Shown here: in pieces, positions 1 through 41,857 of the stretch
Numbering within the stretch: the first letter of the stretch is position 1
Layout: each line of letters begins with the position of its first letter
Origin: Boseongicola sp.
GTDB lineage: Bacteria > Pseudomonadota > Alphaproteobacteria > Rhodobacterales > Rhodobacteraceae
Direction: 5' to 3'
Length of the DNA stretch: 41,857 nucleotides
Assembly (NCBI GenBank): GCA_029287375.1
Contig: JARFRG010000001.1
Span: forward strand, 1 to 41,857
Notes under the pieces: generated by a model
Database searches by the model: none
What the model was told of the DNA's origin: nothing
The model's input: only the letters and a program-made list of their open reading frames with translations
Program-made: the position numbers and the translations under genes

Positions 1-878
1 CCGCGTGCAGCTTTTGCGACTTCAGCGGCGAAGTCTTCTTTTTCGACTTCGATCCCCTCGCCCACTTCCAGACGCACGAAACCAGTGATGGTCACGCCAG
101 CGGCTTCGGCAGCGGCAGCAACTGTGGTCTTGCCGTCTTCGCTCTTGACGTAAGCCTGGTTCAACAAAGTGACTTCAGACAACCACTTCTGCATCCGGCC
201 ACCGATCATCTTCTCAATGACGGCTTCTGGTTTTCCGCTTTCACGTGCAATGTCCATCTGGATCGACTTTTCTTTCTCGACGACCGAAGCATCAAGGTCA
301 GCTTCGGACAGCGAGGCCGGGTTGATGGCTGCAATATGCATGCCAACGCCGCGTGCAAAGTCAGCGTCGTCGCCAGTATACGCGACAAGAACGCCAATCG
401 TTCCCATGCCGTCTGCGGCTGCGTTGTGAACATACGAGGCCACGTTGTCGCCGCTGATTTTGGCCATACGACGCACGCCCATGTTTTCGCCAATCTTTGC
501 GATTGCATCCGTTACGACGTCGGCGACAGGCTTGCCGTTGATATGCGCAGCCTTGAGGGCCTCAACATCGTCAACAGTGGCGGCAGCGTCAGCGATGCTG
601 GCGACCATTGCCTGAAATTCCGAGTTCTTGGCAACAAAGTCGGTTTCCGAGTTGATCTCGACTGCGACGCCCATGCCACCATCGGTTTTGACGCCAATGA
701 GTCCTTCAGCCGCGGTGCGACCGGATTTCTTCTCGGCTTTTGCAAGACCCTTGGTGCGCAGCCAGTCCTGAGCGGCTTCCATGTCGCCGTCAGTTTCGGT
801 CAGCGCCTTTTTTGCGTCCATCATGCCTGCGCCGGATTTCTCGCGCAGCTCTTTTACAAGTGCAGCTGTGATTGCCAT
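1..878 (-). CDS. tsf: Elongation factor Ts, C-terminus cut by the window edge
   Basis: Nucleotide exchange factor for EF-Tu in the cytoplasm. The reverse strand reads [20 protein letters not shown] at the N-terminus, the conserved UBA-like start of EF-Ts, followed by the TDFVAKN signature that contacts EF-Tu. About 292 codons are visible and no stop has been reached; family members are about 290-300 residues, so only a few residues are missing. The ATG at 878 has AGGAG nine bases upstream. It follows rpsB by 79 bases on the same strand, the near-universal rpsB-tsf order, so it is probably co-transcribed. Identification is secure. Confidence 0.96.
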
Positions 879-909
879 GTCTTGGCTCTCCTGAATGTCA
901 TATGGGAAT

Positions 910-931
910 GGGCGCGACCAAAGCCGCGCCC
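910..931 (-). other. Hairpin between rpsB and tsf
   Basis: A perfect 7-bp inverted repeat GGGCGCG/CGCGCCC with an 8-base loop lies in the 79-base spacer. No U-tract follows it on the transcribed strand, so it is not a standard terminator. It may act as a processing, stability or attenuation element between the two genes; this is inference. Confidence 0.5.
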
Positions 932-957
932 GAAATCAAAAGCGAAACGTCGCAGCC

Positions 958-1758
958 TTACTCGGCTTTGGCGTCCGCAGCCGGTGTCTCTTCGACAGGG
1001 GCTGCTTCGGGTTCGATGGCTTCTTCGACCGACTGCTCAAGAGCGCCGAGGTCAACACCAGCGGCACCAAGCTGAGCGCTCATGCCGTCAAGCGCGGCGC
1101 GGCTGGCGAGATCGCAATAAAGCGCGATCGCACGGGCTGCGTCATCGTTGCCGGGGATGATGTAGTCGATGCCGTCGGGTGAACAGTTGGTGTCGACGAT
1201 GGCCACAACCGGAATTCCAAGCTTTTTGGCTTCGGCGATGGCAAGGTCTTCTTTGTTCACGTCGATGACGAACAGCAGATCAGGCACACCGCCCATTTCG
1301 CGAATGCCGCCAAGCGAGGCTTGAAGTTTGCCCTGCTCGCGTTCCATGCCAAGACGCTCTTTCTTGGTAAGACCTTCGGCACCGTTTTCCATCAACTCAT
1401 CAATTGCCTTGAGGCGTTTGATCGACTGAGACACGGTTTTCCAGTTGGTCAACGTGCCGCCGAGCCAACGGTGGTTCATGTAATACTGTGCGCAACGCTC
1501 TGCGGCATCAGCAACGGGCTTTTGCGCCTGACGCTTGGTGCCGACAAACAGGATGCGGCCGTTCTTGGCCACTGTCTCGCGGATCACGTTCAGAGCTGCA
1601 TCCAGCATTGGAACAGTCTGTGTGAGGTCCATGATGTGAATGCCGTTACGGGCACCATAGATGAACTCACCCATCCGAGGGTTCCATCGCGGGGTCTGGT
1701 GACCAAAGTGTACGCCAGCTTCCAAAAGCTGACGCATCGTAAATTCTGGGAGCGCCAT
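958..1758 (-). CDS. rpsB: 30S ribosomal protein S2
   Basis: Small-subunit protein uS2, assembled late near the 30S neck and needed for S1 binding. The 266-residue product starts [20 protein letters not shown], the expected S2 start, and contains [22 protein letters not shown] and PDLLFVIDV. The C-terminal 25 or so residues are an Ala/Glu/Pro-rich tail usual in Rhodobacterales. A longer reading from a TTG two codons upstream is possible, but the ATG at 1758 matches the family start and has GGAAAGGA a suitable distance upstream. It is the first gene of the rpsB-tsf operon, with a promoter and structured leader at 1789-1905. Confidence 0.97.
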
Positions 1759-1788
1759 GTCCAAATTCCTTTCCGGTTTCGCGCCTGA

Positions 1789-1861
1789 GCAGAGCCATCA
1801 AGGGATTTCTCCCAACCGGCGGATCGTTCGAGGATTTCTCCCCCGAGGACCCAAGCTCTGC
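1789..1861 (-). ncRNA. Structured 5' leader of rpsB (candidate S2 autoregulatory element)
   Basis: On the transcribed (minus) strand a 7-bp stem, GCAGAGC (1861-1855) with GCTCTGC (1795-1789), encloses two consecutive hairpins. One (1843-1830) is a 5-bp stem with one G-U pair and a GAAA loop; the other (1813-1802) is GGGA-GAAA-TCCC, a 4-bp stem with a GAAA loop. Two GNRA tetraloops closed by an outer helix make a small multibranch RNA just after the predicted start site, about 30 bases before the rpsB ATG. S2 represses its own operon through the leader in gammaproteobacteria. Whether this fold does the same job here is inference. Confidence 0.6.
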
Positions 1862-1876
1862 CTGTGAAGTCCGCGC

Positions 1877-1905
1877 GATGTAGTTTGGTTTCGCGGATAT
1901 TGCAA
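1877..1905 (-). promoter_or_regulatory. Predicted rpsB-tsf promoter
   Basis: Reverse-strand TTGCAA-N17-TACATC resembles a housekeeping sigma factor promoter. The expected start near 1870 places the whole leader structure in the transcript, which supports the call. Confidence 0.5.
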
Positions 1906-1938
1906 GGGGTGGTTTCCCCGGCTGCGCCGTGGATCCGC

Positions 1939-1989
1939 CGGGGGACGCTGTCCCCCGAGCCCCCTGGTGTATTTTCGCCAAGAAGAAGG
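1939..1989 (+). repeat. Dispersed intergenic repeat, copy 1
   Basis: An 8-bp stem CGGGGGAC/GTCCCCCG with a GCT loop (1939-1957) is followed 11 bases later by GTATTTTCG and a tail ending CCAAGAAGAAGG (1989). Copy 2 at 19523-19570 has the same stem length, loop and spacing with different stem sequence. It lies in the space between the divergent rpsB and metG genes. Confidence 0.65.
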
Positions 1990-2048
1990 GGTGACGAAGG
2001 CCCTGCCCTGCGATAAGACCAGCGCGATTTGGTAAGGATTTGAGCCTC

Positions 2049-3767
2049 ATGTCGCGCATTCTGATTACATCGGCAATTCCCTATATCAATGGGATCAAGC
2101 ATCTTGGAAATCTGGTTGGCTCACAGCTGCCTGCTGACCTTTATGCCCGGTACATGCGGATGCGCGGAAACGAGGTCTTGTTCCTTTGTGCAACGGATGA
2201 GCATGGCACGCCGGCTGAACTGGCCGCAGCCAGGGCAGGCAAGCCGGTGGCCGAATACTGCGCCGAGATGTGGCAGGTTCAAAAGGACTTGTCGGACGGG
2301 TTCGGTTTGTCTTTTGACAAATTCGGGCGATCGTCATCCGAACAAAACCGCGCGTTGACGCAACATTTTGCTGGCAAGCTCGCCGACGCCGGGTTGATTG
2401 AGGAAGTTGTTGAGTCTCAGGTCTATTCTCATGCGGACGGGCGGTTCTTGCCGGATCGCTATATCGAAGGTACCTGCCCCAACTGCGGATACGACAAGGC
2501 ACGCGGTGACCAGTGTGAGAATTGCACCAAGCAATTGGACCCGACTGATTTGATCGAACCGCGGTCGGCCATTTCAGGGTCGACAGATCTGGAAGTGCGT
2601 GAGACGCGTCATCTCTATCTGAAGCAGCGCAGTCTGCGGGCCGACTTGAAGGCTTGGATCGACAGCAAGACTGACTGGCCTATCCTGACGACTTCGATTG
2701 CCAAGAAGTGGCTCAACGACGGCGACGGGCTTCAGGATCGCGGGATTACGCGGGATTTGGATTGGGGTGTCCCCGTGAAGCGCGGGGCTGACCCATGGCC
2801 GGGCATGGAGGACAAGGTCTTCTATGTCTGGTTCGATGCGCCGATCGAGTACATCGCATGCGCGAAGGAATGGACCGACGGTATGGGTCGACCTGACGCG
2901 GATTGGGAACGGTGGTGGCGCACCGACAAGGGCGCCGACGATGTGAAGTACGTTCAGTTTATGGGAAAGGACAATGTGCCGTTCCATACGCTGTCGTTCC
3001 CGGCGACGATCATTGGTTCGGGCGAGCCTTGGAAGCTGGTCGATTACATCAAGTCATTCAATTACCTGAATTATGATGGCGGACAGTTTTCGACGTCGCA
3101 GGGACGCGGTGTGTTCATGGATCAGGCGTTGGAGATCCTGCCGGCGGATTATTGGCGCTGGTGGTTGCTCAGTCATGCGCCCGAGAATTCCGACAGTGAA
3201 TTTACCTGGGAGAATTTCCAGACATCGGCGAACAAGGACCTGGCGGATGTGCTTGGGAACTTTGTCAGCCGCATCACAAAATTCTGCCGCTCGAAGTTTG
3301 GCGAAGAAGTGCCATCTGCTGGCGCATGGGGGCCGGACGAAGATGCGTTGATCGCACGACTGGAAGAGGGGCTTGCGAAATATACCGCCCAGATGGAGGC
3401 AATCGAGGTGCGCAAAGCCGCAGCAGAGTTGCGTGCGCTCTGGGTCTTGGGCAATGAGTATTTGCAGTCCTCTGCCCCGTGGACGGTCTTTAAGGAAGAC
3501 CCGGATCGCGCGGCGGCGATTGTGCGCCTCGCGTTGAACCTTGTGCGGCTTTATGCGGTGATTTCTGCGCCGTTCATTCCAGATGCGTCTGCGCGGATGC
3601 TGAGTTCAATGAACACGCTCGATATGGAGTGGCCGGATGATGTGCGTGCAGCGTTGGGCGCCCTGCCCGCCGGACACGCCTTTGCTGTGCCGGATGTCCT
3701 GTTTCGCAAAATCACAGACGACGAGCGCGAAGACTGGCAGTCCAGGTTTTCGGGACGACGCACCTAA
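2049..3767 (+). CDS. metG: Methionine--tRNA ligase
   Basis: Class I synthetase that charges tRNA-Met. The 572-residue product has the Rossmann start [20 protein letters not shown], where HLGN is the HIGH motif. It carries a zinc knuckle with cysteines at 143, 146, 156 and 159, the FVGKDN-like motif (here [10 protein letters not shown]), and a C-terminal anticodon-binding helical domain. It ends without the extra tRNA-binding domain of longer MetG proteins. The catalytic KMSKS loop is replaced by FSTSQGR at about residues 347-353. The ATG at 2049 is preferred over the in-frame TTG at 2040, which overlaps the AAGGA ribosome site. It is divergent from rpsB, with a repeat copy between them. Confidence 0.95.
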
Positions 3768-3863
3768 AATTCAGACGCAAAACGCTTAGGAAATGGCGCT
3801 TTCGGCCCAGACCATTTTGTCAGGGGCCACTTAGCTGTGAGGAAAGCAGCAATAGGACATTTC

Positions 3864-6290
3864 ATGCGCACCCATGCTCAGGCCGTTGTCATCGGAGGCG
3901 GTGTCATTGGATGCTCGATCCTCTACCATCTTACGAAAATGGGCTGGACCGATGTCGTCTTACTGGAACGCTCGGAGCTGACAAGCGGCTCTACCTGGCA
4001 TGCGGCGGCCAATATTCACGGGTTGCATGACAGCACGAATATTTCACGGCTTCAGCATTATACAATGAACCTTTACAAAGAGTTAGAAGCAGAAACCGGC
4101 CAAAGCTGCGGGGTGTTTCAACCCGGATCACTCTATCTGGCCCAAACTGAAGAGCGCGAACATCAACTCCGTCTTCAAGAAGCCAAGGCGCGCCGTTATG
4201 GGATGAACTTCCATGAGGTGAGCCGCAACGAAGCCGAACAACTGCACCCTCTGGTCGATTTTGACGGCATCCGTTGCATTATGTTCGAACCCGACGGCGG
4301 GAATGTCGATCCTTCCGGCGTGACAAATGCCTACGCGGTCGGTGCGCGTCAGCGCGGGGCCGAGATCCACCGCTTTACGCCCGTAATCGGGACGGAACCG
4401 CAGCCCGACGGGACTTGGATTGTGCGCACGGAAAAGGGCGATATCCGCACGCCCTGGGTCGTGAACGCCGCCGGGCTTTGGGCGCGTGAGGTGGCAGCAA
4501 TGGCCGGGTTGGACCTGCCGCTTCTGCCGACTGAACATCAGTATTTTGTGACCGAAACCATTGCCGAGATTGCCGCGATGGATCGTCGCTTGCCGTCGGT
4601 CGCGGACCGTGACGGAGAGTATTATTTACGTCAGGAGGGTCAGGGCCTCTTGGTCGGTGCCTATGAAAAAGATGTGCGGTTTTGGGCGGAAGACGGCACG
4701 CCGCAGGGGTTCGGTCACGAGTTGTTCCCGGATGATCTGGAGCGCATCGAAGACAATATGATGCGTGCCATCGACCGCGTGCCTGCTGTTGGAGAGGCGG
4801 GGATCAAGCGGGTGATCAACGGACCAATGATCTGGTCACCGGACAGCTCTGCCTTATTTGGTCCTGTGCCGGAAATGTCGGGGTATTTTTGTTGTTGCGG
4901 GATTATTCCCGGATTTAGCCAGAACGGTGGATTGGGCAAATTGTCGGCCGAATGGATCGTCGAAGGCGAGCCGACGCTGGATATGTTCGGTTGGGACATG
5001 GCGCGGTACGGGGCCTGGGCTGGCAAAGCCTTTACCAAGGAACGTGTTGGCGACCAATACGCCAACCGATTCAAGATCCATTTCCCAAATGAGGAACGCG
5101 CCGCCGGTCGTCCCGTGCGCACGCGGCCGGTTTACGAAATGCAAAAGGCCATGGGCGCGCATTTCGGGCTGAACTTTGGCTGGGAACATCCGCTTTGGTT
5201 CGCGGCTAAGGGGGAACCCGACACTGAAACCTATGGTTTTACGCGGCAGAACTGGTGGGAGCCTGTTGGGCGTGAAGTCCGTATGTTGCGCGAAAATGCG
5301 GGCATCCTCGATATCTCAAACTTTGCGAAATACCGCGTTAAAGGACCGGGGGCGGAGAGTTGGCTGAACGCGTTGTTTGCCAATCGGATGCCGCGCGAGG
5401 TCGGACGATCCTGCCTGACACCGCTGATTGGCAAGCGCGGCGGGGTTGCAGGTGATTTCACTGTGACGCGGCTGGAAGAGGACGCGTTCTGGATCGTCGG
5501 ATCTGGCATGGCCGAGCGGTTTCACTTGCGGTTTTTCCGCGCAATCCCCCTGCCCGATGGCACGACATTCGAAAGCCTGACCGAGACGGTCGCCGGATTT
5601 AACGTGGCTGGTCCAAAAGCGCGCGACGTGTTGGGGCGGCTGACCAACGCAGACTTATCCAATGACGGCTTTCCCTTTATGCGCTCGCGGCGGATCACAG
5701 TTGCAGGCGTCGATTGCGTCGCGATCCGTGTGTCTTTTACAGGTGATCTCGGTTGGGAATTGCACTGCGCCGAAAACGATCAAATCGCGCTTTATACCGC
5801 GCTATTAGCGGCGGGTGCGGACGTTGGTGCAGGCCCGGTCGGGGGCCGGGCCTTGATGTCCATGCGGCTTGAAAAGGGATATGGCTCTTGGGGGCGCGAT
5901 TACAGCCCGGAATACTGGCCGCATGAAAGCGGGCTGGCCGGTTTGATCAAGGCGGATAAGGATTTCCTGAACAAAGCGGCTTGGGAATCGATTGCCGAGC
6001 AACCCGCGCGCGAAACTATGGTGCTTTTAGAGGTCGATGCCACGACGGCAGACGCAAGCGGCAGCGAGCCGATCTTTGCGGCAGACGGCACGCCGATCGG
6101 TCAGGTCAGTTCTGGAGCCTATGGGTATTCTGTCGGGAAGTCTTTGGCACTGGCATATCTAAAGGCCGGCACGGCCAAACCCGGAGACACAGTCCACGTT
6201 GCGATATTGGGCGCACCGCATACAGCGCGTGTCCTCGCGCGGCCGCCGTTTGATCCAGATGGCCTGCGGCTTCGCGACAGACTGGCCTAA
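3864..6290 (+). CDS. FAD-dependent oxidoreductase with GcvT domain (dimethylglycine/sarcosine dehydrogenase family)
   Basis: An 808-residue protein of the DMGDH/SARDH type, which oxidatively removes N-methyl groups and passes the carbon to tetrahydrofolate. The N-terminal half is a DAO-type FAD domain (residues about 5-360) with the dinucleotide motif VVIGGGVIGCSILYHL. STWHAA at residues 43-48 contains the histidine (H46) that carries covalent FAD in mammalian DMGDH. A linker domain follows, then the folate-binding GCV_T (about 425-705) and GCV_T_C domains. The ATG at 3864 has AGGA six bases upstream; the GTG at 3837 is less likely. Its substrate cannot be read from sequence: many roseobacters carry several paralogues. 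It is 43 bases upstream of psuK on the same strand. Confidence 0.85.
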   Translation: MRTHAQAVVIGGGVIGCSILYHLTKMGWTDVVLLERSELTSGSTWHAAANIHGLHDSTNISRLQHYTMNLYKELEAETGQSCGVFQPGSLYLAQTEEREHQLRLQEAKARRYGMNFHEVSRNEAEQLHPLVDFDGIRCIMFEPDGGNVDPSGVTNAYAVGARQRGAEIHRFTPVIGTEPQPDGTWIVRTEKGDIRTPWVVNAAGLWAREVAAMAGLDLPLLPTEHQYFVTETIAEIAAMDRRLPSVADRDGEYYLRQEGQGLLVGAYEKDVRFWAEDGTPQGFGHELFPDDLERIEDNMMRAIDRVPAVGEAGIKRVINGPMIWSPDSSALFGPVPEMSGYFCCCGIIPGFSQNGGLGKLSAEWIVEGEPTLDMFGWDMARYGAWAGKAFTKERVGDQYANRFKIHFPNEERAAGRPVRTRPVYEMQKAMGAHFGLNFGWEHPLWFAAKGEPDTETYGFTRQNWWEPVGREVRMLRENAGILDISNFAKYRVKGPGAESWLNALFANRMPREVGRSCLTPLIGKRGGVAGDFTVTRLEEDAFWIVGSGMAERFHLRFFRAIPLPDGTTFESLTETVAGFNVAGPKARDVLGRLTNADLSNDGFPFMRSRRITVAGVDCVAIRVSFTGDLGWELHCAENDQIALYTALLAAGADVGAGPVGGRALMSMRLEKGYGSWGRDYSPEYWPHESGLAGLIKADKDFLNKAAWESIAEQPARETMVLLEVDATTADASGSEPIFAADGTPIGQVSSGAYGYSVGKSLALAYLKAGTAKPGDTVHVAILGAPHTARVLARPPFDPDGLRLRDRLA

Positions 6291-6333
6291 TCTCGGCTTG
6301 CCAAGGGCGGCGGCAAAGGCCAAACCCTGAGCC

Positions 6334-7224
6334 ATGACATCGAAGAATGTTCTCTGTATCGGGTCGGTCCTTTGGGATGTGATTGGACGCGCCAGCGCAG
6401 TGATGCGGGTCGGATCGGACGTGCCGGGACGGATCACGCGGATACCGGGTGGCGTTGCGATGAACATTGCGATGACCCTGCGACGCTTTTCGATGAACCC
6501 GATCCTTCTTACCGCAGTCGGTCACGACGAAGAAGGCGACGAACTGATCGCTGCTGCGGATCGCTTGGGAATGGACACCGGATTTGTCTATCGCTCGGAA
6601 GATTTGCCGACGGATATCTATATGGCAATCGAGGGCGCAAACGGGTTAATCTCCGCGATTGCCGACGCCCATTCTCTTGAAGCTGCTGGGGCAAAAATCC
6701 TGCGCCCCTTAAAAGACGGACGCCTCGGGTCCGAGGTGACACCTTACGCAGGCCAGATCGCTCTGGACGGCAATCTTACTGAAGAACTGCTGAGCGAGAT
6801 CGCCAAGAGCCCTTTGTTCATGGCCGCTGACTTGCGCGTCGCTCCGGCCTCGCCGGGCAAAGCCGAACGCCTGTTATCTCTGCTCGATTGCCCCAATGCG
6901 ACGATTTATGTGAACCTCGAAGAAGCCGGGCTTTTATGCAAAGAGGTGTTCACATCTGCAGCAGAAGCGGCGAGCGCATTGCTTAGCCGGGGCGCGGCGA
7001 ACATCCTTGTCACCGACGGTGGACGTGCCGCCGCGCATGCCAGTGCGGCAGGTGTTCTGACGGCGACACCGCCCGAAGTGTTGGTGACGCGGGTCACGGG
7101 CGCGGGTGATACATTCATGGCTGCTCATATGGCCGCCGAAGCGCGTGGTGATGGGCCGGATGCGTCGTTGAACGCGGCTTTGCGCGCGGCCGCTGTTTAT
7201 GTCTCAGGAGACGTGCCGTCATGA
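6334..7224 (+). CDS. psuK: Pseudouridine kinase (PfkB family)
   Basis: Phosphorylates pseudouridine to pseudouridine 5'-phosphate. The 296-residue product has the PfkB fold: CIGSVLWDVIGRA at the start, the GG-containing substrate region PGGVAMNIA near residue 40, and the catalytic signature TRVTGAGDTFMAAH near the C-terminus. PfkB kinases have varied substrates. The pseudouridine call rests on the ATGA overlap with psuG, the standard partner. Together they convert pseudouridine to uracil and ribose 5-phosphate. Confidence 0.88.
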   Translation: MTSKNVLCIGSVLWDVIGRASAVMRVGSDVPGRITRIPGGVAMNIAMTLRRFSMNPILLTAVGHDEEGDELIAAADRLGMDTGFVYRSEDLPTDIYMAIEGANGLISAIADAHSLEAAGAKILRPLKDGRLGSEVTPYAGQIALDGNLTEELLSEIAKSPLFMAADLRVAPASPGKAERLLSLLDCPNATIYVNLEEAGLLCKEVFTSAAEAASALLSRGAANILVTDGGRAAAHASAAGVLTATPPEVLVTRVTGAGDTFMAAHMAAEARGDGPDASLNAALRAAAVYVSGDVPS

Positions 7225-8144
7225 ACTTACCCATGGACTTTTCGGCCGATGTCGCCGCTGCGCGCGCCGCGGGGTCTGCGATTGTCGCCTTGGAATCCAC
7301 GATTATCACTCACGGCATGCCCTACCCCCAAAACGTCGAAACCGCGCAGCTGGTCGAACGCGAAGTGCGCACGCATGGGGCGACACCTGCGACAATTGCT
7401 GTGATGAACGGACGCCTAAAGATCGGATTGTCAGACGCCGAATTGGAAGACCTGGCGCAGGCGAGCCAGGTAGCAAAGCTGTCGCGGGCTGACATCGCAG
7501 CCTGTATCGCCCATGGCGGCATTGGTGCCACGACGGTGGCCGCGACAATGATTGCAGCCAACCTCGCCGGGATCAGCGTGTTTGCCACTGGCGGCATCGG
7601 CGGTGTTCACAAAGGTGCCGAGACAAGTTTCGATATTTCGGCTGACTTGGGCGAACTGGCGCGCACGCCGGTAACTGTGGTTGCTGCCGGGGCCAAGGCA
7701 ATCCTCGATGTTCCGAAAACACTCGAAGTCCTGGAAACTCAGGGCGTTCCGGTCATTGCTTTCGGACAAGACGATTTTCCGGCCTTTTGGTCACGAACGT
7801 CGGGCCTCATGGCTCCTTTGCGGATGGACAGCGCCGCAGAAATTGCCAATGCGCACCTTATGCGCGGCGTATTGGGCCTTTCCGGCGGGCAACTTGTCGC
7901 GAACCCGATCCCCAAAGCGTCCGAGATTTCCGCACAAAGCCTCGCGCCTCTCATTGCCCAAGCAACGCAAGAAGCCGCAGAGCAAGGCGTTTCTGGCAAG
8001 GGTGTTACACCGTTCTTGCTACAGCGCCTCTTTGAGTTGACCGATGGCGCATCTTTGACGGCAAACATTGCGCTTGTGCTTAATAATGCACGCCTTGCCA
8101 GTGAAATCGCCTGTTGCCTTGCCAAACCGGCTGGAAACGATTGA
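7221..8144 (+). CDS. psuG: Pseudouridine-5'-phosphate glycosidase
   Basis: Cleaves the C-C glycosidic bond of pseudouridine 5'-phosphate, giving uracil and ribose 5-phosphate. The 307-residue protein matches PsuG along its length. The start has VALESTIITHGMPYPQN (conserved glutamate), the middle VAKLSRADIA with the catalytic-lysine region, FATGGIGGVHKGAE, and the end KGVTPFLLQRLFELTDGASL. Its ATG overlaps the psuK stop (ATGA), so translation is coupled. Identification is secure. Confidence 0.95.
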   Translation: MNLPMDFSADVAAARAAGSAIVALESTIITHGMPYPQNVETAQLVEREVRTHGATPATIAVMNGRLKIGLSDAELEDLAQASQVAKLSRADIAACIAHGGIGATTVAATMIAANLAGISVFATGGIGGVHKGAETSFDISADLGELARTPVTVVAAGAKAILDVPKTLEVLETQGVPVIAFGQDDFPAFWSRTSGLMAPLRMDSAAEIANAHLMRGVLGLSGGQLVANPIPKASEISAQSLAPLIAQATQEAAEQGVSGKGVTPFLLQRLFELTDGASLTANIALVLNNARLASEIACCLAKPAGND

Positions 8145-8215
8145 TTTTCTGATGCCCCATTGCCCCTCTTTGAACGCGACCTTAAGTTCACGCCGAAGCC
8201 GCCGGATATAAGCCA

Positions 8216-8935
8216 ATGAGTAAACCCTTCGACGACACGCCAGAGCCGCCGCGCAAAAAGCGCAGTTTCTTTTCGTCTTTCCGATCCTCGTTCCTGACGG
8301 GCCTTGTGGTCATAGCACCGATCGCGCTGACCTTGTGGTTGATCTGGACCGTTGCGGGATGGGTCGACAGCTGGGTTTTGCCATTTGTCCCGCTATGGCT
8401 GCGTCCCGATCAATACATCGGGCTCAATATTCGCGGTGTTGGTGTCTTTGTGTTTTTGATCTTTACAATCCTCGTCGGCTGGATGGCAAAGGGACTGATC
8501 GGTCGCTCTTTCCTGACCTGGGGCGAGGGTATGGTGCAAGGCCTTCCTGTGGTAAGGTCAATCTATAACGGTTTGAAACAAATAGCAGAAACCGTTTTTG
8601 CGCAATCGGAATCCAGCTTTGATACGGCCTGCCTCGTGGAATATCCGCGCAAGGGTATCTGGGCAATTGCGTTCATCTCGACCTCGGCCAAGGGCGAAAT
8701 TGCCGACAAAATAGAAGGTGAGGACGACAAGACGGCGGTGTTCTTGCCAACCACGCCAAACCCGACGTCTGGATTCTTATTGTTTGTGCCGACTAAGGAT
8801 GTGATGGAATTGGACATGAGCGTTGAAGATGCGGCAAAACTGGTGATTTCCGCCGGGCTTGTCTATCCGAGCGGTAAGTCAGAACAGCCGACGCCTATTG
8901 GCGAAGTCCGTCAACCCCCGGCCCGTGCCTCTTGA
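8216..8935 (+). CDS. DUF502 family membrane protein
   Basis: A 239-residue inner-membrane protein. A basic N-terminus (PPRKKRSFFSSFRSSF) precedes a first membrane helix (about residues 29-49) and a second around 68-88. Then come the family-typical GLPVVRSIYNGLKQIAETV stretch and a soluble C-terminal beta-rich domain with TTPNPTSGFLLFVP. Length and motif order match DUF502 throughout. Function is unknown. It stands 71 bases after psuG on the same strand without clear coupling. Confidence 0.9.
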   Translation: MSKPFDDTPEPPRKKRSFFSSFRSSFLTGLVVIAPIALTLWLIWTVAGWVDSWVLPFVPLWLRPDQYIGLNIRGVGVFVFLIFTILVGWMAKGLIGRSFLTWGEGMVQGLPVVRSIYNGLKQIAETVFAQSESSFDTACLVEYPRKGIWAIAFISTSAKGEIADKIEGEDDKTAVFLPTTPNPTSGFLLFVPTKDVMELDMSVEDAAKLVISAGLVYPSGKSEQPTPIGEVRQPPARAS

Positions 8936-8990
8936 TCTGTGCTGCTGCGCTTGTATCGTGCGCGAAAGCAAAAATTCGGACGGATCGTAA

Positions 8991-9629
8991 ATGAAAACAC
9001 GCATTCTAAACGTCAATCCGCTTGTGGCGGTGTTTGACGATGTGTTTGGTCAGGATGTGGCGGATGCGGCAATTGCGGCAGGCAAGGATCGTCTTGAACA
9101 ACCGACCTACGGCACCGACGAAGGTCGCGTGGTTGGCGAAAAACGGACGCATCACGCCGCGCTTGTCGATCAATGGAGCGATCCTCTTTTGACCGAACTG
9201 ATGACCCGGATTTCAGGCCTTGTACGATTGCCGCCCGAACATGCCGAGACGTCTAAATTGCTCCGTTACGAAGGGGAACAATTGTTCGATGTGCATCTTG
9301 ATGGCTATGACGAAAACGGCGCCACGCGCGAAGATTTCCTGAAAGGCGGTCAGAGACTTTTCACAACCCTCTGTTATCTCAATGATATTAACGAGGAAGG
9401 TCACACCGCATTCCCCAACCTCAAGGTCGCGGTTAAGCCAAAGCTTGGCCGTGTTTTAGTGTTTGCGAACAATCGTTTAGGGTCAAACGAAGTGCATCCT
9501 GACAGCGCGCATGTCGGATTTGGGCCGACGGAGGGCCTGAAGTGGGTTCTGACAGTGTGGTGGCGCGAACACCATTTCCATATTCCGCGCAGCTACCCCC
9601 CTGCGGACGGTGAGTTTTTAGTGTATTAA
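8991..9629 (+). CDS. 2-oxoglutarate/Fe(II) oxygenase, prolyl 4-hydroxylase-like
   Basis: A 212-residue protein with the double-stranded beta-helix of the P4H alpha-subunit family. It keeps the iron ligands H102-x-D104 (FDVHLDGYD) and H174 (SAHVGFGP), and lysine K184 for 2-oxoglutarate ten residues after the distal histidine, the usual spacing. LFTTLCYLND and TAFPNLKVAVKPKLGRVLVF are typical of the core. It should be an active hydroxylase, but its substrate (protein prolyl residue, free amino acid or other) is unknown. No partner is obvious nearby. Confidence 0.82.
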   Translation: MKTRILNVNPLVAVFDDVFGQDVADAAIAAGKDRLEQPTYGTDEGRVVGEKRTHHAALVDQWSDPLLTELMTRISGLVRLPPEHAETSKLLRYEGEQLFDVHLDGYDENGATREDFLKGGQRLFTTLCYLNDINEEGHTAFPNLKVAVKPKLGRVLVFANNRLGSNEVHPDSAHVGFGPTEGLKWVLTVWWREHHFHIPRSYPPADGEFLVY

Positions 9630-9672
9630 TGTCTCTGCGCATTCCGTTGCGCGTTTCGTTAGGGATTGATCC

Positions 9673-9891
9673 ATGAATTATCTCAAGCCTGCTGCAGTTG
9701 CGGCTGCATCTCTCGCGATGTCGACCACGCCTATGCCTGCCGGCGGAGCGGCCGAGCCATTGATGGAACCTGAAGTGATCGTGGCAGAATCTGCGGCTGC
9801 GTCGTCGGGCGGTTTTGTGGTGCCATTGATTTTGCTGGTTATTCTGGCAGCAGCGGCAAGTTCCTCTGGTGGCAGCACCCCGCGCGAGTGA
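9673..9891 (+). CDS. Small hypothetical protein with C-terminal membrane helix
   Basis: 72 residues. The N-terminus (MNYLKPAAVAAASLAMST) resembles a signal peptide. A short acidic/proline part (EPEVIVAE) leads to a glycine/serine hinge, a strongly hydrophobic segment (FVVPLILLVILAAAA) and a Ser/Gly tail. AGGGA lies just upstream of the ATG. Similar short proteins occur in roseobacters, sometimes under unsupported names. I assign no function. Confidence 0.6.
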   Translation: MNYLKPAAVAAASLAMSTTPMPAGGAAEPLMEPEVIVAESAAASSGGFVVPLILLVILAAAASSSGGSTPRE

Positions 9892-9906
9892 TCCCTCGCA
9901 AGACGC

Positions 9907-10923
9907 TTATTCGTACATTTCCGCCAGATTTGCACTTGATGACACACCAATCTTATCGCGGTGATCCTTCAGGAATGTGTCAGCTGCCACCCGTCCAGCA
10001 TCCCGCAATTCGATGATGACGCCCTGTGTTGGGACCGTTTTTGAGGCGACGCTGAGATCAGTCATGAGTTCATCATCAGCGATCATATGGACCAAAACCT
10101 GCTTCATCGCGCCGTCTTCAACCGCACCCTCACTGATCAAACGCTGGACAAAACTGATTGCCCGCAATTCACGCAACAGAGACGAGTTGAAACTGATCTC
10201 GTTGATCCGGTTCAGGATTTCGCGCGGCTCCTTCGGGACACCGTGGCGAATGATAGGGTTAATATTGACCACAACGATGTCGTCAGGAAGGTCTTTGTCG
10301 AACAGCGGGAAAAGTGCCGGGTTCCCTGTATAGCCGCCGTCCCAATAGAATTGCCCGTCAATTTCGATGGCTTGAAACGACGTCGGCAGACAGGCCGAGG
10401 CGAGAATTGCCTTTGTGGTGATTTCAGAGCCGGTAAAGACCTTTACCTTACCGGTCTCAACATTTGTCGCGCAGACAAAAAGTGCAGGCCCTTCTTCAGC
10501 GCAAACCGCCTCGTATTTAAAGCGCGAGGCGATGCTCTCAAGCGGGTTGCGGTAAAAAGGGCCATAATGATACGGCGAAAACACCCGCGACGCGGCATCA
10601 ACCATGGTAAAAGGCATCGAATACTCAAGGGCTTGGCTGATGGCGCCCGCGCTTGGACCCATTCCGGTCATCCATCCGGTCAGACGCAAGTCACCCAATG
10701 ATCCGACCCGTCCCCAGAGCCAGTCGAGATTTTCACGCGCGCCTTCCCGACCTCCGGTGAGCAATCCAGCTTTCAACGCCGCACCATTCAACGCCCCGGC
10801 CGACGCCCCCGACATTGCAGAGATTTCAATCTCGTCGTCGTCCAAAAGGCGGTCCAGAACGCCCCAGGTAAAGGCCCCGTGCGCGCCGCCGCCCTGAAGG
10901 GCAAGATTTATCTTCTTTGCCAA
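9907..10923 (-). CDS. Patatin-like phospholipase family protein
   Basis: A 338-residue predicted serine lipase/acyl hydrolase. It has the oxyanion-hole motif GGGAHG (11-16), the nucleophile elbow GASAG with Ser41, and the catalytic Asp195 in DGG, so the Ser-Asp dyad is intact. No signal peptide is seen. It starts 9 bases after the bdhA stop on the same strand, so the two are probably one transcript. Bacterial patatins act on phospholipids, and some on storage polyester. The bdhA link makes a role in polyhydroxybutyrate or membrane-lipid turnover plausible but unproven. Confidence 0.85.
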   Translation of the reverse strand: MAKKINLALQGGGAHGAFTWGVLDRLLDDDEIEISAMSGASAGALNGAALKAGLLTGGREGARENLDWLWGRVGSLGDLRLTGWMTGMGPSAGAISQALEYSMPFTMVDAASRVFSPYHYGPFYRNPLESIASRFKYEAVCAEEGPALFVCATNVETGKVKVFTGSEITTKAILASACLPTSFQAIEIDGQFYWDGGYTGNPALFPLFDKDLPDDIVVVNINPIIRHGVPKEPREILNRINEISFNSSLLRELRAISFVQRLISEGAVEDGAMKQVLVHMIADDELMTDLSVASKTVPTQGVIIELRDAGRVAADTFLKDHRDKIGVSSSANLAEMYE

Positions 10924-10932
10924 TGGGACGCC

Positions 10933-11706
10933 TTACTGCGATGTCCAGCCGCCGTCGGCGGCGATGGTGGTTCCGGTGATTTGTGACGCGGCATCCGAGC
11001 ACAAAAACGTAACAATGCCCGCCAATTGCTCGACCGTGACGAATTCCTTGGAAGGCTGCTTGGCAAGGATGACTTTGTCGATCGCCTCGTCTTGCGAGAT
11101 ACCGTATTCTTTCGCCGTCGCTGGGATCTGCTTTTCGACCATCGGTGTCAAAACATAGCCCGGGCAAATGGCATTCGCAGTGATCGGCTCTTTGGCGGTT
11201 TCCAGGCCGACGACTTTGGTCATGCCGACGACGCCGTGTTTCGCCGTCACATAGGCCGATTTGAAGGGGCTGGCCCGCAAACCATGGGCTGAAGCGATAT
11301 TGATCACCCTGCCCCATCCTGCCTTGCGCATCATCGGCAAGGCTGCGGCCGTCGTGTGAAAGACCGAAGACATGTTGATCGCTATGATCGCGTCCCATTT
11401 ATCAATCGGGAAGTCCTGTACCGGAGCCACATGCTGAATACCGGCGTTATTGATCAGGATATCGCAAGCGCCAGCCTGTTCGATGAGATCGCGACAATCG
11501 GAGGACTTAGACATATCGGCGCGGATATAGCGCGCGGTTACGCCAAACTCTGCTGCAATGTCTGCGGCGAGTTTGTGATCGCTGTCATCGTCTGTGTAAG
11601 AGTTTAGCACGACATTCACGCCGACCTTGGCCAGTTCTCTCGCCACACCCAAACCAATGCCTGAGTTCGATCCGGTGATGACGGCAGTTTTTCCTTTAAG
11701 GGACAT
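10933..11706 (-). CDS. bdhA: 3-Hydroxybutyrate dehydrogenase
   Basis: NAD-dependent short-chain dehydrogenase that interconverts D-3-hydroxybutyrate and acetoacetate in polyhydroxybutyrate use. The 257-residue product has the cofactor motif TGSNSGIG, the NNAG motif, catalytic Ser in NIASAHGL and Tyr/Lys in YVTAK. It also has the BdhA-typical AICPGYVLTPMVEKQIP and ends in DGGWTSQ. The ATG at 11706 has AAGGAG at good spacing; a longer in-frame reading to 11739 would take in this ribosome site and is rejected. The patatin gene follows directly. Confidence 0.92.
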   Translation of the reverse strand: MSLKGKTAVITGSNSGIGLGVARELAKVGVNVVLNSYTDDDSDHKLAADIAAEFGVTARYIRADMSKSSDCRDLIEQAGACDILINNAGIQHVAPVQDFPIDKWDAIIAINMSSVFHTTAAALPMMRKAGWGRVINIASAHGLRASPFKSAYVTAKHGVVGMTKVVGLETAKEPITANAICPGYVLTPMVEKQIPATAKEYGISQDEAIDKVILAKQPSKEFVTVEQLAGIVTFLCSDAASQITGTTIAADGGWTSQ

Positions 11707-11783
11707 AAGGTTGGCTCCTTGGCTTTGCGGATGCGGCATTGTTGTTGCGGCGCAGCATAGTGTGGTCAGAGATCGGGTGCCAC

Positions 11784-13208
11784 TTAGAAATCGCGGTTCG
11801 AATACGCGCTGAGCGCGCGCGCGCGACCCGCTTCCAGTGAAACAACCGGCTCACTTGGATACCCTGCACTTGGTGACAGAGCCCAGCTTTGCGGGATTGC
11901 ATCAAAGTACGACAGTGCGGTTTCGGACGGGGCGGCATTGCCCTCGGCGATCCAGGTCGTGTCATAGACGCGTTTTGCGTCAAATTTATCGAGTTGCGTG
12001 ACAGGATTGAAGACCCGGAAATACGGGGCGGCATCGGGTCCACACCCAGCCGTCCATTGCCAGCCCATCGCGTTCGAAGCCGGATCCCAGTCGGTCAGAC
12101 AGTCCTCAAACCATGTCTGTCCGATACGCCAGTGGCTCATGAGATGTTTGGTAAGATAGCTTGCGACGATCATCCGGGCGCGGTTGTGCATCTGCCCTGT
12201 GACATACATTTCGCGCATGGCAGCATCGACAAACCGAATGCCTGTGCGGCCCTGCTTCCATGCCAGTACTTCGGCGGTGTCTTCGTCTTGGTTCCATGGA
12301 AATGCGTCCCATCCTTCGCGCCAGTTGTCGCGCACGATGTGGGGAGTGTGCCAAATCAAATGGTAGGCAAATTCGCGCCAGACCACTTCTTTGACGAAGT
12401 GTTCCGCACCATTTTTGCCCTCGTCCATCGCGCGTTGACCAGCGTGCCACAAAACCCGTGGAGATATTTCTCCCCAAGCGAGATTTTCGCTGAGGCCGGA
12501 CGTTGCGTCTTCGCCCGGAAAATCGCGCCGGGATTTGTAGTCATGGACCTTTTCATCGATGAACAGATCAAGCCGCGCAAGCGCCGCGTCCTCTCCAAGT
12601 CTCAGATGTTTTTTCACAACGCCTGCCCCACGGTTCATGGAGGCAGCAAGGTTCCACTTTGCGGGATTGTCCGACGCAGGCCAGGCGTCCGGGGCGGGCA
12701 GCGATTTCGGAGGTGGCAGCGAGGCACCGACGTGAACGTCTTTTACGGCACGCCAAAACGGCGAATAAACTTTGTAAAAGCCGCCGGTCTTGGTTTTGAC
12801 GCTCCACGGCTCAAACAAAAGATGCGCACTAACACTGGCAGCATCCTTTCCGTCCTCGACCAAAGCAGACTTTACGGCGCTGTCACGCGCGATCTGATCC
12901 GGGTCGTAGGCCCGGCCCCACCGCACGGCATTCGCGCCGGTTTCCGCCATCACGGACCGCAGCACATCCAACGCAGTCCCGCGCCGAAAGATCAGGCGCG
13001 ACCCCAGTGCTTCAAGGGTTTTCGCAAAAGTCTCAGCCCCAAGCCCAAACCGCCAGAGCGGACAAGATCCGTATGTCTCGAACACCTCGTCAAGGATGAA
13101 CACCGGAACGATCGGTCGATCCATGTCGAGGCAAGCTTGTAAAACAGCGTTGTCGTGCAGCCGCAATTCGCGCCGCACCCACCAGATGACGGGAGATTTG
13201 TCTGTCAT
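11784..13208 (-). CDS. phrB: Deoxyribodipyrimidine photolyase, class I CPD type
   Basis: Light-driven repair of cyclobutane pyrimidine dimers with FADH- and an antenna chromophore. The 474-residue product has the N-terminal photolyase domain (IWWVRRELRLHDNAVL). Its FAD domain carries EVVWREFAYHL, the MHNRARMIVASYLTKHL signature and SNAMGWQWTAGCGPDAAPY. Length and motif order are normal for the class. The stop lies 77 bases from the bdhA ATG on the same strand, and the gene is preceded by the PLP enzyme at 13225. Confidence 0.94.
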   Translation of the reverse strand: MTDKSPVIWWVRRELRLHDNAVLQACLDMDRPIVPVFILDEVFETYGSCPLWRFGLGAETFAKTLEALGSRLIFRRGTALDVLRSVMAETGANAVRWGRAYDPDQIARDSAVKSALVEDGKDAASVSAHLLFEPWSVKTKTGGFYKVYSPFWRAVKDVHVGASLPPPKSLPAPDAWPASDNPAKWNLAASMNRGAGVVKKHLRLGEDAALARLDLFIDEKVHDYKSRRDFPGEDATSGLSENLAWGEISPRVLWHAGQRAMDEGKNGAEHFVKEVVWREFAYHLIWHTPHIVRDNWREGWDAFPWNQDEDTAEVLAWKQGRTGIRFVDAAMREMYVTGQMHNRARMIVASYLTKHLMSHWRIGQTWFEDCLTDWDPASNAMGWQWTAGCGPDAAPYFRVFNPVTQLDKFDAKRVYDTTWIAEGNAAPSETALSYFDAIPQSWALSPSAGYPSEPVVSLEAGRARALSAYSNRDF

Positions 13209-13224
13209 AGCGTCCTCGATCAGA

Positions 13225-14463
13225 TCATAACACGTGATCTAGGGCCGATATCAGACGGTCAAGTTCGCCATCAGATGTGTAGTGTGTGAAAGACACGCGT
13301 AATAGACCGTGGGCGGGATCGATTCCCATGGCCTGCAAAGGGCGCGGCGAATAGAAATCCCCGCCCCCGGCGTTGATATTGTGACTGGCAAGATCATTCG
13401 CGATGTCCTCGCCACGGCGCTTGGCCAGTAGTCCGACCGTTGGCGCACGCAGAGAGGCGTCCATTGGGCCAATCAGGCGCAGCGAGTTCTTGGTCGATAA
13501 AAAATCAAGCAATCGCTGTAATAATTCCGATTCACGGGCGCGCATCGCATCATGCACAGCCGCGGCGCGCGCGCTTGCCTTGGCCTGAGGACCGCCCAAT
13601 TCGGCATAAAGCGTATCGACATAATCCGCCATTCCAGCGCAGGCCGCGATTTGTGCATGATCGTCGCCCGCAGGCGTGAACCGCTTGTAAAGCACACCTC
13701 CGTTAAAATTGTGGCCTTGATTGGGGAGCGCCTCGCCCAAGGGTCTTCGGACAATCATGATCCCCTGATGGGGTCCATAGGTCTTGTAGGCCGAAAACAT
13801 ATAAATGTCGCACCCAAGCTCGGCGACATTGGGAAATCCGTGGGGCGCATAGCTGACGCCATCGACGCAAACGGCGACACCCTCTGACTTGGCCTGCCGG
13901 GTGATCGCGGCGACGTCATTGATTTCACCTATGACGTTCGAGCAATGCGGAAAGCACAACAACCGCGCGCCCTTTAAGAGTGGCTTAAGCGTCACTGGAT
14001 CAAGATGCCCCGTTTCAGGGTCGATCTGCCATTCGCGCACCTCGATGCCAGCCTGTGCCAGCCGACGCCATGCTCCGGTATTGGCCTCGTGGTCCTGATT
14101 GGTCACAATAATCGCATCGCCGGGTTCCAGCCATTCGCGAAAAGCCTGCGCCAAGACATAGACGTTCTGCGTGGTAGACGGGCCAAAGCAAAGCTCGTCG
14201 TTGTCGACACCCAACATGGCGGCGAGCCGGGTGCGCGCTTCGTCCATTTCGGCCCCGCCCACACGGCTTGCCGGAAAGGCCCAATAGGGCTGTACTTTGC
14301 GTTCGCGGTAAAAGCGCTCAAGTCGCTCAGTCACAAAGCGGCAGGGATAAGATCCGCCTGCACTTTCAAAGAAGGATTGGTCCGCCAGTGAGGGCTCTTG
14401 GAATGCCGAAAATAATGCGCGAACGACGTCGATGTCTAGGTCTTTCAAGGAATTGGCCTTCAA
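13225..14463 (-). CDS. Class V aminotransferase family PLP enzyme
   Basis: A 412-residue fold-type I PLP protein related to cysteine desulfurases and isopenicillin N epimerase. It has the phosphate-binding region FGPSTTQN (93-100), H125 in NQDHEANTG, Asp201 (VCVDGVSYAPH) for the pyridine nitrogen, and Schiff-base Lys227 in SAYKTYGPHQG. The reaction is not deducible. No ATG exists for the N-terminus. The TTG at 14463 lacks a ribosome site, while the TTG five codons later (14448) has GAAGG eight bases upstream and may be the true start. It sits 16 bases upstream of phrB on the same strand. Confidence 0.8.
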   Translation of the reverse strand: MKANSLKDLDIDVVRALFSAFQEPSLADQSFFESAGGSYPCRFVTERLERFYRERKVQPYWAFPASRVGGAEMDEARTRLAAMLGVDNDELCFGPSTTQNVYVLAQAFREWLEPGDAIIVTNQDHEANTGAWRRLAQAGIEVREWQIDPETGHLDPVTLKPLLKGARLLCFPHCSNVIGEINDVAAITRQAKSEGVAVCVDGVSYAPHGFPNVAELGCDIYMFSAYKTYGPHQGIMIVRRPLGEALPNQGHNFNGGVLYKRFTPAGDDHAQIAACAGMADYVDTLYAELGGPQAKASARAAAVHDAMRARESELLQRLLDFLSTKNSLRLIGPMDASLRAPTVGLLAKRRGEDIANDLASHNINAGGGDFYSPRPLQAMGIDPAHGLLRVSFTHYTSDGELDRLISALDHVL

Positions 14464-14712
14464 TATGTCTGTATCTCAATACAATGACGGGCAGGATTGG
14501 TGAAGGCAATGCAGCGATTTTCGTGGGGATGCTGCGACCGTTCGAAAGACGCCAGGACAGAGCGTTACGGATGCCAAATTTGCGTGCGGAATGGGGTTGG
14601 GTTTCGTTTTGGTTGGGCTCAGGGTATAGAAAGTTTTGAAAGAAACATTTCGCAAAAGATATTTCCGCGTCAGAGTGAACTTAAGACAGAATAAAAATGG
14701 GAGGGACAACAA

Positions 14713-16557
14713 ATGCCAGTCAAACCGGCAATCACTGATTTACCGATACGCGTTGCTAAATCAGGTTTCTACAAAGGCTTTACAAAGGACGTCACTATTA
14801 CGTCCAAGATCGCGGTTGGCGCTTTAATCTTGTGGGCCATCGCGTTTCCGGAACAAGCGGCCAGCGTCTTAGGCGCTTTGAATACGATCATTTTGGGGAC
14901 TTTTAGCTACTGGTACGTTTATGTGATGGCGTTCTTCGTCATCCTTTGTTTTGCTCTGGCTCTTTGGCCAGCGGCGGGCCGTCTCAAACTTGGACTGGAA
15001 GGTGACAAACCGGAATTCTCGAATTTCTCATGGTTTTCCATGATGTTCGGGGCGGGTATTGGTATCGGTATGCTTACGTTCGCAACTGCCGAACCGATGT
15101 ATCACTTCGGCGCGAACCCCAGCACAATTCAGGGGCTGACCGAAGGCAGCACGGCTGGAAACGTCCGGGATGCTTACATCTGGTCGTTCACCCACTGGGG
15201 TCTGGCCGCGTGGGCGTCTTATGCGATTGTCGGTCTGGCATTGGCCTATTTCTCGTATCGCCGCGGTCTTCCACTGACGATCCGCTCGGCTTTGACACCG
15301 ATTTTCGGCCGGACGCTTTCCGGGCCGGTTGGGCATGCTGTGGACGTCGTTGCGGTTGTCGCCACCGTTCTCGGTGTTGCACAGACGCTTGGATTTGGTG
15401 TCGAGCAATTCGTTTCGGGTCTGGTGCGTATCGGATTTGGAGACTGGTTGCAGAACACTGCAGCTGACGGCTCCGTAAGTTCATCCAATGCCGGCATCGT
15501 CGTGGCCCTCATCGTGATCATGGGCGCGTCGACGTTGTCCGCTCTTTCGGGCGTCGGCAAAGGGATCAAGTGGCTGTCCAACATCAACATGGGTCTGAGC
15601 TTCTTTGTGCTCTTCTTCTTCCTGATATTCGGATCCACGTTCTTTGGTCTGACCACATTGTTCGTTGGCATGTGGGATTACCTTATCTCCATTCCAAGCA
15701 ACATCTTCACCGTCTGGTCTCCTGTCGCAGCCGAGACTTTCTCCTCGGTGGTTCCGGCATCGGTTCAGGCTTTGCCTGCTGAAGATCTGGCCAGCGTCTA
15801 CAGCGCAGCAACAAGCCCGTGGGGCACTTTGCAGTCCTTCACAGAGGGCTTGCCTGCGTCTGCAGCAGCTTTGCCACCTGCGGATGTTGCAGCGGCCTAT
15901 GGCGCGGCGACAGAAAGCCGGTTGTCCGGCTGGCAAGGTGCCTGGACTATCTTCTACTGGGCATGGTGGATTGCGTTTGCGCCTTTCGTCGGCGTGTTCT
16001 TGGCGCGTATCTCGAAAGGACGGACGATCCGTGAATATGTTCTTGGTGCCCTGATCATCCCCGCAATCATGTGCTTTGTATGGTTCGCTTTGGTAGGCGG
16101 CACGGCAATTGATCTGGAACTCACGGGTGTCGCGGATGGCGCAATTGCCGGCGCGGGCCAGGCGGATCAGCTATTCGCGATGCTGGCGGTCATGCTGAGT
16201 GATGGTTTGGCTTATGCCATGTCGGTTCTGGTGGTGGTTTTGCTCCTCACCTATCTCGTGACATCGGCAGACAGCGCGGTTTTGATCATCAACACGATCA
16301 ACGCGGCTGGCGACGAAGGCCCTAAAGCACGGCCTCATATCCTGTTTTGGGGTGCGGCGCTGGCACTTGTTGTTGGTGGTCTGATCATCGCTGGTGGTTT
16401 GGGTGCAATCCAGACGGCCATGGTGATTGGCGCACTGCCATTCAGTTTTGTCATGGTGCTGATGGGTGTCTCGCTGATCAAGGCGATCTGGCGCGACAGC
16501 AAGCGGCAAAAGCACGGTCTGCCAACGACACATGTCGAAGGTGTCCCTGCGGAGTAA
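14713..16557 (+). CDS. BCCT family transporter
   Basis: A 614-residue secondary transporter of the betaine/choline/carnitine family in the inner membrane, normally cation-coupled uptake of trimethylammonium or related sulfonium solutes. It shows about twelve hydrophobic segments, the substrate motif FGAGIGIGMLTFATAEPMY, and the family signature FYWAWWIAFAPFVGVFLARISKGRTIRE. An extended hydrophilic loop (residues about 340-405) before the signature holds two copies of a 20-residue unit at 348-367 and 381-400. The ribosome site is GGGAGGG seven bases before ATG. A weak promoter TTTCGT-N17-TATAGA lies at 14602-14630. Substrate (glycine betaine, choline, DMSP) is undecided. Confidence 0.92.
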   Translation: MPVKPAITDLPIRVAKSGFYKGFTKDVTITSKIAVGALILWAIAFPEQAASVLGALNTIILGTFSYWYVYVMAFFVILCFALALWPAAGRLKLGLEGDKPEFSNFSWFSMMFGAGIGIGMLTFATAEPMYHFGANPSTIQGLTEGSTAGNVRDAYIWSFTHWGLAAWASYAIVGLALAYFSYRRGLPLTIRSALTPIFGRTLSGPVGHAVDVVAVVATVLGVAQTLGFGVEQFVSGLVRIGFGDWLQNTAADGSVSSSNAGIVVALIVIMGASTLSALSGVGKGIKWLSNINMGLSFFVLFFFLIFGSTFFGLTTLFVGMWDYLISIPSNIFTVWSPVAAETFSSVVPASVQALPAEDLASVYSAATSPWGTLQSFTEGLPASAAALPPADVAAAYGAATESRLSGWQGAWTIFYWAWWIAFAPFVGVFLARISKGRTIREYVLGALIIPAIMCFVWFALVGGTAIDLELTGVADGAIAGAGQADQLFAMLAVMLSDGLAYAMSVLVVVLLLTYLVTSADSAVLIINTINAAGDEGPKARPHILFWGAALALVVGGLIIAGGLGAIQTAMVIGALPFSFVMVLMGVSLIKAIWRDSKRQKHGLPTTHVEGVPAE

Positions 16558-16576
16558 CCGCCTGAACCAAACGATC

Positions 16577-16613
16577 AAAGACCCCGGTGCGCAAGCGGCG
16601 GGGTCTTTTTTTG
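16577..16613 (+). terminator. Rho-independent terminator of the BCCT gene
   Basis: A stem ACCCCG/CGGGGT, extended by AAAG/CTTT, is followed by a run of seven T, 20 bases after the stop codon. Confidence 0.88.
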
Positions 16614-16664
16614 TGGAGATGAAAGCCGGCTATGCCCGGCGCATTGGATTGCAAGATGCGGGGG

Positions 16665-17318
16665 CTATCCTGCAGCGGCAAGCGTATCTCCGGCGATCTT
16701 GCTCTCGGCCATCTTGGCGGCAAGGCGTTCCTGAGCGGGCGTCACATAATCATCCATTATTGTGCGGATGGATTTGATCTCTTGTTCGGTTCCCGACGCC
16801 AAGCGCAAAGGCTTTTCACCATTGATAAGGTAAATCAGGCAGTGGCAGTCCGGACCATCGATTGACTTGGTCATGCCGACCCCGATAATCCGTTCAATAT
16901 CCACGGTGGCAAGCACCTCTCCGCGACCACGCGGATTGCGCGATACAAAGCGGATTTCACGTCGCACGCGGTCGACTTGTACTTCGGGGCGAAATCCCCG
17001 TGCCGAAATTGAGATGATTAAGCCACCTGAAACACCCAGAACGGCCGTCAGCATCAGCTTCATTGCGATCATTTCGCCGCCATAGAGACTGCCGGGCAGG
17101 ATCCATTGGCCAAAGGCGCTCAACAAAAGAACACCCCCCAGGAACGTCAACGCCCACTCAGTCAACGTCTCGCCCTTGTCTTCTTTCATGTCCGCAGGCC
17201 GGAGGCGAAACCCCCAGGGCATATTGATGAATTCAAGTCCCGGCTTGTCGGGGTCGATGTTTCCTGTGCTGCGTAATGCCATAAGGCGCGCGTCCCTTGG
17301 TTTCCAAAGTCTGAACAC
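16665..17318 (-). CDS. Hypothetical two-helix membrane protein
   Basis: A 217-residue protein I do not recognise. Two hydrophobic helices (about residues 54-72 and 84-104) form a hairpin, followed by a cytoplasmic-looking C-terminal domain. That domain has alternating basic/hydrophobic strands (VQVDRVRREIRFVSRN), resembling a PH-like barrel. The only upstream start is GTG at 17318 with no clear ribosome site; the ATG at 17282 (MALRSTGN) is an alternative. It is divergent from rpsF, the intervening 170 bases holding the rpsF promoter and leader. Confidence 0.65.
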   Translation of the reverse strand: MFRLWKPRDARLMALRSTGNIDPDKPGLEFINMPWGFRLRPADMKEDKGETLTEWALTFLGGVLLLSAFGQWILPGSLYGGEMIAMKLMLTAVLGVSGGLIISISARGFRPEVQVDRVRREIRFVSRNPRGRGEVLATVDIERIIGVGMTKSIDGPDCHCLIYLINGEKPLRLASGTEQEIKSIRTIMDDYVTPAQERLAAKMAESKIAGDTLAAAG

Positions 17319-17354
17319 GATTTATCAGGCAATAAGGGCAACTTTTGGACAGGG

Positions 17355-17382
17355 TTGCATCACGAATGTGGACGTGTATAAG
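17355..17382 (+). promoter_or_regulatory. Predicted rpsF operon promoter
   Basis: TTGCAT-N16-TATAAG is a good housekeeping-type promoter. The expected start, about 17389, coincides with the first base of the leader stem described next. Confidence 0.6.
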
Positions 17383-17388
17383 CCGCTG

Positions 17389-17443
17389 ATCCGCCGCAAG
17401 AATGCTTGACCGGTGCAGCCTCTCGTGGACGAGAGCGGCGGAT
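17389..17443 (+). ncRNA. rpsF leader RNA, candidate S6:S18 binding motif
   Basis: An 8-bp outer stem ATCCGCCG (17389-17396)/CGGCGGAT (17436-17443) sits directly under a 6-bp hairpin CTCTCG-TGGA-CGAGAG (17420-17435). All 23 unpaired bases lie on the 5' side. That bulge contains ACCGG, with a CCG at 17410-17412. A hairpin with an asymmetric CCG-bearing bulge upstream of rpsF is the known shape of the S6:S18 leader, by which the S6-S18 complex represses its own mRNA. The match to that family was made by eye only. Confidence 0.6.
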
Positions 17444-17488
17444 GAGCCCTCGTCCTTTGAAGTGCGCCCTGAAAATGATGGAGATCGC

Positions 17489-17842
17489 ATGCCACTTTAC
17501 GAGCATGTCATGATTGCGCGTCAGGACTTGTCCAACACGCAAGCCGAAGGCCTTATCGAACATTTTGGCACAGTCCTTGCTGACAATGGCGGAAGCCTTG
17601 TCGAGAACGAGTACTGGGGCGTCAAAACGATGGCCTACAAGATTAATAAAAACCGCAAGGGCCACTACGCCTTTCTGAAAACCGATGCCCCGGCACCGGC
17701 GATTCAGGAAATGGAGCGTCTGATGCGTCTGCACGACGACGTGATGCGTGTTCTGACCATTAAGGTCGACGCACACGAAGAAGGCCCCTCGGTTCAAATG
17801 CGTAAATCCGACGAGCGTGATGCCCGTCGTGAACGCCGTTAA
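17489..17842 (+). CDS. rpsF: 30S ribosomal protein S6
   Basis: Platform protein bS6, which binds 16S rRNA as a dimer with S18. The 117-residue product begins MPLYEHVMIARQDLS and has WGVKTMAYKINKNRKGHYAF and VLTIKVD, all family landmarks. It ends in a basic tail (RDARRERR). The ATG at 17489 has GGAG just upstream; a 29-codon longer reading would run back through the leader RNA and is rejected. First gene of rpsF-rpsR-rplI. Confidence 0.96.
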   Translation: MPLYEHVMIARQDLSNTQAEGLIEHFGTVLADNGGSLVENEYWGVKTMAYKINKNRKGHYAFLKTDAPAPAIQEMERLMRLHDDVMRVLTIKVDAHEEGPSVQMRKSDERDARRERR

Positions 17843-17858
17843 GAAAGGAGCATAAGTC

Positions 17859-18086
17859 ATGGCTGGTAAACCATTTTTCCGCCGTCGTAAGGTCTGTCCT
17901 TTCTCGGGCGATAATGCACCAAAGATCGACTACAAAGACTCGAAATTGCTGCAGCGCTATATCTCTGAGCGTGGCAAGATCGTTCCATCCCGTATCACTG
18001 CCGTTTCGGCCAAGAAGCAGCGTGAGCTGGCCCGTGCAATCAAACGCGCCCGCTTCCTCGCCCTTCTGCCGTACGCTGTGAAATAA
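17859..18086 (+). CDS. rpsR: 30S ribosomal protein S18
   Basis: Protein bS18, partner of S6. The 75-residue product has [29 protein letters not shown] and [11 protein letters not shown], matching S18 end to end. The first cysteine is present in the CPF motif. AAAGGAG precedes the ATG. It is 16 bases after rpsF and 12 bases before rplI. Confidence 0.97.
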
Positions 18087-18098
18087 GGAGACCTCATC

Positions 18099-18749
18099 AT
18101 GCAAGTTATCCTTTTGGAACGTGTGGCCAAGCTTGGTCAGATGGGCGACATCGTATCTGTCAAAGACGGATATGCGCGCAACTATCTGCTCCCACAAAAG
18201 AAGGCGCTTTGGGCATCCGAAATCAACATCAAGCAATTTGAAGTTGAAAAAGCTCAGCTCGAAGCCAACAACCTTGAGACCAAAAAAGAGGCCGAAGCCA
18301 TGGCCGGTCGTTTGGGCGGACAACAGTTTGTTGTCATTCGTTCTGCGTCGGACGGCGGATCGCTTTATGGGTCGGTGACCACTCGTGACGCCGCTGATGC
18401 GGCCACCGAGGCGGGTTTCTCGGTTGATCGCAAGCAGGTTGTCTTGACGGCTCCGATCAAAGATCTGGGTATGCATTCGGTGATTGTCGTTCTTCACCCC
18501 GAAGTTGAAGCCACGATCGAATTGAACGTGGCCCGTTCGGTTGAAGAAGCTGAATTGCAGGCTGCTGGTATCAACGTCGCAGATCAGGCCGCGGAAGACG
18601 AAGCGGCCGCCGAGCTTGAGATTGCAGAACTATTCGAGGATATCGGCGCGGCCGAACTTGATGAGCTGGAAACCGGCGATGCACCGTCTGGCGACAATGC
18701 TTCTACTGACGAGGCTGCGGACGCAACAGACGACGAAGAAAAAAGCTAA
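18099..18749 (+). CDS. rplI: 50S ribosomal protein L9 with long acidic tail
   Basis: Protein bL9 of the large subunit, near the L1 stalk. The N-terminal domain [20 protein letters not shown] with [14 protein letters not shown] is canonical, followed by the long connecting helix and the C-terminal domain ending at about residue 150. A further 65 or so residues are almost entirely acidic/alanine. The protein is 216 residues versus about 150 in E. coli; such tails are usual in Rhodobacterales. The ribosome site is AAGGAG. Last gene of its operon. Confidence 0.96.
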
Positions 18750-18773
18750 AGCTTTCTGATAATCACGAAATAC

Positions 18774-18800
18774 AAAGGCCGCCCACTGGGCGGCCTTTTC
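18774..18800 (+). terminator. Rho-independent terminator after rplI
   Basis: A perfect 8-bp stem GGCCGCCC/GGGCGGCC with loop ACT, flanked by AAA and TTTT. It lies between convergent rplI and grxD and could serve both strands, better on plus. Confidence 0.85.
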
Positions 18801-18830
18801 ATTTAAAAACCATTCATTGAGCGGCGATCT

Positions 18831-19190
18831 TTAACCATTATGCTCGCGAATTTTTTCCGCGGCGTCTTTGTCAAAAGTGACGCCGTTTTCTTCAAGAAGC
18901 TGATCCAATTCGCCGGACAACGTCATCTCTGTGATGATGTCGCAGCCACCCACAAATTCGCCTTTTACATACAGCTGCGGCACTGTTGGCCAATCTGAAT
19001 AGTCCTTAATGCCTTGGCGCATTGCATCATCAGCCAGGACGTTCACATCGGCAAACTCGACGCCCATGAAATTCAACACGCCTGCTACGCGGCTGGAAAA
19101 ACCGCACTGCGGCATCGATTTCGTGCCCTTCATGAACAACACAACATCGTTCGAGGTCACAGTTTCTTTTATCTGTTCTTGAGCGGACAT
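18831..19190 (-). CDS. grxD: Monothiol glutaredoxin Grx4 type
   Basis: CGFS-class glutaredoxin that binds and delivers [2Fe-2S] clusters, usually with BolA proteins. The 119-residue product has [12 protein letters not shown] with the single cysteine C29. It also has the glutathione-site motifs [19 protein letters not shown] and the TVP cis-proline. The bolA-type gene lies just upstream on the same strand, the expected functional partner. Confidence 0.94.
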
Positions 19191-19204
19191 TCGTTTTCCT
19201 ATGT

Positions 19205-19441
19205 CTATTCCGGCGCTTTGGTGGTCAATGCCAGCGCGTGAAGGTCACCGTTCGGACCATCCATTTTGCCTTTAAGTGCAGCATACACAGCGCGCTGTTG
19301 CTGCACCCGGTTCTGCCCCCGGAAACTCTCGTCGATCACCATTGCGGACATATGAACGCCGTCGTCACCTTGAACGGTGATTTGAGCGTCGGGAAATGTT
19401 TCGCGTAGCAGAGCTTCGATTTCGTGGGTTTGCATGGGCAT
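19205..19441 (-). CDS. BolA family protein (IbaG/BolA2-like)
   Basis: A 78-residue small protein that partners CGFS glutaredoxins in iron-sulfur trafficking or iron sensing. [29 protein letters not shown] and the helix-turn [17 protein letters not shown], followed by [14 protein letters not shown], fit the BolA fold. The invariant C-terminal histidine is present in LHAL. The first ATG (19441) has AGGAGA 12 bases upstream; a second Met two codons later is possible. It lies between purL and grxD on the same strand. Confidence 0.9.
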
Positions 19442-19522
19442 CGTCGGACGGTCTCCTGTTCGTCTTAGTGAGATGTAGAGCGGCGGGGTGGACCTTGCAA
19501 GGTTGGCGCGCCAGTCTTTAAC

Positions 19523-19570
19523 TGAGGGGCGCTGCCCCTCACACTCCCCGAGGTATTTTCGAAAGGATGA
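19523..19570 (+). repeat. Dispersed intergenic repeat, copy 2
   Basis: An 8-bp stem TGAGGGGC/GCCCCTCA with GCT loop (19523-19541), an 11-base spacer, then GTATTTTCGAAAGGATGA. This is the same architecture as copy 1 with a changed stem. It lies in the 137-base space between purL and the bolA-type gene. Confidence 0.65.
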
Positions 19571-19578
19571 ATTTGGAT

Positions 19579-21738
19579 TTAAGTGATGCTTTCTTCGAAG
19601 GCAGATCGATAAACGGCCGAAAGCTTTTCGAGCGGAGCCGTGGCGGTATCAAGAGTTACGTCGACACCTGCAAAGACGCCTACGATCGATGCCGGAACGT
19701 CTGCAGCGAGGGCCTTTGCAAAAAGCCCGTCCAGTTTTTCGGGTTTTATCGCCAAGATATAGCGCGCCTGATCCTCGCCAAAAAGAAGTGCCGTTCCTTT
19801 AACATTGAGCGTTACGCCTATGTTTGCAGCATCAGCCAATTCAAATGCGGCCAAGGCCAAGCCACCGTCCGACAAATCGGAGGCTGCTGAGATCAACGGC
19901 CCACTTTCGCGTACAAAGGTGCCATTGCGTCGTTCGGCGTTAAGATCTACGTGGGGCGCGTCGCCATCTTCGCGCCCGAAGGCCTCGGCAAGCAGCGCAG
20001 ATTGACCAAGATGGCCATTGGTTTCCCCAATCAGGACCGCGATGTCGCCTTCTTTGGGCAGCCCGGAAATCAGCGCTTCGGGTGTTTCGATCAATCCGAC
20101 GGCCCCAATGGTAGGCGTTGGCAAAATCCCCTGCCCGTCGGTTTCATTGTAGAGCGAGACATTGCCCGAGACGATTGGTGTGTCCAGAGCGAGACACGCT
20201 TCGCCGATGCCTTTGATGGCGCCAACGAGCTGGCCCATAATCTCTGGTTTTTCGGGATTGCCAAAATTCAGATTATCAGTTGTCGCCAGAGGTCTTGCAC
20301 CGACAGCCGACAAGTTCCGGTAGGCTTCGGCGACCGCCTGTTTGCCACCTTCGATGGGATTTGCTTTGACATAACGAGGGGTTACATCAGAAGTGAAGGC
20401 TAGCATTTTCCGAGTGCCATGCACACGCACCACGCCTGCACCCAAGCCTGGGGCCTGCACTGTATCCGCCATGACCTGACTGTCGTATTGCTCCCAAACC
20501 CAATGCTTACGAGCATAATTCGGTGATCCGATCAGGGCCATCAGCCCAGCGATCGGGTCAATGTCGGGGATGTCGCCCATTGGCGCGGCTTTCGGTGTTT
20601 CCAGCCAGGGCCTGTCGTATTCCGGAGCCGTAGAGGCCAGCTTTGAAAGCGGCAAATCGGCCATGACCTGATCATTGTGTACGATAAGAAAGCGGTCCTC
20701 AGCGATAGTTTCTCCGACGATGGCAAAGTCGAGATCCCATTTGTCGAAAATTGCCTTGGCTTCGGCTTCTTTCTCAGGCTTCAAAACCATAAGCATCCGC
20801 TCCTGGCTTTCCGACAGCATCATTTCATAGGCCGTCATTGCAGTCTCGCGAACGGGGACAAGATTTAGGTTCAGCCTGATGCCCAACTTACCCTTGTCGC
20901 CCATTTCGACCGCAGAACACGTGAGGCCCGCCGCCCCCATGTCCTGAATAGAAATCACAGCACCAGAAGCCATCAATTCAAGTGTCGCCTCCAAGAGACG
21001 TTTTTCGGTAAACGGATCGCCAACCTGAACGGTCGGGCGTTTATCCTCGATTGTGTCGTCAAATTCAGCAGAGGCCATCGTGGCCCCGCCGACCCCGTCC
21101 CGGCCGGTCTTCGCCCCGAGATAGACAACGGGCATGCCGATGCCAGAGGCCGCCGAATAGAAAATCTTGTCCGCATCCGCGAGACCCGCCGCAAAGGCAT
21201 TCACCAGACAATTCCCATTATAGGCTGCATGGAACCGGACCTCACCGCCAATCGTTGGCACACCGAACGGGTTTCCATAGCCGCCGACACCTTCGACAAC
21301 GCCTGCAACCAACCGTTTGGTCTTGGGGTGACTGACCTCGCCAAACGACAGGGCATTCATCGCCGCGATGGGGCGCGCACCCATTGTGAACACGTCCCGC
21401 AGGATGCCGCCAACACCGGTCGCAGCACCTTGATAGGGTTCGATATAGCTTGGGTGGTTGTGGCTTTCCATTTTGAAAACAACGGCCTGTCCATCGCCAA
21501 TATCAACGATTCCGGCGTTTTCGCCGGGGCCGCAAATGACCTGTGGTCCCTCAGTCGGCAGCGTCCTGAGCCACTTTTTTGAGGATTTATACGAGCAGTG
21601 CTCGTTCCACATGGCGGAGAAAATCCCAAGCTCTGTAAAGGTTGGCTCGCGGTTCAGAATACGAATGACTTCTGCGTATTCGTCAGGCGTCATCCCGTGG
21701 GCGGCGATCATTTCGTCTGTGATGTCAGGCTCGGTCAT
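19579..21738 (-). CDS. purL: Phosphoribosylformylglycinamidine synthase, PurL subunit
   Basis: Fourth step of purine synthesis: FGAR to FGAM using ATP and ammonia from PurQ. At 719 residues it is the small PurL form that works with separate PurS and PurQ subunits, which are not in this window. Signatures include [31 protein letters not shown] with [26 protein letters not shown] and [16 protein letters not shown]. The ATG at 21738 has GAGG eight bases upstream; a reading 27 codons longer lacks support. It runs toward bolA and grxD. Confidence 0.96.
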
Positions 21739-21855
21739 GGCGTCGGCCTCAAAAGGTCGGTGGCGGATTGGCCACGTCTTAAAAGACGCGGGGACGATGG
21801 GAAAGTGTTTATCCTTCAAACACCCGACAAACCCGGTCCAAAGCCGCTTTTTGGG

Positions 21856-22287
21856 TCAAACCAACCGATCGTGAGCGCGTTGTTGTAGGCGACGCAAGGC
21901 CTCGACGGCCTCTTCCGCGCGTCTTGATGGGACAAAGATATGATCGTGATGGGCGGCTGACACCACATTCGCGGGAATCTCGCGTTTTTCGAGAGCCCGT
22001 AGAACAGCGCGGGTCACACCGATGACATCGGGGGGGATATTCGCGAATAGAGTAATCTGGCGCAGGGTGAGATCAAAGATCAGGCCCAGTCGGACGGCCT
22101 CGGTACGAGGAATGATGAGGGACATTCCCTGGTCTTCTATGAAAACGGCGCGGGCGACCGCCATGGCGTCGCCAGAATCCGCGTTGTTCAGCATCGAACA
22201 ATACACGAATGTTCCGGGCTGCAGGATTGGTGCCAGACTTGCCACGCTTTCCTGCAGGGCGCGTTCGGGGGTGTAATTGTCTGTCAT
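21856..22287 (-). CDS. ACT domain-containing protein (DUF2241/COG3602 type)
   Basis: A 143-residue protein with two ACT-like halves. The first (LAPILQPGTFVYCSML ... ARAVFIEDQGMSLIIPRTEA) includes the family's FVYCSM and EDQGMSLI blocks. The second (FANIPPDVIGVTRAVLRALEKREIPANVVSAAHHDHIFVP) is a regulatory-type amino-acid-binding fold. Ligand and target are unknown. The ATG at 22287 (MTDNYTPE) is preferred to one three codons earlier. It lies downstream of polA and upstream of purL on the same strand. Confidence 0.85.
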   Translation of the reverse strand: MTDNYTPERALQESVASLAPILQPGTFVYCSMLNNADSGDAMAVARAVFIEDQGMSLIIPRTEAVRLGLIFDLTLRQITLFANIPPDVIGVTRAVLRALEKREIPANVVSAAHHDHIFVPSRRAEEAVEALRRLQQRAHDRLV

Positions 22288-22391
22288 AAAAACCATTTTC
22301 GAGCAATTTCAACCATATCGACGGTCTTGACGTTGTGTGGCAAGGGGAAAAGCGTTGTTTTGTTCAATCTCCGCGAAAAGCATCACATTGA

Positions 22392-25190
22392 TCAATGCGC
22401 TTGCGCCCAATTCGCGCCCTGCCCGGCGTCTACCGTCAGGGGAACGCTCAAATCCACTGCTGGCATCGGAGCGCCCTCCATCACGTTACGCGCCACCGAT
22501 ATCAGCTCTTCAACGGCACTGTCTTCAACTTCGAACAATAGTTCATCATGGACCTGAAGCAGCATCGTTGCGGGTAATTTGGCAATCGCATCGGGCATTC
22601 TGATCATCGCGCGTCTGATCACGTCGGCGGCTGTTCCCTGTATCGGGGCATTGATCGCCGCACGTTTGGCGAAACCAGCATGTGGCCCGCGGTTGTTGAT
22701 CTCTGGTGTATTGATCCTGCGACCGAACAACGTCTCGACATAGCCATGCTCTTTGGCAAAGGCGACTGTTTCGTCCATATAGGTTCTGATATTCGGGAAA
22801 CGCTCGAAATATCGATCGATAAAACTCTGGGCTTCGTCCCGCGGTATCCGCAAATTGCGCGCAAGCCCGAACCCGGAAATTCCGTATATCACACCGAAAT
22901 TGATCGCTTTGGCCTGCCGCCGCACATCGGGTGTCATCTTGTCAAGCGGAACGTTAAACATCTCAGAGGCCGTGGCCGCATGGATATCTTGTCCGTCCAT
23001 AAAGGCTTGCTTCAGGGCATCGATATTGGCGATATCGGCGAGGATCCTCAACTCGATCTGGCTATAGTCCAGACTGACCAGTGTATGTCCCGGCGTCGCA
23101 ACAAAAGCCTCACGGATGCGGCGCCCCTCTTCTGTACGCACCGGAATATTTTGAAGGTTCGGGTCCGTCGAGGCCAGCCGACCAGTGTTGGCACCGGCGA
23201 TTGAGTAAGATGTATGAACGCGGCCGGTATCCAGATTGATGTGATCTTGGAGCGCGTCGGTGTAGGTGGATTTCAGTTTTTGAATCTGGCGCCAATCCAA
23301 AACCCGACCGGGCAGGTCATGCTCGGTTGCAAGGTCTTCCAGGACATCGGCGGGCGTCGCGTACTTTCCGTTCTTGCCTTTCTTGCCGCCCGGCAATGCC
23401 ATCTCTTCAAAAAGAATTTCACCCACCTGTGCGGGGCTGCCGACGTTAAACGGATGCCCGACAATCGCGTGAATTTCGTCCTCAAGCTGCGCCATTTTCT
23501 GTGCAAAGGCATTGGACATCTTGGAAAGAACCTCGCGGTCCACCTTAATGCCAGCCATCTCCATCCGCGCCAAGACGGGTACAAGCGGGCGTTCGAGGGT
23601 TTCATAGACGGTCGTGACGCGCCGCTTGTGAAGCTCGGGCTTGAACGCTTGCCACAGGCGTAATGTTATATCTGCGTCCTCGGCTGCATATTTTACAGCA
23701 TCATCCACGGCCACGCGATCAAAGGTGATTTGCGACTTGCCGCTGCCAATAAGCGATTTGATTTCAATCGGGTGATGTTCCAGATACCGCTCGGATAAAA
23801 GGTCCATTCCGTGGTTATGAAGCCCGGCATTCATCGCGTATGACATCAGCATCGTGTCATCAATCGGCGTCACATCGACACCGTATCGGGCGAAAATCTT
23901 GGCGTCGTATTTCATGTTCTGACCAATTGTCAGAACCGAAGGATCTGACAGAAGCGGTTTCAGCCGTGTCAGCGTTTCCTCCAGATCCAATTGCCCCGCG
24001 GCCATCTCGTTCGAGCCAAACAAATCATCGGCCGCCGACGCCTTGTGGGTCAGCGGGATATAACACGCCTGCCCTGCTTCGATGCACATCGATATCCCGA
24101 CCAGTTCCGCCGTCATCTCGTTCAGCGCGGTGGTTTCTGTATCAACAGCCACATATCCTCGCGCATAGGCTTTCGCGATCCAGTCATCCAGGGCGCCGAA
24201 ATCATTCACTTTCACGTACTTTGTCGGATCAAACGGCACGGCAGCGACGTCGTTCGCGCCCCCGGTGTCAACCCCTTCGGGCTCGGGAATAACCGGAACC
24301 TCAGCCCCAAGAGCTTCGGCCACGCGGCGCGTTGTGGTGCGAAACTCCATCTCGGTCAGGAACCCCAAAAGCTCCTCTGCGACGGGCTCCTTAACCTCCA
24401 AAGTATCAAGCGCGTAGCCAAGTTCCATATCGCAATCAAGCGTTACAAGCGTCTTCGAAAGCCGGATTTGGTCCGCGTGATCGATCAGGGTTTGACGGCG
24501 TTTGGGCTGTTTTATTTCTGCGGCACGTTCAAGAAGCGTTTCTAAATCCCCGTATTCATTTATCAAAAGCGCCGCCGTCTTAACCCCGATCCCCGGAGCA
24601 CCCGGCACATTATCCACGCTGTCGCCTGCCAGAGCCTGAACGTCGATCACCCTGTCCGGCATCACCCCAAACTTGGCAACAACACCGTCACTGTCGATCC
24701 GCAGGTTTTTCATCGCGTCGAACATTTCAACGCCGCCGCCGACCAACTGCATCAGGTCTTTGTCCGAGGAAACAATTGTGACGCGGCCTCCGGCATCGCG
24801 CGCTTTACATGCGAGGGTCGCGATAATGTCATCGGCCTCGAACCCTTCTTGTTCCAGACAGGCGATATTGAAGGCGCGTGTGGCCTCGCGTGTCAAAGGC
24901 ATTTGCGGGCGCAAATCCTCAGGCATTTCTTCACGGTTGGCTTTGTATAGATCATAAAGATCATTGCGAAACGTGTGACTGCCCTTGTCAAAGACGACAG
25001 CAGCATGCGTCGGCGCATCGGGGCCTTTGTTGTCCTCGACCGTTTTCCAAAGCATGTTCACAAAACCGGAGACCGCCCCGACCGGCAGTCCGTCGGACTT
25101 GCGCGTCAACGGAGGAAGCGCATGATAGGCGCGAAAAATGAAGGCCGATCCATCTATCAGATGCAGATGATGCCCCTTGCCGAATGCCAT
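22392..25190 (-). CDS. polA: DNA polymerase I
   Basis: Okazaki fragment processing and repair synthesis. The 932-residue protein has all three domains. A 5'-3' exonuclease opens it (HLIDGSAFIFRAYHALPP, with the SSDKDLMQLV and GDSVDNVPG motifs). The 3'-5' proofreading domain keeps its acidic residues (VAVDTETT, GQNMKYDAKIFARYG, YAAEDADITLRLW). The family A polymerase domain has LVSLDYSQIELRILA, RRQAKAINFGVIYG and QVHDELLFEV. The proofreading domain looks active. ATG at 25190 with AAGGGG upstream; a 19-codon longer frame is rejected. Confidence 0.97.
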   Translation of the reverse strand: MAFGKGHHLHLIDGSAFIFRAYHALPPLTRKSDGLPVGAVSGFVNMLWKTVEDNKGPDAPTHAAVVFDKGSHTFRNDLYDLYKANREEMPEDLRPQMPLTREATRAFNIACLEQEGFEADDIIATLACKARDAGGRVTIVSSDKDLMQLVGGGVEMFDAMKNLRIDSDGVVAKFGVMPDRVIDVQALAGDSVDNVPGAPGIGVKTAALLINEYGDLETLLERAAEIKQPKRRQTLIDHADQIRLSKTLVTLDCDMELGYALDTLEVKEPVAEELLGFLTEMEFRTTTRRVAEALGAEVPVIPEPEGVDTGGANDVAAVPFDPTKYVKVNDFGALDDWIAKAYARGYVAVDTETTALNEMTAELVGISMCIEAGQACYIPLTHKASAADDLFGSNEMAAGQLDLEETLTRLKPLLSDPSVLTIGQNMKYDAKIFARYGVDVTPIDDTMLMSYAMNAGLHNHGMDLLSERYLEHHPIEIKSLIGSGKSQITFDRVAVDDAVKYAAEDADITLRLWQAFKPELHKRRVTTVYETLERPLVPVLARMEMAGIKVDREVLSKMSNAFAQKMAQLEDEIHAIVGHPFNVGSPAQVGEILFEEMALPGGKKGKNGKYATPADVLEDLATEHDLPGRVLDWRQIQKLKSTYTDALQDHINLDTGRVHTSYSIAGANTGRLASTDPNLQNIPVRTEEGRRIREAFVATPGHTLVSLDYSQIELRILADIANIDALKQAFMDGQDIHAATASEMFNVPLDKMTPDVRRQAKAINFGVIYGISGFGLARNLRIPRDEAQSFIDRYFERFPNIRTYMDETVAFAKEHGYVETLFGRRINTPEINNRGPHAGFAKRAAINAPIQGTAADVIRRAMIRMPDAIAKLPATMLLQVHDELLFEVEDSAVEELISVARNVMEGAPMPAVDLSVPLTVDAGQGANWAQAH

Positions 25191-25291
25191 GTGCCGCGCC
25201 CCTTTTGTATTCTCGTCAGTGATGCCCGAAGGCACGAAGCGGCGCAACGTGATGCGCTCTCAAAGTCTGCATTTCAATGCCTGCAATTGCA

Positions 25292-25885
25292 TCACTCAAG
25301 CGTTGCACCAACAGGCGGTGCATCGCGCAGGCCTGCCGCGATCTCAATACGCCAACGTGCATGCACGACCTCTTGAGGGATCCAGTCATAGCGCGTGTCA
25401 TCGGTCACGGTCCCCCAAAACAAACGGCCCCCAAACCGCCATGGATCCAACACCATTGCATCCTCCAGCGCGCCGCCAGACGGGGCCAAAAGAGCCGTTG
25501 AATGATCAATCAGCCAATCGCTTTCGGAATTTGCAATGGCGCGCAAGACATCCAGAGTTTGAAATTTTTCGGCTTCCAGTCGATTTTCAAGATCCTGCGC
25601 CCAATGCCAGCAAAGCCCGCGAGGTCGCAGCCCCATATTCACCTTGGTATTATGTACCAATGGCGGATCGGTGATCTGATACCGCTCGGCAAGCGCAGCA
25701 GTATAGGAATAGCTGATCCGCGCGGCGCGTGCCGCTTCGACGGGGTCGATGTCCGGGCCAAGCGCGAGCAATCCCGCCTCAAGCCGCGCAATCTCGTCTG
25801 GCGCCACATCCACTGGCCCATAGCCACCACAAGCAGCCAGAACCATCAACATCACCACCGCATACGCGCGTCTTATCTTCTGCAA
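25292..25885 (-). CDS. Putative lipoprotein with possible Cys-His-Asp site
   Basis: A 197-residue protein of unknown function. From the TTG at 25885 it has a basic start (QKIRRAYAVV), a short hydrophobic helix and the lipobox LAAC with Cys19, so it should be an exported lipoprotein. The conserved-looking core has C92 and H94 in GLCWHWAQDL, H128 in IDHSTALLAPSG and D147 in LDPWRFGGRLFWG. The order Cys, His, Asp matches NlpC/transglutaminase-like folds, but this is only a pattern. A TTG at 25918 would give 11 more residues encoded entirely by a dispersed repeat. The later TTG is preferred because AAAGG lies seven bases upstream. Confidence 0.7.
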   Translation of the reverse strand: MQKIRRAYAVVMLMVLAACGGYGPVDVAPDEIARLEAGLLALGPDIDPVEAARAARISYSYTAALAERYQITDPPLVHNTKVNMGLRPRGLCWHWAQDLENRLEAEKFQTLDVLRAIANSESDWLIDHSTALLAPSGGALEDAMVLDPWRFGGRLFWGTVTDDTRYDWIPQEVVHARWRIEIAAGLRDAPPVGATLE

Positions 25886-25892
25886 GCTTCTG

Positions 25893-25946
25893 CCTTTCTT
25901 CTTGGTTAAAATACTCAAAATGATCCATCGCGCTTCAGGACAGCGC
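25893..25946 (-). repeat. Dispersed intergenic repeat, copy 4 (reverse)
   Basis: Read on the minus strand: a hairpin GCGCT/AGCGC (25946-25930), then GAGTATTTTAACCAAGAAG and AAAGG (to 25893). The tail matches copies 1 and 3. Its purine-rich end sits at ribosome-binding distance from the TTG at 25885. Confidence 0.6.
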
Positions 25947-27490
25947 TATCTGCCTTTGAATAGCCCACCAAGAATGCCGCGCACAATGCGCCGCCCGGTC
26001 GTTCCCTTCAATTCTTTGACGACAATCCGGGTCAAAGCATCCCCAAAACCACCGCTTGAACGGGTCGAACCACGCGAGGTCGATTGCCCCACCCGCTCTG
26101 CTTCATACCGTCGCCCAGCTTTGTACTCGCGCGCCGCGTCTTTGGCTTCTACTTCAAGACGTTCAGCATCTTCCGCCTCTTTGGCAGCTTGTGCTGCACG
26201 ACCGCGCAGCACCTCAAACGCACTTTCACGGTCCTTTAGCGCCTCATATTTACCAGCAATGGGAGATGCGTTGATTGTCTCTTGCCGCTGGGATGCCGTG
26301 ATCGGCCCAAGTTGCGACGATGGAGGCCGGATCAATGTGCGTTCGACCACGCCGGGGGCGCCTTTGGATTCCAGCATCGACGTAACCGCCTCTCCCGTTC
26401 CAACCTCGCGGATCGCGTCTTCTGTCGGAAAGCGTGGGTTGTCGCGGTAAGTTTCTGCGGCTTGCTTGAGCTGTTTGCGGTCCTTGGCGGTAAAGGCGCG
26501 CAAGGCATGCTGCACGCGGTTGCCAAGCTGGCCCAGAATGTCTTCGGGAACGTCAGCGGGGTTTTGTGTGACGAAATACACTCCAACCCCCTTGGATCGG
26601 ATCAAACGGGCGACTTGCTCAACCTTGTCGACCAGCGCCTTGGGGGCGTCATCAAACAACAGATGAGCTTCATCAAAAAAGAACACAAGACGCGGCTTGT
26701 CCGGATCACCAACTTCGGGCAGTTCTTCGAAAAGCTCTGACAAAAGCCATAACAACGATGTCGCATAAAGCCGTGGTGATCCCATGAGCTTGTCGGCGGC
26801 AAGGATGTTGATGCGACCCCGCCCGTCAATATCCGTGCGCATGATGTCAGTCAGTTCCAACGCCGGTTCTCCGAAGAAATTCGCGCCGCCCTGGTTTTCA
26901 AGAACGAGCAACTGGCGCTGGATTGCGCCAATCGAAGCGGTCGAAATATTGCCATAGCGAAGCGACAACTCGGCGCGGTTTTCACCGAGCCAGACAAGCA
27001 TCGCCTGAAGGTCTTTCAGATCAAGAAGCGGCAGCCCGTCCTCGTCTGCAACCCGCACCGCGATATTCAAAACGCCCTCCTGAGCATTCGTCAACTCAAG
27101 CAGGCGCGACAATAAAAGCGGCCCCATTTCGCTGACCGTGGTGCGAATCGGGTGGCCTTGCTGACCAAACAAATCCCAAAATGTCACCGGAAAGGATTCG
27201 TAATTGTAGTCGTCAAAACCGATTGTACCGGCACGCTTCGTGAAGGCATCGTGCAATTTGAAGGTCTCGGACCCGGCCCGCGCAAGGCCAGAAAGATCGC
27301 CTTTCACGTCAGACAAAAAGACCGGCACGCCGGCAGATGCAAAGCCTTCGGCCATAATCTGAAGGGTAACTGTCTTTCCGGTGCCGGTGGCGCCCGCGAC
27401 CAGACCGTGGCGGTTCGCGTACTTGAGCAAGAGCCCTTGGTGGGTTGCATAACCTTCGCCGCCGCCACCCATGAAAATCGTATCTGCCAC
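25946..27490 (-). CDS. DUF853 / HerA-like ATPase
   Basis: A 514-residue P-loop ATPase of the HerA-FtsK group (COG0433, DUF853). Walker A is GATGTGKT at 33-40, Walker B is LVFFFDEAHLLF, and QNPADVPEDILGQLGNRVQHALRAFT provides the sensor/arginine region. The C-terminus is charged, probably coiled coil (about 425-470), then Gly/Ser-rich and basic. The family is widespread but its role in cells is not settled; DNA or protein translocation is inferred from the fold. It is the first gene of the minus-strand run toward the lipoprotein. Confidence 0.9.
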   Translation of the reverse strand: MADTIFMGGGGEGYATHQGLLLKYANRHGLVAGATGTGKTVTLQIMAEGFASAGVPVFLSDVKGDLSGLARAGSETFKLHDAFTKRAGTIGFDDYNYESFPVTFWDLFGQQGHPIRTTVSEMGPLLLSRLLELTNAQEGVLNIAVRVADEDGLPLLDLKDLQAMLVWLGENRAELSLRYGNISTASIGAIQRQLLVLENQGGANFFGEPALELTDIMRTDIDGRGRINILAADKLMGSPRLYATSLLWLLSELFEELPEVGDPDKPRLVFFFDEAHLLFDDAPKALVDKVEQVARLIRSKGVGVYFVTQNPADVPEDILGQLGNRVQHALRAFTAKDRKQLKQAAETYRDNPRFPTEDAIREVGTGEAVTSMLESKGAPGVVERTLIRPPSSQLGPITASQRQETINASPIAGKYEALKDRESAFEVLRGRAAQAAKEAEDAERLEVEAKDAAREYKAGRRYEAERVGQSTSRGSTRSSGGFGDALTRIVVKELKGTTGRRIVRGILGGLFKGR

Positions 27491-27508
27491 CTGCTACCCT
27501 CACATTTT

Positions 27509-27536
27509 TTGTTCGCGCTTGCGGGTAGAATAAACT
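27509..27536 (+). promoter_or_regulatory. Predicted promoter of small RNA 1
   Basis: TTGTTC-N16-TAAACT, giving an expected start near 27543, directly before the first stem of the RNA described next. Confidence 0.4.
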
Positions 27537-27542
27537 GTTAAC

Positions 27543-27642
27543 TTTTATGTGCCAGAGTGAACCTGTCCTAAGGCACATTGGGTGTTTTTGGGACACTTCC
27601 TCCCTGTTGACTGGCCGCGCCCTGAAAAGCGCGGTCTTTTTT
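27543..27642 (+). ncRNA. Candidate small RNA 1 with anti-Shine-Dalgarno loop
   Basis: About 100 bases with three stems. They are TGTGCC/GGCACA (27548-27577); a short GACA/TGTT stem exposing CTTCCTCCC in its loop (27592-27608); and a terminator stem. There is no coding potential worth noting. A C/U-rich loop complementary to ribosome-binding sites followed by a terminator resembles the CcsR/cuckoo small RNAs of Rhodobacterales, which carry CCUCCUCCC loops. The match is partial and unverified. Confidence 0.45.
27613..27642 (+). terminator. Rho-independent terminator of small RNA 1
   Basis: CCGCGC/GCGCGG stem with an 8-base loop followed by TCTTTTTT on the plus strand. No plus-strand protein gene precedes it, which itself points to a short transcript. 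Confidence 0.75.
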
Positions 27643-27680
27643 ACCTGTCGCAGACCCGAGGAAAAGTGATCACTTCCCTG

Positions 27681-27709
27681 TTGACGGAGCGTTTTTGCTG
27701 CAATAGCTT
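27681..27709 (+). promoter_or_regulatory. Predicted promoter of small RNA 2
   Basis: TTGACG-N17-TAGCTT with a strong -35 box; expected start about 27716. The 12-base perfect palindrome AAGTGATCACTT lies just upstream at about 27664-27675 and could be an operator. Confidence 0.45.
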
Positions 27710-27715
27710 GCGAGC

Positions 27716-27786
27716 AATTAAAAAAGTCGGCCAGTCCGGCAGGGAGAAATGAAAAACAGGGTCTGGTTTCCAGGCCCTGTTTTTTA
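27716..27786 (+). ncRNA. Candidate small RNA 2
   Basis: A predicted transcript of about 70 bases between the promoter at 27681 and a very strong terminator. It contains GGCCAGTCCGGC and a GGGAG element but no long ORF. Its 5' neighbourhood repeats a motif of small RNA 1: CACTTCCCTGTTGAC at 27671 against CACTTCCTCCCTGTTGAC at 27594. Confidence 0.4.
27752..27786 (+). terminator. Strong terminator upstream of the ialB-like gene
   Basis: AAAAACAGGG pairs with CCCTGTTTTTT, with an inner CTGG/CCAG extension and a TTT loop. The A and T flanks make it bidirectional. It lies 136 bases before the ialB-like ATG, so it ends an upstream RNA rather than a known gene. Confidence 0.85.
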
Positions 27787-27922
27787 TGGGCGAGACTGTG
27801 TTTCACAGGCCGTGAACGTGCCACCACGGCAAAGCCTTGCCGGCGCAACGCCCAAGGCCCTGACAGTCGGCGCAAGCCGTGCTAAGCCGCCCAAACACAA
27901 CGTCCGCAGACATGGAGCATAC

Positions 27923-28522
27923 ATGACGAACGTGTTGAGAATTATAGGTTTTGGTCTGGCATTGGGTTTCTCTGGGACCGCATTTGCGCAAACAGACACG
28001 CCCGCCGAACCCGAAACGCCCGCCGTAGAGGCCCCCGCCGAAGATGTTCCAAGTGGCCCTCAGCCCGGTGATACATTTGTCGGCGCCACATTCTCGGATT
28101 GGGAATTGCGCTGCCTGCGACTTGAGAATGGCTCAGACCGTTGTCAGATGTATCAGCTTTTGCGAGATGGAACCGGCACTTCGGTTGCCGAGGTCAGCAT
28201 TTTCGCGATCCCACCTGGCGGCCCGGCCGAAGCAGGTGCCTCGGTCATCACGCCGCTGGAAACACTTTTGACGGCCGATTTGCGCGTATCGGTGGATGGC
28301 GACAAAGCCCGTGTCTATCCCTACAGCTTTTGCACAGCAGACGGCTGCGTCGCGCGTCTTGGGTTCACGCCCGAAGAAATCACGTCATTCAAGCGCGGCG
28401 TTGCGGCGATGGTAACGCTGGTTCCAGCACTTGCCCCGGATCAAACCGTTGATCTGACCATGTCACTGTCGGGATTTACTGCCGCTTACGAAGACCTGCG
28501 CACACGTTCTGGTCTGAACTGA
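27923..28522 (+). CDS. Invasion-associated locus B (IalB) family protein
   Basis: A 199-residue exported protein. It has a clear signal peptide (hydrophobic run then TAFAQ cleavage at about residue 23), a low-complexity Pro/Glu/Ala linker, and the IalB domain from about residue 50. That domain shows FSDWELRC, CQMYQLL, paired cysteines in SFCTADGCVARLGF, and a beta-rich end. Despite its name, IalB occurs in many free-living alphaproteobacteria; its job there is unknown, periplasmic location is likely. ATG at 27923 has GGAG six bases upstream. A longer frame starting at 27749 runs through a terminator and is rejected. Confidence 0.88.
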   Translation: MTNVLRIIGFGLALGFSGTAFAQTDTPAEPETPAVEAPAEDVPSGPQPGDTFVGATFSDWELRCLRLENGSDRCQMYQLLRDGTGTSVAEVSIFAIPPGGPAEAGASVITPLETLLTADLRVSVDGDKARVYPYSFCTADGCVARLGFTPEEITSFKRGVAAMVTLVPALAPDQTVDLTMSLSGFTAAYEDLRTRSGLN

Positions 28523-28529
28523 TCTGATC

Positions 28530-28547
28530 GGGGGCCGTCAGGCCCCC
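28530..28547. terminator. Hairpin between convergent ialB-like gene and pgi
   Basis: A perfect 7-bp GGGGGCC/GGCCCCC stem with loop GTCA just after the ialB-like stop, overlapping the pgi stop codon. There is no T-run, so termination strength is uncertain. Confidence 0.5.
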
Positions 28548-30145
28548 GCCATCCGCCGGACCGCGCTGACCAGCTGCGCGGTGGAGCCATCCTTGCCCTC
28601 AGTGCCGACCTCACCCGCAACAACCGGCTCAAGCGCCTTGGCAAGCTCTTTACCAAGCTCAACCCCCCACTGATCATAGGAATTGATCCCAAGGATCGCG
28701 CCCTCGACGAACACACGATGTTCATAAAGAGCGATGATCTGCCCCAACACGTAAGGCGTCAGTTTTGGATAGAGCAATGTGGTCGATGGACGGTTTCCAG
28801 GAAAGACCCGATGCGCGGCCTGACGTTCCAGCTCGGCTCCGTCAAAGCTATCGGAAACGATCTGACGCGCCTCATCCAAAGTTCGCCCACGCATCAACGC
28901 CTCGGATTGCGCCAGACAATTGGCCACCAGAAGACGGTGTTGATGGGCAAGGTCGTCTTCAAAACCCTCCGCACCAATCATGAATTCGCACGGCACAACG
29001 CGTGTGCCTTGATGGATCAACTGGTAAAACGCGTGCTGGCCATTTGTTCCGGGTTCTCCCCAGACAACCGGCCCTGAATTTTCTGCAAGCGTCGTGCCAT
29101 CCATTGCGGTGCGCTTGCCGTTGCTCTCCATTTCAAGCTGCTGAAGATACGCCGGAAGCCGCGAAAGCCGTTGCTCGTATGGCAAGACAGCGCGCGTGCC
29201 GTAACCAAGCCCTTGATTGTGCCAAATGCCTGTCAGGGCAAGCATGACAGGAAGGTTTTCAAGCGGTGCGGCGGCGCGAAAATGGGTATCCATCCATTGC
29301 CCACCCTGCAAGAACGCACGAAAGGCGTCTGGTCCGGTCGCGATCATCAACGCCAAACCGATCGGCCCCCACATCGAATACCGTCCGCCAACCCAGTCCT
29401 CAAACCCAAACACACGGTCCGCATCAATTCCAAAGGCCGCGGTTTTATCAGCAGCCGTCGACAAAGCCGCAAATTGCGCCGCCGGATCTGGGACAGTCTC
29501 ACTCATCCACGCCTTGGCTGTCGCGGCGTTGGACATGGTTTCGATCGTCGTAAAGGTCTTGGAGGCCACAATGACAAGCGTCGTTCGTGCATCCAGCCCG
29601 CGCAACGTATCTGCAATATGTGCCCCATCTACGTTCGACACAAAATGACAGCGCGGGCCGTCGTGATAAGGCGCAAGCGACAGCGTGGCCATCGCGGGTC
29701 CAAGATCAGAGCCGCCGATACCTATATTGACCACGTCCGTGAAAGCGCCACCTGCCCCCGCGAACCGGCCCTCACGCACATCTGCCGCAAAGACCTCCAT
29801 TCGGGCCAACGTGTCCAGAACGCCGGGCATGACATCAATGCCGTCGACCACGACCGGACCACCGTCAAGATTGCGCAGAGCGGTATGCAACACGGCGCGG
29901 CCTTCGGTTTCGTTGATCTTTTCGCCTGCAAACATCGCATCCCGTCGCGCAGGGACGCCCGCAGATTCGTAAAGGTTGATAAGGGCGTCGCGCCCGACCC
30001 CGTCCATCGCCGTTTTCGAGTAGTCAAACAGCAGATCACCGGCGCTGATTGAAAAATCCCGCGCGCGGTTTGCGTCGTCGAAGCGTGTCAGAATAGCTGT
30101 TTCAGCAGCGGCGCGCGCCACTGATTTTAATGTGCCAAAGTCCAT
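28538..30145 (-). CDS. pgi: Glucose-6-phosphate isomerase
   Basis: Interconverts glucose 6-phosphate and fructose 6-phosphate. The 535-residue product has [26 protein letters not shown] with conserved arginine, [14 protein letters not shown] with the catalytic Glu/His neighbourhood, and the C-terminal [32 protein letters not shown] precedes the ATG. It is the third gene of zwf-pgl-pgi, 9 bases after pgl. This arrangement cycles hexose phosphate into the Entner-Doudoroff and oxidative pentose phosphate routes. Confidence 0.96.
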
Positions 30146-30154
30146 GTTGTCCTC

Positions 30155-30820
30155 TTAAGGTGCCCAATGCACCGTCGCATGCGCCAACACGATAGAAACA
30201 GGCGCAGTCTCAGGTTTCAGTTTGCGCGCCGCCTCAAGAGCTGCGCGTTTTTCGGTGCCGGTGATAACCACATGCGTGGACATCGCGCCTTTTAACACCG
30301 GCGCTGTCAACGACAAACGGGGTTCCAGATCGTCTCCGGGGGGTGTCAGTGCCATAATAGGAGGCGCATCGCTGGCCAGCGCGTCTGGCAATTCGGGAGA
30401 ACCCGGAAAAAGCGAGGCCGTGTGCATGTCGGCCCCCATCCCCAAAAGCAGGATTGAAATAGGAAGCTCTTCGCTTAGTTTTGCGCGCACAGCCGGCCAG
30501 TCGCCGTCGTCTTCTGCAACAAGGCGGATGAACTGCGCAACCGATGCGCGTCCGGTCAAAAGCCGCTCTCGAACCAGACGCTCATTCGACCGTGGATGGT
30601 CGGCAGGCACGCGGCGTTCGTCGGTCAACACCACATGCACACGTGACCAATCAAGATCTGCCGCAGACAATGCATCAAAGATCGGTCCCGGCGTCGTGCC
30701 ACCCGGAACCGCCAATGATGCCCAGGGATGTTCCAGCAAGCAGGTGTTCAGTTCGCCCGCGATCCGGTTCGCGAGGTCGATCATCATCATTTCGCTATCA
30801 GGATAGGTCTCAAGATGCAT
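30155..30820 (-). CDS. pgl: 6-Phosphogluconolactonase
   Basis: Hydrolyses 6-phosphogluconolactone to 6-phosphogluconate. The 221-residue DevB-type protein has LAVPGGTTPGPIFDAL, VVLTDERRVPADHPRSNERLVRERLL and LLGMGADMHTASLFPGSPEL, the standard motifs. It lies 30 bases after zwf and 9 bases before pgi, so the product of Zwf is taken directly by its neighbour's enzyme. Confidence 0.96.
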   Translation of the reverse strand: MHLETYPDSEMMMIDLANRIAGELNTCLLEHPWASLAVPGGTTPGPIFDALSAADLDWSRVHVVLTDERRVPADHPRSNERLVRERLLTGRASVAQFIRLVAEDDGDWPAVRAKLSEELPISILLLGMGADMHTASLFPGSPELPDALASDAPPIMALTPPGDDLEPRLSLTAPVLKGAMSTHVVITGTEKRAALEAARKLKPETAPVSIVLAHATVHWAP

Positions 30821-30850
30821 GTATACCTTTCCGGCCTCCCAGTTTCGGGA

Positions 30851-32311
30851 TCAGGCCTTGATGTCCAGCCAACGGCGTCCCTCGCGGTGCATAAGAACCG
30901 CCGCGTCTTCAGGCCCCGTCGTCTCAATATCATAAGGTTTGGGGCGCTCGCCACGCCTTGTCCACTCTTTGATAATTGGATCAGTCCACGCCCACGCAGC
31001 CTCGACTTCGTCGCCGCGCATGAACAAAGTTTGGTTGCCCCTGATCACATCCATAATCAGGCGCTCGTAAGCGTCAGGGACATCATCGGTTTCGGGGCCA
31101 AGAGCGTCGGCAAAAGTCATATCAAGGGGCACGTCGACCAGACGCATCCCACCGGGGCCGGGCTCCTTGATCGTCACCCCAAGGGTGATACCCTCGTTTG
31201 GCTGCAGACGGATCGACAGGATATTGCGGTGCCGACCGCTGTCTTCGTCGAAAATCGAATGCGGCGTCTCTTTGAAAACAATCGAAATTTCGGACGCGCG
31301 CGCCTTCAGACGTTTGCCAGTGCGCAGATAAAACGGCACGCCGGCCCAACGCCAGTTCGAGATCATAAGCTTCATGGCAATAAAGCTTTCGGTAATGCTC
31401 GAGCGGTTTTCGACCTCGTCGAGGTAATCCTCGCCCTTTTTCGGCGACTCGTACTGACCCCGCACGATATCATCCCGTTTTGGGGGATCCAGCGCACGGA
31501 TCACCTTGAGCTTTTCATCGCGCACCGAGTCGGGATCAAAATGCGCCGGCGGTTCCATCGCAATCAGGCACAACAACTGCATCAGATGGTTCTGCACCAT
31601 ATCGCGCATTGCACCGGACTTGTCGTAATACGCCCCGCGCCCGCCAACACCAACAGTTTCAGCGACCGTAATCTGCACGTGGTCGACGTATTGCGCGTTC
31701 CACAACGGCTCAAACAGCATATTGCCAAACCGCACGGCCATCAGGTTCTGGACTGTCTCTTTTCCAAGATAATGGTCGATACGGTAAATCTGACTTTCGT
31801 CAAAATGGTCGCGCAACGTGGCGTTCAGAATACGCGCGCTTTCAAGATCCCGGCCAAACGGTTTTTCAACGACGATCCGTGCGTTGGCTCCGGCAATTTT
31901 GTGAGTATGCAACCGTTCAGCAAGCGGGCCGAACAGGCTTGGCGCAACCGAGAAATAGAACGCCTGAACGGTGGCTTCATCTTTGCGCGTGAGCTTTCTG
32001 AGGGCAGACCAACCCTCCGTGCCGGTCGCATCGATGCGGACGTAATGCAGTTGTTCCAGGAAGCCTTTGACGGCTGCTGCGGGACGGCTGTCTTTCGCGA
32101 CGAATTCCTCAAGGGCCAGCTTGATATCCCGCCGATACGCGTCGTCGGTCAAATCCGAGCGCGCAGCACCAATGATACGCGCAGCGGGCGGCATCTGGCC
32201 GGAGCAAAACCGACGGAACAATCCGGGCAGGATCTTGCGACGCGCAAGGTCTCCCGTACCTCCAAAAATCACAAGGTCGAAGTCTTCGACCGGAATGACA
32301 CGCGAGACCAT
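30851..32311 (-). CDS. zwf: Glucose-6-phosphate 1-dehydrogenase
   Basis: NAD(P)-dependent oxidation of glucose 6-phosphate. The 486-residue product has the cofactor motif FGGTGDLARRK, the active-site signature RIDHYLGKETVQN with its catalytic histidine region, and EKPFGRDLESA. ATG at 32311 with AAGGAG seven bases upstream. First gene of zwf-pgl-pgi, with a predicted promoter and a candidate operator in the 194-base space shared with the divergent radical SAM gene. Confidence 0.97.
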   Translation of the reverse strand: MVSRVIPVEDFDLVIFGGTGDLARRKILPGLFRRFCSGQMPPAARIIGAARSDLTDDAYRRDIKLALEEFVAKDSRPAAAVKGFLEQLHYVRIDATGTEGWSALRKLTRKDEATVQAFYFSVAPSLFGPLAERLHTHKIAGANARIVVEKPFGRDLESARILNATLRDHFDESQIYRIDHYLGKETVQNLMAVRFGNMLFEPLWNAQYVDHVQITVAETVGVGGRGAYYDKSGAMRDMVQNHLMQLLCLIAMEPPAHFDPDSVRDEKLKVIRALDPPKRDDIVRGQYESPKKGEDYLDEVENRSSITESFIAMKLMISNWRWAGVPFYLRTGKRLKARASEISIVFKETPHSIFDEDSGRHRNILSIRLQPNEGITLGVTIKEPGPGGMRLVDVPLDMTFADALGPETDDVPDAYERLIMDVIRGNQTLFMRGDEVEAAWAWTDPIIKEWTRRGERPKPYDIETTGPEDAAVLMHREGRRWLDIKA

Positions 32312-32345
32312 TCGAGGGCTCCTTCTTCATTTCGCAAACAGCGGC

Positions 32346-32357
32346 GTTACCGCTAAC
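32346..32357. promoter_or_regulatory. Candidate LacI-family operator of zwf-pgl-pgi
   Basis: GTTACCGCTAAC, that is GTTAGCGGTAAC on the zwf strand: inverted GTTA/TAAC arms around a central CG. This is the layout of LacI-family sugar-responsive repressor sites. It begins a few bases downstream of the predicted transcription start, a typical repressing position. The regulator is not in this window. Confidence 0.45.
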
Positions 32358-32368
32358 ATTTAGACGCG

Positions 32369-32397
32369 TTTATCCGATACCGCGATATTGCAGGCAA
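32369..32397 (-). promoter_or_regulatory. Predicted zwf promoter
   Basis: Reverse-strand TTGCCT-N17-GATAAA with an expected start near 32362, about 50 bases upstream of the zwf ATG. Confidence 0.4.
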
Positions 32398-32505
32398 GTC
32401 TAGTCGCGCACGCGGCGTTCACAAGTCTGTCACGTCAGATGCACGGATCTTTATGTGTGAGCTGCTTCGCATTAGGTAGGCGCCAAATAAGCAAAGTTGG
32501 ATCCG

Positions 32506-33459
32506 ATGAAAGACCAGATAACGTCAGGCCTTGCCCCCGAAAAGTTTCGCGATCCGCTTACAACGGCCAAAGGTCAGCCGCGCGCGCAGGTTGCGCTTCG
32601 CAATCCAGAGACGCTCTGGTTCAATACCGGCACGCTGTGCAACATCGAATGCGTGAATTGCTACATCGAATCGTCCCCGACTAACGACCGCCTCGTCTAC
32701 ATCACAGCCGATGAGGTCACCGGCTATCTGGACCAGCTTGAAGACCGCGCCTGGGGTGTTCGCGAGATTGCGTTTACCGGCGGTGAACCCTTTATGAACC
32801 CCGAAATGATCGAAATCGCGCGCCGATCACTGGCACGTGGCTATAATGTTCTGATTTTGACCAATGCCATGCGTCCGATGATGCGCAAAGCGATGCAAAC
32901 CGGGTTGTTGGCGTTGCACGCGATGTATCCAAACAAGCTCACGCTCAGGATTTCGGTCGATCACTGGTCCGAGGCCCTCCACGATGTCGAACGGGGCAGC
33001 GGCGCGTTCGGGAAAACTCTCGCGGGTATGCGTTGGCTACGGGATTCTGGCCTGCGCATGGCGGTGGCCGGGCGCACGGTTTGGGGCGAAACGGATGCGC
33101 AGTCGCGCACCGGCTACGACGAACTCTATACGCGCGAGGGCTTTGAGATAGACGCACACGATCCAAGCATGACCGTTTTGTTTCCCGAAATGGATGACAG
33201 CATCGACGTACCCGAGATCACAACGGCGTGTTGGGGGATTCTGGACAAATCGCCCACCGACGTTATGTGCGCTTCGTCCCGCATGGTGGTCAAGCGACGC
33301 GGCGCGGACAAGCTTGCGGTTCTGGCATGCACACTCCTGCCCTACGAGCCCGAATTCGAGATGGGGCAGACTTTGGAAGAAGCCGAACGTCCGGTGCGGT
33401 TGAACCATCCGCATTGCTCGAAATTCTGCGTTCTTGGTGGTGCAAGCTGCTCTGCGTAA
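32506..33459 (+). CDS. Radical SAM protein with C-terminal cysteine-rich (SPASM/twitch-like) region
   Basis: A 317-residue radical SAM enzyme. Cysteines 45, 49 and 52 (CNIECVNC) bind the SAM [4Fe-4S] cluster. AFTGGEPFMNP is the GGE motif for the SAM amino group, and LTLRISVDH is the fifth-strand region. Six more cysteines at 242, 255, 275, 304, 308 and 315 suggest an auxiliary iron-sulfur cluster. Such clusters are common in enzymes that modify peptides or bind substrate directly. No precursor peptide or partner gene is visible. The ATG at 32506 is preferred to the TTG three codons earlier. It is divergent from zwf. Confidence 0.8.
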   Translation: MKDQITSGLAPEKFRDPLTTAKGQPRAQVALRNPETLWFNTGTLCNIECVNCYIESSPTNDRLVYITADEVTGYLDQLEDRAWGVREIAFTGGEPFMNPEMIEIARRSLARGYNVLILTNAMRPMMRKAMQTGLLALHAMYPNKLTLRISVDHWSEALHDVERGSGAFGKTLAGMRWLRDSGLRMAVAGRTVWGETDAQSRTGYDELYTREGFEIDAHDPSMTVLFPEMDDSIDVPEITTACWGILDKSPTDVMCASSRMVVKRRGADKLAVLACTLLPYEPEFEMGQTLEEAERPVRLNHPHCSKFCVLGGASCSA

Positions 33460-33476
33460 TGCGCTGAAATAAAACT

Positions 33477-34061
33477 CTATTCCTGAAGTTCGGCATCCCA
33501 ATACAGAAAATCGAGCCAGGTCTCATGAAGATGGTTCGGTGGGAATTTCCTGCCCAGATTCCGCAGTTCTTCAGATGCCGGAGGCCGGGCTGGTTTGCGC
33601 AGCGCCATGCCAGCCTGCCGCAAGCTGCGCGAACCTTTCTTGAGATTGCACCGCGAACAGGCCGCTACCACGTTTTCCCAGCTTGTCACCCCACCGCGCG
33701 CTCGTGGCACCACATGATCAAAGGTGAGGTCTCCGCGCGAACCGCAGTACTGACAACAAAACCCGTCCCTCAAAAATAGGTTAAAGCGTGTAAAAGCCAC
33801 ACGCTTTTGAGGTTGGATATAGTCTTTGAGAACGACGACCGAGGGAATGCGTATCTCGGTGGAAGGACTGCGCACGACCTCATCATATTCAGCAACGATT
33901 TGGACGCGGTCGAGGTAGACCGCCTTTACCGCCTCCTGCCAGGGCCAGAGAGACAACGGGTAATACGACAGCGGGCGGTAATCCGCATTCAGGACCAAGG
34001 CGGGATTATGGCGCAGACTACCAGGTTCACGCACAAAACTCGTTCGAAAGTCCCCGTCCAT
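33477..34061 (-). CDS. HNH endonuclease family protein
   Basis: A 194-residue protein of a widespread chromosomal family. The N-terminal part has NPALVLNADYRPLSYYPLSLWPWQEAVKAV. The HNH domain follows, with zinc-type cysteines and catalytic residues: FCCQYCG, then TFDHVVPRARGG, then ENVVAACSRCNLKKGSR. No restriction or phage gene is nearby, so a cellular housekeeping role is more likely than a mobile one; the substrate is unknown. The ATG at 34061 has GGAGG ten bases upstream; the frame extends ten codons further without support. Confidence 0.88.
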   Translation of the reverse strand: MDGDFRTSFVREPGSLRHNPALVLNADYRPLSYYPLSLWPWQEAVKAVYLDRVQIVAEYDEVVRSPSTEIRIPSVVVLKDYIQPQKRVAFTRFNLFLRDGFCCQYCGSRGDLTFDHVVPRARGGVTSWENVVAACSRCNLKKGSRSLRQAGMALRKPARPPASEELRNLGRKFPPNHLHETWLDFLYWDAELQE

Positions 34062-34092
34062 TCTTGTCTTGCCTCCGACCAGATGCAGCACA

Positions 34093-34119
34093 GTGACAGC
34101 GTAAGGTATAAACCGTCAC
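34093..34119. promoter_or_regulatory. Inverted repeat at the 5' end of the HNH transcript
   Basis: GTGACAG (34093-34099) and CCGTCAC (34113-34119) pair over 7 bp (one G-U) around a 13-base loop, just after the predicted start site. It could be an RNA hairpin or a repressor site. Confidence 0.35.
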
Positions 34120-34131
34120 GATATCAGGTCG

Positions 34132-34159
34132 ACTATATATAGGGCCTTGGATCGCGCAA
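34132..34159 (-). promoter_or_regulatory. Predicted HNH gene promoter
   Basis: Reverse-strand TTGCGC-N16-TATAGT; expected start about 34125, leaving a 60-base leader. Confidence 0.45.
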
Positions 34160-34245
34160 GCCCCACGATGGTGAGGGCTTTCTCGGTGTCGCTGCAGTTT
34201 TGCACATAGACGAAGTCAGGTCGGTGTCACAGGGTGTTGATTTCA

Positions 34246-35013
34246 TTAACCATGGGCAGGAACATCTTTCTCGGATGAGAGTTTTTCCCAAAAGACCAGT
34301 CGCGCCCGTCCCTGATTCTTGGCCTCGTACATCGCGAGATCCGCGCGTGTCAGAACTTCGTTGAGGTTATCGTTTGCAGGCATTTCGGCCGCCCCAACAG
34401 ACGCCGTGATATTTACCACCGTTTCCACACCATCCAAATTCACAGTCGCCCCTTCGGACAAGCGGTCTCCAATGATCCGGGCGGCCTCAATCGGAGCTTC
34501 TACCAGAAAAATACCAAACTCCTCGCCACCCAAACGGCCAACAATATCGTTGTCGCGGACCTGCGCGCGCAAAACATCGGCCATCACGCGCAGGCATTCA
34601 TCCCCGACCGCGTGGCCATAGGTGTCATTGATTTTCTTGAAATGGTCGAGATCAATCATCAGCAGAACGCCGCGCGAGGTTGCGGTTGCCCGCTCTGCCG
34701 CATCAATGAAAGCGCGACGATTACAAAGTCCCGTGAGCAGGTCTGTCGTTGCCAATAAAACAAGCTCTCTTCGCAAAGTATTCAGATACCAGATCGCGGC
34801 CAAACCGGTGAAGATCAGCGGAACCGATAAAACAAGAACCCCGAACACAATCGCCCGAAAGCCTGTGGCCTCATGTCCGTGAACGTGAACTTCGAACGTG
34901 ATCGCACACAGAACGACACTTGCGTTCACCACACACAGCTTCGTTAAAAAATCTGGCAAATTTCGGGGTGCCAGGAAGACCACAAGTCGTTCTGTGAGGT
35001 ATCTTAATCGCAT
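34246..35013 (-). CDS. Membrane-bound diguanylate cyclase (GGDEF)
   Basis: A 255-residue enzyme that makes cyclic di-GMP from two GTP. Two N-terminal membrane helices (about 23-42 and 52-77) leave a very short periplasmic loop. The GGDEF domain has D121 in MIDLDHFKKINDTYGH and the active-site loop GGEEF at 162-166. The inhibitory I-site RxxD is present as RDND at 153-156, exactly five residues before GGEEF, so product feedback inhibition is likely. It has no EAL domain. Candidate functions are surface attachment or motility control. Confidence 0.92.
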   Translation of the reverse strand: MRLRYLTERLVVFLAPRNLPDFLTKLCVVNASVVLCAITFEVHVHGHEATGFRAIVFGVLVLSVPLIFTGLAAIWYLNTLRRELVLLATTDLLTGLCNRRAFIDAAERATATSRGVLLMIDLDHFKKINDTYGHAVGDECLRVMADVLRAQVRDNDIVGRLGGEEFGIFLVEAPIEAARIIGDRLSEGATVNLDGVETVVNITASVGAAEMPANDNLNEVLTRADLAMYEAKNQGRARLVFWEKLSSEKDVPAHG

Positions 35014-35103
35014 CCCACAGCCATAGATCCAAAGAATTGACCCACCGTTAAAGCGCGCAATGCACAGATCTCAAAAATCAAACAATTTTAGAGAGTTATC
35101 ACG

Positions 35104-35769
35104 TTATTCCACACCAAAAAATGACCTCATGAAAGTCAGCGCAACACTAAGTCCATCAGGTGCAATTCCATGTCCGGTGCCTTGCATAACATGACCGTAT
35201 ACGTCGAACTCCGCGTCTTGAAGGGCTTTCGAGGCGATCTCCATCTCTCCGAAAGGCACCACGTCATCGGCGTCGCCGTGAATCAACAAAACAGGCGGTC
35301 TGCTCATGGCGTCGCTGGCCAAAGCATCTGCCATCATCAGGCGGCCGGAAAAACCAACAATACCGGCAATCGGATCAATGCGCCGGGGGGCAACGTGAAG
35401 GCTCATCATCGTGCCTTGGCTGAACCCGAACAGCATCAATCGATCCGGCGCAAGGCCCTCATCGGCAAGCACCTTGTCGATAAAGGCATCCAATCGCCGC
35501 GCCGCCCGCAAGAGCCCTTCACCAGCAGCAGATTCTGACGAACCATCAATCCAGGGGATTGGAAACCATTGAAACCCCATTGGGTTTGCCATCGAGCGAT
35601 CCGGCGCATTCGGGGCGATAAACACCGTGTCTGGCAAATGCGGGGCTAAGGGCTCAGCAAGCCCCAAAAGATCACTGCCGTCCGCCCCATAGCCGTGAAG
35701 AAATATCACGACGGAACTGTCCGCACCCGAAACGGACGCGCGTCTTTGAAATTCAAGATCGTCGCTCAT
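35104..35769 (-). CDS. Alpha/beta hydrolase, phospholipase/carboxylesterase family
   Basis: A 221-residue cytoplasmic esterase of the YpfH/EstB type. HGYGADGSDL forms the oxyanion region, GFSQGTMMSLH carries the nucleophile serine, LIHGDADDVVPF the aspartate and GTGHGI the histidine: a full triad. Substrate unknown; relatives hydrolyse short acyl esters or act on acylated proteins. Its ATG overlaps the alkA stop (ATGA), with GAGGG just upstream, so it is coupled to alkA. Confidence 0.88.
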   Translation of the reverse strand: MSDDLEFQRRASVSGADSSVVIFLHGYGADGSDLLGLAEPLAPHLPDTVFIAPNAPDRSMANPMGFQWFPIPWIDGSSESAAGEGLLRAARRLDAFIDKVLADEGLAPDRLMLFGFSQGTMMSLHVAPRRIDPIAGIVGFSGRLMMADALASDAMSRPPVLLIHGDADDVVPFGEMEIASKALQDAEFDVYGHVMQGTGHGIAPDGLSVALTFMRSFFGVE

Positions 35770-36404
35770 CTGATACCCTCGCGTTCCTTTGCGATATGGT
35801 AGTAGGCCCAAAGCAAGCGCGCTGCAACGCCGCGCCACGGCGCCCAGTCTTCAGACATTTCGCGCAGAGCGCGCTCGCTTGGGCGGGCGTCAAGATTGAA
35901 CAAGACCCGCACCGATTCCTGAAGCGCCAGATCCCCCGGCGCAAAAACATCCGCGCGGCCCAGCGAAAACATGGCGTATATCTCGGCCGTCCACCGCCCG
36001 ATCCCCGGCACCACGATCAACGTATCGATCACTTCGTCTGTCGGACGTGTGCGAAGTGCCGGAAAGCGAATGTTTGCGGCGGCCAATTCGCGGGCATAGC
36101 GTATTTTCTGGCGCGACATGCCGCAGGCGCGCAGATCGTCATCGCTGGCCCACATGATCTTGCGCGGCCCGGTCAACCCCGCAGCCTTCAGCCGACCCCA
36201 AATTGCATCCGCGGCCGCCACCGAAACCTGTTGGCTCACAATCGCGTCCAATAACGCGGCAAAGCCATCCTTGCGCAATCGAAGCGGTAAGGGCCCTGTT
36301 CTTTCAAGTGCTTGAGCAAACCGCACATCCTGCGCGGCGAGCCACTCCGCCCCCTCAGCCACGCATGCAGGGGACGTGATGAGGCGGCCCACCGTCCCGC
36401 TCAC
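35766..36404 (-). CDS. DNA-3-methyladenine glycosylase II type (AlkA-like)
   Basis: A 212-residue HhH-GPD glycosylase that excises alkylated purines in base excision repair. It has the helix-hairpin-helix VVPGIGRWTAEIYAM followed by the catalytic aspartate in FAPGDLALQ, and DAIVSQQVSVAAADAIW at the start of the core. It lacks the four-cysteine iron-sulfur cluster of Nth/MutY. The GTG at 36404 overlaps the cobK stop (GTGA) with AGGAG six bases upstream; a longer frame through cobK is unlikely. Its own stop overlaps the esterase start. Confidence 0.9.
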   Translation of the reverse strand: MSGTVGRLITSPACVAEGAEWLAAQDVRFAQALERTGPLPLRLRKDGFAALLDAIVSQQVSVAAADAIWGRLKAAGLTGPRKIMWASDDDLRACGMSRQKIRYARELAAANIRFPALRTRPTDEVIDTLIVVPGIGRWTAEIYAMFSLGRADVFAPGDLALQESVRVLFNLDARPSERALREMSEDWAPWRGVAARLLWAYYHIAKEREGIR

Positions 36405-37135
36405 ACGCGGCTCCTCACCCAATTCAACGCTTCGTCCACAGCGTCGATGCATGGCAAATCGGCAGGGGGTGGGCGACGGATCATCGCGACAGGAATTCCC
36501 AGCGCACGTGCCGCGGCCAGTTTCGGCCAGCCCCCCTGCCCGCCGGAATTACGCGTTATGATCCAGTTCACACCCAATTCTCCTAATGTGACAATCTCTT
36601 GCGCGACAGACACCGGTCCGTGCAAGACCACATAACTGCCGTGTTCAAAGGGCGCCTCAGTTTCTGGTTTCTCCCTGACACGGCATAAAACGCGACGCGG
36701 ATCCAGATTTGCAAAACGGTCCATGTCCCGCCGCCCTGTGGCGAGGAATACAGTGGCGCTTGCGGGAATATGGCGGGCGGCGTCTTCGGGATTATCAAGG
36801 AACGTCCAATTGTCCTGATCTTGAGGAATCCACGGCGGCCGCATGAACCGCAACGCCTCTATTCCAAGCGCTTGGGCGATCCTGGCTGTTCGGCGGCCCA
36901 TCTCGTCTGCGAAAGGGTGCGTGGCATCGATCACCGCATCAATCCTTTCACGGACAAGATGGTCCCGGTAAGCCGCTTCACCGCCCCACCCGCCAATACG
37001 CACCGGGCAGTCAAAGCAATGCGCGAGCCGTTCAGAGCGCGCAAGCGACACCGACACTTCGACGTCAGTTTCGCGGCTTAACGAATGGGCAATCTCGCGC
37101 GCCTCGGACGTGCCTCCAAGCAGAAGAATGCGCAT
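36401..37135 (-). CDS. cobK: Precorrin-6A/cobalt-precorrin-6A reductase
   Basis: NADPH-dependent reduction of the corrin ring in cobalamin synthesis. The 244-residue product opens MRILLLGGTSEAREIAHSLS, the typical CobK nucleotide region, and has DAVIDATHPFADEMGRR, ALRFMRPPW and VNWIITRNSGGQGG-type landmarks. No other cobalamin gene is in the window, so the pathway lies elsewhere. The ATG at 37135 fits the family start although no clear ribosome site precedes it. It leads a coupled cobK-alkA-esterase set. Confidence 0.93.
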   Translation of the reverse strand: MRILLLGGTSEAREIAHSLSRETDVEVSVSLARSERLAHCFDCPVRIGGWGGEAAYRDHLVRERIDAVIDATHPFADEMGRRTARIAQALGIEALRFMRPPWIPQDQDNWTFLDNPEDAARHIPASATVFLATGRRDMDRFANLDPRRVLCRVREKPETEAPFEHGSYVVLHGPVSVAQEIVTLGELGVNWIITRNSGGQGGWPKLAAARALGIPVAMIRRPPPADLPCIDAVDEALNWVRSRV

Positions 37136-37355
37136 TTTGCGTTGCCGCGACACATTTTCCCAATCGGGCCGCACAAGCCCGTCGCGAGACGTGTCTGGCC
37201 CTCCATTCATTCTCAATTTCCCCCAATTTCAGCAAATCTTACAGCCAGCACGCGCCTACGGTCCAGCGCTTTCGGCCAGGTCGGGGCCGGCGCGTTTGAG
37301 CAAATGTGAAGCACGCTGTCTTGCAGCTCTACGCCTGCGAGCGTACTGCAATCTG

Positions 37356-38579
37356 ATGACGATTGTTGCAGACGATTCCCGCGCAAAACGCAACGTCGCG
37401 GTGCTTGTGGCCGCGCAGGCTATTCTCGGCGCGCAATTGCCGATGATCTTCGTCATTGGCGGTCTCGCCGGAACCACCCTCGCCCCCAATATCTGTCTTG
37501 CCACTCTGCCGATTTCGATGATTGTGCTGGGCTCAATGGTCACCGCCACGCCGATATCGGCCTTTATGCAACGATACGGACGCACTGCGGGCTTTCTCGT
37601 TGGCGCTGCGGGTGGAACGCTCGGGGCGGCGATTGGCGCGCTCGGGTTATTCTATGGAAATTTCTGGCTGTTTTTATTGGGTTCGTTCCTGACCGGCGTT
37701 TATATGTCCGCGCAGGGGTTTTATCGGTTTGCGGCGACGGATCTAGCCTCGGAAGGCTTTCGCCCCAAGGCAATCAGCTATGTCATGGCGGGTGGGTTGT
37801 TCAGCGCAATCATCGGCCCGCAGCTTGTGAAAGTCACTGCAGACGCAATGGTTGTGCCGTTTCTGGGGACGTATATCTCGGTGGTCCTGTTGAACCTAGT
37901 CGGCGCAGTTCTGTTTCTATTCCTGGATGCACCAGCGCCGCCCAAAGCCGAACCGGACGCGCCGACCGGACGCAGTCGGCGTGAGCTGTTGCGTGACCCG
38001 ACAATCGCGGTCGCGATCATCTGTGCAATGGTGTCTTACGCCTTGATGAACCTTGTGATGACCTCCACGCCGCTGGCCGTCGTTAGCTGCGGTTTCACAG
38101 CGAACAACGCCGCCGATGTGGTGACCGGGCATGTGCTGGCAATGTTCGCACCGTCGTTTTTCACCGGCCATCTGATTGCCCGCTTCGGAGCGGAAAGAAT
38201 TGTGGCGGTTGGCTTGGTTATCCTGACAGGCGCGGGTGCGGTGGCGTTGGCCGGGACAGAGCTGCCAAATTTCTTTGTGGCTCTGATCTTGCTGGGGCTG
38301 GGCTGGAATTTCGGCTTCATCGGGGCAACTACCATGCTGTCAACCGCGCACAGCCCGGCTGAACGGGGCCGCGTTCAGGGAATGAATGACATGATCGTCA
38401 TGGGGTGTGTGACGCTGGCCTCGCTGTCTTCAGGTGGTTTGATGAATTGTCTCGGGGGCGACGCCGTCGAAGGATGGCGGGCGGTGAATATAGCAATGGT
38501 GCCATTTCTTGTGCTGGCGGGCGGGTCACTGATCTGGCTGGTGATGCAGCCCAAAAAGCGCGTCCAGCCCGGAGAGTAA
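37356..38579 (+). CDS. MFS transporter
   Basis: A 407-residue inner-membrane protein with about twelve hydrophobic helices in two halves. A hydrophilic linker (APAPPKAEPDAPTGRSRRELL) lies near residue 200. MQRYGRTAGFLVGA resembles the loop 2-3 MFS motif, and ERGRVQGMNDMIVMG matches a conserved C-half stretch. Substrate unknown. Start taken as ATG 37356 (MTIVADDSRAKRN); the open frame extends 82 codons upstream through cobK antisense and is rejected. No clear ribosome site. Divergent from cobK. Confidence 0.85.
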   Translation: MTIVADDSRAKRNVAVLVAAQAILGAQLPMIFVIGGLAGTTLAPNICLATLPISMIVLGSMVTATPISAFMQRYGRTAGFLVGAAGGTLGAAIGALGLFYGNFWLFLLGSFLTGVYMSAQGFYRFAATDLASEGFRPKAISYVMAGGLFSAIIGPQLVKVTADAMVVPFLGTYISVVLLNLVGAVLFLFLDAPAPPKAEPDAPTGRSRRELLRDPTIAVAIICAMVSYALMNLVMTSTPLAVVSCGFTANNAADVVTGHVLAMFAPSFFTGHLIARFGAERIVAVGLVILTGAGAVALAGTELPNFFVALILLGLGWNFGFIGATTMLSTAHSPAERGRVQGMNDMIVMGCVTLASLSSGGLMNCLGGDAVEGWRAVNIAMVPFLVLAGGSLIWLVMQPKKRVQPGE

Positions 38580-38585
38580 GCCAAA

Positions 38586-38650
38586 GGCGCGGCTGGCGCC
38601 GCATTTCATTTTTTGGCCTTCGGCGAGAGTATTTCTTCCAAGAAGAAAGT
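38586..38650 (+). repeat. Dispersed intergenic repeat, copy 3
   Basis: A GGCGC/GCGCC hairpin (38586-38600), then a longer spacer, then CGGCGAGAGTATTTCTTCC and AAGAAGAAAG (to 38648). The tail matches copies 1 and 4; the hairpin and spacing differ. It fills the 77-base gap between convergent genes. Confidence 0.6.
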
Positions 38651-38656
38651 GGACTT

Positions 38657-39415
38657 TCAGAGCGCCCAGCGGATGAGACGGCTGCGTTTTCTGAATTCGG
38701 AGAGACCGATTTTGCCGTCCGCAACACGGGTCGGGGTGCGCGCGATTTGGCGCAGCAACGCTTCGGTCTCCCATGCCTCTAACAGCGCACCCCGCGCGGG
38801 TTTGGGTAGGGCTTCTTGTAGCGGATGCATGATCGGAAGGTGTTGGAGTGCATCTTGAGCGAGCACTGAAATGGTTTCGGAGCGCCCATCAACGAGGGGA
38901 ATACGGCCACGTGCCTCCAAGGCGGGAACGGCTTTTAAAAAGCGCACAAGTGCTGTGGACCGGCCCAAGGCGAATATCCGGTCAGTGGTATTGATCCTGG
39001 CGCCCAAGAGATGCGCGGCCGTCCACATCAATAGGCCTCCGGTCATCTTGAGATAGTCATCGAAGTGGTCCGCGTCTTCGAAAGCGTCACGGTAGATGTC
39101 CCAGCGCCGCGCTTGAACAAGTCGGTCAAGAGAACCTGCCAGCGGAGCGTGTAGAACGTCGGCGAGCGGCGTTGTCACCTCATGTTTGCGAACCTGTTTG
39201 CCCTCGGCGATTTCCTCAAGTGCGTCGCGCCACCATTGCAGGCGCATTTCGGCGATCATCGGTTCTTCAGTGACCCAAGGCGCACGGGCGACCTCGACGT
39301 TGAACGCATAGAGCGGGAAGAGCACGCGGCGGGCTTCAACGGGAGCGGCCATCGCGGCGGCAAAGCGGTCCGGATCGCCGCGCTGGACGATATTGGCGCA
39401 GGCCTGAAGGCTCAT
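38657..39415 (-). CDS. Squalene/phytoene synthase-like protein (NDUFAF6-like)
   Basis: A 252-residue all-helical protein of the isoprenoid synthase superfamily (ARRVLFPLYAFNVEVARAP, MRLQWWRDALEEI, DDYLKMTGGLLMWTAA). The first aspartate-rich motif, needed to bind diphosphates in true phytoene or squalene synthases, is replaced by NVEVARAP, so catalysis of that kind is unlikely. It resembles NDUFAF6, a mitochondrial respiratory complex I assembly factor; a similar role here is inference. Its ATG overlaps the stop of the small ORF at 39412 (ATGA). Confidence 0.82.
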   Translation of the reverse strand: MSLQACANIVQRGDPDRFAAAMAAPVEARRVLFPLYAFNVEVARAPWVTEEPMIAEMRLQWWRDALEEIAEGKQVRKHEVTTPLADVLHAPLAGSLDRLVQARRWDIYRDAFEDADHFDDYLKMTGGLLMWTAAHLLGARINTTDRIFALGRSTALVRFLKAVPALEARGRIPLVDGRSETISVLAQDALQHLPIMHPLQEALPKPARGALLEAWETEALLRQIARTPTRVADGKIGLSEFRKRSRLIRWAL

Positions 39416-39558
39416 CTGCGCTGCGCCACGATCTGGAGGCAGCCGGTTTCGGATCGTACCGCGCGCCAGATGTCGATTTCGGTTTGTGCAACGACACGTG
39501 CGAGAACGCGCGGATCAAGGAAATACCGTTTTCTCACCAGATCAAAGACCACACTCAT
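39412..39558 (-). CDS. 48-residue hypothetical protein between cimA and the synthase-like gene
   Basis: A short ORF coding 48 residues, beginning [20 protein letters not shown] and ending in a basic QRR. Its ATG overlaps the cimA stop (ATGA) and its own TGA overlaps the ATG of the next gene (ATGA), so it fills the gap exactly and in a coupled manner. It is amphipathic and helix-prone with one cysteine, no signal peptide and no membrane helix. I do not recognise the family. The double overlap is strong evidence that it is translated. Confidence 0.75.
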   Translation of the reverse strand: MSVVFDLVRKRYFLDPRVLARVVAQTEIDIWRAVRSETGCLQIVAQRR

Positions 39559-41180
39559 GCAGCTTCCGCGCCGTCGCGCACGAGTTTCCATGTGATCGCA
39601 TCAACCAAGGCCTCAAAAGAGGCATCGACGATGTTGGCCGACACACCGACTGTGGCCCAGGCCCGTCCCTGATCGTCGGCAAAATCTATGATCACGCGGG
39701 TGACCGCTTCGGTGCCGCCTTGCGTGATACGCACACGGAAATCCGTCAGGCGCATATCTTCGATCTGTGCTTGATATGGCCCAAGATCCGTCTTCAATGC
39801 CTGCCAAAGCGCGTTGACGGGGCCGTCGTCTTGTATGTCCTGGGCATGTTCGTTCTTGAAGAAACTGGTCCGAGAACCTTCGCGTGTCGACACAGTGACC
39901 ACGGCTTCGGATTCGACCACGATCTCTCCACGCGCATTGCGGCGGCGTTCTGTGATGACGCGGTAGCGTTCGACTTCGAAAAAGTCGGGGGCAAGGCCCA
40001 GTTCGCGACGCGCGAGCAGTTCGAAACTTGCCTGCGCACTGTCATAGGCGTACCCGTCCGTTTCGCGTTGCTTCACGGCGTCAAGAATGCGCGACAAGGC
40101 GGCGTCGCCCTTTTCGGCCTCGATCCCCATCTCTGAAAGGCGGCGCAACAGGTTCGACTGTCCTGCCTGATTGGACATCGGCACGATCCGCGCGTTGCCG
40201 ACGGCTTCGGGGGCGATGTGTTCGTAGGTCGTCGGATCCTTGACGATGGCACTGGCATGAAGACCCGCTTTGTGCGCGAAAGCCGACGCGCCGACATAGG
40301 GCGCGGCCCGCAGCGGCACACGGTTGAGAATATCGTCCAGCATCCGCGAAGTGCGCGTGAGCGTTTTCAAAGCGTCCGGCGGAACGCCTATTTCAAAGCG
40401 GCTGGCATAGGGTTCTTTCAGCAAAAGCGTCGGGATCAGGGTCACGAGGTTGGCGTTGCCGCAGCGTTCGCCAAGGCCGTTCAGCGTGCCTTGTATCTGC
40501 CGCGCGCCTGCATCAATCGCCGCCAAAGTCCCGGCGACCGCGTTTCCGGTGTCATCATGTGTGTGGATCCCCAGGTGGTCACCGGGAATGCCAGATGCGA
40601 TAACTGTGGCAGTGATCGCGCCCATTTCCGCCGGCAACGTGCCGCCATTGGTGTCACACAGAACGACCCACCGCGCACCTGCATCATAGGCGGCCTTCAG
40701 GCAGGCAAGCGCGTAGTCCGGGTTGGCTTTGTAGCCGTCAAAGAAGTGCTCGGCGTCAAACAACGCTTCGCGCCCCTGTGCAACCAGATGGGCGACGCTT
40801 TCGCTGATATTGGTGAGGTTCTCATCAAGTGTGATGCCAAGGGCCGTATCGACATGGAAATCGTGCGTTTTGCCGACGATACAGACGGCAGGGGTGTTGG
40901 CGTTGAGAACACCGGCGAGAACCTCGTCATTGGCGGCGGACCGCCCGGCCCGTTTGGTCATCCCGAAGGCGGTGAATGTCGCGCGGGTTTGGGGCCGGGT
41001 TTCAAAGAACGCGCTGTCGGTTGGGTTCGCACCGGGCCAGCCGCCTTCGATGTAGTCCAGCCCAAGCGCATCAAGCGCCTTTGCGATCTGGGTTTTTTCG
41101 TCCGCTGAGAACTGGACACCTTGGGTTTGCTGCCCATCGCGCAGCGTCGTGTCGAAAAGGGAGAGACGTTCGCGGGTCAT
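39555..41180 (-). CDS. cimA: Citramalate synthase
   Basis: Condenses pyruvate and acetyl-CoA to (R)-citramalate, an entry to isoleucine synthesis independent of threonine. The 541-residue DRE-TIM protein has [17 protein letters not shown], the metal-site [24 protein letters not shown] and a C-terminal LeuA-like regulatory domain (about 400-520). The length, [19 protein letters not shown] and overall pattern favour the citramalate group over 2-isopropylmalate or homocitrate synthase. Its ATG overlaps the cysS stop. Confidence 0.9.
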
Positions 41181-41857
41181 TTCAGAGCCTCCAGTTTGGC
41201 GGGATCGAAGCCTTCCGCAGGCAGAAGGTCAACGCCGGTCTTGGACATGCGCACTTCGACGCCAGCCTCGGCAAGGGCCGACTTAAGGCGGTCAACCTCT
41301 GAGAAGTCCTTGGTTTTCATGGCGGCGGTGCGGGTATTCTCCAACAGAGTGGCCAGATCGGCCAAGGCGTCCCGCCCCTCGGTCGCCCAAGCGGGGACCG
41401 TGTCGCCCATGAGGCCCAGGAACTGCACCCCTGCCTTCAAAGCCGCTCCGTCCTCATCGGACGCGGCACGGTGCAGCACGGACAGCGCGCCGTGGGTGTT
41501 CAGGTCATCACTAAGCGCGGCAACGATGTCGTCCGGCACCGTCCCGCCGTCCTCGACAATCCGATACCACTTGCGAAGCGTTGCTTCCGCCTCTTCCCGC
41601 TTCTTCTCCGTCCAGTCCATTGGCTTGCGGTAATGCGTCGACAGGAACACAAACCGGATCACCTCACCTGGCACACCCTTGTCCAGCAAATCACGCACCG
41701 TGAAGAAATTGCCCAGAGACTTGGACATCTTCTTGCCCTCGACCTGCAACATCTCGTTGTGAAGCCAGACATTCGCAAACCCGTGCCCCATGCAGCGCGA
41801 TTGCGCGATCTCGTTTTCGTGGTGCGGGAATTGGAGGTCGTTGCCGCCGCCGTGGAT
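41177..41857 (-). CDS. cysS: Cysteine--tRNA ligase, N-terminal half outside the window
   Basis: The last 226 residues are visible. They begin in the [19 protein letters not shown] zinc/active-site region and continue through [23 protein letters not shown] with the KMSKS loop to the C-terminal helical DALR-type domain, ending KLEALK. The stop codon overlaps the cimA start (ATGA). CysS catalyses cysteinylation of tRNA-Cys. The part outside the window holds the HIGH motif. Confidence 0.96.

Follow-up and report, generated by a model that had tools for sequence, protein, structure and literature searches.

A conserved tandem of a SorX-like small RNA and its predicted RNA sponge in Rhodobacteraceae

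Two short plus-strand units occupy the 432-nt gap between a HerA-like gene (minus strand) and an IalB-family gene (plus strand) in the window, that is, the whole 41,857-nucleotide stretch of Boseongicola sp. DNA that was analysed. Their sequence features favour, with rather better than even confidence, a reading in which unit 1 is a SorX-like trans-acting small RNA (sRNA) and unit 2 a separately transcribed RNA sponge of SorX-family sRNAs. The first-pass annotation had described two tandem non-coding plus-strand units, each with a terminator. These promoter-terminator units are real, and both are conserved in relatives. It was also right in kind about an anti-Shine-Dalgarno (anti-SD) sRNA, but overlooked that unit 2 is antisense to the core shared by unit 1 and SorX. 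Of the two elements unit 2 is the more interesting: it is conserved, is predicted to act as a sponge and corresponds to no Rfam family at cut-off in the window.

The neighbourhood of the two units is stable. Upstream and divergent lies the HerA-like helicase gene (25946-27490, minus strand; PF05872, Pfam 735.5 bits), and downstream the IalB-family protein gene (27923-28522, plus strand; PF06776, 118.2 bits). When 198 Rhodobacteraceae genomes, one per genus and with the source genome included, were searched at the DNA level, 92 gave matches. Among 92 loci with a HerA and/or IalB neighbour, local BLAST found both units in 75, unit 2 only in 13 and unit 1 only in 4; since these loci were found through the units, the resulting figures (unit 2 in 88/92, unit 1 in 79/92) describe the constancy of the neighbourhood and not the frequency of the units. 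Three further loci matching unit 1 alone, two of them the same site, turned out to be SorX. The text patterns used for locus counts left out three entries, L015 and L026 for unit 2 and L064 for unit 1, so that 86 of the 88 unit 2 loci, 78 of the 79 unit 1 loci and 72 of the 75 loci with both were analysed. In these 72, the two cores lie on one strand at a distance of 103-367 nt (median 137.5).

Unit 1 (about 27565-27642, plus strand) begins with a 5' hairpin, continues with CTTCCTCCCTGTTGAC, which is unpaired, and closes with a GC-rich terminator and its T-run. Its core, CTTCCTCCCTGTTGACTGGCCG (27596-27617), is the predicted seed against mRNAs, as judged by unpaired probability and conservation: the predicted fold exposes a CTTCCTCCCTG core, with CTTCCTCCC (27596-27604) unpaired at a probability of 0.95-0.99 and 27596-27612 at 0.70-1.00, and many core columns are invariant or nearly so in a 46-sequence alignment. 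The exposed anti-SD-like core noted at first pass thus stands, but its placement in a hairpin loop does not, as the core is a single-stranded linker between two hairpins. The intrinsic terminator (27613-27642) is conserved: five of its nine consensus pairs show changes on both sides, and the central C-G/C-G/G-C pairs are present in 46/46 aligned sequences. A terminator scan of the window also picked up 27613-27636 with its T-run, evidence that is weak by itself because the scan found 3 terminator-like sites against 2.2 expected. A second anti-SD site is possible in the region of the 5' hairpin, where TCCTC, frequently within ATGTCCTC, is present at 27 of the 78 unit 1 loci.

The promoter of unit 1 is the weakest and least certain part of the locus, and the promoter scan of the window reported none for this unit. 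A forward extended -10 element, TGC-CAGAGT at 27550-27558, would place the start of transcription near 27565. The stretch 27527-27558, set beside that of relatives, can be read as a promoter on both strands: the extended -10 serves unit 1, and CTGGCA-N17-TATTCT on the reverse strand is the probable promoter of the divergent HerA-like gene, with TTAA between the forward and reverse motifs. Roughly half of the 78 unit 1 loci keep the spacing of this two-way stretch; TTAA-N8-TGNCA occurs in 45 and, with the extended -10 form at fixed spacing, in 38, and the reverse TGGCA-N17-TAT in 43.

What kind of sRNA is unit 1? At gathering score, no Rfam family was found anywhere in the window. Under permissive settings the nearest family is SorX (RF02784), at 26.9 bits against a cut-off of 46.6 (E 2.4e-4 in a 601-base search, 0.006 in a larger one), followed by suhB/MmgR (RF00519) at 23.8 bits against 41. 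Unit 1 was accordingly not assigned to either family, the true SorX of the same genome scoring 67.5 bits. It nevertheless shares with SorX of Rhodobacter sphaeroides the core, the hairpin-core-terminator layout and the approximate length: the SorX-type core CCUCCCUGUUGGAccUGGCCGG stands before its terminator, and CCUCCCUGUUG-A-CUGGCCG aligns to RF02784. It differs from SorX in its low score, in having its own predicted promoter and in not lying behind an OmpR gene. The alphaR8 decamer UUUCCUCCCU is single-stranded (PMC12559287), and unit 1 has CUUCCUCCCU, nine of its ten letters, unpaired between hairpin and terminator, but alphaR8/MmgR lies beside an FGase gene and unit 1 beside HerA and IalB genes.

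Unit 2 (about 27716-27785, plus strand, with a predicted start) has a promoter, TTGACG-17 nt-TAGCTT (27681-27709), that a simple promoter scan did not report. In 85 of 86 unit 2 loci a TTGAC-like box is separated from NAnnnT by exactly 17 nt, compared with 2.65 of 86 in shuffled upstream sequence; in relatives the -10 takes forms such as TAGCGT. The 21-nt core GTCGGCCAGTCCGRCAGGGAG (27726-27746) forms a 5-bp hairpin, GUCGG-CCAGU-CCGGC, followed by a free AGGGAG. It nearly matches the reverse complement of the SorX-type core, 18 of its 21 positions are at least 90% conserved in 44 sequences, and even with 2 mismatches allowed its pattern has no other occurrence in the window (chance mean 0.02). 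The stretch as a whole folds far better than shuffles (z -4.5 and -4.6), with the intrinsic terminator (27752-27785), whose pairs include some with changes on both sides, as the main contributor. In predicted folds AGGGAG is unpaired at 0.94-1.00 in the window, but averages only 0.48 across loci. A leader peptide in unit 2 was considered and rejected: an ATG follows GGGAG in 23 of 86 loci against 17.1 expected from shuffles, and there is no conserved open frame.

Covariance models extend the distribution beyond the loci found by DNA search. Model R1, built from 44 of the 86 unit 2 sequences, scores unit 2 of the window at 73.5 bits and finds matches in 180/198 same-family genomes at E<=1e-3 and in 166/198 at E<=1e-10; the stricter threshold was adopted for unit 2 counts because out-of-family matches reach 29 bits (E 6.6e-8). 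In a 289-genome sample of the class, 76 genomes have an R1 match at E<=1e-3, none from another family at E<=1e-10, and only four same-family genomes, including the source genome, above 29 bits. The sequence of the best out-of-family match (L256, 29 bits) was inspected and judged to be background. Model R2, built from 46 of the 78 unit 1 sequences, gives 69.9 bits for unit 1 of the window and matches 191/198 same-family genomes, usually several times each. SorX itself (RF02784) is matched in 188/198 at E<=1e-3, in 157 of them above cut-off; in 14 well-known control genomes the only match, in Caulobacter vibrioides, is below cut-off. With E<=1e-3 applied to both RNAs, nine of the ten genomes without a SorX match are also without unit 2, compared with 9 of the 188 with one, a co-absence that is suggestive and is confounded by ancestry and by the weak match of unit 1 to the SorX model.

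A pattern scan of named genomes gave at least 120 matching stretches, 80 of which were listed. Among the 80 listed, HerA or IalB is a neighbour in 61, of which 59 also show the unit 2 promoter pattern; the 61 carry Rhodobacterales titles except L110 (Maritalea) and L146 and L157 (unspecific titles). The other 19 listed matches lack both the HerA/IalB neighbour and the promoter, and look like chance; 18 are titled as other groups, such as Streptomyces and Hymenobacter, and one (L136) as 'bacterium'.

The case for a sponge is built on complementarity between conserved cores. Positions 27728-27746 of unit 2 are predicted to pair with SorX and with the complementary 27600-27617 of unit 1, and in the Boseongicola genome four SorX-like RNAs pair with unit 2 at predicted energies of -35.7 to -38.5 kcal/mol, a calculation that leaves out the cost of opening the unit 2 hairpin. 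Taken by itself, pairing energy in this one genome is modest evidence. Of 1000 dinucleotide shuffles, 4 (unit 1) and 12 (SorX) pair with unit 2 as strongly as the real sequence; the runner-up window in the 41.9 kb, with the antisense of unit 2 excluded, reaches -35.2 against -35.7 for unit 1, and on the SorX contig a site outside SorX reaches -36.8 against -36.4 for SorX (same scan, with a longer unit 2 query).

In 21 genomes, unit 2 was matched against the DNA stretch around SorX of the same genome (1.3 kb each, 6.5 kb for the source genome). SorX was the best match in 21/21, and no window free of the core did better; the best core-free windows, which may overlap SorX, come within 0.6-11.5 kcal/mol of the SorX-unit 2 energy. 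The SorX-unit 2 duplexes average -39.3 kcal/mol, with an uninterrupted run of 10-20 bp (median 14; 20 bp in four genomes). Pairing between unit 1 and unit 2 is interrupted, with a median of 20 pairs and a median longest run of 9 (72 loci), and in most genomes compared SorX is at least the equal of unit 1 in pairing with unit 2. Unit 2 thus has the extended complementarity to the mRNA-pairing core of an sRNA by which a sponge is recognised, at a strength that differs by genome. Covariation between unit 1 and unit 2 was not detected: units from one locus pair no more strongly than units from different loci (2055 of 5000 permutations were as good), a result that neither supports nor opposes pairing because both cores are too conserved to covary.

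These observations suggest a mechanism. Unit 1 would act in trans, probably with Hfq, its CUUCCUCCCUG core blocking ribosome-binding sites; both unit 1 and SorX would use their CUCCCUG core to repress mRNAs, of which potA is reported as a target of SorX (PMC9438474). The free AGGGAG of unit 2 could nucleate on the CUCCCU of SorX-family sRNAs, after which its GC hairpin, whose CCAGU loop is complementary to ACUGG, would open into a duplex of 18-20 bp. In the target, such a duplex would mask the core that pairs with mRNAs as well as the 5' arm of the terminator, and the sRNA would therefore be sequestered and probably degraded. SorX is the likely main target of unit 2. Unit 1, encoded about 75 nt upstream, is in the best reading a second target, and the persistence of unit 2 in some named genomes without a clear unit 1 fits a main target that lies elsewhere.

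Could control run in the reverse direction, with unit 2 regulating mRNAs and the SorX-like RNAs, unit 1 included, acting as its sponges? Complementarity is symmetric, the Boseongicola genome has a single match to the unit 2 model, conservation of the unit 2 core equals or exceeds that of the unit 1 core, and those genomes with unit 2 and without a clear unit 1 could be read this way too. This arrangement is nonetheless unlikely, as it is SorX that has a reported mRNA target, potA, and an exact-pattern search of the same genome turned up no additional extended complement to the unit 2 core.

Within the 2.9 Mb of the Boseongicola genome, four SorX-like RNAs can be recognised: unit 1, SorX on contig C169, an RNA on contig C10 and one on contig C186 (27.0 bits with RF02784). 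SorX (67.5 bits against a cut-off of 46.6) lies directly behind an OmpR-type regulator gene, as it does in R. sphaeroides (PMC6238624), and its core is identical to that of unit 1 through CCTCCCTGTTGACTGGCCG. The C10 RNA (L218 1510-1588, minus strand), a third SorX-like sRNA, scores 45.2 bits, just under the cut-off, and lies directly behind a LysR-type regulator gene. In favour of the sponge reading, the pattern CTCCCTG-N1-5-ACTGG has four sites in this genome, which fall in unit 1, SorX, the C10 RNA and the antisense of unit 2; the reversed control has one.

This clean four-site result does not hold everywhere. In eight other genomes, one of which has no site, the pattern occurs 21 times and the reversed control 17 times; the 10 of these 21 that were placed by coordinates are unit 1 (6), the antisense of unit 2 (3) and SorX (1). 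The SorX core varies, as seen in 20 other SorX loci chosen from the best-scoring SorX matches in genomes with a known unit 2. All 20 cores start CTCCCTGTTGGA, but only 8 read CTCCCTGTTGGACTGG (the CTGG continuation, 3 of them as CTGGCCGG); of the rest, 6 have an extra C (CCTGG), 5 read CTTG and 1 AACTGG. Most unit 1 cores have a mismatch or a bulge at the position that the G of GTTGG fills in SorX cores.

The tandem arrangement itself invites a different explanation, in which the two cores pair within one transcript that forms a cis-regulatory leader or attenuator of the downstream ialB, and neither unit is a trans-acting RNA. The usual presence of ialB as the same-strand neighbour and the position of both cores on one strand, at the median spacing given above, would suit such a leader, yet unit 2 has its own conserved promoter downstream of the unit 1 terminator, as well as its own terminator, and its pairing with unit 1 is equalled or bettered in most genomes compared by SorX, which is encoded elsewhere in the genome; a leader is thus improbable.

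Still less probable is a reading in which the unit 2 core is kept for its own hairpin or as a protein site, and its complementarity to SorX is a by-product of descent from an inverted copy. All five hairpin pairs are formed in 44/44 sequences, the lack of covariation between the units would be expected, and the reverse strand of unit 2 has some likeness to unit 1. The flanking AGGGAG, however, is dispensable for the hairpin and is also conserved and complementary to CUCCCU. The likeness of the reverse strand is an observation in its own right: the unit 1 model scores 27710-27789 on the minus strand at 21.5 bits. Such a score would be compatible with unit 2 having arisen by inverted copying of a SorX-like gene, though shared complementarity alone could explain it.

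Least of all do the data favour the earlier view of two related CcsR/cuckoo-type anti-SD RNAs from a local duplication, a very improbable one because the string CACTTCC..CTGTTGAC that both units have in the window belongs to the -35 box of unit 2 in relatives and is rare in unit 1, and because unit 2 carries the complement of the core, not a copy. The repeat CACTTCC(TCC)CTGTTGAC is present as the first-pass annotation described it, at 27594-27611 and 27671-27685, 77 bases apart. Its interpretation as a duplication fails in the relatives: the second copy of the CTGTTGAC segment corresponds there to the -35 region of unit 2, which reads CTGTTGACC/G in 52 of 86 loci, the unit 1 core reads CTGTTGACT in just 8 of 78 (36 read CCCTGTCAGACT), and the -35 box of unit 2 follows ACTTCCC or CACTTCC in 2 loci. 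The likeness is local, and a family-wide duplication is not supported.

The proposed kinship of unit 1 to CcsR/cuckoo RNAs fared no better in the Rfam search, where SorX and suhB/MmgR, both below cut-off, came nearest. An exposed C-rich anti-SD stretch is common to CcsR1-4/cuckoo and unit 1, but the CcsR/cuckoo motif, the C-rich anti-SD CCUCCUCCC, is absent from unit 1, which reads CUUCCUCCC instead. The neighbours also differ, HerA and IalB for unit 1 and ccaF1 (RSP_6037) for CcsR (PMC8307010).

By analogy, the closest documented case to unit 2 is CrfA of Caulobacter crescentus, reported to sequester SisA-D, four alphaR8 sRNAs with the core UUUCCUCCCU (PMC12559287, Nat Commun 2025). CrfA and unit 2 each have a G/A-rich element complementary to the CCUCCCU core of sibling sRNAs, and in each case one sponge would face a family of four. 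The action of CrfA is documented by probing, compensatory exchange and Northern blots (PMC12559287), whereas its unit 2 counterpart is predicted from DNA. Unit 2 differs in that its complementarity reaches ACUGGCCG, over 18-20 bp, and in that its gene adjoins one of its predicted targets. The comparison is by description, with no sequence kinship to CrfA in evidence, since R1 reaches at most 29 bits in class-sample genomes of other families, and neither SorX nor Rhodobacter appears in the main text of the CrfA paper (PMC12559287). A more distant parallel is StsR-UpsM of R. sphaeroides, where an sRNA also acts on an sRNA in the same order of bacteria: StsR, a 72-nt RNA under RpoHI/RpoHII, pairs with UpsM, a dcw leader RNA (PMC8307010), and is set apart from unit 2 by description only.

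A broader proposal can be made tentatively, at a little under even confidence: that unit 2 is a family-wide Rhodobacteraceae antagonist that sponges all SorX-like anti-SD sRNAs, is fixed in tandem with one of its own targets, and is the Rhodobacterales counterpart of CrfA, either of separate origin or diverged beyond recognition. If so, the sponge design described for Caulobacter in 2025 would not be unique to that genus, and 'one sponge per CCUCCCU-core sRNA family' would be a recurring design in Alphaproteobacteria. SorX is reported as a stress sRNA with a polyamine transporter as its target and a role in countering singlet oxygen and organic hydroperoxides (PMC9438474), and the open-licence literature searched yielded no named SorX antagonist. 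If both units are transcribed and form the duplex in cells, with Hfq, the direction of control and a physiological trigger as we infer them, so that SorX is sponged by unit 2, the ratio between two RNAs would govern much of the SorX regulon across a large family. Published sRNA lists are available for Paracoccus denitrificans (PMC5107571) and Ruegeria pomeroyi (PMC4809877). In four of the genomes (G022:C183, G148:C3, G182:C35 and G190:C76), two SorX matches above the Rfam cut-off lie within about 0.7 kb of each other.
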